DNA of 64,000 nt from Streptomyces lydicus (lineage in GTDB: Bacteria; Actinomycetota; Actinomycetes; Streptomycetales; Streptomycetaceae). The notes under the pieces are model-generated. The model saw only the letters and a program-made list of their open reading frames with translations, ran no database searches and was not told the DNA's origin. Shown piece after piece: positions 1 to 64,000 of the stretch; the first letter of the stretch is position 1; each line of letters opens with the position of its first letter. The translations under genes and the position numbers were made by a program. Location: the NCBI RefSeq assembly GCF_000717345.1, contig NZ_JNZA01000033.1, positions 1 to 64,000 of the forward strand, written 5' to 3'.

Positions 1-64
1 ACGGCGACCACCGAGATCTACACAGAGTAGATCGTCGGCAGCGTCAGATGTGTATAAGAGACAG
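1..64 (+). other. Illumina Nextera i5 sequencing adapter (not genomic)
   Basis: Bases 1-23 match the P5 flow-cell oligo without its first six bases. Bases 24-31 (AGAGTAGA) sit where the i5 index belongs. Bases 32-45 and 46-64 match the Nextera read-1 primer and the Tn5 mosaic end (AGATGTGTATAAGAGACAG). The order and spacing are those of a tagmentation library adapter, so an untrimmed read ended the contig here. Confidence 0.98.
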
Positions 65-409
65 ACCCAGGCCCACGCCACCCCCAGCCCCGAACCCCAC
101 CCGTACACGGGCCCCACGGAGCCCACGGCCCCCACCGAGTGCTACGCCGGCCACACCGCGACGAACGCCGCGACGAACACCGGGACGACCGGCAGCGACG
201 CCCTCGCCACCGAGACGGACGCCGACGTCACACACCGCCCGTCAGGACCCGCTCCCGCCACCGCCCCCGCTCCCCGTGCCGCCGCCTCCCCGCCGGCCGA
301 CTGCCTTCAGTGCGGGGAACCCACGGAGTACCCGGTCGAGCAGCCCGGCATCGTGCTCTGCCCCGTGTGCGAATGGCAGGAGGCCCAGCGCTCCGCCTGC
401 TCCGGCTGA
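65..409 (+). CDS. C-terminal fragment of a zinc-ribbon protein (5' end missing)
   Basis: The frame is open from the first genomic base and stops at TGA 407-409, giving 114 visible residues with no credible start. Most of it is a Pro/Ala/Thr-rich, probably disordered linker. The last 35 residues carry two Cys pairs (CLQCGEP and CPVCEW), which look like a small zinc ribbon at the C-terminus. The N-terminal part was lost at the contig end. I do not recognise the family. The Cys pairs and the correct stop make this the most credible frame here, but low-complexity GC-rich sequence is permissive. Confidence 0.5.
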   Translation, partial: TQAHATPSPEPHPYTGPTEPTAPTECYAGHTATNAATNTGTTGSDALATETDADVTHRPSGPAPATAPAPRAAASPPADCLQCGEPTEYPVEQPGIVLCPVCEWQEAQRSACSG

Positions 410-453
410 CGCCCACCGACGGCCCGCTCACTGCCCCGCGTCAAGTCACCGCC

Positions 454-1848
454 TCAATCCCCCCAAGGCCCCGTCACCGCGAACGTCGTGCCCGGGGTGT
501 AGCAGTTGACGTACATGGTGCGGTGGTCGGGGGCGAACGTCACGCCCGCGAACTCGCCCCATTCCGGCTTCTCCGGGGTGCCGATGTTCTGCCGGCCGCG
601 TGCCATCGCGTAGACCTCGCCGCGGCGCGTGAGGCCGAAGACGTGCTGGGCGCCGTCGCCGTCCTCGCACACCATCAGGCCGCCGCTGGGGGCGAGGCAG
701 ATGTTGTCGGGTGACTCGCCGGGCAGTTGGAGGTCGCTGTCCGGGCCGAAGACCACGACTTGGGTGAGCCGGTGCCGTTGGGGGTCGTACTTCCAGACCT
801 GGCCGTAGTGGTCGGCCGCCGAGCCGGCGGCGCGGTGCGCGAAGCTGGAGACGAAGTAGACGCAGGAGCCGCCCCAGTAGCAGCCCTCCAGCTTCTGGGC
901 GTGGGTGATGCCGCCGCGGCCGAAGTCCTGGAAGCGGATGGGGGTGTGGCGGGCCAGCGGGTCGGGGACGTCGACCCAGGTGACGTCGTCGAACGTGGTG
1001 CCCGGCTCCTGGATGGTGGACAGGTCGGGCACGCCGGGGACCCGCAGCGCCTGGAGCCGCCCGCCCGCCCGCAGGGAGCCGCGGCCGCCCCGTGGCTTTT
1101 CCGGCAGGAAGCGGTAGAAGAGGCCGAAGGGCTTGTCGAAGGCGTCCTCGGTTTCGTAGACCGTGCCGGTGCGGGGGTCCACGGCGATCGCCTCGTGCTG
1201 GAAGCGGCCCATCGCGGTCAGCGGGACGGCGCCGGTGCGCCGCGGGTCGTACGGATCGACCTCGAAGATGAAGCCGTGGTCCTTGGTGTAGTTCTCCTCG
1301 CCGGCCCGCAGCTCGGTCTCCTCGCAGGTCAGCCAGGTGTTCCAGGGGGTGGGGCCGCCCGCGCAGTTGGTGGAGGTGCCGGCGATGGCGACCCGTTCGG
1401 AGCGCACGGTGTTGTCCGGGCCGAGTTCCAGGGCCGTACAGCCCCCCTCGCCACCGGGGTCGTAGGTCAGATCGCGGACCCGGGGGACGGCGGAGCGGGA
1501 GTTCGTACGGTTCTCGTGGTTGCGGACGAGGTACGCGCCGCCGCGGCGGCCACGCGAGCCGGCAGCAGCGGGAGAGCCGGGGAAGGCGGCCATGCCGTCG
1601 CAGTTGCTGGGCACCTTGCCCTCCCCTGAGTGCAGCGGGTCGCCCTCCTTGGAGAGGACCTTGTAGCGGAAGCCCTTGGGGAGGTCGAGCAGGCCGTGCG
1701 GGTCGGGGACCAGCGGGCCGTAGCCGCGCCGCCCCATGCTGTCGGCGGTCGCGGTCCCCGCGAAGATCTCCGTGAGGCTCCCGGCGAAGGCGAGGGACGC
1801 CCCCAACGCACCGGTTCCGGCGAGGATCTGACGTCGTGTCGCGGACAT
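454..1848 (-). CDS. Secreted PhoX-like / DUF839 protein, Tat-exported
   Basis: A 464-residue protein starting with a twin-arginine signal (SATRRQILAGTGALGASLAF), so it is probably exported folded. The ATG at 1848 has GGGAG six bases upstream; open frame further upstream has no such site. The body resembles the DUF839/PhoX beta-propeller family, with WLTCEE near residue 170, RFQHEA and an NCYTPGTT tail. Family members include calcium-dependent alkaline phosphatases that use iron and calcium. Phosphatase activity is inferred from family only. It lies 117 bp downstream of a TetR gene on the same strand. Confidence 0.85.
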   Translation of the reverse strand: MSATRRQILAGTGALGASLAFAGSLTEIFAGTATADSMGRRGYGPLVPDPHGLLDLPKGFRYKVLSKEGDPLHSGEGKVPSNCDGMAAFPGSPAAAGSRGRRGGAYLVRNHENRTNSRSAVPRVRDLTYDPGGEGGCTALELGPDNTVRSERVAIAGTSTNCAGGPTPWNTWLTCEETELRAGEENYTKDHGFIFEVDPYDPRRTGAVPLTAMGRFQHEAIAVDPRTGTVYETEDAFDKPFGLFYRFLPEKPRGGRGSLRAGGRLQALRVPGVPDLSTIQEPGTTFDDVTWVDVPDPLARHTPIRFQDFGRGGITHAQKLEGCYWGGSCVYFVSSFAHRAAGSAADHYGQVWKYDPQRHRLTQVVVFGPDSDLQLPGESPDNICLAPSGGLMVCEDGDGAQHVFGLTRRGEVYAMARGRQNIGTPEKPEWGEFAGVTFAPDHRTMYVNCYTPGTTFAVTGPWGD

Positions 1849-1965
1849 GGGCAACTCCCTGTTGGCGGACAGGTGACGTGACCCGCTCGTGTGTAGCACG
1901 CACCCGGCCCGGCGGGAACCAGGCGGCGCGACGGGGCGCCGCCGGTGTCGCCTTCGCGTGCCCCC

Positions 1966-2604
1966 TCAGCGCTCCCCGTCCGCCGCGTCGCCGGTGCCGC
2001 CGTGATGGGCGACCAGGGGCAGGAAGATGTCGTCTACGAGCGCCGTGACGGCGGCCTGCGACGGCGCTTGACGGGTGATCAGCATCTCGCCGGCCACCAG
2101 GGAGACCGGCAGGGTGGCGACCCGGGCGGGAATGCGGGACGGGTCGGTCTCCCCGCGCCGCGCCGCGCGGTCGAGCAGCTCCGCCATGGCGCCCCCGTCG
2201 TCGCCGCGTGAGCGCTCCGCCAGGTAGTCGTCGAGGTCGCTGCCACGGGTGCGGTTGTCGGTGAGCACCTCCAGGACGGGCGTGATCTCCGTCAGGCGGG
2301 CGGTGATCTGGCCGAGCAGGGCGAGGACGTCGGTGCGCAGCGCCCCGGTGTCCGGCACCGGCGGCGGCAGCGGCGGCGTCCGGTGGCGCAGCGCGGCGAG
2401 GACCAGGTCGCGGCGGTGCGGCCAGCGGCGGTAGAGCACGGTCCGGCTGGTGTGGGCGCGGGCCGCCACGCCCTCGTAGGTCAGCTCCTGGTAGCCGACG
2501 GCGAGCAGCTCCTCCCAGGTGGCGTCGAGCAGCGCGGCTTCCAGCGCGGCACCTCTGCGGCGGCGTCCCGGGGGCGGTGGCCCGTCGTTTACATCTTTAG
2601 GCAC
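1966..2604 (-). CDS. TetR-family transcriptional regulator
   Basis: A 212-residue protein with an N-terminal helix-turn-helix (LTYEGVAARAHTSRTVLYRRW, about residues 41-61) and a TetR-like ligand-binding C-terminus. The GTG at 2604 is my choice: it gives a normal family length and leaves the palindrome at 2610-2634 just upstream. There is no Shine-Dalgarno, so the message may be leaderless. The gene is divergent from the glycosidase-like gene at 2657. It probably represses both itself and that gene through the palindrome. Confidence 0.88.
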   Translation of the reverse strand: MPKDVNDGPPPPGRRRRGAALEAALLDATWEELLAVGYQELTYEGVAARAHTSRTVLYRRWPHRRDLVLAALRHRTPPLPPPVPDTGALRTDVLALLGQITARLTEITPVLEVLTDNRTRGSDLDDYLAERSRGDDGGAMAELLDRAARRGETDPSRIPARVATLPVSLVAGEMLITRQAPSQAAVTALVDDIFLPLVAHHGGTGDAADGER

Positions 2605-2609
2605 GCCAT

Positions 2610-2634
2610 GTATCTTACGGTCCAGATAAGATAC
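2610..2634. promoter_or_regulatory. Candidate TetR operator (perfect 8-bp inverted repeat)
   Basis: GTATCTTA and TAAGATAC are perfect reverse complements separated by 9 bp, in an AT-rich patch between the divergent starts at 2604 and 2657. Size and place fit the operator of the adjacent TetR protein; binding is inferred. Confidence 0.7.
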
Positions 2635-2656
2635 GCGACGAACCTTAAGGAGTCCG

Positions 2657-3712
2657 ATGCGCGGCAAGGGCGTGCAGTACGACACCGGAACGTTCCCCAA
2701 CGGCGACACCAGCCGCCCGGAGTTCGACCCGCGCGTCGTGGCGCGGGAGATGCAGATCATCGCCGAGGACCTGCACTGCAACACCGTCCGCATCACCGGC
2801 GGCGACCCCGAACGGCTCAGTGTGGCGGCCGAGTTCGCGGTCGCCGCCGGGCTGGCGGTCTGGTACTCGCCGTTCCCCTGCGAGATGACCGAGCAGGAGA
2901 TGCTGCCGTACTTCGCCGAGTGCGCCGACCGGGCGGAGGTGCTGCGCCGCGGCGGGGCCGACGTCGTGCTGGCGACCGGCTGCGAGCTGAGCGTGTTCGC
3001 CCGCGGCTACCTGCCCGGCGACACCTTCAGCGACCGGATGGCATCGCTGGGCGCCGCGCCGGAGGTGCGGCAGGCGGCGCTCGCGCCGATACCGGAGCGC
3101 CTCAACGCCTACCTCCAGGAGGTGGTCGGGACGGTCCGGCCCCGCTTCGGCGGCCCGATCGGCTACGCCTCGATCCCCATCGAGCACATCGACTGGACGC
3201 CGTTCGACGTGGTCGGCGCCGACGCCTACCGCAGCACCCGCAACGCCGACAGCTACCGCGCGGACCTCAAGGAACTCTTCGTGCACGGCAAGCCGGTCGT
3301 GATCACCGAGGTGGGCTGCTGCACCTTCCGCGGCGCCGGCGACCTCGGCGCGGCCGGCTGGCTGGTGGTCCAGCCGGACGGCACGGTCAAGCCGGGGACC
3401 ATACGGGACGAGGGCGAGCAGGTCCGCTACATGGACGAGCTGCTGCCGCTCTTCGCGCAGGAGGGCGTGGACACCACCTTCTGGTTCAGCTTCGCCGGGT
3501 ACGCGCTGCCGCACCGCGAGGACCCGCGGACCGACGCGGACCTGGGCTCGTACGGGATCGTCAAGATGCTCGACGGAGTGCCGGCCCGGACCTATCCCGG
3601 TATGCCCTGGGAGCCGAAGGAGGCGTTCCACGCCCTGGCCCGGCACTACCGGGGCGCCGGGCACCCGGCGGCCGGGGATCTGTCCGGCCCCGGCCCGCTG
3701 GGCGAGTCCTAG
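2657..3712 (+). CDS. TIM-barrel glycoside-hydrolase-like protein
   Basis: A 351-residue protein with AAGGAG at 2645-2650 before the ATG. Similar actinobacterial proteins often carry the name 'abortive infection protein', but nothing here looks like a defence protein. The pattern suggests a clan GH-A style barrel, with a candidate acid/base Glu110 (ATGCELS) and candidate nucleophile Glu218 (VITEVG). No signal peptide is present, so it is cytoplasmic. The substrate is unknown. It is divergent from the TetR gene and likely controlled by it. Its stop overlaps the convergent ZapE gene by 4 bp. Confidence 0.8.
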   Translation: MRGKGVQYDTGTFPNGDTSRPEFDPRVVAREMQIIAEDLHCNTVRITGGDPERLSVAAEFAVAAGLAVWYSPFPCEMTEQEMLPYFAECADRAEVLRRGGADVVLATGCELSVFARGYLPGDTFSDRMASLGAAPEVRQAALAPIPERLNAYLQEVVGTVRPRFGGPIGYASIPIEHIDWTPFDVVGADAYRSTRNADSYRADLKELFVHGKPVVITEVGCCTFRGAGDLGAAGWLVVQPDGTVKPGTIRDEGEQVRYMDELLPLFAQEGVDTTFWFSFAGYALPHREDPRTDADLGSYGIVKMLDGVPARTYPGMPWEPKEAFHALARHYRGAGHPAAGDLSGPGPLGES

Positions 3713-4830
3713 GCGGTGCCCTCGACCAGCGGCTTGGCGTCCCGGGCCAGGGCCGTCAGCCGGGAGATCGCCCGGAAGTACTTCTTGCGGTAGCCGCCGC
3801 GCAGCATCTCCTCGCTGAACAGCTCGTCGAACGGCTTGCCGGAGGTCAGGACGGGCACCTCGCGGTCGTAGAGCCGGTCCGCGAGGACCACCAGCCGCAG
3901 CGCGGTCGACTGGTCGGGTACCGCCTGGACGTCGGTGAGGCAGACCGCGTCGATGCCGTCGCACATGGCGCCGTAGCGGCTGGGGTGCACCTTCGACAGG
4001 TGCTCCAGGAGGGAGGGGAAGTCGTCGAGCGAGGCACCGGGCGTGCGGTACGCCGTACGGGTGACGGTTTCGTCGTCGTACGGGGCGGGCGCCTCGGGCA
4101 GGCCGCGGTGGCGGTAGTCCTCGCCGTCGATGCGCAGCGGGCGGAAGTGCGCGCTCAGGCCCTGGATCTCGCGCAGGAAGTCGGCGGCGGCGAACCGGCC
4201 CTCGCCGAGCTTGCCGGGCAGGGTGTTGGAGGTGGCGGCCAGCGCCACGCCGGCGTCGACCAGCTTGCCGAGCAGGGTGGAGACCAGCACCGTGTCGCCG
4301 GGGTCGTCCAGCTCGAACTCGTCGATGCACAGCAGCTTGTGCTCGCCGAGCGTGCGGACGGTCTGCTGGAAGCCGAGCGCGCCGACCAGGTTCGTCAGCT
4401 CGACGAAGGTGCCGAACGCCTTCCGCTCGGCCGGGGCGGGGGTGGCGTGCCACAGGGAGGCGAGCAGGTGGGTCTTGCCGACTCCGTAGCCGCCGTCCAG
4501 ATAGACACCGCGCGGGCCCTTGGGCGCCACCGGCTTCTTCGCGAACCAGCGGCGCTTGGCGCTGCCGGCGGCCGCCCCCGCGTCGATGCCGTCCGCGAAG
4601 TCGCTCAGGACCTGGACGGCCTCGGCCTGGCTGGGCTGCGCGGCGTCCGGGATGTAGGTGTCGAAGCGGGCGCCCTGGAAGCGCGGCGGCGGCACCATCT
4701 CGGCGACCAGGCGGTCGGCCGGGACGTGCGGGGCGCGGGCGGTGAGCGCGGCGGGCGCGGTGTCCTCCCCGGCGGCCGGGGATCCGGCTATCGGGTCGGG
4801 CTGCGGGGAAGCGGGCTGGGAAGGTGACAC
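3709..4830 (-). CDS. zapE: ZapE/AFG1-family ATPase
   Basis: A 373-residue AAA-like P-loop ATPase of the AFG1/ZapE family, with Walker A GGYGVGKTHL (residues 113-122), Walker B LLCIDEFEL (near 165-175) and the family's closing FDELFS region. In Escherichia coli ZapE binds the Z ring; the actinobacterial role is less certain. The first 35 residues are a Pro/Ala-rich tail. The start is GTG at 4830, and the alpha/beta core begins near residue 45. It ends by overlapping the gene at 2657-3712 by 4 bp. Confidence 0.9.
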   Translation of the reverse strand: MSPSQPASPQPDPIAGSPAAGEDTAPAALTARAPHVPADRLVAEMVPPPRFQGARFDTYIPDAAQPSQAEAVQVLSDFADGIDAGAAAGSAKRRWFAKKPVAPKGPRGVYLDGGYGVGKTHLLASLWHATPAPAERKAFGTFVELTNLVGALGFQQTVRTLGEHKLLCIDEFELDDPGDTVLVSTLLGKLVDAGVALAATSNTLPGKLGEGRFAAADFLREIQGLSAHFRPLRIDGEDYRHRGLPEAPAPYDDETVTRTAYRTPGASLDDFPSLLEHLSKVHPSRYGAMCDGIDAVCLTDVQAVPDQSTALRLVVLADRLYDREVPVLTSGKPFDELFSEEMLRGGYRKKYFRAISRLTALARDAKPLVEGTA

Positions 4831-4897
4831 AGCGCTCCAGCCTATCTCCTCGGCGGTATCCGCCGGTCCGCCGGGCGAGGCATGTCACACTGCCGCC

Positions 4898-5722
4898 ATG
4901 CGACGCCTGTTCCCCCTCCCCGTCCAGCCCGCGTCCGCCCCCGGCGGCAGCAACTCCGAGGTCGCGGCCACCGGCCCCGCCGACCGGGAGTGGACACTCG
5001 CGGAGCTGGCCGATGCGTACGCGTATCCCGCGCCGGACGATCCGGCGCTCTCGGGGCGGTCCGGATGGCTGCGGGCCAACATGGTGTCCTCCGTCGACGG
5101 TGCGGCCCACCACGAGGGCCGCTCGCAGCCGCTGTCCGGCGCCGCCGACATGCGGATCTTCGGGGTGCTGCGCGGGCTCGCGGACGCCGTGGTCGTGGGC
5201 GCCGAAACGGTCCGCAAGGAGGGCTACCGGCCGGCCCGGGCCCGGGAGGCGTTCGCCGCGCGCCGGGCCGCCGCCGGTCAGGGCCCGGCCCCGGCCATCG
5301 CCGTGGTCACCGCGGGCCTGGGGCTGGACTTCACGCTGCCGCTGTTCACCGAGCCGCTGGTGCCCACCGTCGTCCTGACCGGTGCGGGCGCGCCGGCGGA
5401 CCGGGTGGCCGCGGCCCGGGCGGCGGGCGCCGAGGTGCTGTTCGCCGGGGAGGGACTGGGCGTCGACCCGGCCCGGGTGGCCGGGGTGCTGGCCGAGCGG
5501 GGGCACACCCGGTTGCTGACCGAGGGCGGGCCGATGCTGCTGGGGCAGTTCGCGGCGGCCGGCGCGCTGGACGAGATGTGTCTGACGCTGGCCCCGGTGG
5601 TCGCGGTGGGCGAGGCACCGAGGATCATGAACGGGCCCGCCGTCCCGGTTCCCGAACGGTTCGCTCTGGCGTCCGTATTGGAGGACGCCGGGTTCCTGTT
5701 CACTCGTTACCGTCGGTCCTGA
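4898..5722 (+). CDS. RibD C-terminal-type pyrimidine reductase / DHFR-like oxidoreductase
   Basis: A 274-residue protein with the RibD C-terminal (dihydrofolate-reductase-like) fold. Typical elements are ANMVSSVDGA near residue 65, DAVVVGAETVRKEGY near 100, and LTEGGPMLLGQF near 210. RibD reductases use NADPH to reduce the ribosyl side chain of a riboflavin precursor. This protein has no deaminase domain and sits outside any rib cluster, so the true substrate may differ. The ATG at 4898 is the first start downstream of the divergent zapE gene and gives the usual family length. Confidence 0.85.
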   Translation: MRRLFPLPVQPASAPGGSNSEVAATGPADREWTLAELADAYAYPAPDDPALSGRSGWLRANMVSSVDGAAHHEGRSQPLSGAADMRIFGVLRGLADAVVVGAETVRKEGYRPARAREAFAARRAAAGQGPAPAIAVVTAGLGLDFTLPLFTEPLVPTVVLTGAGAPADRVAAARAAGAEVLFAGEGLGVDPARVAGVLAERGHTRLLTEGGPMLLGQFAAAGALDEMCLTLAPVVAVGEAPRIMNGPAVPVPERFALASVLEDAGFLFTRYRRS

Positions 5723-5726
5723 AATC

Positions 5727-5747
5727 AGCGGAATTATCTGTTCCGCT
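5727..5747 (+). terminator. Small hairpin after the RibD-like gene
   Basis: AGCGGAA (5727-5733) and TTCCGCT (5741-5747) form a perfect 7-bp stem with a 7-nt loop, starting five bases after the stop codon. No T-run follows, so it is a probable but not classical terminator. Confidence 0.5.
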
Positions 5748-5859
5748 TAGCTTCCTTTGGGCACACTAAAAGCCAACAGTCCCGTGTGGCGACGGGGCAG
5801 GATGGTTTCTGTCGGGCGCCGCGCAACGTGGCGTCCTCAAGAGAAGAAGGGCGTCCGTC

Positions 5860-6357
5860 GTGTTCACGAGCGTATTGATGATCGAGAAGCCTCTGACGCC
5901 CGCGGACGTGGAGTTCGTGACCACCCTGCACGGTGACGACCCGCTCTCGTTCGTCGTCCTCATGCAGCCTCGCGGCAAGCAGGACGTACTGCTGAGGGCC
6001 ATCGACGACGTCGCTCTCGGCGAGTTCGACGACGCCGTCAGGGAGGGCGAGGAGCCGGCCGGGGCACAGGCGGAGGCCCCCGCCGGGCTGGCCCTGGCAC
6101 ACACCCTGCAGGCGCTGCGCGACGCCGGCGCGCAGGCCATCGGCCAGGTGGTCGAGGACCATCCGCTGGACCTGCTGCGCTCGGTCGTCGACGAGACCGG
6201 CGCGGACGAGGTGATCGTGCTGACCGCCCCGCACTTCGTCGAGGAGTTCTTCCACCGCGACTGGGCCTCCCGCGCCCGCCACAAAGTGGGCGTACCGGTC
6301 CTCAAACTCTTCTCGCACGCGGCGGACGACCAGCCCCAGGGGACGGCCGGGGGCTGA
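5860..6357 (+). CDS. Conserved hypothetical protein, universal-stress-protein-like
   Basis: A 165-residue soluble acidic protein starting at GTG 5860, with a purine-rich AGAAGAAGGG about 9 bases upstream. Segments such as FVTTLHGDDPLSFVVLMQPR and DETGADEVIVLTAPHFVEEF suggest alternating strands and helices like a nucleotide-binding stress-protein fold. Streptomyces homologues have been labelled 'indole-3-glycerol phosphate synthase', but the length and motifs do not fit TrpC. The function is unknown. It is monocistronic, with a hairpin upstream and a convergent ABC gene 15 bp downstream. Confidence 0.75.
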   Translation: MFTSVLMIEKPLTPADVEFVTTLHGDDPLSFVVLMQPRGKQDVLLRAIDDVALGEFDDAVREGEEPAGAQAEAPAGLALAHTLQALRDAGAQAIGQVVEDHPLDLLRSVVDETGADEVIVLTAPHFVEEFFHRDWASRARHKVGVPVLKLFSHAADDQPQGTAGG

Positions 6358-6372
6358 CCGCCGCCGCCGGCG

Positions 6373-7059
6373 TCACGGACGGGCGGCCCCCACCGGGCCC
6401 AGCCGCCCGTCCCGCACCTCCGTGATCTCGTCCGCCGCGTCCAGGTGCGCGTGGTCGTGGGTGACCAGCACCGTCGCGGTGGCGCGCTGATGGGTCAGGG
6501 CCAGCAGCAGGTCGAGGACGGCGGCGCCGCGCTCGTGGTCCAGGGCGCTGGTCGGCTCGTCCACCAGCAGCACCGCGGGCTCGTTCATCAGCGCCCGGGC
6601 GATGTTGATCCGCTGCCGCTGGCCGCCCGACAGCTGGTGCGGCCGCCGGTCGGCCTGCGCCTCCAGGCCGACCGCCGCCAGCAGCTCCCGTGCCCGGCCG
6701 CGCGCCTTACGGGGCGAGCGGCCGTCCAGATGGGCCATCACCTGGAGCTGCTCGGCGGCCGTCAGGGAGGGCAGCAGATTCGGCTGCTGGAAGACGGTGC
6801 CGACACCCGAGCGGCGCAGCGAGGTCAGCTCCGCGGGGGAGAGGCCGGTGGTGTCCGTGCCGTCGATCACCACCCGCCCGCGGTCCGGGCGGATCAGCGT
6901 CGCGGCGACCGCGAGCAGGCTGGACTTCCCGGACCCGGACGGCCCGATCACCGCGGTCAGGCACCCGGCGGGCACGGACAGCGAGACGTCGTCCAGCGCG
7001 GTCAGCCGCGCCTCGCCGTCGGGGTAGGTGAGGGTGACATCGGTCAGTTCGAGGCTCAT
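6373..7059 (-). CDS. ABC transporter ATP-binding protein (MacB/LolD type)
   Basis: A 228-residue ATPase with Walker A GPSGSGKSS (39-47), Q-loop FQQPNLL (from 90), signature LSGGQ (143-147), Walker B VLLVDE (163-168) and switch His201. It probably powers the FtsX-type permease encoded just upstream, whose stop overlaps this ATG in a 4-bp ATGA. The MacB/LolD class often exports antibiotics, peptides or lipoproteins rather than importing nutrients. The pair is divergent from a two-component system, as in envelope-stress or antibiotic-sensing modules. Confidence 0.92.
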   Translation of the reverse strand: MSLELTDVTLTYPDGEARLTALDDVSLSVPAGCLTAVIGPSGSGKSSLLAVAATLIRPDRGRVVIDGTDTTGLSPAELTSLRRSGVGTVFQQPNLLPSLTAAEQLQVMAHLDGRSPRKARGRARELLAAVGLEAQADRRPHQLSGGQRQRINIARALMNEPAVLLVDEPTSALDHERGAAVLDLLLALTHQRATATVLVTHDHAHLDAADEITEVRDGRLGPVGAARP

Positions 7060-8162
7060 CGGGCACTTCCCAGGGCGGTCAGCGGGTCCACGGACGTGAT
7101 GCGGCGAATGGCGAGCGCGGCCCCGACGGCGCCCAGCGCGATCATGATCAGGGCCGGGAACAGCAGGGTGGACGGGTCGAGGACGAACGGCACGGTGCCG
7201 CCGACCGCACCGCCCACCCCCGCCGCCAGGGCGGTGCCCAGGCCGGTACCGAGCACCAGCAGGACGACGGCCTGGCCGAGCGCGTCGCGCAGCAGCCAGC
7301 CGGTCGAGGCCCCCAGCGCCTTCAGCACGGCGACGTCGCCGCTGCGCTGGATGGTCCACACGGTGAAGAACGCGCCGATGACCAGCGCGGAGATCGCGAA
7401 CAGGAAACCGCGCATCAGCTCCAGCGAGCCGTGCTCGGCGGCGTACGAGCCGATGGCCTCCAGCGCGTCCTCGCGGGTGACGGTCTTCGTGCCGAGCCTG
7501 CGGTCGGCGGAGGCCAGATCGGCCGCCGGGGTGGTGGCGAGGGCGAGCACCGTGGCGCCCACGGAGGAGCCGGAATCGCCGGCTTTCCCGGGAGCACCCG
7601 AGAGCGCCCGCCAGTCACCGGACGACGTCCAGACCACCGGGGTGTGGCTGTACATCGCCGCGCCCGCCACCGCCGCGACCCGCACCTCGCGGCCGCCCAG
7701 CGTGATCCGCGCCCCGGCCCGCACCCCGAGCGCGGTGGCGGCCTTCCCGGACAGCACCACGGCACCGTCAGCGATCCGCCGGTCCGGGGCCAGCGGCGAT
7801 CCGGGACGAACCCCGAACGCCGACACCGCGGCGGTCCGCCCGCCGGCCCCGGCCTTCGTCGTCGCGATCCCCAGCGGCTCCGCGCTCCGTACGCCCGGCA
7901 CCCGCGCCCACTCCCGTACGGTCCGCTCCGGCAGCCGCGAATCGGCGAAGGCGACCTTGCCGTCCCCGGCGGGCGCAGAGAAGACCAGGTGGTCGGCGGG
8001 CAGCCCGGTGACGGCTGAGGTGTTCTCCCGGCCCAGGCCCGCCGTCAAGCCGGACAACAATCCCACCAGCACCGTGATCAGCACGATCACGGTGCCCATC
8101 AGGGCGAACCGCCCCTTGGCGAACCTCAGGTCTCTCCAGGCGACGAACACGGGCTTGGCCAT
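7056..8162 (-). CDS. ABC transporter permease, FtsX/MacB family
   Basis: A 368-residue permease with one N-terminal membrane helix (TVIVLITVLVGLLSGLTAG), a periplasmic-type domain, and three C-terminal helices in an FtsX region (including IVLKALGAS-like VAVLKALGAS). This is the MacB topology. The start at ATG 8162 opens the family-typical FVAWRDLRFAKGRF; the frame continues upstream, but that sequence looks non-coding. No good Shine-Dalgarno is visible. It is translationally coupled to the ATPase downstream. Confidence 0.9.
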   Translation of the reverse strand: MAKPVFVAWRDLRFAKGRFALMGTVIVLITVLVGLLSGLTAGLGRENTSAVTGLPADHLVFSAPAGDGKVAFADSRLPERTVREWARVPGVRSAEPLGIATTKAGAGGRTAAVSAFGVRPGSPLAPDRRIADGAVVLSGKAATALGVRAGARITLGGREVRVAAVAGAAMYSHTPVVWTSSGDWRALSGAPGKAGDSGSSVGATVLALATTPAADLASADRRLGTKTVTREDALEAIGSYAAEHGSLELMRGFLFAISALVIGAFFTVWTIQRSGDVAVLKALGASTGWLLRDALGQAVVLLVLGTGLGTALAAGVGGAVGGTVPFVLDPSTLLFPALIMIALGAVGAALAIRRITSVDPLTALGSAR

Positions 8163-8275
8163 CCTCGGATCGGGGCGCCGGACCCACTGCCCGGCGGCTC
8201 GCCCCACCGTCGCCTCCCGGCGAGGCCCCGGGCATCGCGCCGCGGAGGGGTTCCCCGGCATCGAAAGGTGCGCCC

Positions 8276-8301
8276 CGGCATCAATCCTTCGGTTGATGCC
8301 G
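8276..8301. promoter_or_regulatory. Candidate response-regulator operator (9-bp perfect inverted repeat)
   Basis: CGGCATCAA (8276-8284) and TTGATGCCG (8293-8301) are perfect reverse complements with an 8-bp spacer. They lie between the divergent ABC exporter (start 8162) and histidine kinase (start 8334). A symmetric site here is what a NarL-type dimer such as the one encoded at 9566 would need. Binding is inferred. Confidence 0.65.
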
Positions 8302-8333
8302 CAGGTCGGGCGGGCCCTTAGCCTGAAGGGGCC

Positions 8334-9569
8334 GTGACCGAAGAAGCCGTGACCGCCCACTCCCTCACCCCCGTCCTGCGGGTCCTGCGCAGCTGCCTGC
8401 ATCTGATGGTGGCCGCGCTGCTCGCGCTGGCCTCCGTCCGCGCGGTCGTGGACCACGCCCCGCACGCCCCTGCCGTTCTGCTCACCGCCGCCGCGCTGTT
8501 CGCGGTGTACGCCGTCGGCCCCCGGCTGCCCCGCGTGCGCACCTCCACCGGTGCGGCCGCGCTCTGGCTGGCCGCCGTGGCCCTGGTCTGGCTGGTGCTG
8601 CTCGCCCTGACCCCGGACGGCGTCTGGCTGGCCTTCCCGCTCTTCTTCGTGCAGCTGCACCTGCTGCCGCTGCGCTGGGCGCTGCCCGCCGTCGTGGCCA
8701 CCACCCTCGCCGCCATCGCCGGTTTCGCCCGGCACACCCACAGCCTCGGCGTCGGTACGGTCCTCGGCCCCGCCCTCGGCGCCGCCGTCGCGGTGGCCGT
8801 CGTCCTGGGGTACGAGGCCCTCTACCGGGAGAGCGAACAGCGCCGCCGTCTCATCGAGGAGCTGACCGAGGCCCGCAGCGAACTGGCCGCCGCGGAGCAC
8901 GCAGCCGGTGTGCTCGCCGAGCGCGAGCGGCTGGCCCGCGAGATCCACGACACCCTCGCCCAGGGCCTGTCCAGCATCCAGCTGCTGCTGCGGGCCGCCG
9001 AACGCGTCCTGCCGCAGCGGCCCGAGGCGGCCCTCGGCCACGTCCGGCAGGCCCGTACGGCCGCCGTCGACAACCTCGCCGAGGCACGCCGGTTCGTCCG
9101 CGCGCTGACCCCGCCCGACCTGGAGACGGGGTCGCTGCCCGCCGCCCTGGAGCGGCTGTGCGCCACCACCGCCCGTACCTCCGGCCTCGCCGTGCACTGC
9201 CAGGTCTCCGGCGCGCCGACCCCCCTGCCCACCCCGCACGAGGTCGCCCTGCTGCGCATCGCCCAGTCCGCGCTCGCCAACACCGTCCAGCACGCCGCGG
9301 CCGCCCGCGTCGAGCTGACCCTCAGCTACATGGACACCGAGGTCGCCCTGGACGTCGTCGACGACGGCGCCGGGTTCGTGCCCGCCGACGTGCCCGCCCC
9401 GGGCTCCGCGCGGGCCGGCGGCAGCGGCTTCGGCCTCGCCGCGATGCGCGCCCGGGCCCGCGCCCTGCAGGGCACCCTCGCCGTCGAGTCCGCCCCGGGG
9501 GAGGGCACCGCCGTCGCCGTCACCCTGCCCTGCGCCGCGGCGCCCGCCACCCCGGAGGCCGCCTCGTGA
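8334..9569 (+). CDS. Sensor histidine kinase (HisKA_3 / NarL-type partner)
   Basis: A 411-residue membrane kinase. About five hydrophobic segments fill residues 20-160, followed by a short coiled coil (residues 163-195). The HisKA_3 box EIHDTLAQG carries phospho-acceptor His205, and a GHKL ATPase domain ends with GSGFGLAAMRARA. The large membrane part and lack of an extracytoplasmic sensor domain resemble DesK/LiaS-type intramembrane sensors. The GTG start follows GAAGGGGCC. Its last bases overlap the response regulator start (GTGA). Confidence 0.92.
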   Translation: MTEEAVTAHSLTPVLRVLRSCLHLMVAALLALASVRAVVDHAPHAPAVLLTAAALFAVYAVGPRLPRVRTSTGAAALWLAAVALVWLVLLALTPDGVWLAFPLFFVQLHLLPLRWALPAVVATTLAAIAGFARHTHSLGVGTVLGPALGAAVAVAVVLGYEALYRESEQRRRLIEELTEARSELAAAEHAAGVLAERERLAREIHDTLAQGLSSIQLLLRAAERVLPQRPEAALGHVRQARTAAVDNLAEARRFVRALTPPDLETGSLPAALERLCATTARTSGLAVHCQVSGAPTPLPTPHEVALLRIAQSALANTVQHAAAARVELTLSYMDTEVALDVVDDGAGFVPADVPAPGSARAGGSGFGLAAMRARARALQGTLAVESAPGEGTAVAVTLPCAAAPATPEAAS

Positions 9570-10201
9570 CGCCGTCCCCCGTCCGGCTGCTGCTCGCCGA
9601 CGACCACCCCGTCGTGCGCGCCGGGCTGCGCGCCGTGCTGGAGACCGAACCGGACTTCGAGGTGGTCGCCGACGTGCCCACCGCGGAACGGGCGGTCGAG
9701 CTCGCGGCCGGCGGCGGCTTCGACGTGGTCCTCATGGACCTGCAGTTCGGCGGCCGGATGCTGGGCTCGCAGGCCACCGCCGCGATCACCGCCCGCCCCG
9801 ACGCGCCCCGCGTCCTGGTCCTGACCACGTACGACACCGACGCCGACATCCTCGCCGCCATCGAGGCCGGCGCCACCGGCTACCTGCTCAAGGACGCCCC
9901 GCCGGAGGAGCTGGCGGCCGCCGTGCGCACCGCGGCGGCCGGCAAGTCCGCGCTCGCGCCCACCATCGCGCTGCGCCTGATGGACCGGATGCGCACCCCC
10001 GCCACCGCCCTCTCCCGCCGGGAGACCGAGGTGCTCCAGCTCGTCGCCGACGGCCTCTCGAACGCCGCGATCAGCAAGCGGCTCTTCCTCAGCCAGGCGA
10101 CCGTCAAATCCCACCTCGTCCACATTTACGCGAAGCTGGGCGTGGACTCCCGTACGTCCGCGGTCGCCGCCGCCACCGCGCAGGGGCTGATCCGCCGCTG
10201 A
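9566..10201 (+). CDS. Response regulator, NarL/FixJ family
   Basis: A 211-residue regulator with a receiver domain (DD at 12-13, phospho-acceptor Asp58 in VVLMDLQF, Lys in YLLKDAP) and a C-terminal LuxR helix-turn-helix from about residue 145 (LSRRETEVLQLVADGLSN). It is the partner of the kinase with which it overlaps by 4 bp. The inverted repeat at 8276-8301 is its most likely target, giving control of the divergent ABC exporter and of its own operon. Confidence 0.93.
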   Translation: MTPSPVRLLLADDHPVVRAGLRAVLETEPDFEVVADVPTAERAVELAAGGGFDVVLMDLQFGGRMLGSQATAAITARPDAPRVLVLTTYDTDADILAAIEAGATGYLLKDAPPEELAAAVRTAAAGKSALAPTIALRLMDRMRTPATALSRRETEVLQLVADGLSNAAISKRLFLSQATVKSHLVHIYAKLGVDSRTSAVAAATAQGLIRR

Positions 10202-10230
10202 AAACCGGCGCGCCGACCGCCCGCGCGGGA

Positions 10231-10252
10231 CCGGGCACGGGCCGTGGCCCGG
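10231..10252 (+). terminator. Hairpin after the response regulator
   Basis: CCGGGCACGG (10231-10240) pairs with CCGTGGCCCGG (10242-10252) apart from one bulged base. It lies 30 bp after the stop and separates the two-component operon from murC. No T-run follows. Confidence 0.45.
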
Positions 10253-10326
10253 CGCTGTCGGTGCCGGGTGCGAGAATCATCGACAGCACCACAGCTCGCG
10301 ATGATCGACGATCAGGGAGACGCACC

Positions 10327-11724
10327 ATGGCATCCGCCGTCCCAGCCTCGATGGACCGGCCGCACTTCATCGGCATCGGTGGAGCCGGCATGTCGGGCAT
10401 CGCCAAGATCCTCGCGCAGCGCGGCGCCCAGGTGGCGGGCAGCGACGCCAAGGACTCCGCGACCGCCGAGGCGCTGCGCGCCCTGGGCGTCACGGTCCAC
10501 CTCGGCCACGCCGCCGAGCACCTCGCCGCCGACGCCACGAGCGTCGTGGTCTCCTCCGCGATCCGCCCGGACAACCCGGAGCTGGCCGCCGCCCAGGAGC
10601 GCGGCATCCCGGTCGTGCACCGCTCCGACGCCCTCGCCTCCCTCATGGACGGCCTGCGCCCCATCGCGGTGGCGGGCACCCACGGCAAGACGACCACGAC
10701 GTCCATGCTCGCCGTCTCGCTCGGCGCCCTCGGCCTGAAGCCGTCGTACGCCATCGGCGGTGACCTCGACGCACCGGGCTCCAACGCCGAGCACGGCGCC
10801 GGCGACATCTTCGTCGCCGAGGCAGACGAGAGCGACCGCAGCTTCCACAAGTACGCCCCCGAGGTCGCGATCATCCTCAACGTGGAGCTGGACCACCACG
10901 CCAACTACGCCTCGATGGACGAGATCTACGAGTCCTTCGAGACGTTCGTCGGCCGTATCCGCCCCGGCGGCACCCTGGTCATCTCCGCCGACCACGCCGG
11001 CGCCCGCGAGCTGACCGAGCGGATCTCCGGCCGCCACGACATCGAGGTCGTCACCTACGGCGAGGCCAAGGACGCCGACGTGCGCATCCTCAAGGTCAAC
11101 CCCCGCGGCCTGACCAGCGACGTCACGGTCACGCTCACCAGCGGCAAGATCCTCACCTTCACGGTCTCCGTCCCCGGCCGGCACTACGCGAGCAACGCCG
11201 TCGCCGCCCTGGCCGCCGGCGTCGCCCTGGACCTGCCGCCGCACAACCTCGCCTCCGCGCTCGGCAAGTACACGGGCGTCAAGCGCCGCCTCCAGCTCAA
11301 GGGCGAGGCGGCCGGCGTCCAGGTCATCGACTCCTACGCCCACCACCCCACGGAGATGACCGCCGACCTGGAAGCCATCCGCGGCGCCGCGGAGGACGCC
11401 CGGGTGCTGGTCGTCTTCCAGCCGCACCTCTTCTCCCGTACCCAGGAGCTGGGCGCGGAGATGGGCCAGGCGCTCGCCCTCGCCGACGCCTCCGTGGTCC
11501 TGGACATCTACCCGGCCCGCGAGGACCCGATCCCGGGCGTCACCAGCGAGCTGATCATCGACGCGGCGCGCGCCGCCGGCGCCACCGTCACGGCCGTGAG
11601 CGACCAGGCCCGCGTCCCGGACGTGATCGCCGGAATGGCCGGGCCCGGTGACCTTGTTCTCACCATGGGCGCGGGCGATGTGACCGACCTCGGCCCCGCC
11701 ATCCTGACCCGCCTGGGCAGCTGA
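10327..11724 (+). CDS. murC: UDP-N-acetylmuramate--L-alanine ligase
   Basis: A 465-residue Mur ligase that adds L-alanine to UDP-MurNAc with ATP in the cytoplasm, the first peptide step of peptidoglycan synthesis. It shows the N-terminal Rossmann loop GIGGAGMSGIA, ATP loop GTHGKTTTT (117-125), VEADESDRSF, and ligase-domain motifs YAHHPTE and FQPHLFSRT. The ATG at 10327 has AGGGAGA upstream. It lies outside the division/cell-wall cluster and is followed 18 bp later by msrB, an arrangement I associate with Streptomyces. Confidence 0.96.
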   Translation: MASAVPASMDRPHFIGIGGAGMSGIAKILAQRGAQVAGSDAKDSATAEALRALGVTVHLGHAAEHLAADATSVVVSSAIRPDNPELAAAQERGIPVVHRSDALASLMDGLRPIAVAGTHGKTTTTSMLAVSLGALGLKPSYAIGGDLDAPGSNAEHGAGDIFVAEADESDRSFHKYAPEVAIILNVELDHHANYASMDEIYESFETFVGRIRPGGTLVISADHAGARELTERISGRHDIEVVTYGEAKDADVRILKVNPRGLTSDVTVTLTSGKILTFTVSVPGRHYASNAVAALAAGVALDLPPHNLASALGKYTGVKRRLQLKGEAAGVQVIDSYAHHPTEMTADLEAIRGAAEDARVLVVFQPHLFSRTQELGAEMGQALALADASVVLDIYPAREDPIPGVTSELIIDAARAAGATVTAVSDQARVPDVIAGMAGPGDLVLTMGAGDVTDLGPAILTRLGS

Positions 11725-11742
11725 GCTGAGGAGGCACCCCAG

Positions 11743-12150
11743 ATGCCGTACGAGATCGACAAGCCCGACGAGCAGTGGCGCACCGAGCTGACCCCGGCCG
11801 AGTACCGCGTACTCCGCCAGGCAGGCACCGAGCCCGCGTTCGTCGGGGAGTACACCGACACCAAGACCACCGGCGTCTACTCCTGCCGCGCCTGCGGTGC
11901 CGAACTCTTCCGCTCGGACACCAAGTTCGAGAGCCACTGCGGCTGGCCGTCCTTCTACGACCCGAAGGACAGTGACGCGGTCGAGCTCATCGAGGACCGC
12001 TCTCACGGCATGCTCCGCACCGAGGTCCGCTGCGCCCGCTGCGGCTCGCACCTGGGGCACGTCTTCGCGGGCGAGGGCTACCCGACGCCGACGGACCAGC
12101 GGTACTGCATCAACAGCATCTCGCTGCGGCTGACGCCGGACGAGGGCTGA
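11743..12150 (+). CDS. msrB: Peptide-methionine (R)-S-oxide reductase
   Basis: A 135-residue MsrB that reduces methionine-R-sulfoxide in proteins. Zinc ligands are Cys48/Cys51 (YSCRACG) and Cys97/Cys100 (RCARCGSHLGHVF). The catalytic Cys122 lies in YCINSIS, and Cys66 in HCGWPSF is the likely resolving cysteine. GAGG precedes the ATG. It sits 18 bp after murC, so the two are probably co-transcribed. A 30-bp palindrome closes the operon. Confidence 0.96.
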   Translation: MPYEIDKPDEQWRTELTPAEYRVLRQAGTEPAFVGEYTDTKTTGVYSCRACGAELFRSDTKFESHCGWPSFYDPKDSDAVELIEDRSHGMLRTEVRCARCGSHLGHVFAGEGYPTPTDQRYCINSISLRLTPDEG

Positions 12151-12153
12151 GGT

Positions 12154-12183
12154 GCCGCGGGGGCCCGGCCGGGCCCCCGCGGC
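12154..12183. terminator. Perfect 30-bp palindrome, bidirectional terminator candidate
   Basis: Fifteen bases starting GCCGCGGGGG are followed directly by their exact reverse complement, between the convergent msrB and phosphopantetheinyl transferase genes. As RNA it would form a very stable hairpin from either strand. No T-run is present, as is common in Streptomyces. Confidence 0.7.
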
Positions 12184-12202
12184 CGCCGTTGTCCGCGACG
12201 GC

Positions 12203-12858
12203 TCACGCCTTCACCGCGATCGCGGTCACCACCAGCCCTTCGCCGATCAGCCAGCCGCCGGTGAACTCCTTGAGTTCCTCGCCGTTGACGACCGGGCCCG
12301 GTACGAGGAGCCGGGCCGTGAAGGTCGCGTCGGTGGGGTCGAAGGTGAGCAGGGCGTCCTCGAAGCCCAGCCAGCGCCGGGTGAGCGGGTACCACGCCTT
12401 GTAGACGGACTCCTTGGCGCTGAAGATCAGCCGGTCCCAGCTGACCTCGGGCTGCAACGCCGCCAGACCGCGCAGCTGCGCGCGCTCCTCGGGCAGGGTG
12501 ACCAGGTCGATCACGCCGGGGTCGTTCACCGGCTCATTGGGCTCCGCGTCCAGGCCCACCGTCAGCACGTCCCGGCGGCGGGCCACCGCGGCGGCGCGGT
12601 AGCCCGCGCAGTGGGTCATCGCGCCGACCACGCCGTCCGGCCACTGCGGCGCCCGGTCCCTGCCCGGGAGCAGCGGCGCCGGGGCGAAGCCGAGCCGGGA
12701 CAGCGCGCTGCGGGCGCAGCCGCGTACGGTGCCGAACTCCAGCTGGCGCTTGGGGACCGCGTCGGCCACCAGCGCGCGCTCCTCGGGGAACATCTCCGAC
12801 AGCGGGGCGTCGCGGAACGCCTCGGCGGTCACGACGGGCGCCGGCAACAACTTGTCGA

Positions 12859-12862
<4 letters not shown>
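12203..12862 (-). CDS. 4'-phosphopantetheinyl transferase (EntD/Sfp superfamily)
   Basis: A 219-residue enzyme that moves 4'-phosphopantetheine from CoA to carrier proteins of polyketide or peptide synthases. It shows MTHCAGYRAA, the magnesium-binding GLDAEP, and FSAKESVYKAWYP. The pattern is EntD-like. Its ATG (12862) overlaps the stop of the metallophosphoesterase gene by 4 bp, so the two are translated together. No synthase gene is nearby, so it probably acts on carrier proteins encoded elsewhere. Confidence 0.92.
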
Positions 12863-13806
<944 letters not shown>

Positions 13807-13868
13807 GATCGAAGTAAAGACGGTGCGGGGGCGGGAGTGAAGGGCGGACGGGGGAGAAGGGCCGTCCG

Positions 13869-15506
13869 TCACCGGCCTGGTCGTGTCGGCGGGGGCGGGG
13901 GAGCGGGCCGCCCGCCGGTCCCCGTGGTCGCGGCGCCGCCGCGTCGGATGCGGGTCGCCAGCCACAGGTCGAAGCGGTCGTCGGGGTCGTCGAGGCGGCG
14001 GCCGGTGAGGTCCATGGCCTTGTCGAGGCGGTTGCGTACGGTGTGCCGGTGGACGCCGAGCCGCCGGCTGGTGGCGTCCCAGGCGCCGCCGGTCTCCAGC
14101 CAGGCGGCCAGGGTGGCGATCAGCTCCTCGCCGTTGTCGGCGAGGTCGAGCGGGCCGAGCACGGAGTCGGCGTAGCCGTGCAGCGTACGGCGGTCGCCGA
14201 GGTCGAGCAGCAGCCGGCTGGCCTGGCTCTGCCGGGCCTCGGCGGGTTCGCCTGCGGACCGGCTGACGGCCAGCAGCCCGGCCGCCTGACGCAGCGACAC
14301 CCGTACCGCCTCCGGCGCGGTGACCGGGCCGATGCCGGCCGGGTGGTGCGGGGCGAAGCGGGCGAGCACGTCGCGGACGTCCAGGTCCTCGCCGACCACT
14401 GCCTCGATGAGCCCGCCCGGCGTCCCGCCGGGGCCCGTGCCGGTGACCCGGACGAGGCCGCCGGGGATCGCCAGTGCCAGATCGGCGGCCATCTCCTGCG
14501 CGGCGGCCGCGGCGGCCTCACCGGCCGCGCCGTTCGCCGCCTCCCGGCCGTCCTCCGGCTCCACCACGACGCCGCGCACCCGCTCGGCCGTCAGCCCCAC
14601 CGAGTGCAGCATGTCCCGGGCCCGGTCCGCCGCCGGATCCTCCGCGGCCAGCAGCTCCGACAGCAGCGCCGACCTGCGGCGGCGCTCCGGCTCGTCGCGC
14701 AGGTGGCGGCGCTCCAGCTCCAGGGAGAGCAGCGAGACCAGTCCGGGGACGACCGAACGGGCGGCGTCGTCCGGGCGGCCGGTGAGCAGCAGCAGCCCGC
14801 GCAGCCGCCGCGCGCCCAGCGGCTGGACCTCCAGCTGCTGCCCTCCGGCGGTGCTGGACGCGCTGCCGCGCAGCCCGCGTGCGGCGACCCGTTCGACGAG
14901 GTCGCGGGCCTGCGGCGGCGGGGTGTGCTGCGCGCGGTCGCCGGTCGCGAGCAGCCGGCCCAGCGGATCGAGCACCGCCGCCCCCACCCCGGTGGCCGCC
15001 GTCCACTCCGCCAGCATCGGCCGCAGCCCGTCGCCGGCCGCCGCGGCGGTGAGCCGTCGCTGGGTGGCGAACGCCCGGTGCAGCACCTCGCGCTGTTCGT
15101 CGGCCCGGGCGTCGAAGACGGCCTTGGTGACGGCGATGAACGGGACCTCGTCGGGCACCGTCAGCAGCGGCAGCCCCGCCTCCTCGGCCGCCGCCACCAG
15201 CGGCGCCGGCGCCTCCTGGTACGGCAGCCCCTGGCCCAGCCCGAGCGCCAGGCACGCCGCCCCGCCCTCGGTCACCTCCCGGACGTACGCCCGGCAGGCG
15301 GCCGGGTCGCTCGGCAGCAGCAGGCCGATGGTCATCAGCAGTTCCCCGCCCTGGAGCCACTTTCCCGGGACCGGCAGATCGGAGACGGTCGCCGCCTCGA
15401 TCGTGCGGTCCAGCAGCCGCGGCGGCACGTCGTAGGTGACCGACAACGCGAGGTCGGACCGGGCCAGCAGGTCGGAGATTCGCAGGGGCATAGACATAGT
15501 GTCCAT
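13869..15506 (-). CDS. PucR-family transcriptional regulator
   Basis: A protein of about 545 residues. The N-terminal PucR domain (residues 8-125) is followed by a GGDEF-like/CdaR middle region and a C-terminal helix-turn-helix (HRHTVRNRLDKAMDLTGRRL). Family members control purine, amino-acid or amine catabolism, but no such pathway adjoins it. Starts at 15506, 15497 and 15491 are all possible and none has a strong Shine-Dalgarno. An inverted repeat overlaps the 15506 start, which suggests self-regulation. Confidence 0.85.
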   Translation of the reverse strand: MDTMSMPLRISDLLARSDLALSVTYDVPPRLLDRTIEAATVSDLPVPGKWLQGGELLMTIGLLLPSDPAACRAYVREVTEGGAACLALGLGQGLPYQEAPAPLVAAAEEAGLPLLTVPDEVPFIAVTKAVFDARADEQREVLHRAFATQRRLTAAAAGDGLRPMLAEWTAATGVGAAVLDPLGRLLATGDRAQHTPPPQARDLVERVAARGLRGSASSTAGGQQLEVQPLGARRLRGLLLLTGRPDDAARSVVPGLVSLLSLELERRHLRDEPERRRRSALLSELLAAEDPAADRARDMLHSVGLTAERVRGVVVEPEDGREAANGAAGEAAAAAAQEMAADLALAIPGGLVRVTGTGPGGTPGGLIEAVVGEDLDVRDVLARFAPHHPAGIGPVTAPEAVRVSLRQAAGLLAVSRSAGEPAEARQSQASRLLLDLGDRRTLHGYADSVLGPLDLADNGEELIATLAAWLETGGAWDATSRRLGVHRHTVRNRLDKAMDLTGRRLDDPDDRFDLWLATRIRRGGAATTGTGGRPAPPPPPTRPGR

Positions 15507-15526
15507 CACATATCCATGGGATGGAC
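15501..15526. promoter_or_regulatory. Inverted repeat at the PucR-type gene start
   Basis: GTCCATC (15501-15507) and GATGGAC (15520-15526) are perfect reverse complements with a 12-bp spacer, overlapping the most upstream start codon of the PucR-type gene. An autoregulatory operator is plausible. Confidence 0.4.
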
Positions 15527-15610
15527 GATCGGGCGATCGAGTCCCGGCGGCCGGGCCCCTGGTCACGGGCGGACCGAGGTGTGCCTGCGCCTCGGCGGTG
15601 TCGGGTGGGG

Positions 15611-16324
15611 TCAGCCGGTGTCGAGGCCGTCGACCAGGCGGTCGAGGAACCGGGTGAACAGGGCCTCGGGGGCCGGGGGGCGGCCGGGTGCGGAGAGCGC
15701 CTCGGCCAGCTCCGGGTGGTGGCCGTCGGCCGCGACGGCGGCGAGGTAGCGGGCTTCGGCCGCGGCCCGGCCGGGCGCGTCGGCGGCGGCCGCCTGCCGG
15801 ATCTCGTAGCCGACGTGCGAGGCGACGAAGCCGGTGAGCAGGCTGAACACCTCCAGCTTCGCGCTGCCGTCCAGCCGGGTGGGCCGCAGGGCGGCGAGCG
15901 CGTGTTCCAGGAATGCCAGGGAGTGCGGGCCGGGCGTGCGCCGGGTGGCCAGCGCGGCGGGCAGCCAGGTGTGACGGAGCATCAGGTCCCGCTGGAGGTG
16001 CCCGATGGCCTTCAGGTCGGTGCGCCAGTCGCCGGTGCGGGCCGGTGCCGGGAGTTCGCCGCTGACGTGGTCGACCATCAGCTCCAGCAGGGTTTCCTTC
16101 TCGGGGGCGTAGCTGTAGAGCGACATGACGCCGGCCCCGACCTCGGAGGCGACCCGCCGCATGGTGACCGCCTCCAGCCCCTCGGCGTCCGCCAGGGCGA
16201 CCGCCGCGGCGGTGATCGCCTCGCGGCTGAAGGAGGGCTTGCGGCCCCTGCCGGACGGGCGGGGGTTCAGCCAGAGCTGCTGGGGGTCGACACCTGCGGT
16301 GCCGGCCCCGTGACCACCGGGCAC
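15611..16324 (-). CDS. TetR-family regulator (TetR_C_1-like)
   Basis: A 237-residue protein. The helix-turn-helix lies near residues 30-75 (ITAAAVALADAEGLEAVTMRRV then VGAGVMSLYSYAPEKETLL), followed by a larger C-terminal domain like that of tetracycline-repressor-type regulators. The GTG at 16324 is supported by AAAGGAA seven bases upstream. It is divergent from the CocE-type hydrolase at 16427 and probably represses that gene. Confidence 0.9.
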   Translation of the reverse strand: MPGGHGAGTAGVDPQQLWLNPRPSGRGRKPSFSREAITAAAVALADAEGLEAVTMRRVASEVGAGVMSLYSYAPEKETLLELMVDHVSGELPAPARTGDWRTDLKAIGHLQRDLMLRHTWLPAALATRRTPGPHSLAFLEHALAALRPTRLDGSAKLEVFSLLTGFVASHVGYEIRQAAAADAPGRAAAEARYLAAVAADGHHPELAEALSAPGRPPAPEALFTRFLDRLVDGLDTG

Positions 16325-16389
16325 GAGCGTTTCCTTTCCTCTCCCGGACCGCCGGGACTTGCGGAGTCCATCCAAGCATCCACTATTCT

Positions 16390-16404
16390 CGTACAACGTA
16401 CGTA
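16390..16404. promoter_or_regulatory. Candidate TetR operator between 16324 and 16427
   Basis: The AT-richer stretch CGTACAACGTACGTA contains a direct repeat of CGTAC and the perfect 8-bp palindrome ACGTACGT (16396-16403). It sits midway between the divergent TetR and hydrolase genes. Confidence 0.45.
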
Positions 16405-16426
16405 AAAAGTGGAGGGGAAACGAACG

Positions 16427-18142
16427 ATGACACCGCACCCGCACGACGTCGTGCCGAAGCCCGAGCGAGCCGTCCCGCCCGGCAAGCCACCGCTGGCCTC
16501 CCGGATGATGCGGGCGACCTGGCGCGGCCTCCCCGCCGCGCGGTACGGAGCCGGCTGTGAACGGGGTCTCGTGGTCCCGGCCGCGGACGGCAGCCCCCTG
16601 CTCACCGACCACTACTTCCCGCGGGCGAAGGGCGACTTCCCCACCCTCCTCGTGCGCTCGCCCTACGGCCGGGGCCTGCCGTGGTCACCCATGTTCGGCA
16701 TGCTCTTCGCCGAGCAGGGCTTCCACGTGGTCCTCCAGAGCTGCCGCGGCACCGGCGGCTCGGGCGGCCGGTTCGACCTGTGGCGCAACGAACCCGGCGA
16801 CGGCCGGGCCACCGTGGCCTGGCTGCGCGAACAGCCCTGGTTCAGCGGCACGCTGGGCACCATCGGCCCCAGCTACCTGGGCTATGTGCAGTGGGCGCTC
16901 GCCCTGGACCCGCCGCCGGAGCTGAAGGCCATGGTCATCCAGATCGGTCTGCACGATCCGCACGCCCTCTTCCACGAGGGCGGCGCGCTCCGCCTGAGCA
17001 ACGCCCTCGCCGTCGGCGCCGGCATGACCTACCAGCACCAGGGACTGGTCCCGTTCGTGCGGGCGGCGCTGCGCCTCCAGCGCGGTCTGCGCCGGATCAC
17101 CACCGCACGACCGCTGCGCGGCGCCCACGCGTCGGCCCTCGGCGACGTGTCCTGGCTGGACGAGGCGATGTCCCGCACGGACGCCGACGACCCGTATTGG
17201 CACGGCGCGTCCTTGAGCGCGGCGGCGGAGCGGCAGACGGTGCCCACCGCCCTGATCGGTGGCTGGCACGACGCCCTGGCCGACCAGACCTTCGAGCAGT
17301 TCGCCCGCCTGGGCCGGGACGGCTGCGACACGTCCCTGCTCGTCGGCCCCTGGACCCACACCTCCGCGCTTCAGCAGGGGTGGCCCGAGGTGTTCACCGA
17401 GAGCCTCGCCTGGCTGCGCGCGCACCTCTGTGACGACCCCGCCGGGCTGCGGCCCACCCGCGTGCGGGTGCACGTGGGCGGCGAAGGTGTCTGGCGGGAC
17501 CTCGACGACTGGCCGCCCACCGGGCCGGTGACGACGTGGTTCCCCGCCGCCGACGGGACCCTCGGCCGGCAGGCGCCCGCGGATCCCGAGCCCCTGACGT
17601 CCTTCCGCTACGACCCCGCGGACCCCACCCCTTCCGTGGGCGGGCCCCTGCTCTCCCGGGACGCCGGGCCGCGCGACAACCGCACCCTGGAAGCGCGCGA
17701 GGACGTCCGGACCTTCACCGGTGCGCCGCTGACCGAACCCGTCGAGATCCTCGGCCCGGTCTCCGCCCGCCTGCGGATCTCCACGGACACCGGATACGCG
17801 GACGTCTTCGCCCGCCTCTGCGACGTCGACGCCGAGGGCCGTTCCACCAACATCTGCGACGGGCTGACCCGGCTGCGGACCACCGGGCAGGCCCCTTCCG
17901 ACGTCACCGTCGCGATGAGCTCCACCGCCTACCGCTTCGCCGCGGGGCACCGCATGCGCCTCCAGGTCAGCGGCGGCGCCCATCCGCGCTACGCCCGCCA
18001 TTCCGGCACCGGGGAGCCGGCGGTCGATGCCACCGGCCTCGTGCCGGTCCGCCTCACGCTGCACGGCGGCTCGACGCTGACGCTTCCGCACGGGGCGCAG
18101 GCGGTCCGGGGCGCCCCCGGTGCCGGGTGGCCGCCCGCATGA
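16427..18142 (+). CDS. CocE/NonD-family hydrolase (X-Pro dipeptidyl-peptidase S15-like)
   Basis: A 571-residue alpha/beta hydrolase with the nucleophile Ser in GPSYLGYVQW (near residue 150), Asp in GGWHDALADQ and His in GPWTHT. A C-terminal jelly-roll domain begins near residue 400. The family includes cocaine esterase, acylases and X-Pro peptidases. There is no signal peptide, so it is cytoplasmic. GGAGGGGA precedes ATG 16427. Substrate is unknown; control by the divergent TetR protein suggests induction by a small hydrophobic molecule. Confidence 0.9.
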   Translation: MTPHPHDVVPKPERAVPPGKPPLASRMMRATWRGLPAARYGAGCERGLVVPAADGSPLLTDHYFPRAKGDFPTLLVRSPYGRGLPWSPMFGMLFAEQGFHVVLQSCRGTGGSGGRFDLWRNEPGDGRATVAWLREQPWFSGTLGTIGPSYLGYVQWALALDPPPELKAMVIQIGLHDPHALFHEGGALRLSNALAVGAGMTYQHQGLVPFVRAALRLQRGLRRITTARPLRGAHASALGDVSWLDEAMSRTDADDPYWHGASLSAAAERQTVPTALIGGWHDALADQTFEQFARLGRDGCDTSLLVGPWTHTSALQQGWPEVFTESLAWLRAHLCDDPAGLRPTRVRVHVGGEGVWRDLDDWPPTGPVTTWFPAADGTLGRQAPADPEPLTSFRYDPADPTPSVGGPLLSRDAGPRDNRTLEAREDVRTFTGAPLTEPVEILGPVSARLRISTDTGYADVFARLCDVDAEGRSTNICDGLTRLRTTGQAPSDVTVAMSSTAYRFAAGHRMRLQVSGGAHPRYARHSGTGEPAVDATGLVPVRLTLHGGSTLTLPHGAQAVRGAPGAGWPPA

Positions 18143-18236
18143 GCTGAGGCACTTCGTCCCGTTATGGTCGAGAAGTGGGGGAGTGGTGGTTCTCCGCTTC
18201 CCGGCCCGGCGGATCGGACGAAGGGACGTGAGCGGT

Positions 18237-18770
18237 ATGCAGGCGGCGTTTCTGGTGGCCCCCCAGGGCACCGAACAGGTCGAGCTGACCGAGCCGTGGC
18301 AGGCGGTGACCACGGCGAACGGCACCCCGAAGCTGATCTCCACCGCCACGGGAAAGGTCCAGGCGTTCCACCACCTGGACAAGGCGGACACCTTCCCCGT
18401 CGATCTGACCGTGGACGAAGCCACCGAGGCGGACTTCGACGGGCTGGTGCTGCCCGGTGGGGTGGCCAACCCGGACGCGTTGCGCCTGGACAAGCGGGCC
18501 GTGGCCCTCGTCCGGTCGTTCTTCGACGCCGGGAAGCCGGTGGCGGCCATCTGCCACGCGCCCTGGACCCTGATCGAGGCCGAGGTGGTGCGCGGCCGCA
18601 CGCTGACCTCCTGGCCGAGCCTGCGGACCGACCTGCGCAACGCCGGCGCCACCTGGGTCGACGAACAGGTGAAGATCTGCACGGCCGGCCCGAACACCCT
18701 GATCACCAGCCGCAAGCCGGCCGATCTGCCCGCCTTCTGCGAGGCATTCCTCGCGGAGTTCTCGCACTAG
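18237..18770 (+). CDS. DJ-1/PfpI-family protein
   Basis: A 177-residue class I glutamine-amidotransferase-like protein. It shows DGLVLPGGVANPD and the nucleophile elbow AICHAPWTLIEA, whose Cys is the expected reactive residue. Family members act as chaperones, deglycases or stress hydrolases. The start is uncertain: ATG 18237, with AAGGGA about 10 bases upstream, or in-frame GTG 18228. It lies 94 bp after the hydrolase gene on the same strand. Confidence 0.9.
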   Translation: MQAAFLVAPQGTEQVELTEPWQAVTTANGTPKLISTATGKVQAFHHLDKADTFPVDLTVDEATEADFDGLVLPGGVANPDALRLDKRAVALVRSFFDAGKPVAAICHAPWTLIEAEVVRGRTLTSWPSLRTDLRNAGATWVDEQVKICTAGPNTLITSRKPADLPAFCEAFLAEFSH

Positions 18771-18772
18771 GC

Positions 18773-18799
18773 GGCGGGCCCCGCCCTACGGGGCCCGCC
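18773..18799. terminator. Strong hairpin between convergent genes
   Basis: GGCGGGCCCCG (18773-18783) and CGGGGCCCGCC (18789-18799) form a perfect 11-bp stem with a 5-nt loop. It fills the gap between the PfpI-type stop and the treZ stop and can act in both directions. Confidence 0.7.
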
Positions 18800-20572
18800 C
18801 TACGGCCCCAGCACCACCACAGACTCCGGTGGCAGCCGCAGCACGCCGTCCGCGCCGGGGAGCCGGGCCTCCGGCCAGCCCGCCAGAACCTCCAGGCTCC
18901 GCCCGGTGAGGCCGACGGGAACGGAGGCCGTCGCCCCGCGCCCGAAGTTGACCGCCACCCGCACCGGACCCCGGCGCAGCAGCAGCCAGCGGGCGTCCTC
19001 GTCGAAGGTCACTTCCGTGTGGCGGGGATCCGGGTCGGTCAGCGCCGGCAGCTCGCGGCGGAGGGCCAGCAGCGTACGGTGCCAGGCGAGCAGCGAGTCG
19101 TGCGGTGCGAGGACCGGTTCGCTCCAGTCCAGGACGCAGCGGTCGCGGGTGGCCGGATCCTGCGGGTCGGGCCACTCACCGGCGTCGCCCGCCCAGTCGT
19201 GCGCGGCGAACTCACGCCGCCGGCCGGCGCGTACCGCCTCCGCCAGCTCCGGATCCGTGTGGTCGGTGAAGTACTGCCAGGGGGTGGTGGCCCCCCACTC
19301 CTCGCCCATGAACAGCATCGGGGTGAACGGCGAGCACAGCACCAGCGCGGCCGCGCCGGCGAGCAGCCCGGCGGGCAGACTCGCCGCGAGCCGGTCGCCG
19401 AGCGCGCGGTTGCCGATCTGGTCGTGCGTCTGGGCGTAGGCCAGCAGCCGGTACGCGGGCGTGGTCCGCAGGTCGAGCGGCGCGCCGTGCGGCCCGCCGC
19501 GGAAGCTGGAGTACGTACCGTCGTGGAAGAAGCCGCCGGTCAGCGTCTTGGCCAGGGCGGCGAGCGGGGCCCGCGCGAAGTCGGCGTAGTAGCCCTGGGA
19601 TTCACCGGTCAGCGCGGTGTGCAGGGCATGGTGGAAGTCGTCGTTCCACTGGGCGTGCAGCCCCTGGCCGCCGCTCTCCCGCGGCGCCGTGGTGCGCGGA
19701 TCGTTCAGGTCGGACTCGCCGATCAGGAACAGCGGACGCCCCAGCCGGGCGGCCAGCCCGTCCACCGCGGCGGAGAGCTTGGCGAGGAAGTGCGGGGTGC
19801 GGTCGTCGTGCAGCGCGTGGACCGCGTCCAGCCGCAGCCCGTCGAGCCGGTAGTCGCGCAGCCAGGACAGCGCGCTGCCGAGGAAGTAGCCACGCACCTC
19901 GTCCGAGCCGGGGGCGTCGAGGTTGACCGCCGCGCCCCACGGCGTGTGGTGGGTGTCGGTGAAGTACGGCCCGAATGCCGGGAGATGGTTGCCGGACGGG
20001 CCGAGGTGGTTGTGCACCACGTCGAGCACCACGCCCAGCCCGAGGCCGTGTGCCGCGTCCACGAACCGCTTGAGCCCCTCGGGCCCGCCGTACGGCTCGT
20101 GCACCGCCCAGGGCGCCACCCCGTCGTAGCCCCAGCCGTGCGTGCCGGGGAAGGGGCAGACGGGCATCAGCTCGACATGGGTGACGCCCAAATCGGCGAG
20201 GTGGCGCAGCCGGGCGGCCGCCGCGTCGAACGTGCCCTCCGGGGTGTACGTGCCGACGTGCAGCTCGTAGAGGACCGCGCCGGGCAGCGGGCGGCCGGAC
20301 CACGGGTGCCGCCAGCCGAACCGGTCGTGGTCGACCACCGCCGCGGGCCCGTCGGGGCCCTCCGGCAGCCGCGCCGCGCGCGGGTCAGGCAGCGGCGGAC
20401 CCCCGTCGAGCCGGAAGACATAGCGGTCCCCGTCCGCGGCCGGCGCCTCGGCGCGCCACCAGCCGTCCCGGTCGCCGTCGCGCTCCATCGGGACCGGCGG
20501 CCGGCCGGCCCGGTCCCCGGCCCACTGGAGGGCGACCCGCCCGGCGCGCGGCGCCCACACCTCGAACAGCAC
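18800..20572 (-). CDS. treZ: Malto-oligosyltrehalose trehalohydrolase
   Basis: A 590-residue GH13 enzyme that releases trehalose from maltooligosyl-trehalose made by TreY. It has an N-terminal carbohydrate-binding fold (WAPRAGRVALQW), ELHVGTYTPEGTF, nucleophile Asp249 in DGLRLDAVHAL, acid/base Glu286 in LFLIGESD, and AQTHDQIGN. The GTG at 20572 has AAGGAGG with ideal spacing. treY and glgX lie on the same strand, but about 5 kb and four genes away, so treZ must have its own promoter. Confidence 0.95.
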   Translation of the reverse strand: MLFEVWAPRAGRVALQWAGDRAGRPPVPMERDGDRDGWWRAEAPAADGDRYVFRLDGGPPLPDPRAARLPEGPDGPAAVVDHDRFGWRHPWSGRPLPGAVLYELHVGTYTPEGTFDAAAARLRHLADLGVTHVELMPVCPFPGTHGWGYDGVAPWAVHEPYGGPEGLKRFVDAAHGLGLGVVLDVVHNHLGPSGNHLPAFGPYFTDTHHTPWGAAVNLDAPGSDEVRGYFLGSALSWLRDYRLDGLRLDAVHALHDDRTPHFLAKLSAAVDGLAARLGRPLFLIGESDLNDPRTTAPRESGGQGLHAQWNDDFHHALHTALTGESQGYYADFARAPLAALAKTLTGGFFHDGTYSSFRGGPHGAPLDLRTTPAYRLLAYAQTHDQIGNRALGDRLAASLPAGLLAGAAALVLCSPFTPMLFMGEEWGATTPWQYFTDHTDPELAEAVRAGRRREFAAHDWAGDAGEWPDPQDPATRDRCVLDWSEPVLAPHDSLLAWHRTLLALRRELPALTDPDPRHTEVTFDEDARWLLLRRGPVRVAVNFGRGATASVPVGLTGRSLEVLAGWPEARLPGADGVLRLPPESVVVLGP

Positions 20573-20767
20573 GACCGTCCTCCTTCGTCCGCTCCGGTAC
20601 GACCCAAGCACGTCGGAGCGCCGCCGGACAGCCCGACGTGGCGGTACGGGCCGACATCGCGCCAACGAGCCACCGCACCGGCCCGTTCCGGCGAGCCCGG
20701 CCGGCCCGCCGTCCCCACCGCCCTGCATCGCCTGGACAGCGGCTCGCGCCGGCCGGACAATCACCGC

Positions 20768-21313
20768 ATGACTTCGCTCGAGTTCCCCGCGCGGCCGGCG
20801 CGTCCGTCCGATGCCGACCGGGAACGCGCCCTCGACCTGCTGCGCGACGGCGCGGCACAGGGACGGCTCTCCCAGGACACCTTCCTGCGGCGCATGGAAC
20901 TCGTCCTCACCGCCCAGCAGCACTCCGAACTCGACCTGGCGACGGCCGACTTGGAGAGCCGCGGCAAGGTCCAGGGGCTGCTGCTGCGGATGGTCGGCCG
21001 GGCGTCGGCGTTCAACCTCCGGGTGCGCCGGGCCTGGCGCATGGAGCGGCTGCCCAAGCTCCTGCTGCCGGAGCCCGGGCCCCTCCCGCTGCTCATAGGG
21101 CGCGCCCCCGGCGTGGGCCTCCGGCTCAACCACGAGACGGTCTCCCGCGCCCACGCCGAACTCCGCAGCGACGGCAAGGGCTGGATGCTGCGCGACCTCG
21201 GCTCCACCAACGGCACCTGCGTCAACGGCCGCCGGGTGGTCGGCGAGGTCCCCGTCGGCCCCGGCGACCACATCACCTTCGGCCGGGTGGACTACGTCCT
21301 GACGGAGCGCTGA
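20768..21313 (+). CDS. DUF1707 and FHA domain protein
   Basis: A 181-residue protein. Residues 12-63 form a DUF1707 (SHOCT-like) region, RPSDADRERALDLLRDG onwards. Residues 106-175 form a forkhead-associated domain with IGRAPG, SRAHAEL and DLGSTNGT, which bind phosphothreonine. It is a likely reader of Ser/Thr kinase signals. There are no membrane helices. It is divergent from treZ. Its last 22 bp overlap the end of the convergent OtrA-like gene. Confidence 0.9.
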   Translation: MTSLEFPARPARPSDADRERALDLLRDGAAQGRLSQDTFLRRMELVLTAQQHSELDLATADLESRGKVQGLLLRMVGRASAFNLRVRRAWRMERLPKLLLPEPGPLPLLIGRAPGVGLRLNHETVSRAHAELRSDGKGWMLRDLGSTNGTCVNGRRVVGEVPVGPGDHITFGRVDYVLTER

Positions 21314-23268
21314 GGCGCCTCCTCGTGCCCGGCCGGCACCGGCCGGTCGCCCGACGGATACGACATCCACACCCCTTCCCCGTGCGTCAGGCCCGGCAAC
21401 GCCGCCTCGGCCGGGCCCGCCTGACGCGCCGGAATCACCCCGCTCACCAGCCAGGACCGCAGGCCGCCGGAGGTGTCGGACAGCTCCGCGCCCAGCGCGC
21501 CCAGCCGGGCGGTCACCGCCGCCAGCGCGCTGACCGGGATCTCCGCCTCGAAGGCGTGGCAGGGCTCGTAGACCTGGGTGCCGGCCCGTTCCAGGGCCTG
21601 CAGCAGCACCACGGGCGTGATCGCGCGGAAGTGCCCGGCGGTGCTGAGCGGCCCGACGAAGCCGGAACGCGTCAGCACCACCCGGCAGTCGGTCACCGCC
21701 CGGCCGCGCGGGCCCCGTCGCAGGGTGGCCTGCACGGACTCCTCGATGGCCTGGTGGAAGCCGTGCGGCAGGGCGCCCAGTTCGGTCTCGTAGGTGAAGA
21801 CCGGGCCGGAGCCGTGGGCGCCCGGCTCGACCCGCAACCCGACCGTGGCCCACTCCCCGACGTGCCGGCGCCCCTCGATCTCGTGGCATGCCTCGCCGGT
21901 GCCGCGCGGCCGCTCGACGCACAGCACCCGGCTCGGCGCGAACCCGGCCGCGATGCCGTAGTCGTCGTGCAGGGTGGCCGCGATGATCTCCTTCTGCACC
22001 TCGCCGTGCAGCAGCACCGACGTCGCGCCGTCGGGCGCCGGGCGGACCTGGAGCAGCGGGTCCTGGTCGGCGAGGGCCAGCAGCGCGGCGCGCAGCGCGG
22101 CGGACCGCGCCGGGTCGTCGGCCCGGACGACGGTCTCCAGCGTGGGGGAGGCGAACAGCTCGGCGGCGCCGGTGTCGTCGCCCGGCGGGCCGAGGCGGTC
22201 CCCGGTACGGATGCCGGGCAGCCCGCGGAGCACCGCGATGTTGCCGGGCGTGAGGGGCCCGTCCTCGCCGGGTGCCCGGCCGACGACGTCGAGTGCGGTG
22301 ATCCGGCCGGTCAGCGGCCCGCGCGCGTCGGCCGGGGCGCCGGGGCGGTGCCACTCGATCTGCTGGCGGGGCCGCAACTCGCCGCCGAAGAGCCGGAGAA
22401 AGGCCCTGCGCTCGCCCTTCGGTGGCTGGTGCACGGCGAAGACCGTGCCGCGCGGCGGACCGCCCGGGGCGGCCGGGGCCGGCGGGATCAGCCGCACCAT
22501 CCCCTCGATGAGTGGGCCGACGCCCTGGCCGGCGAGCGCCGAACCGAAGTACAGCGGGTGCAGCGAACCGTCGGCCGTCCGGGCGGCCAGCGCCGCGGCC
22601 AGCCGCTCCGCGGTCAGCGGCGCGCCGCCTTCCGGCTCCCGCCCCGGCCCCTCGGGCGGCCCGTCCACCAGCAGGGCGAGTACGGACTCGTCGACCTCGG
22701 CCACCGCTTCGGCGATCCGCTCGCGGACCCGCGGCTCCGTCAGGTCGTACGGCACCGAGCGGGCCTGCGGGGTGCCGAGGCCGGTCACCGACGTCATCGG
22801 GACGGCGGTGGGCGCCAGCAGGCGGTGGATGTCGCGGACCAGCTCCTCGCCCCGGGCGCCGGCCCGGTCGATCTTGTTGACGAAGAGCAGGGTGGGCAGC
22901 CGCAGTCGCCGCAGGGTCTTCATCAGCACCCTGGTCCTGGCCTGGACGCCCTCCACCGCGGACAGCAGCAGCACGGCGCCGTCGAGCACCCCCAGGGCGC
23001 GTTCGACCTCGGCGATGAAGTCGGAGTGGCCGGGGGTGTCGAGGAGATTTACCTGGACGTCGCCGACGGTGAAGGAGGCGACGGCCGAGCGGATGGTGAT
23101 GCCGCGCTGCCGCTCCAGCGCGCCGGTGTCGGTGCAGGTGTCACCGGAGTCGACGCTGCCGAGCCGGCCGATGGTGCCGGTGTCGAACAGCAGCCGCTCG
23201 GTGAGGCTGGTCTTACCCGCGTCGACGTGGGCGAGAATCCCGATATTGAGGGTGTGACGGATGCGCAT
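21292..23268 (-). CDS. OtrA/TetM-like ribosomal protection GTPase
   Basis: A 658-residue translational GTPase of the EF-G/Tet family: G1 AHVDAGKTSL, G3 DTPGHSDF, G4 NKIDRAG, then EF-G domains II-V. The N-terminus NIGILAHVDAGKTSLTER and RGITIRSAVASF closely match the OtrA-type tetracycline resistance proteins of Streptomyces, which remove tetracycline from the ribosome. No tetracycline biosynthesis genes are near, so resistance is inferred; a housekeeping role in translation rescue is an alternative. Start ATG 23268 opens MRIRHTLNIGILAH. Confidence 0.88.
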   Translation of the reverse strand: MRIRHTLNIGILAHVDAGKTSLTERLLFDTGTIGRLGSVDSGDTCTDTGALERQRGITIRSAVASFTVGDVQVNLLDTPGHSDFIAEVERALGVLDGAVLLLSAVEGVQARTRVLMKTLRRLRLPTLLFVNKIDRAGARGEELVRDIHRLLAPTAVPMTSVTGLGTPQARSVPYDLTEPRVRERIAEAVAEVDESVLALLVDGPPEGPGREPEGGAPLTAERLAAALAARTADGSLHPLYFGSALAGQGVGPLIEGMVRLIPPAPAAPGGPPRGTVFAVHQPPKGERRAFLRLFGGELRPRQQIEWHRPGAPADARGPLTGRITALDVVGRAPGEDGPLTPGNIAVLRGLPGIRTGDRLGPPGDDTGAAELFASPTLETVVRADDPARSAALRAALLALADQDPLLQVRPAPDGATSVLLHGEVQKEIIAATLHDDYGIAAGFAPSRVLCVERPRGTGEACHEIEGRRHVGEWATVGLRVEPGAHGSGPVFTYETELGALPHGFHQAIEESVQATLRRGPRGRAVTDCRVVLTRSGFVGPLSTAGHFRAITPVVLLQALERAGTQVYEPCHAFEAEIPVSALAAVTARLGALGAELSDTSGGLRSWLVSGVIPARQAGPAEAALPGLTHGEGVWMSYPSGDRPVPAGHEEAPQRSVRT

Positions 23269-23422
23269 GGGTGAGTGAGTCCTCGAGAACTGACGTCCGG
23301 TAGGGGCGCTGGGTCGTTCCGAGGAATCCGCGCATTCCGTGCTCCTGAGCAGTGGGTCGTGGGTACGGCGCCATGGTCGCAGACCCGCGCGGTACCGCAA
23401 CCGAATTACCCGGGCAGCGGTG

Positions 23423-24841
23423 TCAGTGCTGGTGCAGCCCCCGGCCCGCCAGGGTCAGAAAGGTCTCGCCCACCGCTTCCGAGAGGGTCGGGTGGGGGTG
23501 GATGTGCTGCGCGACGTCGAGGGGTTCGGCGTCCCAGGCCACCATCAGCTGGCTCTCGGCGATCAGCTCCGAGACGTGCGGGCCCACGAGGTGGACACCC
23601 AGGACGGCCCCGGTGGCCTCGCCACCCGCGCCGTCCGCCGCCACCACCGCCTTCACCAGGCCGCCCTGCCCGTGGACCATCCCCTTCGCGACGGCCGTCA
23701 GCGGCAGCGAGTTGACCCTGACGTCCAGGCCGCGGGCCCGCGCCTCGGCCTCCGTCAGCCCGACGGCGGCGGTCTGCGGCGCGGAGTACGTCACCCTGGG
23801 CACGGTCGCGTAGTCCACCGGGCGGGACGGGATCCCGGCGAGCGTCTCGGCGACCAACAGGCCCTCCGCGAAGGACGCGTGGGCCAGCCCGAGCGAGGGC
23901 GGCGGCAGCAGGTCACCGACCACATGGATGCCGGGAACGGCGGTCTCCAGCCGGGACCAGTCGGCGGGCGGCAGGAAACCGCGCGGGTCGGTGGCCAGCC
24001 CGGCGGCCGCCAGGTCCAGCCCGTCGGTCACCGGGACCCGGCCCACCGCGACCAGCAGCCGCTCGGCCCCGATCACCGTCTCCGCGCCGGCGGCGGTGCG
24101 GACCGTGGCCCGCACCCCGTCGTCCAGCACCTCGGCGCCGGTGAGCGTCGCGCCCGTACGAACCGTGATGCCGCGCTTCTTCAGCCCGCGCGCCAGGTGG
24201 CGGCTGACGTCCGCGTCCTCCAGCGGGAGCAGCCGGTCCGCGGCCTCGACGAGGGTCACCTCGGCGCCCATGGAGCGGTGGAAGGACGCGTACTCGACGC
24301 CGATCGCCCCGCCGCCCAACACCAGGACCGACCGCGGGAGTTCGGCGGCGAAGAGCGCGTCGTCACTGGTGACCACCGGGCCCCCGGCGGTGAGCCCCGG
24401 CAGCATCCGCGGCCGCGAGCCGGTGGCCAGCACGATGCCGCGCCGGGCGGTGAAGGGACCGGCGCCCTCGATGACGACCGTACGGGGGCCGGTCAGCCGG
24501 GCCGTACCGTGCACGACCCGCACACCAGCCGCGGCCAGCCGGCCGGTCACGCCCTGGTGGTTGCGGGCGACGATGGCGTCCCGGGTGGCCACCAGGGCGG
24601 ACCAGTCGACGGAGTCCAGCGTGGCCTTCACCCCCCACCGCTCACGGGCCTCGGCGATGCCGTCCACCAGCTCGGCCGCGTGCAGCATGGCCTTGCTGGG
24701 GATGCAGCCGCGGTGCAGACAGGTGCCGCCGACCAGAGCGCGTTCGGCCAGGACCACGCGCAGGCCAAGGGAGGCGGCACGCAGCGCCGTGCCGTAGCCA
24801 CCGGTGCCGCCGCCGATGATGATCACGTCTGTTTCGTTCAT
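23423..24841 (-). CDS. lpdA: Dihydrolipoamide dehydrogenase
   Basis: A 472-residue FAD/NAD disulfide oxidoreductase. It shows the FAD loop IIGGGTGGYG, redox disulfide Cys41/Cys46 (GGTCLHRGCIPSK), NAD loop LVLGGGAIGVEYAS, and C-terminal catalytic HPHPTLSE. It oxidises the dihydrolipoyl groups of 2-oxoacid dehydrogenase or glycine cleavage complexes. No E1/E2 genes are adjacent, so it may serve several complexes. It is divergent from a LysR-type regulator, 98 bp apart, which may control it. Confidence 0.94.
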   Translation of the reverse strand: MNETDVIIIGGGTGGYGTALRAASLGLRVVLAERALVGGTCLHRGCIPSKAMLHAAELVDGIAEARERWGVKATLDSVDWSALVATRDAIVARNHQGVTGRLAAAGVRVVHGTARLTGPRTVVIEGAGPFTARRGIVLATGSRPRMLPGLTAGGPVVTSDDALFAAELPRSVLVLGGGAIGVEYASFHRSMGAEVTLVEAADRLLPLEDADVSRHLARGLKKRGITVRTGATLTGAEVLDDGVRATVRTAAGAETVIGAERLLVAVGRVPVTDGLDLAAAGLATDPRGFLPPADWSRLETAVPGIHVVGDLLPPPSLGLAHASFAEGLLVAETLAGIPSRPVDYATVPRVTYSAPQTAAVGLTEAEARARGLDVRVNSLPLTAVAKGMVHGQGGLVKAVVAADGAGGEATGAVLGVHLVGPHVSELIAESQLMVAWDAEPLDVAQHIHPHPTLSEAVGETFLTLAGRGLHQH

Positions 24842-24939
24842 GCGCCCAAGCCTCGTCCCACCTGCGGTGATGAGTCCAAGGCAAGTTTTCTCTCCCTCCC
24901 ATGAGTAGGGTGCATGGCGCAGACGAACAGGGGGCGGGG

Positions 24940-25821
24940 ATGAGTCTTCGGCAGATGGAGTACCTGGTCGCGGTCGTCGAGGAGGAGTCCTTCACCCGCG
25001 CCGCCGAGGCCCTGCACGTCACCCAGTCCGCGCTCTCCCACCAGATCAAGGCGCTGGAACGGGAGGTCGGCGGGCCGCTGCTGGAGCGGATGACCCGCGG
25101 GGTGCGCCTGACCCCGATGGGCCGGGCCTACTTCCCGCACGCCGAACTCGCCGTCCGCAGCGCCCGGCAGGCCCGGCGCGCCGCGCTGGCCGCGGGCGGC
25201 GCGCAGAGCGGTGAACTGCACCTCGCCACCGTGCACGCCCACGCGATCGGGGTGCTGCCGCAGGTCTGCGCGCGCTGGGTCCGCGAGCACCCCGGCGTAC
25301 GGCTGGTGCTCCACGAGTACGCCACCACCGAGGAGCTCCACGAGCACATGACGCGCGGCGTCGCGGACCTGGCGCTCGGCCCGCGCCCCGAGGGCTGGCA
25401 GGGCCCGGTCACCGTCGTCGGCCGGGAACGGATCGTGCTGGTAGTGCCGCACGGCGATCCGCTCGCGGGGCGGGAGTCGGTGCGGCTGGCGGAGCTGGCG
25501 GACCGCTCGTGGGTGCGCTGCAGCCTGGAGCCGGTGGTCGAGGGGCGACGCTGGCTGGACCGGGAGTGCGAGCGGGTGGGCTTCACCCCGCGGACCGCCG
25601 TCCGCACCCAGCACAGCTCCACCGCCGTCCGGATGGCGTCCGCGGGCGTCGGTGTCCTGCTCACCGCGGCCCACGAACTCACCGGTCTGGACTGTGCGGC
25701 CGTGCCCACCGACCCGCCGTGGCGCCGCGACATCACGGTCTTCTCCCGCCTTGAACTGACCGGCGCGGCCGCGGAGTTCACCGAGCTGCTGCGGGGCGGT
25801 GCGGGCCCGGACGCCGGCTGA
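24940..25821 (+). CDS. LysR-family transcriptional regulator
   Basis: A 293-residue regulator with an N-terminal winged helix-turn-helix (QMEYLVAVVEEESFTRAAEALHVTQSALSHQIKALE) and a C-terminal substrate-binding domain. The ATG at 24940 is preceded by GGGGCGGGG. It is divergent from lpdA, the usual LysR layout, so lpdA is the likely target. The effector is unknown. The stop is 6 bp from the convergent treY stop. Confidence 0.92.
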   Translation: MSLRQMEYLVAVVEEESFTRAAEALHVTQSALSHQIKALEREVGGPLLERMTRGVRLTPMGRAYFPHAELAVRSARQARRAALAAGGAQSGELHLATVHAHAIGVLPQVCARWVREHPGVRLVLHEYATTEELHEHMTRGVADLALGPRPEGWQGPVTVVGRERIVLVVPHGDPLAGRESVRLAELADRSWVRCSLEPVVEGRRWLDRECERVGFTPRTAVRTQHSSTAVRMASAGVGVLLTAAHELTGLDCAAVPTDPPWRRDITVFSRLELTGAAAEFTELLRGGAGPDAG

Positions 25822-25827
25822 CCGGCC

Positions 25828-28323
25828 TCACTCGGCAGCGAACAGCGCCACCGGCGCGTCCGCCAGCAGCTCGCTCAGCCCCACCAGCGCACCGCCCGGC
25901 ACCTCACGCCCGGTCAGCAGCTCGCGCCAGGGCCCGCCCGGCGGCAGCCGCAGTCCGGTGTCCCACCAGCCGCCGGTCTCCACCAGCCGCAGCGAGAGCC
26001 GGGTCAGCACCGTCACCACCCGCCCGCTGCGGCAGAACGCCACGCAGTGGTCGGCCGCCGGCCCCTCGGCCCGCACCGGCTCGTACGACGCGGCGGCCCC
26101 GAACCACTCCGGACGACGGCGCCGCAGCCGCAGCGCGGTGGCCGTCAGCCGCAGCTTCTCGGCGGACAGATCGAGCGGCGCGGCGCCGCCGTCGAGCTCG
26201 GCGAGCAGTTCCGGCCGGAAGCGCGCGGGTGCGCGGTTGTCCGGGTCGACCAGCGCCGTGTGGAGGCGTTCGCTGCCCTGGTAGAGGTCGGGGACGCCCG
26301 GCATGGTCAGGTGCAGCAGCGCGGCGCCCAGCACATTGGCGCGGACGAACGGGGCCAGCTCGGCGTCCAGCGCGGCCAGCGGCGCGCCGAGCGGACCGCA
26401 GGGCCCGCTGTGCACGAACTCCGTCACCGCCTCCTCGTAGTCCGCGCGCGGCTCCGTCCACGACGTGCGCAGCCCGGCTTCCCGCGCCGCCTTGAGGACC
26501 GCGGGCGCCACCCGTTCCGCGCCCGCCCCGCCGGCCGGGGCGCCCAGGCCGAAGGCGGTCTGCCAGGCCAGCCAGGACACCATCGGGTCCGCCGGACCCG
26601 CGCCGTCCACCCCGCTCCCGACCCCGCACACCGCCGCCTCGGCCATCGACCCCAGCACATCGCGCCAGCGGTCCGGGCACTCCGACAGCACCGCGATCCG
26701 CGCCCGCACATCGGCGCTGCGCTTGGTGTCGTGCGTGGACAGCACCGTGCCCGTCGTCGGCCAGTCCCGCTGCACCCGGGCGCAGTACGCGTGGAAGGCG
26801 TCCGGCCCGAGCGCCGGCTCCCCGGGATCGCCGCCGACCTCGCAGGCCGACAGCAGCACCGGATAGCGGTAGAAGGCGGTGTCCTCCACGGACTTGGCGT
26901 GCAGGGCGGAGGCGGTCTGGGCGAAGCGGGCCGCGAAGTCCGCGCGGTCGGCGCGGTCCGCCGCGTCCGGCGTGTCGCCGTGCCCGCCGTCGCCGTCCGG
27001 CTCGTCCGGGCACCGGCCGAGCGCCAGATCGTGGATCAGATCCACCGCCCGTGCCTCCTCCGGTACCCGGAACGCGCCGCGGGCCCCCGTCGCGGCCCGG
27101 CCCAGCATCGCCGCGTCCGTCGCCGCCCGCGTCGCGTCGGCGGCGTACGGCCGGTAGACCGGCAGCCGCACCAGCAGCTCGCGGAGCGCCTGCCGCAGCG
27201 CCCAGGGCGCGTGGTCGCCCGGCCGCGGGGCGCGCCCGCTGATCCGCGCCGCGGTCCGCACCAGCCGCTCGACCTCCGCGGCCAGATCGTGCGTGACGAC
27301 CTCGTACGCGGCCCGGCGCACCGTCTCCTCCCAGTCGCCGCCCTCGTCGGCCAGCGGGGTGACGAAGTCCCGGTAGTGGGAGAAGAGCCGCCCGGAGCCC
27401 TGGGGGCAGACGAACAGGCCGTCGATGTGCCGCAGCGCGTCGTAGCCGGTCGTGCCCGCGCACGCCCAGCTCGCGGGAAGCCGCTCGTCGCCGGTGAGGA
27501 TCTTCTCGACGACGGTCCAGCGGCCGCCGGTGCCCTCGTGCAGCCGGGCCAGATAGCCGCCGGGATCCACCAGCCCGTCGGGGTGGTCGATGCGCAGCCC
27601 GTCGATGACCCCGTCACGGACCAGCCGCAGCACCGTGCGGTGCGTCGCGTCGAAGACCTCGGGGTCCTCGACGCGCACCCCGATCAGCTCCGAAATGGTG
27701 AAGAAGCGGCGGTAGTTCAGCTCGCTGCGGGCCAGCCGCCACCAGGCGAGGCGGTACCACTGGGACGCGAGGAGGCGCGGCAGCGGCAGCTCCTCGGTAC
27801 CGGGGCGCAGCGGGAAGGCGTGGTCGTGATAGCGCAGCACCCCGTCGCCGGCCGCCACGACGAAGTGCGGCAGCTCGTCGCCGAGCGGCCCGCCCAGCAC
27901 CGGCAGCAGCAGCCGCCCGTCGTGCCCGCCGTCCCAGTCGATGTCGAACCACCGGGCGTACGGGGAGGCCGGGCCGTCGCGCAGCACCTCCCACAGCGGC
28001 CCGTTCAGCCCGGCCGGCTGCGGCACCGCCATGTGGTTCGGCACGAGGTCGACGACCAGCCCGAGGCCGTGTGCCCGGGCCGTCGCCGCCAGCTGCCGCA
28101 GGCCCCGCTCACCGCCCAGCTCGGCCCGTACCGCCGTGTGGTCGACCACGTCGTAGCCGTGCGTGGAGCCGGGCACCGACTCCAGCACCGGCGAGAGGTG
28201 CAGGTGCGACACGCCCAGCTCGGCCAGATGGGGGACCGCCCGCTCGGCCGCGGCGAACGGGAAGTCCGGCTGGAGCTGCAGCCGGTAGGTGGCGGTCGGC
28301 GACGGACTCGAGGGCTGCGTCAT
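25828..28323 (-). CDS. treY: Malto-oligosyltrehalose synthase
   Basis: An 831-residue GH13 enzyme that turns the reducing-end glucose of maltodextrins into a terminal trehalose unit. It shows ATYRLQLQPDFPF, DLVPNHMA, DGLRIDHPDGL with the nucleophile Asp, VEKIL with the acid/base Glu, and LSTHDTKRS. TreZ then frees trehalose. It lies 88 bp downstream of glgX on the same strand and the two are probably one operon, linking glycogen debranching to trehalose formation. Confidence 0.95.
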   Translation of the reverse strand: MTQPSSPSPTATYRLQLQPDFPFAAAERAVPHLAELGVSHLHLSPVLESVPGSTHGYDVVDHTAVRAELGGERGLRQLAATARAHGLGLVVDLVPNHMAVPQPAGLNGPLWEVLRDGPASPYARWFDIDWDGGHDGRLLLPVLGGPLGDELPHFVVAAGDGVLRYHDHAFPLRPGTEELPLPRLLASQWYRLAWWRLARSELNYRRFFTISELIGVRVEDPEVFDATHRTVLRLVRDGVIDGLRIDHPDGLVDPGGYLARLHEGTGGRWTVVEKILTGDERLPASWACAGTTGYDALRHIDGLFVCPQGSGRLFSHYRDFVTPLADEGGDWEETVRRAAYEVVTHDLAAEVERLVRTAARISGRAPRPGDHAPWALRQALRELLVRLPVYRPYAADATRAATDAAMLGRAATGARGAFRVPEEARAVDLIHDLALGRCPDEPDGDGGHGDTPDAADRADRADFAARFAQTASALHAKSVEDTAFYRYPVLLSACEVGGDPGEPALGPDAFHAYCARVQRDWPTTGTVLSTHDTKRSADVRARIAVLSECPDRWRDVLGSMAEAAVCGVGSGVDGAGPADPMVSWLAWQTAFGLGAPAGGAGAERVAPAVLKAAREAGLRTSWTEPRADYEEAVTEFVHSGPCGPLGAPLAALDAELAPFVRANVLGAALLHLTMPGVPDLYQGSERLHTALVDPDNRAPARFRPELLAELDGGAAPLDLSAEKLRLTATALRLRRRRPEWFGAAASYEPVRAEGPAADHCVAFCRSGRVVTVLTRLSLRLVETGGWWDTGLRLPPGGPWRELLTGREVPGGALVGLSELLADAPVALFAAE

Positions 28324-28411
28324 GGGAACACCCGTACCCCGTCGGCGGGCCGTTTCGTCATCGGCCGCCGTACCGATCCTCCGCACCGTCCCGCCACCCG
28401 GACCCCCGCCG

Positions 28412-30631
<2,220 letters not shown>

Positions 30632-30710
30632 GCGTAGACTCTTCCACTTTCTCGTCGGGCGCTGCGGCGACTCCACGACACACGTCCGCGGACCGAAGGG
30701 AAATCCTTCC

Positions 30711-30783
30711 CCAACTTGTCGCAACTTGTCGCACACGGCGGGCTTTTCGCGAGATCTCCGCTGAATGGTGGGCAACCTGTCGC
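30711..30783. repeat. Three copies of an 11-12 bp motif upstream of glgX
   Basis: The motif CAACTTGTCGC occurs in tandem at 30712-30722 and 30722-30732 (10-bp units at 30713 and 30723), and as CAACCTGTCGC at 30773-30783, all in the same orientation. They lie in the 241-bp gap between the divergent glgX (start 30631) and the secreted-protein gene (start 30873). Repeated direct motifs here are candidate activator or repressor sites. Confidence 0.5.
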
Positions 30784-30842
30784 CATGTCGGATCGTCCTA
30801 CAGGTCGTCCCATTGGGGGACCCACGGGGGATCCGAGATGCG

Positions 30843-30859
30843 TGTCACGCTCAGTGACA
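30843..30859. promoter_or_regulatory. Inverted repeat just upstream of the 30873 start
   Basis: TGTCAC (30843-30848) and GTGACA (30854-30859) are perfect reverse complements with a 5-bp spacer, immediately before the Shine-Dalgarno CAGGGGGGAA. It could be an operator or a small RNA hairpin. Confidence 0.4.
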
Positions 30860-30872
30860 GCAGGGGGGAACC

Positions 30873-31682
30873 GTGCACCGACTGATGCACCGCCACCTCG
30901 GCAAGCTCGTGGCGGGCGCCGCGCTGGCCCTGACCGGCACCGCCGCGATGGCCGCGATCACCTTGCCCGCGGGCGCCGGCGCCACCGGCCCCGCGGGCGG
31001 CCGGCCCGCCGCGGCCGGCGCCTCCGCGGCGGGCCGCGACCCCGGGCAGCCGCCGCCCGCCGTCGTCGAGAAGGCCCGGGCCCAGGGGGCGCGCGGCCGG
31101 GGGCGGGACCCGCTCACCGACGACGAGCTGCGCCGCGCCCGGGACCTGGCGCTGCCGCGCGCCCCGCGCGCCGCCGCCCGGGACGTCACCGGCAGACCCG
31201 GGCCCGAGCCGCTCACCACCGATCTGGCCGAACCCGACCCGTCGGAGGCAGGGTCGGCCGAACCGCCGCGCCGGGCCGTCGTCTCCTTCTACGACTACCG
31301 CGGCGACGGCTACGTCCGTACGACGGTCAACCTCACCACCTCGAAGGTGGAGGCCACGGATGTCCAGCACGGCGTCCAGCCGCCGCCGGGCCACGACGAG
31401 GCCGTCGAGGCCGCCCGGCTGCTGATCGCCGCGCCGCTCGGCGCCGGGCTGCGGCAGGACTACCGGGACGCCACCGGCCGCGACCTCACCGGGCCCGAAC
31501 CCCTCACCGTCACCGGCTTCGTCTACCGGGGCCGCGCGGAAGGCGCCGTGCCGGGCGCCCTCGCCGCCTGCGGGGAGCACCGCTGCGTCCGCCTCTTCAC
31601 CCAGGTCACCGGCGGCCGCTGGATCGACACCCGCCGCTTCGTCATCGACCTCAGCGCGCGCACCGTCTCCCGACTGGGCTGA
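30873..31682 (+). CDS. Secreted protein resembling copper amine oxidase N2/N3 domains
   Basis: A 269-residue protein with a signal peptide (hydrophobic residues 10-30) and an Ala/Gly-rich linker. GTG 30873 has a strong CAGGGGGGAA upstream. Residues 79-165 (PLTDDELRRA... VSFYDYRGDG... TVNLTTSKVEA) and 167-265 (GVQPPPGHDEAVEAARLLIA... RCVRLFTQVTGG... FVIDLSARTV) follow the plan of the two small alpha/beta domains that precede the catalytic domain in copper amine oxidases. The next gene encodes that catalytic domain 46 bp downstream. The relationship is my inference from pattern, not a search result. No catalytic residues are expected in this half. Confidence 0.65.
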   Translation: MHRLMHRHLGKLVAGAALALTGTAAMAAITLPAGAGATGPAGGRPAAAGASAAGRDPGQPPPAVVEKARAQGARGRGRDPLTDDELRRARDLALPRAPRAAARDVTGRPGPEPLTTDLAEPDPSEAGSAEPPRRAVVSFYDYRGDGYVRTTVNLTTSKVEATDVQHGVQPPPGHDEAVEAARLLIAAPLGAGLRQDYRDATGRDLTGPEPLTVTGFVYRGRAEGAVPGALAACGEHRCVRLFTQVTGGRWIDTRRFVIDLSARTVSRLG

Positions 31683-31728
31683 CGCGCGCCCGCCCCCACC
31701 GCCCCTCCTTCGACCGGGAGCCGCCCCG

Positions 31729-33084
31729 ATGTCCGCACCACGCACCACCGGCGCCCTTCCCCGCCGGGGAAAGACCCCCCGCCGCCCGTACCGCCGCGCC
31801 GCAGCCCTCCTCGCCGTCCCGCTGCTGCTCGCCGCCGGCGCCCTGGCCACCGGTCCGGCCGCCCAGGCCGCCCCGGAAACCACCGCCGCGCCCGCCCCGG
31901 CACCCGCCTGCAGCCCCGCCTACCGCGTCACCCAGACGCTCGACGGCGGCACCGTCTGGCGGATGTGCTGGCACTACGAGGGCAACGCCGGCCTCGTCCT
32001 GGACGACGTCTCGTACCAGCCCAAGGGCGAACGCGTTCCCATCAAGGTGCTCACCACCGCCAAGCTCGCCCAGATCCACGTCCCCTACGACGACGGCAGG
32101 ACCGAGTACGACGACCTCACCGGCCAGGGCTTCGCCCAGGGCCTCCAGCGGCTCGACCCCGCCGAATGCCCTGGCGGCACCATCAAGACCGTCCGGGTGC
32201 CCGGCGCCTGGGACTCCGCGCACCCCGACGTCAGCGGCCTGTGCGCGACCACCCGTGCCCGCGGCCACGCCTACCGGATGGGCGCGTTCCCCGGCAGCGA
32301 CACCAAGACCTACCAGCTCCAGGGCAAGGACCTGCTGCTCTACACCGTCAACAAGGTGGGCTGGTACGAATACATCACCGAATGGCGGTTCTCCGGCGAC
32401 GGCACCATGACCTTCCAGGTCGGCGCCACCGGCACCGTCTCGCCCAACGACTACGACGCCGGCGACGGCCGCGGCATGCCACTCGGCAAGGGGGCCAAGG
32501 ACTACGCGACCAGCCACAGCCACAACGTCTTCTGGCGGCTGAACTTCGGCCTGGACGGCTCGTCCGCCAACAAGTTCGAGCAGTTCGACTCCACCCTCAC
32601 CACCCGCTCCGGCGGTGGCACCCCGACCATCCGCACCACCCGCACCCCGGTCACCAAGGAACTGGCCGGAGACGCCGGGCCGATGCGCTGGTGGCGGGTG
32701 GTGAGCGCCACCGGCAAGAACAGGGACGGGCATCCGCGCTCGTACGAGATCGTTCCCGGCCACACCAGCAAGTACGGCGGCCGCGGCTACACCAAGCACG
32801 ACGTGTATGTCACCGAGTACAACAAGTGCGAGCAGTTCGCCAGTAACAACCTGGCCAACTGCGGTGCGGGCACCGGCAGAAGCGTCGACCGCTGGGTCAA
32901 CGGCCAGCCGCTCAAACACCCCATCGCGTGGGTCAACATCGGGTTCCACCACATCGCCAGGGACGAGGACCAGGAGCCGATGCCCGTCCACTGGCAGGGC
33001 TTCCAACTGGTGCCGCGCGACGTCACGGCTATGAATCCGCTCACTCCGCCCGCGCTGACCGGTCACAACGGGCACTATGAATAA
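31729..33084 (+). CDS. Secreted copper amine oxidase, catalytic domain only
   Basis: A 451-residue protein with a signal peptide (residues 18-48, ending near AQAAP). It matches the C-terminal catalytic domain of copper amine oxidases, which use copper and topaquinone made from a tyrosine. Candidate copper ligands are His263, His265 (TSHSHNVFWRLNFGLDG) and His408 (GFHHIARDEDQEPMPV). The candidate base is Asp129, 84 residues before Tyr213, the same gap as Asp298-TPQ382 in the Arthrobacter enzyme. The cofactor motif reads Trp212-Tyr213-Glu214 instead of Asn-Tyr-Asp/Glu. The usual N-terminal domains are absent and appear to be encoded upstream. Confidence 0.85.
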   Translation: MSAPRTTGALPRRGKTPRRPYRRAAALLAVPLLLAAGALATGPAAQAAPETTAAPAPAPACSPAYRVTQTLDGGTVWRMCWHYEGNAGLVLDDVSYQPKGERVPIKVLTTAKLAQIHVPYDDGRTEYDDLTGQGFAQGLQRLDPAECPGGTIKTVRVPGAWDSAHPDVSGLCATTRARGHAYRMGAFPGSDTKTYQLQGKDLLLYTVNKVGWYEYITEWRFSGDGTMTFQVGATGTVSPNDYDAGDGRGMPLGKGAKDYATSHSHNVFWRLNFGLDGSSANKFEQFDSTLTTRSGGGTPTIRTTRTPVTKELAGDAGPMRWWRVVSATGKNRDGHPRSYEIVPGHTSKYGGRGYTKHDVYVTEYNKCEQFASNNLANCGAGTGRSVDRWVNGQPLKHPIAWVNIGFHHIARDEDQEPMPVHWQGFQLVPRDVTAMNPLTPPALTGHNGHYE

Positions 33085-33185
33085 GGGGAGTTGGTAGACG
33101 ACTCGACCCATCCTGCTGCACCGCCTCCCGCACCGCAGTAGTCTGCCTTGATCGTTGGGCACGGGGGTTCGGAAGGCGGTGGCAG

Positions 33186-34436
33186 GTGAGCGGCGGGCTG
33201 GAGTTGCCCCCTGGTGACGAGAGTCATGAGGGCCATGAGGGCGGCTCCGTCGACGCACCGCCCGGCGCGGTGTCCCTGGCGCGACCGCTGGAGATCGGGG
33301 CGGAGCTGGACTGGGGCGCCGACGCCTGGAGCGAGGTGCGTACCCGTGCCCGTCGGGCCGGCCGCGCCTACATCTGGCTGAATCTCGTCGAGCAGCGGCT
33401 GCGCGCCGTGGTCGCGGCCGTCCTGCGGCCGATCTACGAGCCGGTGCACGGCGACGAATGGGTGATCGCCGCGGCCGGCCCCGCCGGACAGGAGTGGGTG
33501 CAGCGCGCCGTCGCCGTACGCGAGGTCAGCCGGCGCAAGGGCTACCTCCTCGACCCCGCCGACGACAACATCGTCAGCTTTCTGACGCTGCCGCAACTGC
33601 GCGAACTGATGGTCCAGCACTGGCCCTGCTTCGAGCCGTACTTCGACGACCGCCGCGAGGTCGAGCTGGCCCTCGACGAGCTGGAGGTCGCCCGCAACAT
33701 CGTCTCCCGCAACCGCGCGCTGTCCGAGACCGTCCTCGCCCAGGCCGAGCGCGCCTCCGCCCGCCTCCTGGACATCCTCGGCTCCGGCATCGGCACCCGG
33801 ATCTCCGGGCGGCTGCCCATCGACGCGGTCGAGGACCTGGTCGGCGACCGCTACGCCGACGTCATCGGGGTCCACCCCGACCGGGTACGGCTGCAGCGCC
33901 AGCTCCCCGCCGAGGACCTCTTCGGCGGCGCCCGCCGCCTCGACGCCGTCGGCATCGGCCTCAACCTCCTCGTGCAGAACTACTCCGGCCGCCGGCTGGT
34001 CCGGCTCGCCGAAACCGGCTGCCGGGTCCGGCTGCTCTTCCTCAACCCCGCCAGCAGCGCGGTCCGCCGCCGGGAGCGCGAAATCGGCCTGAAGAAGGGC
34101 GAGATGAGCCGCTCCATCGAGATGAACATCCTGCACATGCGGCGGGTGCGGGCCCGGCTGCGCGACCCCGGCGCCTTCGAGATCCAGGTCTTCGACGAGA
34201 CCCCGCGCTTCACCGCCTACCTCGTCGACGGCGACGGCCCCGACGGCATAGCCGTCGTCCAGTCCTACCTCCGCAAGAGCCGCGGGATGGAGTCCCCGGT
34301 CCTCGTCCTGCGCGGCGGCGCCCGCGAGGTCGTCCGCCAGGACGCCCGGGACGGCCGCGACGGCGACCACGGGCTGTTCGAGACCTACCGCGAGGAGTTC
34401 GAAGGCATCTGGGCGGATTCCCGGCCGGTTTCCTGA
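33186..34436 (+). CDS. SAV2148-family HEPN domain protein with DUF5919-like C-terminus
   Basis: A 416-residue cytoplasmic protein starting at GTG 33186. The helical first half matches what is called the SAV2148 family HEPN protein in Streptomyces. The second half (LLVQNYSGRRLVRLAETGCRVRLLFLNP ... MNILHMRRVRARL) looks like DUF5919, a phospholipase-D-like fold. HEPN nucleases need an RX4-6H motif; the only candidate is RPIYEPVH near residue 80, in a proline-rich stretch, so nuclease activity is doubtful. The next gene (AfsR type) starts 21 bp later and is probably co-transcribed. Confidence 0.8.
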   Translation: MSGGLELPPGDESHEGHEGGSVDAPPGAVSLARPLEIGAELDWGADAWSEVRTRARRAGRAYIWLNLVEQRLRAVVAAVLRPIYEPVHGDEWVIAAAGPAGQEWVQRAVAVREVSRRKGYLLDPADDNIVSFLTLPQLRELMVQHWPCFEPYFDDRREVELALDELEVARNIVSRNRALSETVLAQAERASARLLDILGSGIGTRISGRLPIDAVEDLVGDRYADVIGVHPDRVRLQRQLPAEDLFGGARRLDAVGIGLNLLVQNYSGRRLVRLAETGCRVRLLFLNPASSAVRRREREIGLKKGEMSRSIEMNILHMRRVRARLRDPGAFEIQVFDETPRFTAYLVDGDGPDGIAVVQSYLRKSRGMESPVLVLRGGAREVVRQDARDGRDGDHGLFETYREEFEGIWADSRPVS

Positions 34437-34457
34437 CCACCTCGTACGGTTGTGCGT

Positions 34458-37400
34458 ATGCAATTCCGCGTGCTCGCCCCGCTGGAGGTGCGGTCCGCCG
34501 ACGGCCGCTCCGCCCCCGTCCCGGAGAAGAAGGTACGGGCGCTGCTCGCCGCACTCCTCGCGCACCACGGGCGCCCGGTGTCCGCGGACCGGCTCGTCGA
34601 GCACCTCTGGGGCGCGCGTCCGCCCGCCAACCCGACCGCCTCCCTCCAGAGCAAGGTCTCCCAGCTCCGCCGCGCCCTGGACACGGCCGAGCCCGGCGCC
34701 CGCAAGCTGGTCGTGACCGCCCCGCCCGGCTACCGCCTGGACGTCGCCGCCGACGCCCTGGACGCCGGCCGCTTCACCGCCCTCACCGCGCGCGCCCACG
34801 CCGCCGCCGGCGCGCAGGAGCGGGCCGGTCTGCTCGGCGCGGCCCTGGACCTGTGGCACGGCCCGGCGTTCGCCGGCTTCGCGGACGGCGATCTGATCCG
34901 CCCGGTGGCCGAGAGCCTGGAGGAACAGCGGCTGACGGCACTGGAGGAGCGGGCCGCGGCCCGCCTGGAACTGGGCGAACACGCCCCGCTGGCCGCTGAA
35001 CTGGCCGGCCTGGTGGCCCGGCACCCGCTGCGCGAACGACTGCGCGCCCTTCAGCTGACCGCGCTGTACCGGGCCGGCCGGCAGAGCGAGGCGCTGACCG
35101 CATACGGCGAGATCCGGGCCCTGCTCGCCGAGGAACTGGGCGTCGACCCCGGACCGGAGCTCGCCGCGGCGCACCGCGCGATCCTGCGCCAGGAGCCCTG
35201 GGAGCCGGGCGGCGGGGCCGTGACACGGGACGCGGGGCGCGCGCAGGTGGCGGTCGGCACCGCGCCTGCCCGCCCCCGTACCAACCTCCCCGCCCCGCTC
35301 ACCGCACTCCTCGGCCGCCAGGACGCGGTACGCCAGGTCGAGCAATCCCTCTCGGACCACCGCCTGCTGACGCTCACCGGCCCCGGTGGCGTCGGCAAGA
35401 CCCGGCTCGCCCTGGAGACCGCGGGCCGGCTGGGCGACACCTTCCCGGACGGCGTCTGGCTCGTCGAACTCGGCGCGCTGAGCCGCCCGGACGACCCCGC
35501 GCGTGGCCGGGACACCCGCTGCACCGCCGCCGAACTGGCCGAGACGGTGCTCGCCGTCCTCGGCATCCGCGAGGGCGCCGCGGGCGGCCCGGTCGCCGAA
35601 CGCCTCACCGGTGCGGTGCGCGGCAAACGCCTGCTGCTCGTCCTGGACAACTGCGAGCATGTCATCGACGCGGCCGCCGAGGTCACCGCCGCACTCCTCG
35701 CCGCCGCACCGCACCTGCGGACACTGGTGACGAGCCGGGAACCGCTCGGCCTGCCCGGCGAGGCGGTGTGGGCCGTACCGCCGCTGGAACCCGCCGGCGC
35801 CGTCGAGCTGTTCGCGGCCCGGGCGACCGCCGCCGACCCCGCCTTCGCCCTGGACGCGGGAGTCACGCCCGTCGTGGCGGAGATCTGCCGCCGGCTGGAC
35901 GGCATCCCGCTCGCCCTGGAACTCGCCGCCACCCGGGTGCGGGCACTCGGCGTGCGGGAGCTGAACGCCCGGCTCGACGACCGGTTCCGGCTGCTGGGGG
36001 CCGGCCGACGGGGTGCGCCGGCCCGCCAGCAGACCCTGCGGGCCGTGCTCGACTGGAGCTGGGAGCTGCTGCCCGCCCCCGAACGCACCGTGCTGCGCCG
36101 GCTGGCGGTCCAGGCCGACGGCTGCACCCTGCGGGCCGCCGAGACGGTCTGCGCGGGCGACGGCGTACCGCAGGACGAGGTGCTGGACCTGCTCGCCCGG
36201 CTCGTGGACCGCTCGCTGGTGACGGTGGCGCGCACCGCGCACGGGCCGCGCTACCGGCTCCTGGAGACGGTGGCCGCGTACTGCCTGGAGCGCCTGGCGG
36301 AGGCCGGCGAACTGCCCGCCGTACGCCGCCGGCACCACCGCTACTACACCGAACTCGCCGAGCAGGCCGAACCGTTGTTGTACGGAGCGGACCAACGGCA
36401 GTGGCTGGAAAGGCTCGACGCGGAGGCCGCGAACCTGCGCACCGCATTGGACGGCTCGATCCGGGAGGGCGCCGCGGACCGCGCGCTGCGCCTGGTCAAC
36501 GCGCTGGCCTGGTACTGGTTCCTGCGCGGACGCCTCGCGGAGGCGGGCCGCTCCCTGGAGGCCGCGCTCGCGGCGGGCGAGGCGGCGGCCGGTTCCGTCG
36601 CGGAGGGCCGGCGGCTGCGGGCTGCCGCCTGGCAGGTCGGCATGGGCTCGCTGGCGGGCGGGGACGCCGACCCCGTGGCGCGGGCGGCCGCCGTCCTCCA
36701 GCGGTACGAGGCGCACGGCGAGCCGCGCGAGCGGGCCTGGGCCCAGTGGTTCCTGGGGTACGCGCAGGTGGGCCTCGGCGACCCGGCGGCCGCCGCGGCA
36801 CGGCTCGACCGCTCGCTGGCCGCCTTCCGCGCGCTCGGCGACCGCTGGGGCACCGCGGCGTGCTTGAGCAGCCGCGCCCAGGGGACGCGCGGGGACCTGG
36901 CCGCCCGCCGCCGGGACGCCGAGGAGAGCGCCGCGCTCTTCCGCGAACTGGGCGACGGATGGGGCCAGTTGCAGGCCGCCGATGCCCTCGGCGCGATGGC
37001 CGAGATCACCGGCGACTACGCCCGGGCGGCCCGGCTCCACGAGGACGGACTGCGGATCGCCCAGGAGCTCGGCCTGTGGATCCAGGCGTCGTACAAGCTC
37101 ACCGGCCTCGGCCGGATCGCGCTGCTGACCGGCGACCTGGCGCGCGCCCGGGACTGTCACGAGCGGGGGCTGCGGCTGGCCGCGGAACAGTCCCACCGGC
37201 GCGGCGAGATGTTCGCCGAGTCCGGACTCGCCCTCGGCGCCCGGAAGGAGGGGCGTCTCGACGAGGCGGAAGCGCGCCTGCGGCCCTGGCTGGAGTGGTG
37301 CCGCGGACGGGACGGCGACCCCGGGACCGCGTTCGCGCTGGCCGAGCTGGGCTTCGTCGCCGAGTTGCGGGGCGACACCGGGGCCGCCCGCCGGCTCCAT

Positions 37401-37913
37401 CTGGACGGTTTCGAGGCGGCCCGCGCCACCGGGGATCCGCGCGCGGTCGCGCTGGCGCTGGAGGGCCTGGCCGGCGTCCAGGCACAGGCCGGCCGGTTCG
37501 TCTCCGCGGCCCGGCTGTTGGGCGCCGCGGCGGCGCTGCGGGCCGCGGCCGGCGCGCCCCAGCCTGCCGCGGAGGGGGAGGACGTGGCCCGCAGCACAGC
37601 CGCGGCGCGCCGTGGTCTGGGCGAGGCGGCCTTCGGAACGGCGTACCGCAGCGGGGCCGGGGTGGCCCCGGAGGTCCTGGCGGCGGAGGTGACGGACGTG
37701 CCTGGGGTCGCTGAAGCGACTGACATGGCCGAGGTGACGGACGAGGCGAGGCGGAGGCGGGCTGACGTGGCGGAGCCGACGGGGGAGCCCGCGGGCAGCG
37801 TGCCCGGATCCCTCCGGTCTCCCCGTGAGTCCGCCGGCGTCCCGGAGTCCCGTGACTCCTACGGCGTCCCCGTGATCCCTCCGTCGACGCGCAGTTCGAT
37901 CCCGTTGACGTAA
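34458..37913 (+). CDS. AfsR/SARP-type regulator with BTAD, NB-ARC and TPR domains
   Basis: An 1151-residue STAND regulator. Residues 1-95 form an OmpR-like winged helix and 96-245 the bacterial transcriptional activation domain. The NTPase (about 285-560) has Walker A GPGGVGKTR (308-316) and Walker B LLLVLDNCEHV. TPR-like repeats fill residues 650-1060. Such proteins activate secondary metabolism when ligand and ATP trigger assembly. I prefer ATG 34458 to GTG 34452. The last 90 or so residues are low complexity, and the final 55 bp overlap the convergent SDR gene. Confidence 0.9.
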   Translation: MQFRVLAPLEVRSADGRSAPVPEKKVRALLAALLAHHGRPVSADRLVEHLWGARPPANPTASLQSKVSQLRRALDTAEPGARKLVVTAPPGYRLDVAADALDAGRFTALTARAHAAAGAQERAGLLGAALDLWHGPAFAGFADGDLIRPVAESLEEQRLTALEERAAARLELGEHAPLAAELAGLVARHPLRERLRALQLTALYRAGRQSEALTAYGEIRALLAEELGVDPGPELAAAHRAILRQEPWEPGGGAVTRDAGRAQVAVGTAPARPRTNLPAPLTALLGRQDAVRQVEQSLSDHRLLTLTGPGGVGKTRLALETAGRLGDTFPDGVWLVELGALSRPDDPARGRDTRCTAAELAETVLAVLGIREGAAGGPVAERLTGAVRGKRLLLVLDNCEHVIDAAAEVTAALLAAAPHLRTLVTSREPLGLPGEAVWAVPPLEPAGAVELFAARATAADPAFALDAGVTPVVAEICRRLDGIPLALELAATRVRALGVRELNARLDDRFRLLGAGRRGAPARQQTLRAVLDWSWELLPAPERTVLRRLAVQADGCTLRAAETVCAGDGVPQDEVLDLLARLVDRSLVTVARTAHGPRYRLLETVAAYCLERLAEAGELPAVRRRHHRYYTELAEQAEPLLYGADQRQWLERLDAEAANLRTALDGSIREGAADRALRLVNALAWYWFLRGRLAEAGRSLEAALAAGEAAAGSVAEGRRLRAAAWQVGMGSLAGGDADPVARAAAVLQRYEAHGEPRERAWAQWFLGYAQVGLGDPAAAAARLDRSLAAFRALGDRWGTAACLSSRAQGTRGDLAARRRDAEESAALFRELGDGWGQLQAADALGAMAEITGDYARAARLHEDGLRIAQELGLWIQASYKLTGLGRIALLTGDLARARDCHERGLRLAAEQSHRRGEMFAESGLALGARKEGRLDEAEARLRPWLEWCRGRDGDPGTAFALAELGFVAELRGDTGAARRLHLDGFEAARATGDPRAVALALEGLAGVQAQAGRFVSAARLLGAAAALRAAAGAPQPAAEGEDVARSTAAARRGLGEAAFGTAYRSGAGVAPEVLAAEVTDVPGVAEATDMAEVTDEARRRRADVAEPTGEPAGSVPGSLRSPRESAGVPESRDSYGVPVIPPSTRSSIPLT

Positions 37914-38698
37914 TCGGCGCGCGGGCTCGCCAGATAGGCGACCGCGGAGGCGATGTCCTCCGGGCGCCCCAGCCGGCCGGTCGGGTTGGGCGCGTACTCG
38001 GCGACGATCTCCGCCTCGTCCGGGCCGTCCGCCGACGCGTCCTCCCGACCCGCGGCGCCTGCTCCGCCGTTCGCTTCGTCTGCCTGGTCCTTTTCGTCCG
38101 TCTGGCCCTGGAGTATCCGGAACATCGACGGGCTGACGATCACGCCCGGGCTCACGCAGTTCGCGGTGACGCCGGTCCCGGCGAGGTGCCGGGCCAGGCT
38201 CGTGGTCATGTTCACCACGGCGGCCTTGGCCGCGGAGTAGGCCACCATGTTGGGCAGCGGGGTCCGCACGGCGCGGCTGCCGATGGTGATCACCCGGCCC
38301 CAGCCGTACGCGCGCAGCGACGGCAGGAGCGTCTGGCTGACCCGCACCGTCGGCAGCACGTTCCCCTCGAAGGCGGCCCGCCAGTCGGACGGCTGGGCGC
38401 TGTCCCAGTCGTGCTCGGCGAACGGGCCGGCGTTGTTGACCAGGATGTGGGCGCCGAAGTCCCGTGCGGTGAGGGCGACCTGCTCGGCGACTCCGGGCTC
38501 CGTCAGGTCGCCGAGCACCACTTCGGCCCGTACGCCGCGGGCGGCGACGCGTTCGGCGACCGCCGCGGCGGCGCCGGCGTCGCGGCCGTGGACGAGGACG
38601 TCGCACCCCTCGTCCGCCAGCGTCTCGGCGATCGTCGTCCCGATACCCGAACTGCTGCCCGTCACCAGCGCGCCGTGTCCTGCCAGCCGTAGGTCCAT
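37859..38698 (-). CDS. SDR-family NAD(P)-dependent oxidoreductase
   Basis: A 279-residue Rossmann oxidoreductase with cofactor loop TGSSSGIG (13-20), NNAG (88-91) and catalytic Ser141, Tyr154 and Lys158 (YSAAK). A stretch of about 30 Asp/Glu/Ala-rich residues after residue 200 interrupts the usual substrate-binding loop and probably forms a flexible lid. It ends with a family-typical NGIELRVDGG. The substrate is unknown. Its 3' end overlaps the AfsR-type gene by 55 bp. Confidence 0.92.
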   Translation of the reverse strand: MDLRLAGHGALVTGSSSGIGTTIAETLADEGCDVLVHGRDAGAAAAVAERVAARGVRAEVVLGDLTEPGVAEQVALTARDFGAHILVNNAGPFAEHDWDSAQPSDWRAAFEGNVLPTVRVSQTLLPSLRAYGWGRVITIGSRAVRTPLPNMVAYSAAKAAVVNMTTSLARHLAGTGVTANCVSPGVIVSPSMFRILQGQTDEKDQADEANGGAGAAGREDASADGPDEAEIVAEYAPNPTGRLGRPEDIASAVAYLASPRADYVNGIELRVDGGITGTP

Positions 38699-38878
38699 GA
38701 CGGCCAGCCTAGGGGGTGTCGTCCGGATCGGGCCGGGCACACGGGGCACGGTCGGAAAGACACTCCCCGGAGCACCCGGGTACCGCCGGTCGCCGGGCCG
38801 CGACGGGCGCGCGGTCGATTGTCAGTGGTGCGTGGGAGAGTGGCGAGCGACGGGGGAAGTACCACCGAAGGAGGCCGT

Positions 38879-38986
38879 ATGAGCGAGCGCGGCAGGCAAG
38901 TCCCCCCGGCCGGAAGCCGGGGGATCGTCGTTGAAGGGTGCCGGGCCGGCGGGTGCGAGGCCGGGCGAAGCGAGGTAGCGGCATGA
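38879..38986 (+). CDS. 35-codon ORF translationally coupled to the exonuclease gene
   Basis: A perfect AAGGAGG (38868-38874) precedes ATG 38879, the best ribosome site in the area. The frame encodes 35 residues (MSERGRQVPPAGSRGIVVEG..., with two Cys) and ends in TGA overlapping the exonuclease ATG as ATGA. A perfect 8-bp hairpin (38903-38923) lies inside it. The exonuclease itself has no strong Shine-Dalgarno of its own, so translation probably reinitiates from this ORF. The peptide matches nothing I know; it may matter only as a coupling leader. Confidence 0.55.
   Translation: MSERGRQVPPAGSRGIVVEGCRAGGCEAGRSEVAA
38903..38923 (+). promoter_or_regulatory. Perfect hairpin inside the 35-codon ORF
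   Basis: CCCCCGGC (38903-38910) and GCCGGGGG (38916-38923) form an 8-bp GC stem with the loop CGGAA. No T-run follows. Inside a short translated leader it could control access to the downstream start or mRNA stability. Confidence 0.5.
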
Positions 38987-39702
38987 GCTGGCATCAGGGG
39001 CTGCTGGTCAGCTTCGACCTGGAGACGACGGGCACGGACGTCGAGCAGGACCGCATCGTCACCGCCGCCGTGATCCGGCTGGAGGGCGACGGCCGGGCAG
39101 CCGGGCAGCAGACCTGGCTGCTGGATCCGGGGGTGCCGATTCCCGAGGAAGCGACGGCGATTCACGGCATTTCGACCGCATACGTCCAGGAGCACGGCCG
39201 GCCGCCCGCGACGGCGATAGACGAGATCACCGAGGCGCTGGCCGAGTCGCTGAGCGCGGACATACCGCTGGTGGTGATGAACGCCCGGTACGACCTCTCG
39301 CTCCTGGACCGTGAGTGCCGGCGGCACGGCGTGCGGACCCTGAGCGAGCGGCTGGGGCGGGAGCCGGCGCCGGTCATCGATCCGCTCGTGCTCGACAAGC
39401 ACGTGGACCGGTACCGCAAGGGCAAGCGCGCACTCCAGGCGCTGTGCGGTCACTACGGCGTACGGCTGGAGGGCGCCCATGAGGCGGGCGCCGACGCGGC
39501 GGCCGCGGCCGGTGTCGCCCGGCGGATCGGGGCCACGTACCCCGCCGTCGCGATCCCCTCCCCGCGCGACCTGCACGTTCTGCAGGAGCAGGCGGCCGCC
39601 GAACAAGCCGCGTCGTTCCAGGCGTATTTGCGGCGCTCCGGGGACCCGGAGGCGATAGTCGAGCCGGCCTGGCCGCTGATCCCGTACCAGGCCGGATCCT
39701 GA
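38983..39702 (+). CDS. DnaQ-like 3'-5' exonuclease
   Basis: A 239-residue DEDD exonuclease with the ExoI motif in SFDLETTG (Asp12, Glu14), ExoII around MNARYDLSLLDREC, and ExoIII HEAGADAAAAAGVA. It resembles the epsilon proofreading subunit of DNA polymerase III but has extra C-terminal helices (SPRDLHVLQEQAAAEQAASFQAYL) that are typical of Streptomyces orphan exonucleases. A role in repair or proofreading is likely. Its ATG overlaps the stop of the 35-codon ORF. Confidence 0.9.
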   Translation: MSWHQGLLVSFDLETTGTDVEQDRIVTAAVIRLEGDGRAAGQQTWLLDPGVPIPEEATAIHGISTAYVQEHGRPPATAIDEITEALAESLSADIPLVVMNARYDLSLLDRECRRHGVRTLSERLGREPAPVIDPLVLDKHVDRYRKGKRALQALCGHYGVRLEGAHEAGADAAAAAGVARRIGATYPAVAIPSPRDLHVLQEQAAAEQAASFQAYLRRSGDPEAIVEPAWPLIPYQAGS

Positions 39703-39728
39703 CCGAGGGGGACACCGCCGGTCGGCCC

Positions 39729-39788
39729 GGTTCGGAGCGCTCCGGCTCGGACCGTCTCGGCTCGGACCGTTGCGGCTCGGACCGCCCC
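39729..39788. repeat. 15-bp tandem repeat, three good copies and one degenerate
   Basis: Units GGCTCGGACCGTCTC (39744), GGCTCGGACCGTTGC (39759) and GGCTCGGACCGCCCC (39774) follow a degenerate copy at 39729. They fill the gap between the convergent exonuclease and phosphotransferase genes. Confidence 0.75.
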
Positions 39789-39815
39789 GGCGTGGCCCGG
39801 CTCAGGCTCCCGGCG

Positions 39816-40706
39816 TCAGAAGGGATACCACCGCACCGTCGCGTCCTTCTCCCGCAGGGAGGCGATCCGGCGCCGGAATTCCTTGAGCGCCGCCGGGTTG
39901 GCGGGTGCGTGCTGCGACACCCAGGCGCAGCTCGCCGTCTCCCGTGACCCGCGCAGCACGGCGCAGCCCTCCCAGTCCCGTACGTCCCAGCCGTAGACCG
40001 ACACGAAGGCGTCGTAGGCGTCCGGGGCCAGGCCGTAACGGTCCCGGCTCAGCGCCATCACGACCAGGTCGTGTTCGCGCAGATCGGAGGAGAAGGTCTC
40101 CAGGTCCACCAGCACCGGCCCGTCCGGCCCGACATGCACGTTGCGGGTCAGTGCGTCGCCGTGGATCGGACCGCGGGGCAGATGCGGCTCCAGGGCCGTG
40201 GCGGCCGCGGCGAAGGCGTCCCGCCGGCCGCGCAGATACTCCGCGTCCGAGGACGGGACGGCGTCGCCCGCGAGCCGCAGCCAGCGCTCCACACCACCGA
40301 GCAACTCCCGCCGGGGAAGGGCGAACGGGGGCTCCGGCAGGGCGTGCACCAGCTTCAGCAGCGCGGCGAGATCGTGCGGCCCGGCGGGCCGGACGGCCTC
40401 CGGCAGCCGCTCCCAGTAGGTCACGGGATGCCCGTCGACCAGCGTCGCGGCGGGCTCCGCGGCCCGTACGGCCGGCACGCCCTCGGCCGCCAGCCAGCGG
40501 GCCACGCGGAGTTCCCGCTCGGCGCGCTCCAGCAGTTCGGCGCTGCGGCCCACCCGTACGACCGGGCCGTCGTCGCCGAGGGCGAAAACGGCGTTCTCGC
40601 CGAGCGAGAGCAGCCGGGCGTCGGCCGCCGCGTCCGGCCGTCCGGCCGCGGCCAGCACGTCCCGGGCGCGCGCCTCCGTGAAGGCGACGGTGCTCGGTTC
40701 GGTCAT
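39816..40706 (-). CDS. APH-like phosphotransferase
   Basis: A 296-residue kinase-fold protein of the aminoglycoside phosphotransferase family. The catalytic loop is IHGDALTRNVHV and the metal-binding segment LVDLETFS. The N-terminal lobe (ENAVFALGDDGPVVRVGRS) contacts ATP. The family includes antibiotic kinases, homoserine and choline kinases; the substrate cannot be told here. AGGAGG eight bases before ATG 40706 supports the start. It is divergent from the sugar importer operon. Confidence 0.85.
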   Translation of the reverse strand: MTEPSTVAFTEARARDVLAAAGRPDAAADARLLSLGENAVFALGDDGPVVRVGRSAELLERAERELRVARWLAAEGVPAVRAAEPAATLVDGHPVTYWERLPEAVRPAGPHDLAALLKLVHALPEPPFALPRRELLGGVERWLRLAGDAVPSSDAEYLRGRRDAFAAAATALEPHLPRGPIHGDALTRNVHVGPDGPVLVDLETFSSDLREHDLVVMALSRDRYGLAPDAYDAFVSVYGWDVRDWEGCAVLRGSRETASCAWVSQHAPANPAALKEFRRRIASLREKDATVRWYPF

Positions 40707-40815
40707 GGTGATGCCTCCTGCGGTGCGTGATCGCGACCAGTGTCCCAGGGCTCCGGCCGGCCGCCCACCGGGACCTACCGGATGCGGAGATCCGCCGGGG
40801 AAACCGCCCGGGACC

Positions 40816-40853
40816 TTGACTGTTGTGGCCGCCGTCACGACGATGACGGCGGC
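40816..40853 (+). promoter_or_regulatory. Promoter and operator region of the sugar importer
   Basis: TTGACT (40816-40821) is a good -35 box. Just downstream GCCGCCGTCA (40828-40837) and TGACGGCGGC (40844-40853) form a perfect 10-bp inverted repeat with a 6-bp spacer, lying where a -10 box and start site would be. A repressor bound there would block transcription. The -10 itself is weak (GACGAT, 40839-40844). Confidence 0.5.
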
Positions 40854-40936
40854 TGACGGGGAGCCGACACGGGGGACAGGGGGAGCGCGATGGCAGCAGT
40901 GCCGATGGCACCCACACCGGGCGAGGGGGCGCTGCC

Positions 40937-41872
40937 GTGACCCTGACGTCCGCCCCGCGGCGCTCGGTGCCGGCCGTCTCCCGCGCCACCGGGGTCCGGC
41001 GCGACCATGGTGCGTGGTTCCTCGTGCTGCCCGCACTGATCCCGATCCTGGTGCTGAGCCTGGGGCCGCTGCTGTACGGCATCGGGCTGGCGTTCACCGA
41101 CGCCCAGTCGGGCCGGAGCCAGGCCACCGGCTTCGTGGGGCTGCTGAACTTCTCCGACCTGTTCCAGGACACCCTTTTCTGGGACTCCTTCCGGATCGGC
41201 CTGGTGTGGGCTTTCGGCGTCACCGTCCCGCAGTTCTTCCTGGCCCTCGGCCTCGCCCTGCTGCTCAACCTGGATCTGCGGCTGCGCTGGCTGGCCCGCG
41301 CGCTGGCGATCATCCCGTGGGCGATGCCGGAGGTGGTGGTCGGCATCATGTGGCGGCTGGTCTACCACCCGGACGCCGGCGTCCTGAACGAGACACTGCG
41401 CGACCTCGGCCTGTCCGGCGCCGACGGGCGGGACTGGCTGAGCGGACTGGCCACCGCCCTGCCCGCGGTCGTCCTCGTCGGGGTCTGGGCCGGTATGCCG
41501 CAGACCACCGTGACCCTGCTCGCCGGGCTCCAGAACGTCCCCCGCGAACTGCACGAGGCCGCCGCCATGGACGGCGCGGGCGCCTGGCGCCGCTTCCGCG
41601 CGGTCACCTGGCCCGCCCTCCGGCCCGTCGCGCTCGCCGTCACCGCGCTCAACTTCATCTGGAACTTCAACTCCTTCGCCCTGGTCTTCGTGCTGACCGA
41701 CGGCGGTCCCGGCGGGCGGACCAGGCTGCCGATGCTCTTCGCGTACGAAGAGGCGTTCCGCTACGGCCAGTTCGGGTACGCCGCGACGATGGGGCTGGCG
41801 ATGGTCGCGGTGATCTCCGTCCTGCTGGCCCTCTATCTGGTCGGCCGGCTGAAGGGGGACGACGAACGGTGA
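40937..41872 (+). CDS. Carbohydrate ABC transporter permease, MalF type
   Basis: A 311-residue membrane protein with six predicted helices and the EAA loop HEAAAMDGAGAWRRFRAVTWPALRP, which docks on the ATPase. It forms the channel with the second permease, which overlaps it by 4 bp (GTGA). The start is GTG 40937. No ATPase gene is in the operon, so a shared MsiK-type ATPase encoded elsewhere probably energises it, as is usual in Streptomyces. Confidence 0.92.
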   Translation: MTLTSAPRRSVPAVSRATGVRRDHGAWFLVLPALIPILVLSLGPLLYGIGLAFTDAQSGRSQATGFVGLLNFSDLFQDTLFWDSFRIGLVWAFGVTVPQFFLALGLALLLNLDLRLRWLARALAIIPWAMPEVVVGIMWRLVYHPDAGVLNETLRDLGLSGADGRDWLSGLATALPAVVLVGVWAGMPQTTVTLLAGLQNVPRELHEAAAMDGAGAWRRFRAVTWPALRPVALAVTALNFIWNFNSFALVFVLTDGGPGGRTRLPMLFAYEEAFRYGQFGYAATMGLAMVAVISVLLALYLVGRLKGDDER

Positions 41873-42771
41873 GCGCCACCGAGAAGCCGGCCGGCGGGAG
41901 GCGCGCGGAGGCCGGGCGCCGGACAGGACGCACCGGCGGCGCGCGACGCACCGCCACCCGCACCGGCCAGTACACCGCGCTGCTGGCCTACCTCCTCTTC
42001 CTCGCCTTCCCCTTCCTCTGGCTGCTCTCCACGGCGTTCAAGCCGCCGCGCGAGCTGGGCAGCCTGCACCCCACCTGGATACCGAAGGCGCCGACCCTGG
42101 AGAACTTCCGGCTGGCCTTCGAGCAACAGCCGCTGCTGGCCGCCGCCGGCAACAGCCTGCTGGCCGCGGCGGTGTCCGCGCTGGTCGCGATCGCGCTGGC
42201 CACGCCGATGGCGTACGTCCTGGCTCGCTACCGCAGCCGGCTCTCGCGGGCGGCCACCGGCTGGGTGGTGGTCAGCCAGGCGTTCCCGCTGGTGCTGGTG
42301 ATCATCCCGCTGTTCCTGATCCTCAAGGGGCTGCACCTGGTGGACTCCCGGACCGGCCTGATCATGGTCTATGTCGTCTGGTCGCTGCCGTTCGCGCTGT
42401 GGATGCTGACCGGCTATGTCCGGTCGGTGCCGCCGGAGTTGGAGGAGGCCGCAGCCGTGGACGGCGCCGGGCGGGTCCGTACGCTCGTCTCGGTCACCGC
42501 GCCGCTGCTGGCACCGGGCATCGCCGCCACCGCGCTGTTCGCCTTCATCACCGCCTGGAACGAGTTCTTCTTCGCCCTGGTCCTGCTGAAAACGCCGGAG
42601 AAACAGACGCTGCCGGTCGTGCTGACCCACTTCATCGGAACGGAGGGCGTCGCCGACCTGGGTCCGCTCGCCGCCGCCGCGCTGCTCGCCACCCTCCCCA
42701 GCCTGCTGCTCTTCGCCGTCATCCAACGGCGCATCACGGGCGGGATGCTCGCCGGGGCGGTGAAGAGCTGA
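41869..42771 (+). CDS. Carbohydrate ABC transporter permease, MalG type
   Basis: A 300-residue permease with about six membrane helices and the EAA loop EEAAAVDGAGRVRTLVSVTAPLLAP. The GTG at 41869 overlaps the previous stop (GTGA), which sets the start despite open frame upstream. The first 35 residues are Arg/Gly-rich and cytoplasmic. It pairs with the MalF-type permease. Its stop shares one base with the next ATG (TGATG). Confidence 0.92.
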   Translation: MSATEKPAGGRRAEAGRRTGRTGGARRTATRTGQYTALLAYLLFLAFPFLWLLSTAFKPPRELGSLHPTWIPKAPTLENFRLAFEQQPLLAAAGNSLLAAAVSALVAIALATPMAYVLARYRSRLSRAATGWVVVSQAFPLVLVIIPLFLILKGLHLVDSRTGLIMVYVVWSLPFALWMLTGYVRSVPPELEEAAAVDGAGRVRTLVSVTAPLLAPGIAATALFAFITAWNEFFFALVLLKTPEKQTLPVVLTHFIGTEGVADLGPLAAAALLATLPSLLLFAVIQRRITGGMLAGAVKS

Positions 42772-44099
42772 TGCGCGACGGGAACGAAGCGACGGCACCC
42801 GGGCGTTGGAACCGTCGGGGACTGCTCGCGGCCGCCGCCGCGCTGCCCGCCGCGGCCCTGCTGCCGGGCTGCTCCGGGGAGCGCCGGCGCCGCTCGTCCG
42901 GCGGCCGGATCACCCTGCGGTTCCAGTCGCTGGCCTGGCAGCAGGACTCCCTCAAGGCCAACAAACAGCTGGTCGCCGAGTGGAACGCCCATCACCCTGA
43001 CATCCAGGTGCGCTACGTACAGGGAGCCTGGGCCACCGTCCACGACCAGCTGCTGACGTCCTTCGAGGGGGGCGAGGCGCCGGACATCATCCACGACGCC
43101 TCGGACGACCTCGCGGACTTCGCGTACGGCGGCGATCTCGCCGACCTCACCGCCCTGCTGCCGACGCGCCTGCGGCAGGACATCCCGCCGCACAGCTGGG
43201 AGACCGCCACTTTCAACGGCCGCGTGTACGGCGTCCCGTTCCTCCAGGAACCACGGGTGCTGATCGCCAACCGCGCCAAGCTGCGGCGCTCCGGCGTCCG
43301 CCTTCCCACTCCCGAACGCCCCTGGAGCTGGGAGGAGTTCGCGGAGGCCGCCAAGCGTCTGACGCGGGGCTCCGACTACGGCGTCGCCTGGCCGCTCAAG
43401 GAACCGGTCTCGGCCACCCTCAACCTCGCGCTCTCCACGGGCGGCCGGGTCTTCCACCGCGGCCCGGACGGCAAGGTGGCGGTCCGCTTCGACGCCGTCG
43501 ACCAGGTGGTGCCGCGCACCGTCCACGACCAGGTGAACGTCGACCGCAGCGCCTCGCGCACGACCCTCGGCATGGGCGGCTCCGACACGCTCCCGGGCTT
43601 CTTCGCCGGGCGCTACGCGATGGTGCCGCTCGGGTTCTCGTACCGTCAGCAGATCGTCCAGCAGGCGCCCGAGGGATTCGACTGGACGGTGCTGCCCGCG
43701 CCCCGGGGCACCTCGGCGGCCCAGGGAGTGAGCCCGCAGACCCTCTCGATCGCCGAGGACTGCCCGTACAAGGAGGAGGCGATGGCCTTCATCGACTTCC
43801 TCCTCCGACCGCCGAACATGGTCCGTCTCGCCCTGGGGGACTGGCTGCTGCCGACGGGTCAGGAGGCTTTGAGGGACCCCGCGCTGCGGGTGGCGAAGCA
43901 CGACTGGGCGACGGGCACGGCGCTCGCCGGGTCGCTGCGCTCGGCCCCGGCCCAGTCCGTGCGGGGCTACCCGGAGTGGAAGGACAAGATCGCGACTCCC
44001 GGTCTGCAGGAGTACTACAGCGGCGCCATCGGTCTGGACGCCTTGCGCAAGCGGCTGGTCCGGGACGGCAATCTGGTGCTGGCGCGCTATCAACGCTGA
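42771..44099 (+). CDS. Extracellular sugar-binding lipoprotein
   Basis: A 442-residue family 1 solute-binding lipoprotein. The signal peptide contains Arg-Arg (WNRRGLLAAAAALPAAALL) and the lipobox LPGC, so it may use the Tat route before lipid anchoring. The mature part has typical strands such as IQVRYVQGAWATVHDQLLTSF and GEAPDIIHDASDDLADF. The sugar is unknown. It is the last gene of the importer operon, an unusual order because the binding protein usually comes first. Confidence 0.92.
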   Translation: MRDGNEATAPGRWNRRGLLAAAAALPAAALLPGCSGERRRRSSGGRITLRFQSLAWQQDSLKANKQLVAEWNAHHPDIQVRYVQGAWATVHDQLLTSFEGGEAPDIIHDASDDLADFAYGGDLADLTALLPTRLRQDIPPHSWETATFNGRVYGVPFLQEPRVLIANRAKLRRSGVRLPTPERPWSWEEFAEAAKRLTRGSDYGVAWPLKEPVSATLNLALSTGGRVFHRGPDGKVAVRFDAVDQVVPRTVHDQVNVDRSASRTTLGMGGSDTLPGFFAGRYAMVPLGFSYRQQIVQQAPEGFDWTVLPAPRGTSAAQGVSPQTLSIAEDCPYKEEAMAFIDFLLRPPNMVRLALGDWLLPTGQEALRDPALRVAKHDWATGTALAGSLRSAPAQSVRGYPEWKDKIATPGLQEYYSGAIGLDALRKRLVRDGNLVLARYQR

Positions 44100-44421
44100 G
44101 CCCGCGCCGGGTGTCGGACGCACAACGCCCCGGTTCCGCACCGGCGGGCCGCCGCTCCGGAACCGCTTGTAACCCTCTGTTGCCCGTATGTAAACGGAGT
44201 TGAGCCCCTGAGGTTCAACCCATGGGGTTTCTTTGACCGGTTCTGTAGCAACTTCGCCAATTTTGCAGCCTTGTTGCTTATCTCACACGGCCGGGCCCCC
44301 CTTGAATTGAACTCATCAATCAGACAGGGTTTCGAACCAGCCCGACGCAGATCTTCCTGCGTCCAGGGGCTGTTGGCGCAACGCTTTCCCCCCACACCAC
44401 AAAACGAGGAGAACCCTCGCA
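44100..44421. other. 322-bp intergenic region upstream of the subtilase gene
   Basis: Clearly AT-richer than its surroundings, as expected of a promoter region. It holds a TTGACC at 44233-44238 without a convincing -10, and a small perfect repeat AACCC/GGGTT (44217-44229). The only open frame lies on the minus strand and lacks coding character. No RNA gene was recognised. Confidence 0.6.
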
Positions 44422-45630
44422 ATGGCTCACAAGCGTTCCAGCAAGAAGCGGCTCGTCACGGCGATAGCCGCCGCGGTGGCCGCGACTGGTATCGCCACCG
44501 TCACGGCCGTCACCGCGGGTGCCTCACCCGCCCCGGCCGAAGGCAAGATCTTCGGCGCCGAGGCCAAGGGCGCCGTGAACGGCAGCTACATCGTCATGCT
44601 GAAGAAGTCGGTCCGTACCGCCGAGAGCGGTGACCTGGCCGCCAAGTACGGCGGCGAGGTCAAGCGGAAGTACTCCTCCGCCATCGACGGTTTCTCGGCG
44701 TCCGGTCTGAGCACCGAGGAGGCCAAGCGCCTCGCCGCCGACCCGGCGGTCGACAAGGTCGTGCAGAACAAGAAGTTCCACATCGACGCCACCCAGGACA
44801 ACCCGCCGTCGTGGGGCCTGGACCGCATCGACCAGGCGGACACGCAGGGCGACAAGAAGTACAACTACCCCGACAGCGCGGGTACGGGCGTCACCGCGTA
44901 CGTCATCGACACCGGTGTGCACATCAGCCACAAGGACTTCGGCGGTCGCGCGTCGTACGGCTTCAACGCCATCGACGGCAGCAACAAGGCCGAGGACGAC
45001 AACGGTCACGGCACCCACGTCTCCGGCACCATCGCCGGTGAGGCGCACGGCGTCGCCAAGAAGGCCAAGATCGTGGCCGTCAAGGTCCTGGACGGCCAGG
45101 GCTCGGGCACCACCGAGCAGGTCGTGGCCGGCATCGACTGGGTCACCAAGAACCACAAGGGCCCGTCGGTCGCCAACATGTCGCTCGGTGGCGGCGCCGA
45201 TGAGGCGCTCGACGCGGCCGTGAAGAAGGCCATCGACTCCGGTGTCACCTTCGGTGTCGCGGCGGGCAACGAGTCCGCCGACGCGGGCCAGGGCTCCCCC
45301 GCGCGCGTCAAGGAGGCCATCACCGTGGCCTCCAGCACCAACAAGGACGAGCAGTCCGACTTCTCCAACTTCGGCAGCGTGGTGGACCTCTACGCCCCCG
45401 GCTCCGACATCACCTCGGACTGGAACACCGGCGACGACGCCACCAAGACCATCTCCGGTACGTCCATGGCCACCCCGCACGTCGTGGGCGCGGCCGCGGT
45501 CTACCTGGCCGGTCACAAGGACGCCAAGCCCGCTGACGTGGAGAAGGCCCTGACCGACGGCGCCACCGCCGACAAGATCACGAACCCGAGCAAGGGCACG
45601 CCCAACAAGCTGCTGAAGGTCGTCGAGTAA
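44422..45630 (+). CDS. Secreted S8 subtilisin-like serine protease
   Basis: A 402-residue preproenzyme of the proteinase-K type. It has a Sec signal peptide (residues 8-34) and an inhibitor I9 propeptide (about 54-121, YIVMLKKSV... VVQNKKFHID). The catalytic domain has Asp163 (YVIDTGVHI), His196 (NGHGTHVSG) and Ser348 (SGTSMATPH), with oxyanion Asn283. The propeptide is cut after export to activate the enzyme. GAGGAGAAC precedes ATG 44422. Codon choice is very uniform and Lys (AAG) is unusually frequent for this genome, suggesting high expression. Confidence 0.96.
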   Translation: MAHKRSSKKRLVTAIAAAVAATGIATVTAVTAGASPAPAEGKIFGAEAKGAVNGSYIVMLKKSVRTAESGDLAAKYGGEVKRKYSSAIDGFSASGLSTEEAKRLAADPAVDKVVQNKKFHIDATQDNPPSWGLDRIDQADTQGDKKYNYPDSAGTGVTAYVIDTGVHISHKDFGGRASYGFNAIDGSNKAEDDNGHGTHVSGTIAGEAHGVAKKAKIVAVKVLDGQGSGTTEQVVAGIDWVTKNHKGPSVANMSLGGGADEALDAAVKKAIDSGVTFGVAAGNESADAGQGSPARVKEAITVASSTNKDEQSDFSNFGSVVDLYAPGSDITSDWNTGDDATKTISGTSMATPHVVGAAAVYLAGHKDAKPADVEKALTDGATADKITNPSKGTPNKLLKVVE

Positions 45631-45652
45631 CCTCCTCACCCCTCAGCTGTAC

Positions 45653-45693
45653 GCCGGCCGTCGCGCTCGCCCCCACGGGGCGCGGCGGCCGGC
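45653..45693 (+). terminator. Terminator of the subtilase gene
   Basis: GCCGGCCGTCGCGC (45653-45666) pairs with GCGCGGCGGCCGGC (45680-45693) over 14 bp with one G-U pair and a 13-nt loop. CTCTTTGTGT follows, giving a short T-rich tail. Confidence 0.75.
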
Positions 45694-45710
45694 CTCTTTG
45701 TGTGCCGACT

Positions 45711-45751
45711 CGCGTAGACAGTGTCTACGCGCGAATGGTAGACAGTGTCTA
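45711..45751. promoter_or_regulatory. Two palindromic operators upstream of the TetR-MFS operon
   Basis: Bases 45711-45731 form a perfect 21-bp palindrome (CGCGTAGACA-G-TGTCTACGCG). Bases 45739-45751 form a perfect 13-bp palindrome (TAGACA-G-TGTCTA) that ends on the A of the ATG. They share the core TAGACAGTGTCTA, with centres 24 bp apart. They are the expected sites for the TetR protein encoded directly downstream. Confidence 0.85.
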
Positions 45752-46380
45752 TGAACGCACACTCGGGGGAAGCCGCGCAGCACCGCGAGCCGGCTGAACA
45801 GCACCAGGACACCGGCCTGCGCGCCCGGTTGGTCCAGGCCGGCGTCGAACTGGTCGGCAGGGAAGGCGTCCAGGCGCTGTCCCTGCGCGAGATCGCCCGC
45901 CGCGCCGGGGTCTCGCACGGCGCGCCGCGCCGCTACTTCCCCACCCACCTGTCCCTGCTCTCCGCCATCGCCCGCCAGGGGTTCGCCGACCTGGCCGCCC
46001 GGGTCACCGAGGTGCTCGGCGCCGGCCGGCCGGACCCCCGCGCCGGGCTCATGACCCTGGCGCGGCTCTATCTGGACTTCGCGCGGACCAACCGCGGGAT
46101 GTACGAGCTGATGTTCCGCCACGACCTGCTGGAGAGCAATCAGCTCGGCCTGCGGGAGACCAGCCTGCCGCTCTTCACCGTGCTCGTGGACCTCGTCCGC
46201 CAGGTGGAGCCGCGAACCGAGATTCCGCCCCCGGTGGTCGCGGGCGCGCTGTGGGCGAACCTGCACGGCATCGCCCAGCTCTGGGAATGGGGCAGCCTCC
46301 AGCTCGCCACCGGAGCCGACGACGTGGAACCACTGCTGCGCGCCACCCTGGACGCGCACCTGGGGCCGGAGGGCCGGTGA
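45751..46380 (+). CDS. TetR-family regulator of the adjacent MFS pump
   Basis: A 209-residue repressor with an N-terminal helix-turn-helix (LSLREIARRAGVSHGAPRRYF, about residues 44-64) and a TetR_C_33/WHG-like C-terminal domain. The ATG at 45751 overlaps the second palindrome, and an in-frame GTG at 45745 lies inside it. Binding there would shut off its own operon. Its stop overlaps the MFS gene start (GTGA), so repressor and pump are made together. Confidence 0.92.
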   Translation: MNAHSGEAAQHREPAEQHQDTGLRARLVQAGVELVGREGVQALSLREIARRAGVSHGAPRRYFPTHLSLLSAIARQGFADLAARVTEVLGAGRPDPRAGLMTLARLYLDFARTNRGMYELMFRHDLLESNQLGLRETSLPLFTVLVDLVRQVEPRTEIPPPVVAGALWANLHGIAQLWEWGSLQLATGADDVEPLLRATLDAHLGPEGR

Positions 46381-47789
46381 CCTCACTACGCCACCGGCGG
46401 CTCGTCCTCACCGGCAGCATCACCGGTGCGGTGATCGTCGCCCTGGACGGCACAGTGCTGACCGTCGCCCAACCCACTCTCCAGCGCACCCTGCACGCCA
46501 CGTTCGCGCAGGTCCAGTGGACCAGCACCGGCTACCTCATCGCCGTGGCCAGCCTGCTCGTCTTCGCCGGCCGCCTCGGTGACCGGTACGGACACCAGCG
46601 CCTCTTCGCCCTCGGAATCCTCGGCTTCGGCGCCGCCTCGGCGGGGATCGGCCTGGCCCCCGGCGTCGGCTGGGTCATCGCCCTGCGCATCGTCCAAGGC
46701 ATCTTCGGCGCACTGCTGCAGCCGGCCACCCTCGGCATGCTGCGCGCCGCCTACCCGCCCGACCGTCTCGGTATGCCGCTCGCGCTGCGCACCAGCGCCA
46801 TCGGTCTCGCCGCCGCGGCCGGCCCCCTCCTCGGCGGCGCACTGGTCGCCCAACTGGGGTGGCGCGCGGTCTTCTTCCTCAACGTGCCCCCAGCCCTGCT
46901 GATCGGCGCCCTGGCGCTCGCCGTACGCGTACCGCCGCCGCTGCCGAAACCCCCGAGCCGCCCGCTGACCGGCCTCGACCTCCCGGGCGCCGGTCTGCTC
47001 GGCATCACCCTGGTGTGCCTGGTACACACCCTGGTCGCCCTGCCCGCGCACGGCTGGACGACGACCACCACGGCGGCCGTGCTCACCGCCGCGGTCGCCT
47101 TCGCCGCGTTCGTCCACCACGAACGCCGCACCGCGAGCCCCCTGGTGCCCCCACGCGTAGCCGCCTCCAAGGCGGTCGCCTCGTCCCTCGCCATACTCCT
47201 GGCCGCCTCGGCCGCCCTGTTCGGCACGCTCTTCGTCAGCAGCTACTACCTGCAGAACGTCCGGCACCTGGACCCGTTCCAGTGCGGCCTCCAAGTCCTG
47301 CCGCTACCCCTGCTGATGGTGCTGAGCGCCCCGGCCTCGGCCGTGCTGCAACGCCGATACGGCCCCCGCCGCACGACCACGGCCGCCATGGCCCTCCTGA
47401 CGCTGGGCACCCTCCTCCTCTCCCGACTCGACGAAACCTCCACTCCCTTGGAGGCCGGCACCGGCTTCCTCCTCCTGGGCGCGGGCTTCGGCACGGTGAT
47501 GGTCACCGCCACTGCGGTCATCGTGCGCCACGCCCCCGTGGACAACGCCGGTGTCGCCGGCGGACTCCAGCAGACCGCCATGAACATCGGCCCCACCCTG
47601 GGCGTCGCCACCGCGACCATGCTGCTCACCTACACCCCGACCCTGCAGTCCACCCTCCTCCCCCTCGCCGCCCTGGCCGCTCTCGGCACCCTGTGCGCCG
47701 CAACCCTCCCTGCGGCCTCCGCCCGAGGGGGCAACTCACAGTCCGATCCCGCGACTTATCCACAGGAGGGAGCCTCCGAAACCATCTGA
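46377..47789 (+). CDS. MFS drug exporter, DHA2 (14-helix) family
   Basis: A 470-residue transporter. The first half has LDGTVLTVAQPTLQ (motif D1), GRLGDRYGHQRLFALG (motif A) and LRTSAIGLAAAAGPLLGG (motif C). About 14 helices are predicted, as in EmrB/QacA proteins that export drugs by proton antiport. GTG 46377 overlaps the TetR stop. The substrate is unknown and should be the inducer of the coupled repressor or a related compound. Confidence 0.93.
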   Translation: MTSLRHRRLVLTGSITGAVIVALDGTVLTVAQPTLQRTLHATFAQVQWTSTGYLIAVASLLVFAGRLGDRYGHQRLFALGILGFGAASAGIGLAPGVGWVIALRIVQGIFGALLQPATLGMLRAAYPPDRLGMPLALRTSAIGLAAAAGPLLGGALVAQLGWRAVFFLNVPPALLIGALALAVRVPPPLPKPPSRPLTGLDLPGAGLLGITLVCLVHTLVALPAHGWTTTTTAAVLTAAVAFAAFVHHERRTASPLVPPRVAASKAVASSLAILLAASAALFGTLFVSSYYLQNVRHLDPFQCGLQVLPLPLLMVLSAPASAVLQRRYGPRRTTTAAMALLTLGTLLLSRLDETSTPLEAGTGFLLLGAGFGTVMVTATAVIVRHAPVDNAGVAGGLQQTAMNIGPTLGVATATMLLTYTPTLQSTLLPLAALAALGTLCAATLPAASARGGNSQSDPATYPQEGASETI

Positions 47790-47815
47790 GGTCCGTTCCC
47801 CCTACCGTCGGTGAC

Positions 47816-48016
47816 ATGCACGGAGGACTGCCGTTCATCGGCATCAGCACCATCGTCTACGGCCTGATCGGACTGATCACCGTCGTCGTCAGCACGATCC
47901 GCAAGACAGGGGGAACGCGACATGCACACCATCACCGTCATCGTGCCAGCTCACAACGAGGAGGAGGGTCTGCCGGCCACGCTGGAATCTCTCGCCCGGC
48001 AAACGGTCCGGCCTGA
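47816..48016 (+). CDS. Possible small membrane protein overlapping the glycosyltransferase
   Basis: ATG 47816 opens a 66-codon frame. Its first 30 residues form a clean membrane helix (GLPFIGISTIVYGLIGLITVVV) followed by STIRKTGG. The rest is basic and overlaps the start of the glycosyltransferase gene by 95 bp in another frame. The hydrophobic part lies in the gap between the MFS and glycosyltransferase genes and looks coding; the tail may be incidental. No clear ribosome site is present. Confidence 0.35.
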   Translation: MHGGLPFIGISTIVYGLIGLITVVVSTIRKTGGTRHAHHHRHRASSQRGGGSAGHAGISRPANGPA

Positions 48017-49013
48017 CCGCATCCTCGTCGTGGACGACGCCTCCACGGACCGCACGGGCGAGGTGGCGGCATCACACGGCGTGACGGTATTACGCCCGCC
48101 ACACAACCTCGGCAGCAAGGCCAGAGCCCAGAACTACGCCCTTCCGCACTGCACCACCGACCTCGTCCTGGCAGTCGACGCCGACACGGTCCTCGCGCCC
48201 GACTACATCGAGACCGTCGTCCCGGTCTTCCGCGACCCGGCGGTCTCGGTCGCGGCAGGCACGGTCCGCACCCGCCACACCCGCACCCTCTGGGAACGCG
48301 GCCGCTCCACCGAGTACCTCTTCGGCTTCCACTGGCACCGCCCCATCCAGGCACGCGCCAACAGCCCCATGGTCTGCTCGGGTTGCTGCTCGGTGTTCCG
48401 CCGCGACGACCTGATGGCCTTCGGCGGCTTCCCCGAGCGCACCATCGTCGAGGACATGGATTACACCTGGTCCCAGCAGATCGCCGGCAGACGCGCGGTC
48501 TACGTCCCCGACGCGGTGGCCCTGGCCGCCGACCCGGAAGACCTCACCTACCTCCGCAAACAGGTCTGGCGCTGGATGGCCGGCTTCTGCCAGAACGTCC
48601 GGCTCCACCTGGGTGGCCTGATCCTCCGCAAACCCCTGCTCGCACTCTGGGTCCTGCTCGCTCTGCTGGAAATCCTCACCGCACCGGTCTGGTGGGCGAC
48701 GCCCTTGGTGATTGCCTCGACGACCGATGAGCCACCCGCGCTCGCCTTCCTCTGGTGGGCCGGAGCCGAACTCCTGCTCACGACACCACCCCTCCTCTAC
48801 GCCGCCCACCGCCGCAAACTCCCGGTAGGCCATGTCCTGTTGAACATCCCCTGCGTCTACGCCACTAAGGCCGTCAACCTCGTCTACGCCTGGAAGGCCC
48901 TCATCGTGGAACTGCTGCTCGTCCCCCTCCACCTGTCCCGCGGCCTCACCGTCTACGAGAAGGGCCGCGCCGACACCCCCACGCCCCGAACAGCACTCGC
49001 CGGGACGGGGTGA
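47922..49013 (+). CDS. Family 2 glycosyltransferase, membrane-bound
   Basis: A 363-residue enzyme. The N-terminal GT-A domain shows VIVPAHNEEEGL, VVDDASTDRT, the metal-binding DAD at 86-88, EDMDYTW and a QVWRW motif. Two to three helices follow (ALWVLLALLEILTAPVWWA, LAFLWWAGAELLLTTPP). This resembles processive synthases of hyaluronan or cellulose type, so it may build a cell-surface polysaccharide. AGGGGGAA precedes ATG 47922. Confidence 0.9.
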   Translation: MHTITVIVPAHNEEEGLPATLESLARQTVRPDRILVVDDASTDRTGEVAASHGVTVLRPPHNLGSKARAQNYALPHCTTDLVLAVDADTVLAPDYIETVVPVFRDPAVSVAAGTVRTRHTRTLWERGRSTEYLFGFHWHRPIQARANSPMVCSGCCSVFRRDDLMAFGGFPERTIVEDMDYTWSQQIAGRRAVYVPDAVALAADPEDLTYLRKQVWRWMAGFCQNVRLHLGGLILRKPLLALWVLLALLEILTAPVWWATPLVIASTTDEPPALAFLWWAGAELLLTTPPLLYAAHRRKLPVGHVLLNIPCVYATKAVNLVYAWKALIVELLLVPLHLSRGLTVYEKGRADTPTPRTALAGTG

Positions 49014-49021
49014 CGCCCCTC

Positions 49022-49040
49022 CCCGCGCAGTATGTGCGGG
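49022..49040. terminator. Hairpin between convergent genes
   Basis: CCCGCGCA (49022-49029) and TGTGCGGG (49033-49040) pair over 8 bp with one G-U and a 3-nt loop, just after the glycosyltransferase stop and before the convergent small gene's stop. Confidence 0.55.
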
Positions 49041-49049
49041 CCAGGGACG

Positions 49050-49295
49050 TCAGGGTGTTGACTGCCCGAAATCGCCGAGTTCCGCAATCAGGCGTTTGCG
49101 CGCCGCTTCCAATTGATCGGAGTATGCGGAGTCGAAGATCTGAGGTAGGCCGGTCTCCAGATTCCCGCTGATCCTGAGAAGGGCGGACCAGACTGCGCGG
49201 TCATCCACCACATTCGAGAAATCCTCTTTATGCATGACACGGTTCAGCCAGTCTGACAGGACAAGGGCCTGGTCGCCCGTCAACTCAATCTGCAT
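49050..49295 (-). CDS. Small conserved hypothetical protein
   Basis: An 81-residue acidic helical protein (IELTGDQALVLSDWLNRVM ... DDRAVWSALLRISGNLETGLPQIFD). ATG 49295 has GGAAGG upstream. Similar short proteins are common in Streptomyces and have no assigned role. Less extreme GC at third positions than its neighbours is noticeable in its first half. The 208 bp upstream contain only a hairpin and no gene. Confidence 0.75.
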   Translation of the reverse strand: MQIELTGDQALVLSDWLNRVMHKEDFSNVVDDRAVWSALLRISGNLETGLPQIFDSAYSDQLEAARKRLIAELGDFGQSTP

Positions 49296-49480
49296 TGCGA
49301 AGCCTTCCATTCGCTGTGTACGAGTCGCACGATATGCCGGGGGACGGTTCACGGCGGGGACGCGGGAGCACGGACGACGGATGGAGGGGGGCGGCATGAG
49401 CCTGGTCCTGCACACCGTCCCCGGCGGCTGCTCGTGGGGCAGTACCGCCGCCGTTCGGGGCCCGCCTCTTCCGGACGACG

Positions 49481-49498
49481 CGCCCCCGAGGCGGGGCG
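49481..49498 (-). terminator. Hairpin after the flavin monooxygenase gene
   Basis: CGCCCC (49481-49486) and GGGGCG (49493-49498) form a 6-bp stem with a 6-nt loop, beginning six bases past the stop codon on the minus strand. Confidence 0.45.
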
Positions 49499-49503
49499 GT
49501 GGG

Positions 49504-50877
49504 TCAGTCCTCGTGCTCGCGGCCGGCACCGCGGAATGAGCTCTCCGCGAGGACGATCTTGCGCTTGACCGGGGGGAGGTGGTTCATCGTGCGCATCGCG
49601 GTGCGCATGCCGGTCCGGGCCAGGGTGCCGATCAAGTCACCCCTGTGCATGACGGAGTGGCCGTCCATCTGGGCCCGGGACTTGATGACGGCGTCCCAGG
49701 CGTACGACGTCATGGTTGTCTCGTACCGGCCCACCGCATCGAGGAGGGAGAGTTCTCGTCGGCTCGCGGCGGCCAGCTTGCGGGTGAGCAGCCGGGCGTC
49801 GCGCAGCGCGGTGTTGGCGCCCACCCCGCGGCCCGGCGTCATGGTGTGGATGGCGTCACCGACGAGCGTGACATTGCTCGGCTGCCACGGGTCGATCGGC
49901 TCGGACGTCCGGATCACCAGCGGGAGGCTGCTGTTCGGGTCTCCCAGCGCGAAGATCCGCCGGAAGTCGGGGTGCCACGAGGCGGTCTTCTCCTTCACGA
50001 GCTGCTGGATCCGGGCGCCTCGCATCCGTGTGACGTCCTGCGGCAGCCACCGCTCCGACGCGGCGAAGCCCCACATGATGTAGTCGCGGCTGTTGTCGTA
50101 CAGCATTCCCGGCCAGGCGCGCAGCGCCTCCGCGTCGGTGCTGCCGATGCCCTGCCTCGGCTTGCCGTCCTCGTCCCACTTGAAGCGCATCACATGCAGG
50201 ATGCACATGAACCCCTTGGGGCCGTGCACCATGGTGACGCCCTCCATCACCTCCTTGGGCAGCAGTGCCCGGGTCTCGTCGGTGAGCGGCGTCTTGCCGG
50301 TGATGCCGATCAGCCCGGTGTCGACCAGCCTCGCGTGCGGCAAGTATTGCCGGCGTACGGGGGAGTTGGCCCCCTCGGCGCCCACGAGGAGGTCGCCGGT
50401 TGCCGAGTCGCCGTCCGCGAAGAATGCGGTGACCCGGCCGTCGGCGTGCTGCTCGTAGTGGGTGAAGCGCTTGTCGAAGTGGACGACGTCCTCCACCCCC
50501 GTCAGCAGGACCTGCCGCAGCGTCATGCGGCTCACCGACTCATCGGCGTCGTCCTCCGACGGTTGGTCCGCCGCCTTCAGCACCTCGGGTCCGGCAGAGA
50601 AGAGGAACTTCTTCTCGTGCGTCATCTGATTGCCGTAGCGGGGGCGTTGGGCGCAGGTGGTGAGGAAGGTGTGGTACAGCTCCGGTGACAGGTTGGCCCG
50701 CAGCGCCCGCTTGCCGTCGGCGTCGATGCCGACCCGGTAGCCCTGCAGACCGTCGCGCCGGGTGCGGTCACGCTCGTACACCGCGACGCTGACACCCGCG
50801 CGCTTGAGGCCCTGCGCGAGGCAGAGCCCGCCCGTGCCGGCGCCGATGATGATGACATGCAAAGGTAAACCGGGCAT
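49504..50877 (-). CDS. FAD-dependent monooxygenase (class A, PHBH fold)
   Basis: A 457-residue flavoprotein with the FAD loop IIIGAGTGGLCLAQGL, an inner DG-type segment (LLVGAEGANSPVRR) and the GD motif VTLVGDAIHTMTPGRGVGAN. Such enzymes hydroxylate aromatic or polyketide substrates with NAD(P)H and oxygen. ATG 50877 is preferred because GGGAG lies six bases upstream; ATG 50898 lacks a site. It lies 72 bp downstream of a PadR-type gene and is probably its target. Detoxification of an aromatic antibiotic is one possible role. Confidence 0.9.
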   Translation of the reverse strand: MPGLPLHVIIIGAGTGGLCLAQGLKRAGVSVAVYERDRTRRDGLQGYRVGIDADGKRALRANLSPELYHTFLTTCAQRPRYGNQMTHEKKFLFSAGPEVLKAADQPSEDDADESVSRMTLRQVLLTGVEDVVHFDKRFTHYEQHADGRVTAFFADGDSATGDLLVGAEGANSPVRRQYLPHARLVDTGLIGITGKTPLTDETRALLPKEVMEGVTMVHGPKGFMCILHVMRFKWDEDGKPRQGIGSTDAEALRAWPGMLYDNSRDYIMWGFAASERWLPQDVTRMRGARIQQLVKEKTASWHPDFRRIFALGDPNSSLPLVIRTSEPIDPWQPSNVTLVGDAIHTMTPGRGVGANTALRDARLLTRKLAAASRRELSLLDAVGRYETTMTSYAWDAVIKSRAQMDGHSVMHRGDLIGTLARTGMRTAMRTMNHLPPVKRKIVLAESSFRGAGREHED

Positions 50878-50949
50878 TTCGGTCTCCCGTTTCGTCATGA
50901 GGAAGGCGCGTCGGCGCCCTTGTCGGGACCGCCCCGGCGCGTGACAGCC

Positions 50950-51564
50950 CTAGCGGGTGTGGGCGGCCGCCATTGCGGCCAGCCACTCCTTGGTCCAGGT
51001 GATGCGCCCGGAGCACAGGTCTGCGATGACCGATTCCACCCAGTCCAGCTCCGCGGCGGTCGTGGCGCGCATGCACTCCATCTCCAGGGCGAACAGCCTG
51101 CCCCATTCGCCCGTCGCCGCGATCTGCGTGTCGAGCCGGGCCAGTTCGGTGGCGAGGTTCGTCTGGCGCTTCTCCAGTTGTTCGGCCACCTCGCCGGGTT
51201 CGAGGAGGGGGACGAACGCCATGGCGGCAAGGAACTCCGGGTACTCGCGGGTCGGAGCCGCCAGCGCGTCGAGCATCCAGTCGCGCCACACGGCACGGCC
51301 CTCGTCGGTGAGGGCGTAGAGCGTCCGCTCGGGGCGGTTGTGCTCGCGGCTGCTCTCCCGCACCTCGATCAGGGCCTTGCGGTGCAGTCGGTCGATGGTG
51401 CGGTAGAGGCTGGCCCGCTGCCCCACGTTGACCACTTCGCCCTTGCCGCGGTCCTTCATCAACCGCTGCATCTTGTAGGGGTGCATGCCGGGCTGCTGCT
51501 CGTGGTCCACCTCGGCCAGCAGGGAGAGCACCGCCAGAGCCAGCGTTGAGCGCCTGTACGTCAT
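50950..51564 (-). CDS. PadR-family transcriptional regulator
   Basis: A 204-residue regulator with a winged helix (HPYKMQRLMKDRGKGEVVNVGQRASLYRTIDRL) and the long C-terminal helices (residues 110-200) of PadR/Vir-type dimers. It usually represses an efflux or detoxification gene and responds to an aromatic ligand. An inverted repeat directly at its start codon suggests self-control. The downstream flavin monooxygenase is likely in the same transcript. Confidence 0.92.
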   Translation of the reverse strand: MTYRRSTLALAVLSLLAEVDHEQQPGMHPYKMQRLMKDRGKGEVVNVGQRASLYRTIDRLHRKALIEVRESSREHNRPERTLYALTDEGRAVWRDWMLDALAAPTREYPEFLAAMAFVPLLEPGEVAEQLEKRQTNLATELARLDTQIAATGEWGRLFALEMECMRATTAAELDWVESVIADLCSGRITWTKEWLAAMAAAHTR

Positions 51565-51595
51565 AGTTGCCAGGGTACTAGTGTGGGGGCAACTA
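51564..51595. promoter_or_regulatory. Inverted repeat at the PadR start, candidate operator
   Basis: TAGTTGCC (51564-51571) and GGCAACTA (51588-51595) are perfect 8-bp reverse complements 16 bp apart, starting at the first base of the PadR gene. The spacing is about that of two turns between half-sites. Confidence 0.6.
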
Positions 51596-51926
51596 ATTAA
51601 GCCCTCTGCCCTACCGGGCTCGGCGGGGAATGCGCGTCTTGGGGGAGGCGTACGCCGCTGCCCGGCGCCGGCGAGGAGCGCTTCAGCAGGTACCCGGCGG
51701 CGTCATCGACGGACGTCGCGGGCCCGGGGCAGACGAACCGCGGGTCTCCCACGGCTCGGCGCGCGTCGGGAATCACCAGTTTCGGCCGGCGTCGGATCCG
51801 TAGGACCTCACCGTGATCGGCTTCTTGTCGGAGCCCGGCCGCCGGTGGCCAACTGCCCCTGACGGGTGGGGCTTTTACGGAAGAGGAGGCTGCCCGCGGG
51901 CCGAACGGGAGCCGCGCCGGCAGGTC
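51596..51926. other. Gap between the PadR and LacI genes
   Basis: About 330 bp. Open frames exist on both strands (one ends VGNHQFRPASDP, plus strand) but none has a ribosome site or family resemblance, so I call no gene. It could be a decayed gene. A terminator-like hairpin lies at 51855-51876. Confidence 0.5.
51855..51876 (+). terminator. GC hairpin with T-run
   Basis: GCCCC (51855-51859) and GGGGC (51868-51872) form a 5-bp stem followed by TTTT, readable on the plus strand. No plus-strand gene precedes it, so it may be a relic. Confidence 0.4.
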
Positions 51927-52961
51927 CTAACGTACCGGCGCCGGTGGTGGGGCCGTGGTGCCGCGGGGGACGAGTTCGGTGGGGAGGACGATGTGGCGCT
52001 GGTGGTCGCCGTCGGAGCCGTCGATCACCGCGCGGGTGAGGCGCACCGCGGCGCGGCCGATCTCCACGGCGGGCTGGGCCAGCGTCGTCAGGCCCATGAC
52101 CCCGGCCATGACGTGGTCGTCGAAACCCATGACCGAAACCCGCCCGGGGACCGGGATGTTGGCGTCCCGTAGCGCTGCGAGCAGGCGGAAGGCCAGGTCG
52201 TCGGTCTCGGTGAAGAGGGCGGTGGGCGGGTCCTGGAGGGACAGCAGGCGCCCCACCGCCGCGGCCATCCCGTTGCCCTTCCAGTCCGGCACGCTGAGGA
52301 CGAGTGCGTCGTCGGGCTCGATTCCGGCCTCGGTCAGGGCCCGCAGATGGCCCGCGAGGCGGCTCTTGCTGCTCCAGGTGAAGCCGGTCCCGTCGGCCGT
52401 CTGGAGGAAGGCGATCCGCCGGTGGCCGAGGTTGAGGAGGTGGCGGGTGCCGCGCAGTGCGGCGTCCTCGTCGTCCACGTAGACGCTGGGCCGTCCCGGG
52501 GCGTGCTGGCTGACGAAGACGAGCGGCATGCCCAGGTCGTCCAGGCGGGCACGTTCGGTGGGGGAGAGTGCGAAGCTCACGACGAGGAGGGCGTCGGCGT
52601 TGCGGCGGGCCGGCAACCGGTCGAAGAAATCGGCGCGTTCGTGGACGTCGGTGACGCTGTACACGAGCAGTTCCAGGCCGGCGTCGCGCAGGGCGGGGGC
52701 CATTCCGGAGAGCGCCGCGCCCAGGAACCACGACTCCAGGTCCGGGAGCAGGACGGCGACGCGACCGGTGCGGCCGGTGACGAGGCTCGACGCGCTGCGG
52801 GTGATCGCGAAGGAGAGCTCGCGGGCCGCCGCTTCCACCCGGGCGCGGGTCGTGTCCGAGACCGTCGACAGTCCGCGCAGGGTGCGCGAGACGGTGGACA
52901 CAGAAACCCCTGCCCGCTGGGCCACCTCGGCCATCGTGGCCTCACTCCGAGCTGAGGACAT
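51927..52961 (-). CDS. LacI-family repressor of the alpha-glucosidase gene
   Basis: A 344-residue repressor with an N-terminal helix-turn-helix and hinge (residues 9-55, MAEVAQRAGVSVSTVSRTLRG) and a periplasmic-binding-protein-like sugar domain. It is divergent from a GH13 glucosidase gene with two matching palindromic sites between them, so it should repress both and release on binding a sugar such as an alpha-glucoside. It resembles AcbR/AglR-type regulators by context. Confidence 0.93.
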   Translation of the reverse strand: MSSARSEATMAEVAQRAGVSVSTVSRTLRGLSTVSDTTRARVEAAARELSFAITRSASSLVTGRTGRVAVLLPDLESWFLGAALSGMAPALRDAGLELLVYSVTDVHERADFFDRLPARRNADALLVVSFALSPTERARLDDLGMPLVFVSQHAPGRPSVYVDDEDAALRGTRHLLNLGHRRIAFLQTADGTGFTWSSKSRLAGHLRALTEAGIEPDDALVLSVPDWKGNGMAAAVGRLLSLQDPPTALFTETDDLAFRLLAALRDANIPVPGRVSVMGFDDHVMAGVMGLTTLAQPAVEIGRAAVRLTRAVIDGSDGDHQRHIVLPTELVPRGTTAPPPAPVR

Positions 52962-52987
52962 GGCGGGACGCTAGCACAGAGAGTCGA

Positions 52988-53001
52988 TGACAGCGTTGGC
53001 A
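52988..53001. promoter_or_regulatory. LacI-type operator 1
   Basis: TGACAGCGTTGGCA matches the LacI-family palindrome TGNNAGCGCTNNCA apart from one half-site base, 27 bp upstream of the LacI start. It is an inverted near-copy of operator 2 (two differences in 14). Confidence 0.7.
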
Positions 53002-53037
53002 GGGCGGTTGGTTCCGAAACCTGGGGAGCACCGACCG

Positions 53038-53066
53038 TTGACCCGGGAATGACGCCCTCCTAGCCT
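53038..53066 (+). promoter_or_regulatory. Promoter of the alpha-glucosidase gene
   Basis: TTGACC (53038-53043), exactly 17 bp, then TAGCCT (53061-53066): a good housekeeping-sigma promoter, 100 bp before the GTG start. Operator 2 begins on its last base. Confidence 0.75.
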
Positions 53067-53079
53067 GCAAGCGCTGTCA
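53066..53079. promoter_or_regulatory. LacI-type operator 2
   Basis: TGCAAGCGCTGTCA, with a perfect central AGCGCT and TG/CA ends as in LacI-family sites. It covers the predicted transcription start, so a bound repressor would block the glucosidase promoter. Confidence 0.78.
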
Positions 53080-53165
53080 TGAAGGCAGTCACGAACGTGC
53101 GGAGCGCATGACCTCCGGGGTGGTCGAGGACGACGCCGCTTCGCACCCGACCGAAAGGCAGTCAC

Positions 53166-54836
53166 GTGACCGCACAGCACCTCGGCGCACGGCCCGGCAC
53201 CACCGACTGGTGGCGGCAGGCCGTCGTCTACCAGGTGTATCCGCGCAGCTTCGCCGACTCCGACGGCGACGGCATCGGTGACCTCCCCGGTGTGACCTCC
53301 CGGCTCGGCCACCTCGCCGGACTCGGGGTGGACGCCGTCTGGCTCAGCCCCTTCTACCCCTCCGAGCTGGCCGACGGCGGCTACGACGTCGCGGACTACC
53401 GCGACGTCGATCCCCGGCTCGGCACCCTCGACGACTTCGACGCCCTGGTCGCCGAGGCGCACCGCCTCGGCCTCAAGGTGATGGTGGACATCGTCCCCAA
53501 CCACTCCTCCGACCAGCACGTCTGGTTCCGGGAAGCGCTGCGGGCCGCACCCGGATCCGCGGCCAGGGAGCGCTACGTCTTCCGCGAGGGCAGGGGCGAG
53601 CACGGCGAGCAGCCGCCCACCGACTGGGTCTCCTGCTTCGGCGGCCCGGCCTGGACCCGGCTGCCCGACGGCTGGTGGTACCTCCACCTCTTCGCCCCGC
53701 AGCAGCCGGACTTCAACTGGGACAACCCCGAGGTCCGCGAGGACTTCCGGACGACCCTGCGCTTCTGGTCCGACCGGGGCGTGGACGGCTTCCGCGTCGA
53801 TGTGGCGCACGGCCTCGCCAAGGACCTGGCGGCGCCGCTGCGCGACCTCGGCGCCGTCGAGAGCTACCAGCCGGAGGACCTGCCCGAGGACGGCAGCCAC
53901 CCGTTCTGGGACCGGGACGAGGTCCATGACATCTTCCGCGACTGGCGCCGGGTCTTCAACGAGTACGACCCGCCGCGGATCGCCGTCGCCGAAGCCTGGG
54001 TGCGCAACTCCCGCCGCACCGCGTACGCAACGCCGCAGGAGCTGGGGCAGGCGTTCAACTTCGACTTCCTCAAGGCGTCGCTGCACGCCGAGGAACTGCG
54101 TTCCTCCATCGACTCCGCCCTCGCTGACGCCCGCGCGGCCGGGGCGACCGCGACCTGGGTGCTCTCCAACCACGACGTGATCCGGCACGCCTCCCGGCAC
54201 GGCCTCCCGGACGGCTGCGACGAGGAGGCATGGCTGCTGGCGGACGGGCAGAAGCCGCCGCTGGACAGGGAGTTCGGGCTGCGCCGGGCGCTGGCCGCGA
54301 CGCTGCTGATGCTGGCGCTGCCCGGCTCCAGCTACCTGTACCAGGGCGAGGAACTGGGCCTGCCCGAGGTCGCCGACCTGGCCCGGGAGGACCTGAGGGA
54401 CCCGGTGTGGACGCGCAGCGGCGGCCGGCTGAAAGGACGCGACGGCTGCCGGGTGCCCCTGCCGTGGCAGCGCGGCGGCAGCTCGTACGGTTTCGGCAGC
54501 GGCGGCTCGTGGCTGCCGCAGCCGACGGGCTGGGGCGAACTGTCCGTGGCGGCCCAACAGGGCGTGCCCGACACGCCGTTGGAGCTGTACCGCACGGCGC
54601 TGCGGCTGCGCCGCCGGCTGGTGGCCGACGAGGCGCTGGAGTGGGTCGGCGACGCCCGGACGGCGGCCGACGGAGTGCTGCACTTCCGCCGCAGCGGCGG
54701 CTGGGCCTGCGTGACGAACCTGTCGGACGAGCCGCGGCCGCTGCCGCCCGGTGAGCTGCTGGTGTCCTCCGCCCCGGTCACCGGCACGCAGCTGCCGCCG
54801 TGGACGACGGCCTGGGTACGCACCCCGGCCGGCTGA
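53166..54836 (+). CDS. GH13 alpha-glucosidase (AglA/oligo-1,6-glucosidase type)
   Basis: A 556-residue cytoplasmic alpha-glucosidase that releases glucose from short maltodextrins or isomaltose. Conserved regions are DIVPNHSS (108-115), nucleophile Asp212 in GFRVDVAHG, acid/base Glu276 in VAEAW, and Asp337 in SNHD. GTG 53166 has GAAAGG upstream. The divergent LacI repressor and two operators indicate sugar induction. The importer that brings in its substrate may be the one at 40937, though the two are 10 kb apart. Confidence 0.94.
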   Translation: MTAQHLGARPGTTDWWRQAVVYQVYPRSFADSDGDGIGDLPGVTSRLGHLAGLGVDAVWLSPFYPSELADGGYDVADYRDVDPRLGTLDDFDALVAEAHRLGLKVMVDIVPNHSSDQHVWFREALRAAPGSAARERYVFREGRGEHGEQPPTDWVSCFGGPAWTRLPDGWWYLHLFAPQQPDFNWDNPEVREDFRTTLRFWSDRGVDGFRVDVAHGLAKDLAAPLRDLGAVESYQPEDLPEDGSHPFWDRDEVHDIFRDWRRVFNEYDPPRIAVAEAWVRNSRRTAYATPQELGQAFNFDFLKASLHAEELRSSIDSALADARAAGATATWVLSNHDVIRHASRHGLPDGCDEEAWLLADGQKPPLDREFGLRRALAATLLMLALPGSSYLYQGEELGLPEVADLAREDLRDPVWTRSGGRLKGRDGCRVPLPWQRGGSSYGFGSGGSWLPQPTGWGELSVAAQQGVPDTPLELYRTALRLRRRLVADEALEWVGDARTAADGVLHFRRSGGWACVTNLSDEPRPLPPGELLVSSAPVTGTQLPPWTTAWVRTPAG

Positions 54837-54847
54837 GCACCCGGTCC

Positions 54848-54893
54848 CTCCGGCCCGCGGTGGCCGGAGCGGCCCGGCCCGTGCCGCCGGGCC
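54848..54893. terminator. Two consecutive hairpins between convergent genes
   Basis: CTCCGGCC/GGCCGGAG (54848-54855 and 54862-54869, 6-nt loop) and GGCCCGG/CCGGGCC (54871-54877 and 54887-54893) are perfect stems. They separate the glucosidase stop from the end of the long sulfur operon and can stop both transcripts. Confidence 0.7.
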
Positions 54894-55673
54894 TCAGGCG
54901 ATGAGCGCGGGGGCCTCGCCACGGGCGCCGGCCAGTACGCACTGCTCGTAGCGCCGCAGCAGCAGCCGGGCCAGTTCGGGCGCGGCGCCCAGGACCGGGG
55001 CGAGGAGGTCGGCGCGGGCCTCGCGGGCGCCGGCCGCGATGCGGTCGGGGAGGAAGCCGGGCGCGATGACGTACGGCGCGACGGCCACCCGCTGCACGCC
55101 CTCGGCGCGCAGCTCCCGCACGGCGTCGGCCGTGCGGGGAAGAGATGCGGAGGCGAACGCAGGCCGCACGGCACACCAACCAGCGGTGCGCCGCCACTCC
55201 CGCGCGATTTCAGCGATCACTGCGCTCGCCTCCGGGTCGGAGGAGCCCGCCGAGGCCAGTACGACCCCGGTCGAGCGGCGGTCGCCGGGCCGCAGCCCGG
55301 CCTCCGCCAGCCGGCGCTCCAGCGCGCCGGTCAGGAGGGGGGAGGGGCCCAGCACCTCGGCCTGGCGGACGGTCAGCAGGGGGAGCCGCGCGGCGGCCTC
55401 CCGCAGCACCGCCGGGATGTCGGACTTCGCGTGGAAGGCCCGGGTCAGGAGCAGCGGCAGCGCCACCACCTCCCCGGTGCCTTCGGCCGCCAGGCGCTCC
55501 AGCACCCGGGGAACCCGGGGCGCGTTGAAGTCGAGATAGCCGACCTCGACGCGCAGCCCCGGCCGCAGCGCCCGTACCCGCGCGCAGAGCGCGGAGACGG
55601 TCGCCGCGTGCCGCGGGTCGCGGCTGCCATGGGCGATCACGAGAAGCGTGGGGTGCAGGGGGCGTGTGTTCAT
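54894..55673 (-). CDS. CbiX/SirB-type sirohydrochlorin chelatase
   Basis: A 259-residue two-repeat chelatase with VIAHGSRDPRHAATV and VEVGYLDFNAPRVPRVL. The metal-binding His pair is probably in AHGS and RAFHAKSDIP. It inserts iron (or cobalt) into sirohydrochlorin; iron gives siroheme, the cofactor of the NirA reductase encoded at the head of this operon. ATG 55673 starts three bases after the permease stop, so it is the last gene of that operon. Confidence 0.9.
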   Translation of the reverse strand: MNTRPLHPTLLVIAHGSRDPRHAATVSALCARVRALRPGLRVEVGYLDFNAPRVPRVLERLAAEGTGEVVALPLLLTRAFHAKSDIPAVLREAAARLPLLTVRQAEVLGPSPLLTGALERRLAEAGLRPGDRRSTGVVLASAGSSDPEASAVIAEIAREWRRTAGWCAVRPAFASASLPRTADAVRELRAEGVQRVAVAPYVIAPGFLPDRIAAGAREARADLLAPVLGAAPELARLLLRRYEQCVLAGARGEAPALIA

Positions 55674-55676
55674 GGT

Positions 55677-56633
55677 TCAGCTCTTGACGAGGAGACCGCG
55701 GCTGCGCAGCACCCGCCGCTCGATCGGCGCGAAGATCAGCAGCTCGATGCCGATGCCGACGATCAGGATGAGCAGGATCGCGGAGAGTACCCAGGACATG
55801 TCCTGGAGCTCGCGGCCCTGTTCCAGCAGCTGCCCCAGGCCGGTGCCCAGATCCGGTGCGTTGACGATGAGTTCGGCGGCCATCAGGGAGCGCCAGGAGA
55901 AGGCCCAGCCCTGCTTGAGGCCGGCGAGATAGCCCGGGAGCGCGGCCGGCAGCAGGACGTGCCGCACGCCGGCCAGCCCCGTCGCACCGATGGTGCGGCC
56001 GGCCCGCAGGTAGAGCGGGGAGATCTGGTCGACGCCCGCCACCAGGCCGTTGGCGATGGACGGCACGGCGCCGAGCAGCACCACCGCGTAGATGGTGGCG
56101 TCACTCAGCCCGAACCAGATGATCGCCGCGGGCACCCAGGCCACCGAGGGCAGCGACTGCAGACCGCTCAGGATCGGGCCGATCGCGGCCCGTACGGCCC
56201 GCACCTGGGCCACGATCAGGCCGAGGACCGTACCGAGGCCGACCGAGGCGACGAAGCCCAGGGCGCCGCGCGAGACGCTGGTCCACACGAAGCCCAGCAG
56301 CGTGCCCTCCAGCCACTTCTGCTGAAGCGAACGGGCGACCTCCACCGGGCTCGGCAGCAGGTAGTGCGGCTTGAGCGAGAAGTGGTAGGCGAGCTGCCAC
56401 AGCGCCAGCACGATCAGGATGGCGACGACGGGCGGGAACGCCTTCGCGACGGCGGTGCGCAGCCACGGCTGGCGGGTGACGACCGTGGACTCCAGGGCGT
56501 CGAGCCCCGCCTCCAGACCGGCGAGGTCCGAGGCGCCGCCGGGCTCGGCGCTGGTCGTGGTGGTGCCGGGGGTGGCCGGGTCGTCGCCGGTCGGAGCGGC
56601 GGCGGACCCGGCCTCGGTCTCAGTGCTGGCCAT
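55677..56633 (-). CDS. ssuC: Sulfonate-type ABC transporter permease
   Basis: A 318-residue permease of the SsuC/TauC family with six helices and the loop RAGRTIGATGLAGVRHVLLPAALPGYLAG, which contacts the ATPase. The first 60 residues are a Thr/Pro-rich cytoplasmic tail. ATG 56633 overlaps the upstream ATPase gene by 14 bp. With the binding protein and ATPase beside it, it probably imports organic sulfonates as a sulfur source; nitrate or taurine are less likely alternatives. Confidence 0.88.
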   Translation of the reverse strand: MASTETEAGSAAAPTGDDPATPGTTTTSAEPGGASDLAGLEAGLDALESTVVTRQPWLRTAVAKAFPPVVAILIVLALWQLAYHFSLKPHYLLPSPVEVARSLQQKWLEGTLLGFVWTSVSRGALGFVASVGLGTVLGLIVAQVRAVRAAIGPILSGLQSLPSVAWVPAAIIWFGLSDATIYAVVLLGAVPSIANGLVAGVDQISPLYLRAGRTIGATGLAGVRHVLLPAALPGYLAGLKQGWAFSWRSLMAAELIVNAPDLGTGLGQLLEQGRELQDMSWVLSAILLILIVGIGIELLIFAPIERRVLRSRGLLVKS

Positions 56634-57447
56634 GGCGGCGGATCTCCCCACGGAGCTGTTCGGTGATCTCGATGGAAAGGTCGGCGACCGCGGCGTCCTC
56701 GATGCGGCGCGGCTGGGGGATGTCCACCTGCCACTCGCGGGCGATCCGGCCCGGGCGGGAGGACAGCAGCACGACCCGCTCGGCGAGCCGGACGGCCTCC
56801 CGCACGTTGTGGGTGACGAAGAGGACCGACAGGTTGCCGGTGCCGGAGCCGCTGTCGTTCGCGGTGCGCCAGATGCGGGTCAGCTCGTCGTGCAGCACAT
56901 CGCGGGTGATCGCGTCCAGCGCGGCGAACGGCTCGTCCATCAGCAGCAGTTGGCTGTCCTGGGCGAGCGCGCGGGCCATCGCGACGCGCTGGCGCATACC
57001 GCCCGACAGCTCGTGCACCCGCTTGCCGTACGCGCCCTTGAGCCGGACGAGTTCGAGCAGCCGCTCGGCCTCGTCGCGGCGCTCGGCCCGCGGCACCCCG
57101 CGCAGCCGCAGCGCCAGTTCGATGTTGCGGCCCGCGGTCAGCCACGGGAACAGCGCGTGTTCCTGGAACATCAGGGCCGGCCGGCCGCCGGGCGCGTCGA
57201 TGGTGCCGGCGGACGGCACGTCGAGGCCGGCCACGAGGTTGAGCAGGGTGGACTTCCCGCAGCCCGAGGCCCCCAGGAGGCAGACGAACTCGCCGGGTGC
57301 CACATCGATGCTGATGTCGTCCAGCACGTGCTGCTGCGCGCCGGGGCGACCGAACGACTTCGAGACATGGTCGATGCGGGCCGCGTACGGCACGGGGGTG
57401 TCCGTGGCCGCCGTGGCGGGCCGCTTGGTGAGCGTGGTGGTCGTCAT
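56620..57447 (-). CDS. ssuB: Sulfonate-type ABC transporter ATPase
   Basis: A 275-residue ATPase with Walker A GASGCGKST, signature LSGGMRQRV, Walker B LLLMDEPFAALD and switch THNVREAV, the NitT/TauT/SsuB pattern. The N-terminal 20 residues are a basic/Thr-rich extension. AGGAGG upstream of ATG 57447 supports the start. It overlaps the permease gene and follows the binding protein by 31 bp. Confidence 0.92.
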   Translation of the reverse strand: MTTTTLTKRPATAATDTPVPYAARIDHVSKSFGRPGAQQHVLDDISIDVAPGEFVCLLGASGCGKSTLLNLVAGLDVPSAGTIDAPGGRPALMFQEHALFPWLTAGRNIELALRLRGVPRAERRDEAERLLELVRLKGAYGKRVHELSGGMRQRVAMARALAQDSQLLLMDEPFAALDAITRDVLHDELTRIWRTANDSGSGTGNLSVLFVTHNVREAVRLAERVVLLSSRPGRIAREWQVDIPQPRRIEDAAVADLSIEITEQLRGEIRRHGQH

Positions 57448-57478
57448 CGGTGTCACCTCCTGGGGGAGTGCGTGCGGG

Positions 57479-58588
57479 CTACTTGCTGCCGAGGCCGGCG
57501 TCGTCGACCGGCTGCTTGCCCTCGGACTTGAGCACCTTGTTCAGCAGGGTGAGGTCGTAGATGCCCTTGAGGTCGGGCGACTTCAGCAGACCGGCCTTGA
57601 CGGCGTGGTCCGCTTCCTGCTGGAGGGTGGCGGCCAGCGGGTCATCGGTGATGTCGATGTTCTTGAAGGCCGGGTCGAGGACGTCGGCCGGCAGCGCCTT
57701 GCCGGCGATCTGCGGGTCGGCGAGCTGGTCGTTGAGCGCCTTCTTCGCCTGGCCCGGGTGCGAGCGGATCCAGGCGTTGGTCTTCACCGACGCGCGCAGC
57801 ACCGCCTCGACGGCCTTCGGGTGCTCCTTGAGGAACCGCTGCGAGACGATCACGTTCGTGATGACGAACTTGCCGTCCTTCCACAGCTTCTTCTCGTCCA
57901 GGAGGGACTTGCCGCCCGCGGCGATGAGCTTGGAAGCGGTGGGCTCGGGCACCCACGCACCGTCGATGGAACCCTGCTGGAAGGCGGTCGGCGTCACCTT
58001 GTTGTCGGTGCGCTGGACGGTGACGTCGCCCTTGCCGGTGGTCGCGTCGACCTTGTAGCCCTTCTCGGCCAGGAAGTTCAGCAGCGCCACGTCCTGGGTG
58101 TTGCCCAGCTGCGGGGTCGCGATCGTCTTGCCCTTGAGGTCGCTCAGGCTCTTGATCTTCTTGGGGTTGACGACGAGCGAGACGCCGCCGGACGCCGAGC
58201 CGGAAATGATCTTCAGGCTCTTCCCGTGCGACTTGGTGTAGCCGTTGATGGCGGGGGAGGGGCCGATCCAGCCGATGTCGAGGGCACCCGAGTTGAGCGC
58301 CTCGATCTCGGCGGGGCCCGCGTTGAAGACCGAGGTCTTCAGCTGGGTGCCGCCCAGCTCCTTCTGGAAGAGGCCGTTCTGCACGCCGACCAGCGGCGTG
58401 GCGTGCGTGGTGTTGCCGAAGAACCCGATCCTGACCTGGTCGAGTCCATCAATCTTGGGGCCCTTCGGGGCGACGTGGGCCGAGGTGTCCTTCTTGGCCT
58501 CGGAGCCGTAGCCGCAGGCGCCCAGTGCGCCGATCAGCACGGGGACGGTGACGGCGGCCGCCAGCAGGCGGTGTCGAACGGCAGACAC
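57479..58588 (-). CDS. ssuA: Sulfonate-binding lipoprotein (SsuA type)
   Basis: A 369-residue lipoprotein with a signal peptide and lipobox LGAC (Cys25), then the NMT1/SsuA fold: QVRIGFFGNTTHATPLVGVQNGLF, NSGALDIGWIGPSPAINGY. It binds the substrate outside the membrane for the SsuB/SsuC pair. GTG 58588 has GAGGA nine bases upstream. A hairpin (58618-58637) lies in its leader. Placement inside the cysteine operon makes a sulfur compound the likely ligand. Confidence 0.9.
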   Translation of the reverse strand: MSAVRHRLLAAAVTVPVLIGALGACGYGSEAKKDTSAHVAPKGPKIDGLDQVRIGFFGNTTHATPLVGVQNGLFQKELGGTQLKTSVFNAGPAEIEALNSGALDIGWIGPSPAINGYTKSHGKSLKIISGSASGGVSLVVNPKKIKSLSDLKGKTIATPQLGNTQDVALLNFLAEKGYKVDATTGKGDVTVQRTDNKVTPTAFQQGSIDGAWVPEPTASKLIAAGGKSLLDEKKLWKDGKFVITNVIVSQRFLKEHPKAVEAVLRASVKTNAWIRSHPGQAKKALNDQLADPQIAGKALPADVLDPAFKNIDITDDPLAATLQQEADHAVKAGLLKSPDLKGIYDLTLLNKVLKSEGKQPVDDAGLGSK

Positions 58589-58617
58589 GGGAGGAGTTCC
58601 TCTCGGAAGGCCGGGGT

Positions 58618-58637
58618 CGCGCCCCTTCTACGGCGCG
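58618..58637 (-). promoter_or_regulatory. GC hairpin in the ssuA leader
   Basis: CGCGCC (58618-58623) and GGCGCG (58632-58637) form a perfect 6-bp stem with an 8-nt loop, between the possible 33-codon ORF and ssuA. It may be an attenuator, an mRNA-stability element or nothing. Confidence 0.35.
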
Positions 58638-58695
58638 CCCGGCGGAGCTATCGATCTTCGGAATGGTGGTGTGGGGGGTACGGAGTCAGGCATCG

Positions 58696-58797
58696 TCAGC
58701 ACACACATCGGCCGACTCCGCCCGTGCCGCTCCCCAGGGCGCCGCTGCCGATGCGGCCGCCCTCCTTGGCGAAGGTCGAAAAGACGTCTTTGAGCAT
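58696..58797 (-). CDS. Possible 33-codon ORF ending in Cys-Val-Cys, after cysN
   Basis: ATG 58797 starts two bases after the cysN stop and encodes 33 residues (MLKDVFSTFAKEGGRIGSGA..., ending GRCVC). The junction ACTTCTGACCATG is the same as the cysD-cysN junction ACTTCTAACCATG except for one base, which argues that ribosomes move on to it. Two Cys codons next to the stop, in a cysteine operon, recall actinobacterial cysteine leader peptides. It could also be a duplicated junction with no product. Confidence 0.35.
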   Translation of the reverse strand: MLKDVFSTFAKEGGRIGSGALGSGTGGVGRCVC

Positions 58798-58799
58798 GG

Positions 58800-60155
58800 T
58801 CAGAAGTCCCATCCCTCGTCGTCCGCGCCGGTGGCCGGCGCGGCCTCCGCGGCCGCGTCGGCGAAGGCGTTGCCCGCCATGCCCGCGGTCAGCGTCGTAC
58901 CGTCCGCCGGGTCGATCAGCAGGAAGGAGCCGGTGCGCCGGGAGTCGGCGTAGGCGTCCAGCGCGAGCGGCTCCGCCGTACGGATCACCACCCGGCCGAT
59001 GTCGTTGGCGACCAGCTCGCCGGGCGCCGGGTGCTGGGAGAGGTCGTCCAGCGTCAGCCGGGACGGAATGTCCTTGACGATCGCCTTGACCGTGCGGGTG
59101 GTGTGCTTGAGCAGCACCCGCTGACCCACCGTCAGCGCCTGGTCCGCCACGTGGCAGACGGTCGCCTCGATGTCCTGCGAGGTGCCCGGCGTGGTGGCGG
59201 CCGGCACGATCAGGTCGCCGCGCGAGACGTCGATGTCGTCGGCGAGCCGGACGGTCACCGACTGCGGCGCCCAGGCGACGTCCACGGCCTGGCCGAGCGC
59301 GTCGATCGCCTCGATGGTGCTCGTACGGCCCGAGGGCAGCACGGTCACGGCGTCGCCGACGCGCAGCACGCCGGAGGCGATCTGGCCCGCGTAGCCGCGG
59401 TAGTCGGGGTGTTCGGCGGTCTGCGGGCGGATCACGTACTGGACCGGGAAGCGGGCCGGGTCCTCCGACGGGTCGGCGACGACCGACACGGTCTCCAGGT
59501 GCTCCAGCACCGTCGGGCCGCCGTACCAGTCCATGTTCGCCGACGGGGAGACGACGTTGTCGCCGGCCAGCGCCGAGATCGGGATCGCGGTGATCTCCGG
59601 GACGCCCAGCGAGGCCGCGTACGTCGTGAACTCCTCGGCGATGGCCGCGAAGACGGGCTCGGCGTAGTCGACCAGGTCCATCTTGTTGACGGCCAGGACG
59701 ACGTGCGGGACGCGCAGCAGGGCGGCGACCGCGGCGTGCCGGCGGGTCTGCTCGACCACGCCGTTGCGGGCGTCGACCAGCACCACGGCCAGCTCGGCGG
59801 TGGAGGCGCCGGTGACCATGTTGCGGGTGTACTGCACGTGCCCGGGGGTGTCCGCCAGGATGAAGCGGCGCCGCGGGGTGGCGAAGTAGCGGTAGGCGAC
59901 GTCGATGGTGATGCCCTGCTCGCGCTCGGCACGCAGCCCGTCGGTCAGCAGCGCCAGGTCCGGCGTCTCCTGCCCGCGGCCCAGGGAGGCCCGCTCGACG
60001 GCCTCCAGCTGGTCGGTGAGCACCGACTTGGAGTCGTGCAGCAGCCGCCCGACCAGCGTCGACTTGCCGTCGTCGACGGAACCGGCGGTGGCGAACCGCA
60101 GCAGCGAGGTGGCGCCCGCGTCCACGACGTCGATCGCGTCCGTGTTCGTACTCAT
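58800..60155 (-). CDS. cysN: Sulfate adenylyltransferase subunit 1 (GTPase)
   Basis: A 451-residue EF-Tu-like GTPase with G1 GSVDDGKST (25-33), G3 ADTPGHVQYT and G4 NKMD. With CysD it forms ATP sulfurylase, whose GTP hydrolysis drives APS formation from sulfate and ATP. ATG 60155 lies two bases after the cysD stop. It carries no fused APS kinase domain; CysC is separate here. Confidence 0.96.
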   Translation of the reverse strand: MSTNTDAIDVVDAGATSLLRFATAGSVDDGKSTLVGRLLHDSKSVLTDQLEAVERASLGRGQETPDLALLTDGLRAEREQGITIDVAYRYFATPRRRFILADTPGHVQYTRNMVTGASTAELAVVLVDARNGVVEQTRRHAAVAALLRVPHVVLAVNKMDLVDYAEPVFAAIAEEFTTYAASLGVPEITAIPISALAGDNVVSPSANMDWYGGPTVLEHLETVSVVADPSEDPARFPVQYVIRPQTAEHPDYRGYAGQIASGVLRVGDAVTVLPSGRTSTIEAIDALGQAVDVAWAPQSVTVRLADDIDVSRGDLIVPAATTPGTSQDIEATVCHVADQALTVGQRVLLKHTTRTVKAIVKDIPSRLTLDDLSQHPAPGELVANDIGRVVIRTAEPLALDAYADSRRTGSFLLIDPADGTTLTAGMAGNAFADAAAEAAPATGADDEGWDF

Positions 60156-60157
60156 GG

Positions 60158-61093
60158 TTAGAAGTACCCCTCGCGCTTGCGGTCCTCCATGGCGGCCTCG
60201 GACATCTTGTCGTCGGCCCGCGTCGCGCCCCGCTCGGTGAGCCGGGACGCGGCGATCTCGGTGATCACGGCCTCGATGGTGTCGGCGTCGGAGTCGACGG
60301 CACCGGTGCAGGACATGTCACCGACGGTGCGGTAGCGCACCTGCCGGGTCTCCAGGTGCTCGCCCTCCTTGGGGCCGCCCCACTCGCCGGGCGCCAGCCA
60401 CATGCCGTTGCGGGCGAAGACCTCGCGCTGGTGGGCGTAGTAGATGGCGGGCAGTTCGATCTTCTCGCGGGCGATGTACTGCCACACGTCGAGCTCGGTC
60501 CAGTTGGACAGCGGGAAGACCCGGACGTGCTCGCCGGGCGAGTGCCGGCCGTTGTAGAGCTGCCACAGCTCGGGGCGCTGCCGGCGCGGGTCCCAGCCGC
60601 CGAACTCGTCGCGCAGCGAGAAGACCCGCTCCTTGGCGCGCGCCTTCTCCTCGTCCCGGCGGCCGCCGCCGAAGACCGCGTCGAAGCGGTTCTTCTCGAT
60701 GGCGTCCAGCAGCGGGACGGTCTGCAGCGGGTTGCGCGTGCCGTCGGGGCGTTCGCGCAGCTCACCGCGGTCGATGAAGTCCTGCACGGACGCGACGTGC
60801 AGCCGCAGGCCGTGCCGTTCGACCGCGCGGTCGCGGTAGTCGAGGACCTCGGGGAAGTTGTGCCCGGTGTCGACGTGCAGCAGCGAGAAGGGCACCGCGG
60901 CCGGCGCGAACGCCTTCAGCGCGAGGTGCAGCATGACGATGGAGTCCTTGCCGCCGGAGAACAGGATCACCGGCCGCTCGAACTCGCCCGCCACCTCGCG
61001 GAAGATGTGCACACCCTCGGACTCCAGGGCGTCGAGGTGCGACAGCGCGTACGGGTTGTCGATGTCTCCGGGCACGGTGGCGACGGTGGTCAT
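60158..61093 (-). CDS. cysD: Sulfate adenylyltransferase subunit 2
   Basis: A 311-residue PP-loop enzyme with SGGKDS (46-51) and the GGGRRDEEKARAKERV loop, which makes APS from ATP and sulfate with CysN. GAGAGGGG precedes ATG 61093. That ATG overlaps the cysC stop by 4 bp, and its own stop is two bases before cysN, so translation is coupled through cysC-cysD-cysN. Confidence 0.97.
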   Translation of the reverse strand: MTTVATVPGDIDNPYALSHLDALESEGVHIFREVAGEFERPVILFSGGKDSIVMLHLALKAFAPAAVPFSLLHVDTGHNFPEVLDYRDRAVERHGLRLHVASVQDFIDRGELRERPDGTRNPLQTVPLLDAIEKNRFDAVFGGGRRDEEKARAKERVFSLRDEFGGWDPRRQRPELWQLYNGRHSPGEHVRVFPLSNWTELDVWQYIAREKIELPAIYYAHQREVFARNGMWLAPGEWGGPKEGEHLETRQVRYRTVGDMSCTGAVDSDADTIEAVITEIAASRLTERGATRADDKMSEAAMEDRKREGYF

Positions 61094-61623
61094 GCCAGTC
61101 CCCTCTCGGTGAGCAGCGCGTGCAACGCCGCGGCGGACTCCTGCACGGTCTGGGTGTGCGACTCGATGCGCAGGTCGGGCGAGTCGGGAGCCTCGTACGG
61201 GTCGTCCACGCCGGTCAGACCGGAGATCTCCCCGGCCGCCTGCTTGGCGTACAGCCCCTTCACATCGCGCTCGGAGCACACCTCGACCGGAGTGGCCACG
61301 TGCACCTCCAGATACGCGGTGCCCTCCGTCTGGTGGCGCTTGCGCACCGCCTCACGGCTGTCCGCGTACGGCGCGATCACCGGCACCAGCGCCTTGACGC
61401 CGTTGCGGGCCAGCAGCTCGGCCACGAAGCCGATGCGCTGGACATTGGTGTGCCGGTCCTCGCGGGTGAAGCCGAGGCCGGCGGAGAGGAACTCGCGGAT
61501 CTCGTCCCCGTCGAGCACCTCGACCCGGTGGCCCTCGCCGCGCAGCTTCGCGGCCAGCTCGCGCGCGAGGGTCGTCTTGCCCGCGCTCGGCAGACCGGTC
61601 AGCCAGATCGTGGCGCCCGTCAT
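61090..61623 (-). CDS. cysC: Adenylylsulfate (APS) kinase
   Basis: A 177-residue kinase that phosphorylates APS to PAPS, with Walker A GLPSAGKTT (10-18), LDGDEIRE and the RDVKGLYAKQ loop. ATG 61623 has AGGAGA six bases upstream. The alternative ATG 61647 (8 codons longer) overlaps the cysH stop but has no ribosome site. Because CysH here is the APS-reducing type, PAPS may serve sulfotransferases or be a side branch. Confidence 0.95.
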   Translation of the reverse strand: MTGATIWLTGLPSAGKTTLARELAAKLRGEGHRVEVLDGDEIREFLSAGLGFTREDRHTNVQRIGFVAELLARNGVKALVPVIAPYADSREAVRKRHQTEGTAYLEVHVATPVEVCSERDVKGLYAKQAAGEISGLTGVDDPYEAPDSPDLRIESHTQTVQESAAALHALLTERGLA

Positions 61624-61646
61624 GGATATCTCCTGATGCTCTGTCA

Positions 61647-62336
61647 TCAGTGCAGCCCGCACTCGGTCTTGTTGCTCCCGGCCCAGCGGCCGGCCCTGGC
61701 GTCCTCGCCCTCCAGCACCCGCCGGGTGCAGGGCGCGCAGCCGACGGAGGGGTAGCCGTCCATCAGCAGCGGGTTGGTGAGCACGCCGTGCTCGGCGACG
61801 TACGCGTCCACGTCCGCCTGCGTCCAGCGGGCGATCGGGGAGACCTTCACCTTCTGCCGCTTGGTGTCCCAGCCGACGACCGGGGTGTTCGCCCGGGTCG
61901 GCGACTCGTCCCGGCGCAGGCCCGTCGCCCAGGCGTCGTAGCCGGTCAGGCCCTCTTCGAGGGGCTTGACCTTGCGCAGGGCGCAGCACAGGTCGGGGTT
62001 GCGGTCGTGCAGCTTCGGTCCGTACTCGGCGTCCTGCTCGGCCACGCTCTGCCGTGGCGTCAGGGTGATGACGTTGACGTCCATCACCTCGGCCACCGCG
62101 TCCCGCGTCCCGATGGTCTCCGGGAAGTGGTAGCCGGTGTCCAGGAAGACCACGTCCACGCCCGGGAAGGCCCGCGAGGCCAGGTGCGCGACGACGGCGT
62201 CCTCCATCGAGGAGGTGACGCAGAAGCGCGGACCGAAGGTCTCGGCGGCCCAGGTGAGGATCTCCAGGGCGGAGGCGTCCTCCAGGTCGCGTCCCGCCTG
62301 CTCGGCGAGGTGCTGAAGGTCGGTGGTGGTGGTCAC
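61647..62336 (-). CDS. cysH: APS reductase, iron-sulfur type
   Basis: A 229-residue assimilatory reductase that turns APS into sulfite using thioredoxin. Cys117-Cys118 (DLCCALRKV) and Cys200/Cys203 (CAPCTRR) are the 4Fe-4S ligands that mark the APS-specific class. Cys226 in the C-terminal ECGLH is the catalytic thiol. GTG 62336 has GGAGG upstream and overlaps the stop of the zinc-ribbon gene (GTGA). Sulfite goes to NirA, encoded upstream. Confidence 0.96.
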   Translation of the reverse strand: MTTTTDLQHLAEQAGRDLEDASALEILTWAAETFGPRFCVTSSMEDAVVAHLASRAFPGVDVVFLDTGYHFPETIGTRDAVAEVMDVNVITLTPRQSVAEQDAEYGPKLHDRNPDLCCALRKVKPLEEGLTGYDAWATGLRRDESPTRANTPVVGWDTKRQKVKVSPIARWTQADVDAYVAEHGVLTNPLLMDGYPSVGCAPCTRRVLEGEDARAGRWAGSNKTECGLH

Positions 62337-62515
62337 GGGGTACCTCCGTCGGAAGCGGCGGGCCCGGTGGCTCCGGGAGCCAGCAGGCCGAGGAACTTCA
62401 GCCGGAACGCCCGGCTGCAGGACCGGCATTCCCACGCCCCGTGGCCCTCCTCGGAAGGCAGCAGGTCCTCGTCCCCGCAGTACGGGCAGTAGAACGGCGC
62501 GGCGCGTTCGCTCAC
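62333..62515 (-). CDS. Small zinc-ribbon protein between nirA and cysH
   Basis: A 60-residue protein with two Cys pairs (YCPYCGDED and ECRSCSRAF) that can bind one zinc. GTG 62515 overlaps the nirA stop and its stop overlaps the cysH start, both as GTGA, so it is firmly coupled on both sides. A zinc or iron-sulfur helper role for the neighbouring reductases is plausible; none is established that I know of. Confidence 0.85.
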   Translation of the reverse strand: MSERAAPFYCPYCGDEDLLPSEEGHGAWECRSCSRAFRLKFLGLLAPGATGPAASDGGTP

Positions 62516-64000
62516 TTCAGCGCACCCTCTTCCGCGCGGGCGGCCCAGGTGGCGAAGCGCTCGCCGTCCTCGCGCTGCGCCTCGAAGTTGCGCAGCACCC
62601 GCTCGACGTAGTCGGGCAGTTCGTCCGCGGTGACCTTCAGGCCGCGGACCTTGCGGCCGAAGCCGGCCTCCAGGGCCAGTGCGCCGCCCAGGTGGACCTG
62701 GTAGCCCTCGACCTGCTGACCGTCCTTGTCGAGCACCAGCTGGCCCTTGAGGCCGATGTCCGCGACCTGGATGCGGGCGCAGGCGTTGGGGCAGCCGTTG
62801 AGGTTGATGGTGATCGGCTCCTGGAAGTCCGGCATCCGGCGCTCCAGTTCGTCGATGAGGGACGCGCCGCGGCCCTTGGTCTCGACGATCGCGAGCTTGC
62901 AGAACTCGATGCCGGTGCAGGCCATCGTGCCGCGCCGGAACGGCGAGGGGGTGACCTGGAAGTCCAGCGCCTCCAGCCCGGCGACCAGCGAGTCGACCTG
63001 GTCCTCCGCGACGTCGAGGATGATCATCTTCTGCTCGACGGTCGTGCGCAGCCGGTCGGAGCCGTGCGCGCCGGCGAGTTCGGCGACCTTGGTGAGGGTG
63101 GTGCCGTCGACCCGGCCGACGCGCGGGGCGAAGCCCACGTAGAAACGGCCGTCCTGCTGCGGGTGCACGCCGATGTGGTCGCGCCACTTCGAGAGCGGCT
63201 GCGCCGGCGCCGGGCCGTCGACCAGCTTGCGCTCCAGGTACTCGTCCTCCAGCACCTGGCGGAACTTCGCCGGGCCCCAGTCGGCCATCAGGAACTTCAG
63301 CCGGGCGCGGTTGCGCAGCCGGCGGTAGCCGTAGTCACGGAAGATCCCGACCACGCCGGCCCACACATCGGGCACCTCGTCGAGCGGGACCCAGGTGCCC
63401 AGGCGCTGGGCGAGCTTGGGGTTGGTGGACAGGCCGCCGCCGACCCACAGGTCGAAGCCGGGGCCGTGCTCGGGGTGGACGACGCCGACGAACGCCACGT
63501 CGTTGATCTCGTGGACCACGTCCTGCACCGGCGAGCCGGAGATCGCGGTCTTGAACTTGCGCGGCAGGTTGGAGAATTCCTTGCTGCCGATGTAGCGCTC
63601 GTGGATCTCGTCCACGGCCGGGGTGCCGTCGATGATCTCGTCCGCCGCGATGCCGGCCACCGGGGAGCCGATGATCACTCGCGGGCAGTCGCCGCACGCC
63701 TCGGTCGTGGAGAGGCCGACGCCCTCCAGCTTCTCCCAGATGGCGGGGACGTCCTCGATGCGGATCCAGTGCAGCTGGATGTTCTGCCGGTCGGTGATGT
63801 CCGCGGTGCCGCGGGCGTACTGGTCGGAGACCTCGCCGATGGCACGCAGCTGCGCCACGGTCAGCTGCCCGCCGTCGACGCGGACCCGCAGCATGAAGTA
63901 CTTGTCCTCCAGCTCCTCCGGCTCCAGGACCGCGGTCTTGCCGCCGTCGATGCCGGGCTTGCGCTGGGTGTACAGACCCCACCAGCGCATCCGCCCGCGC
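62512..64000 (-). CDS. nirA: Ferredoxin-dependent sulfite/nitrite reductase, N-terminus outside the window
   Basis: The last 496 residues of a siroheme reductase that turns sulfite into sulfide (or nitrite into ammonia) with ferredoxin. The Fe4S4-siroheme ligands are CTGIEFC and NGCPNAC. YTQRKPG and TEACGDCPR carry the Tyr and Cys that are cross-linked in the Mycobacterium tuberculosis SirA/NirA enzyme. The frame runs off the window, and about 70 N-terminal residues are missing compared with family length. The internal ATG near 63990 is not the start. It heads the sulfur operon. Confidence 0.95.
   Translation of the reverse strand, partial: RGRMRWWGLYTQRKPGIDGGKTAVLEPEELEDKYFMLRVRVDGGQLTVAQLRAIGEVSDQYARGTADITDRQNIQLHWIRIEDVPAIWEKLEGVGLSTTEACGDCPRVIIGSPVAGIAADEIIDGTPAVDEIHERYIGSKEFSNLPRKFKTAISGSPVQDVVHEINDVAFVGVVHPEHGPGFDLWVGGGLSTNPKLAQRLGTWVPLDEVPDVWAGVVGIFRDYGYRRLRNRARLKFLMADWGPAKFRQVLEDEYLERKLVDGPAPAQPLSKWRDHIGVHPQQDGRFYVGFAPRVGRVDGTTLTKVAELAGAHGSDRLRTTVEQKMIILDVAEDQVDSLVAGLEALDFQVTPSPFRRGTMACTGIEFCKLAIVETKGRGASLIDELERRMPDFQEPITINLNGCPNACARIQVADIGLKGQLVLDKDGQQVEGYQVHLGGALALEAGFGRKVRGLKVTADELPDYVERVLRNFEAQREDGERFATWAARAEEGALK

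Follow-up and report, generated by a model that had tools for sequence, protein, structure and literature searches.

Can a copper amine oxidase be made as two separately exported proteins? The question is raised by two adjacent genes in a stretch of 64,000 nucleotides from Streptomyces lydicus (contig NZ_JNZA01000033.1; hereafter the window), which an earlier note had read as a single oxidase divided between two secreted products, the first carrying the small N-terminal domains and the second only the catalytic domain. Both open reading frames were confirmed on the forward strand, 46 bp apart and encoding 269 and 451 residues. Each protein begins with a hydrophobic segment, in agreement with the claim that each has its own signal peptide, export itself being a prediction. 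The summed length of 720 residues compares with 638–646 for the Arthrobacter enzyme chains. Upstream of the pair lies a CBM48/alpha-amylase gene on the opposite strand, and downstream a HEPN_SAV2148/DUF5919 gene. The features of the locus are as follows.

30873..31682, + strand: gene 1, 269 aa, GTG start; predicted exported D2–D3 (N2–N3) chain of the split oxidase
30873..30971, + strand: basic and hydrophobic start of protein 1, predicted to act as signal peptide or membrane anchor (Kyte–Doolittle; end approximate)
31092..31391, + strand: predicted D2 (N2) of protein 1, residues about 74–173 (boundary approximate, from the model and the VIA-align range)
31392..31679, + strand: predicted D3 (N3) of protein 1, residues about 174–269, with the conserved CGxHRC cysteine pair
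31683..31728, + strand: intergenic gap of 46 bp; the frame of gene 2 differs from that of gene 1
31729..33084, + strand: gene 2, 451 aa, ATG start; catalytic D4 chain, PF01179
31729..31872, + strand: predicted signal peptide of protein 2, hydrophobic core at residues 26–40, then AQA (end approximate)
32086..32088, + strand: Y120 of protein 2, equivalent of Tyr284 in the Arthrobacter phenylethylamine oxidase (AGAO)
32113..32115, + strand: D129 of protein 2, predicted catalytic base (AGAO Asp298)
32362..32364, + strand: W212 of protein 2, in the position held in AGAO by Asn381, just before the cofactor tyrosine
32365..32367, + strand: Y213 of protein 2, predicted topaquinone precursor (AGAO residue 382)
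32515..32523, + strand: H263 and H265 of protein 2 (HSH), predicted copper ligands one and two
32950..32952, + strand: H408 of protein 2, predicted copper ligand three

We consider it likely that the pair represents D2–D3 and D4 of one copper-amine-oxidase-type enzyme, whose chains are exported separately and assemble outside the membrane. The wide occurrence of the pair, the Trp that replaces a conserved Asn next to the cofactor tyrosine, the tails resembling wall anchors, and the DUF305 neighbor, all described below, go beyond the earlier note.

The catalytic chain and its active site

Protein 2 matches the catalytic-domain model PF01179 and no other (1.1e-35, profile positions 22–405 of 407), which bears out its description as a catalytic domain alone, and gene 2 is the single PF01179 match in its genome. 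The protein aligns with roughly residues 240–628 of the AGAO chain. Residue equivalences come from an alignment that contained 50 split-type rows, 15 one-chain rows, and three outlying ones; in it, Y120, D129, Y213, H263, H265, and H408 correspond to AGAO Tyr284, Asp298, residue 382 (the cofactor), His431, His433, and His592. All six residues are invariant in the 240 catalytic relatives listed (the best 120 of 749 matches and the best 120 of 522), as are the cysteines C61, C80, C147, and C172.

The position preceding the cofactor tyrosine differs between the two types of enzyme. It is occupied by Trp in 48 and by Tyr in two of the 50 split rows, and by Asn in all 15 one-chain rows, with no alignment gap around it. 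The residue after the tyrosine is mostly Glu in the split rows, otherwise Thr, Asp, His, or Tyr, and the segment preceding the base Asp is aligned as five residues shorter than in one-chain enzymes. According to a study on AGAO, Asn381 is the residue nearest to the cofactor ring, and its replacement by Ala slowed cofactor formation 180-fold and lowered kcat 160-fold, while the quinone was nevertheless made (PMC9491219). A bulky Trp fixed in a lineage suggests a different way of holding the cofactor ring, or a different chemistry.

Such a difference could go as far as an oxidase-like complex that is not an amine oxidase, that is, a copper-binding or copper-sensing protein, or an oxidase that uses a different cofactor or acts on a different class of substrate. 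The absence of Asn from all 50 split rows, the variable residue after the tyrosine, and the losses caused by the Ala mutation in AGAO all point in this direction. Against it, the full conservation of ligands, cofactor tyrosine, base, and Y120 in the 240 listed relatives is hard to square with anything other than the usual chemistry, and the Ala mutant still formed its quinone. We judge this explanation unlikely, and a copper amine oxidase-like mode of working is the most likely one.

Protein 1 and its predicted fit to the catalytic chain

The assignment of protein 1 is less direct. The HMM search proposed in the earlier note for the N2 and N3 domains succeeded only in part: protein 1 matched no Pfam model, whereas its profile matched the N-terminal half of one-chain oxidases in a profile–profile comparison (E 2e-11). 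No match was found among PDB sequences either, and a weak one was obtained to the N-terminal end of the NCBIfam primary-amine oxidase model (profile positions 17–119 of 648, E 0.038). In addition, the protein 1 profile matches within the same open reading frame as the catalytic domain at four of the 15 one-chain loci. The predicted fold resembles D2–D3 of copper amine oxidases, including those of Escherichia coli and Hansenula polymorpha, with alignments of protein 1 alone to some E. coli oxidase entries at an rmsd of about 11–13 Å. The proposed identity with the small N-terminal domains is thus upheld by a D2–D3-like predicted fold rather than an unrelated one. The C-x4-C motif of D3 is kept in 47 of 47 pairs.

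Contact between the chains, whose absence from a prediction would have spoken against a two-part enzyme, was examined indirectly, by modeling. A chain in which protein 1 and protein 2 of a relative were joined by a linker, an artificial device for which AlphaFold2 may lean on the oxidases in its training set, was predicted to be arranged as in an oxidase, protein 1 occupying the place of D2–D3 (pTM 0.83). Compared with AGAO entries in Foldseek, this model gave an rmsd of 10.6–10.8 Å over a longer, forced alignment and a target TM of 0.71–0.73. Across 47 pairs, the distances among proteins 1 and those among proteins 2 have a correlation of 0.95 (0.89 within 20 main-clade Streptomyces pairs); none of 1000 permutations exceeded 0.20. 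This correlation shows joint inheritance, not contact.

Both proteins carry features that suggest export. The best 15-residue Kyte–Doolittle mean is 1.74 in protein 1 and 2.39 in protein 2, where AQA follows. Among protein 2 relatives, AxA comes after the hydrophobic segment in all 119 of one group and in 113 of 120 in another; among protein 1 relatives the figure is only 88 of 120, so that this chain may serve as a membrane anchor in some species. Many protein 1 relatives are labeled by NCBI as "Tat pathway signal sequence domain protein". The strict Tat motif, [ST]RRx[FLVIM] ahead of the hydrophobic core, was present in none of 120 protein 1 relatives, 30 of which contain any RR, and judging from these sequences the label is probably wrong. 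Catalytic chains outside Streptomyces often bear a Thr/Pro-rich linker, an Ig-like repeat (PF16640), or a tail resembling a sorting signal, and LxTG or LxxTG with a hydrophobic stretch stands at the C-terminus of 43 of 120 catalytic relatives (best 120 of 522).

Distribution and ancestry of the split

At E ≤ 0.001, 749 relatives of protein 2 and 499 of protein 1 were retrieved. In Streptomyces, 52 of 121 genomes hold 56 near-complete catalytic genes, and protein 1 lies directly upstream on the same strand in 55 of them. In 394 genomes of the class, 23 genomes of other genera have a strong catalytic match, again with protein 1 directly upstream in 22. Gene order and strand are therefore the same in 77 of 79 cases overall, and because of this regularity and the number of relatives, the pairing is far beyond chance. 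In Streptomyces, the count disregards fragmentary matches in G001, G030, and G102 and one short piece in G104. It also disregards protein 1 pieces that are short and lack a catalytic gene, one in G063 (58 positions, 71 bits) and weakly matching ones in G009, G026, G029, and G078, as well as second pieces in G099, G104, and G119. From the searches of the class, matches that scored less than 250 bits, which were one-chain enzymes or short pieces, were set aside, as were two matches located inside one-chain open reading frames (G411, G496) and a short piece in G175.

Two cases depart from the rule. The first concerns G104: besides an intact pair, this genome holds a broken second copy (L057 and L058, at 10.77 and 10.88 Mb), its pieces separated by about 112 kb. 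The second is a catalytic relative in G296 (L046:1950-3413:-), a predicted lipoprotein with a lipobox-like start, for which no protein 1 was found. A large protein with a weak match to an LPXTG anchor adjoins this lone gene.

Among the matches listed for the window proteins, all named relatives belong to Streptomyces except one "Actinobacteria bacterium", the closest catalytic protein listed being one named Streptomyces lydicus (97% identity). When one genome per species was scanned, 514 stretches encoding a catalytic relative were obtained, the best 80 of which are all from Streptomyces. The best 120 of 522 catalytic relatives include Microbacterium, Agromyces, Herbiconiux, Nocardioides, Aeromicrobium, Mumia, Jiangella, Georgenia, Motilibacter, Actinopolymorpha, and Micromonospora. 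In the tree, all 50 catalytic domains of the split type fall into a single group (93/96; shown as an open fork), which a long branch separates from the 15 one-chain enzymes. Three Streptomyces genomes contain second, divergent pairs (L052, L053, and L054), whose proteins 1 are nearest to one another, as are their proteins 2; the next nearest are family f17 for protein 2 and the main Streptomyces group for protein 1.

The lone gene in G296, together with the possible anchor in some protein 1 relatives, would fit a different division of labor, in which protein 2 is the whole enzyme and protein 1 a membrane-held helper (a folding or copper-loading factor, or an inhibitor) that has retained the D2–D3 fold. 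The near-constant pairing inside and outside Streptomyces, and the modeled seat of protein 1 in the D2–D3 place, argue against this possibility, to which we give little credence. That a frameshift or a misassembly has split an ordinary one-chain gene, as the summed length near that of one oxidase and the short gap might have suggested, is refuted by the recurrence of the two-gene layout in many genomes, and has practically no probability left given that gene 2 has its own signal-like start and that no fused relative occurs among the 240 listed, none having more than 67 residues ahead of the domain or a match to the protein 1 profile.

Proposed mechanism and relation to known oxidases

For the two-chain oxidase favored here, each chain would be exported on its own and the two would assemble beyond the membrane. 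According to the joined-chain model, protein 1 would pack on protein 2 as D2–D3 does on D4 in one-chain enzymes. By analogy with these enzymes, protein 2 may bind copper through H263, H265, and H408, and Y213 would be converted to topaquinone with copper and oxygen. A primary amine would then be oxidized, with D129 as the presumed base, to give an aldehyde together with ammonia and hydrogen peroxide, and a dimer of chain pairs would be expected.

The source of the copper may be indicated by the gene neighborhood outside Streptomyces. In a search covering 18 of the 23 other-genus genomes and five of the 52 Streptomyces genomes in which the pair occurs, a DUF305 gene was found directly downstream on the same strand in 10 of the 18 (G195, G181, G402, G352, G434, G257, G305, G441, G471, and G218; loci L162, L164, L167, L169, L172, L173, L178, and L179, with G181:C3:61648-62112 and G441:C1:413616-414041). 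No such neighbor was seen in the remaining eight, five of which belong to family f17, nor beside the pair in the five Streptomyces genomes or in the window. Because the 10 genomes hold only two to five DUF305 genes apiece, adjacency by chance is estimated to be very unlikely. DUF305 is the domain of CopM, a copper-binding protein of Synechocystis that is periplasmic and extracellular (PMC4335983). The neighbor resembles CopM in its DUF305 domain, its N-terminal hydrophobic segment, and its HH-containing motifs. CopM serves copper resistance (PMC4335983), whereas the gene considered here follows a predicted copper enzyme. By analogy, the DUF305 protein may deliver copper to the oxidase.

A broader proposal, which we regard as possible though not probable, is that the pairs constitute an overlooked lineage of two-chain copper quinoenzymes, in which D2–D3, as a separately exported subunit, completes the enzyme only outside the membrane, a Trp in the usual place of Asn holds or chemically alters the cofactor tyrosine and gives rise to a new quinone chemistry, and DUF305 proteins load copper where the catalytic chain is wall-anchored. 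In the preferred reading, an oxidase was cut between D3 and D4 and is still cut across several actinobacterial families; with an enzyme lastingly divided at this point, the role of D2–D3 can therefore be tested by adding or omitting protein 1. The fixed Trp likewise offers a natural experiment on how the cofactor's neighbor controls formation and flipping, earlier studied through Asn mutants. Moreover, a role can be proposed for a protein so far labeled only by a probably incorrect Tat signal.

Among the open-licence papers listed in literature searches, no title or abstract opening mentioned a two-gene copper amine oxidase, and the solved enzymes compared are all single-chain, as the earlier note had held for known members. 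A graspetide gene-cluster group is reported in a recent paper to co-occur with a copper amine oxidase (PMC13097080). E. coli TynA and the Hansenula polymorpha oxidase share the fold of D2–D3 and of the whole predicted pair, but are single chains, of about 620–800 residues in the solved structures. The nearest tree group to the split clade, on a long branch, is that of the L074-type proteins (552–611 aa) from three family f17 genomes, which have in common with it the Trp before the tyrosine and the HxH motif. They differ in being longer single chains, with a PF01179 score of 25 bits (two scanned) below the cut-off of 27 and no N2 or N3 match, and perhaps represent another oxidase-like family with Trp at this position. 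The GWYRY and HRH motifs are carried by L074:1511-3217:-, L075:729-2561:+, and L076:2031-3686:-.

The closest comparison is with AGAO and the one-chain bacterial oxidases (N2: PF02727 or PF21994; N3: PF02728; D4: PF01179). The split type shares with them the D2–D3–D4 order, the copper ligands, cofactor tyrosine, base, and Tyr284 equivalent, and the predicted overall arrangement. It differs in its two genes and two chains, each with a hydrophobic N-terminus, in the Trp for Asn, in the shorter loop before the base, and in forming its own tree group. Of the features of an ordinary oxidase, PF01179, D2 and D3 (as protein 1), the three copper His, the topaquinone-precursor Tyr, and the base Asp are present; D2–D3–D4 on a single polypeptide and the Asn before the cofactor Tyr (N-Y-D/E) are absent. 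Because of these two departures, the pair is best classified as a two-chain variant of the family rather than as an ordinary member.
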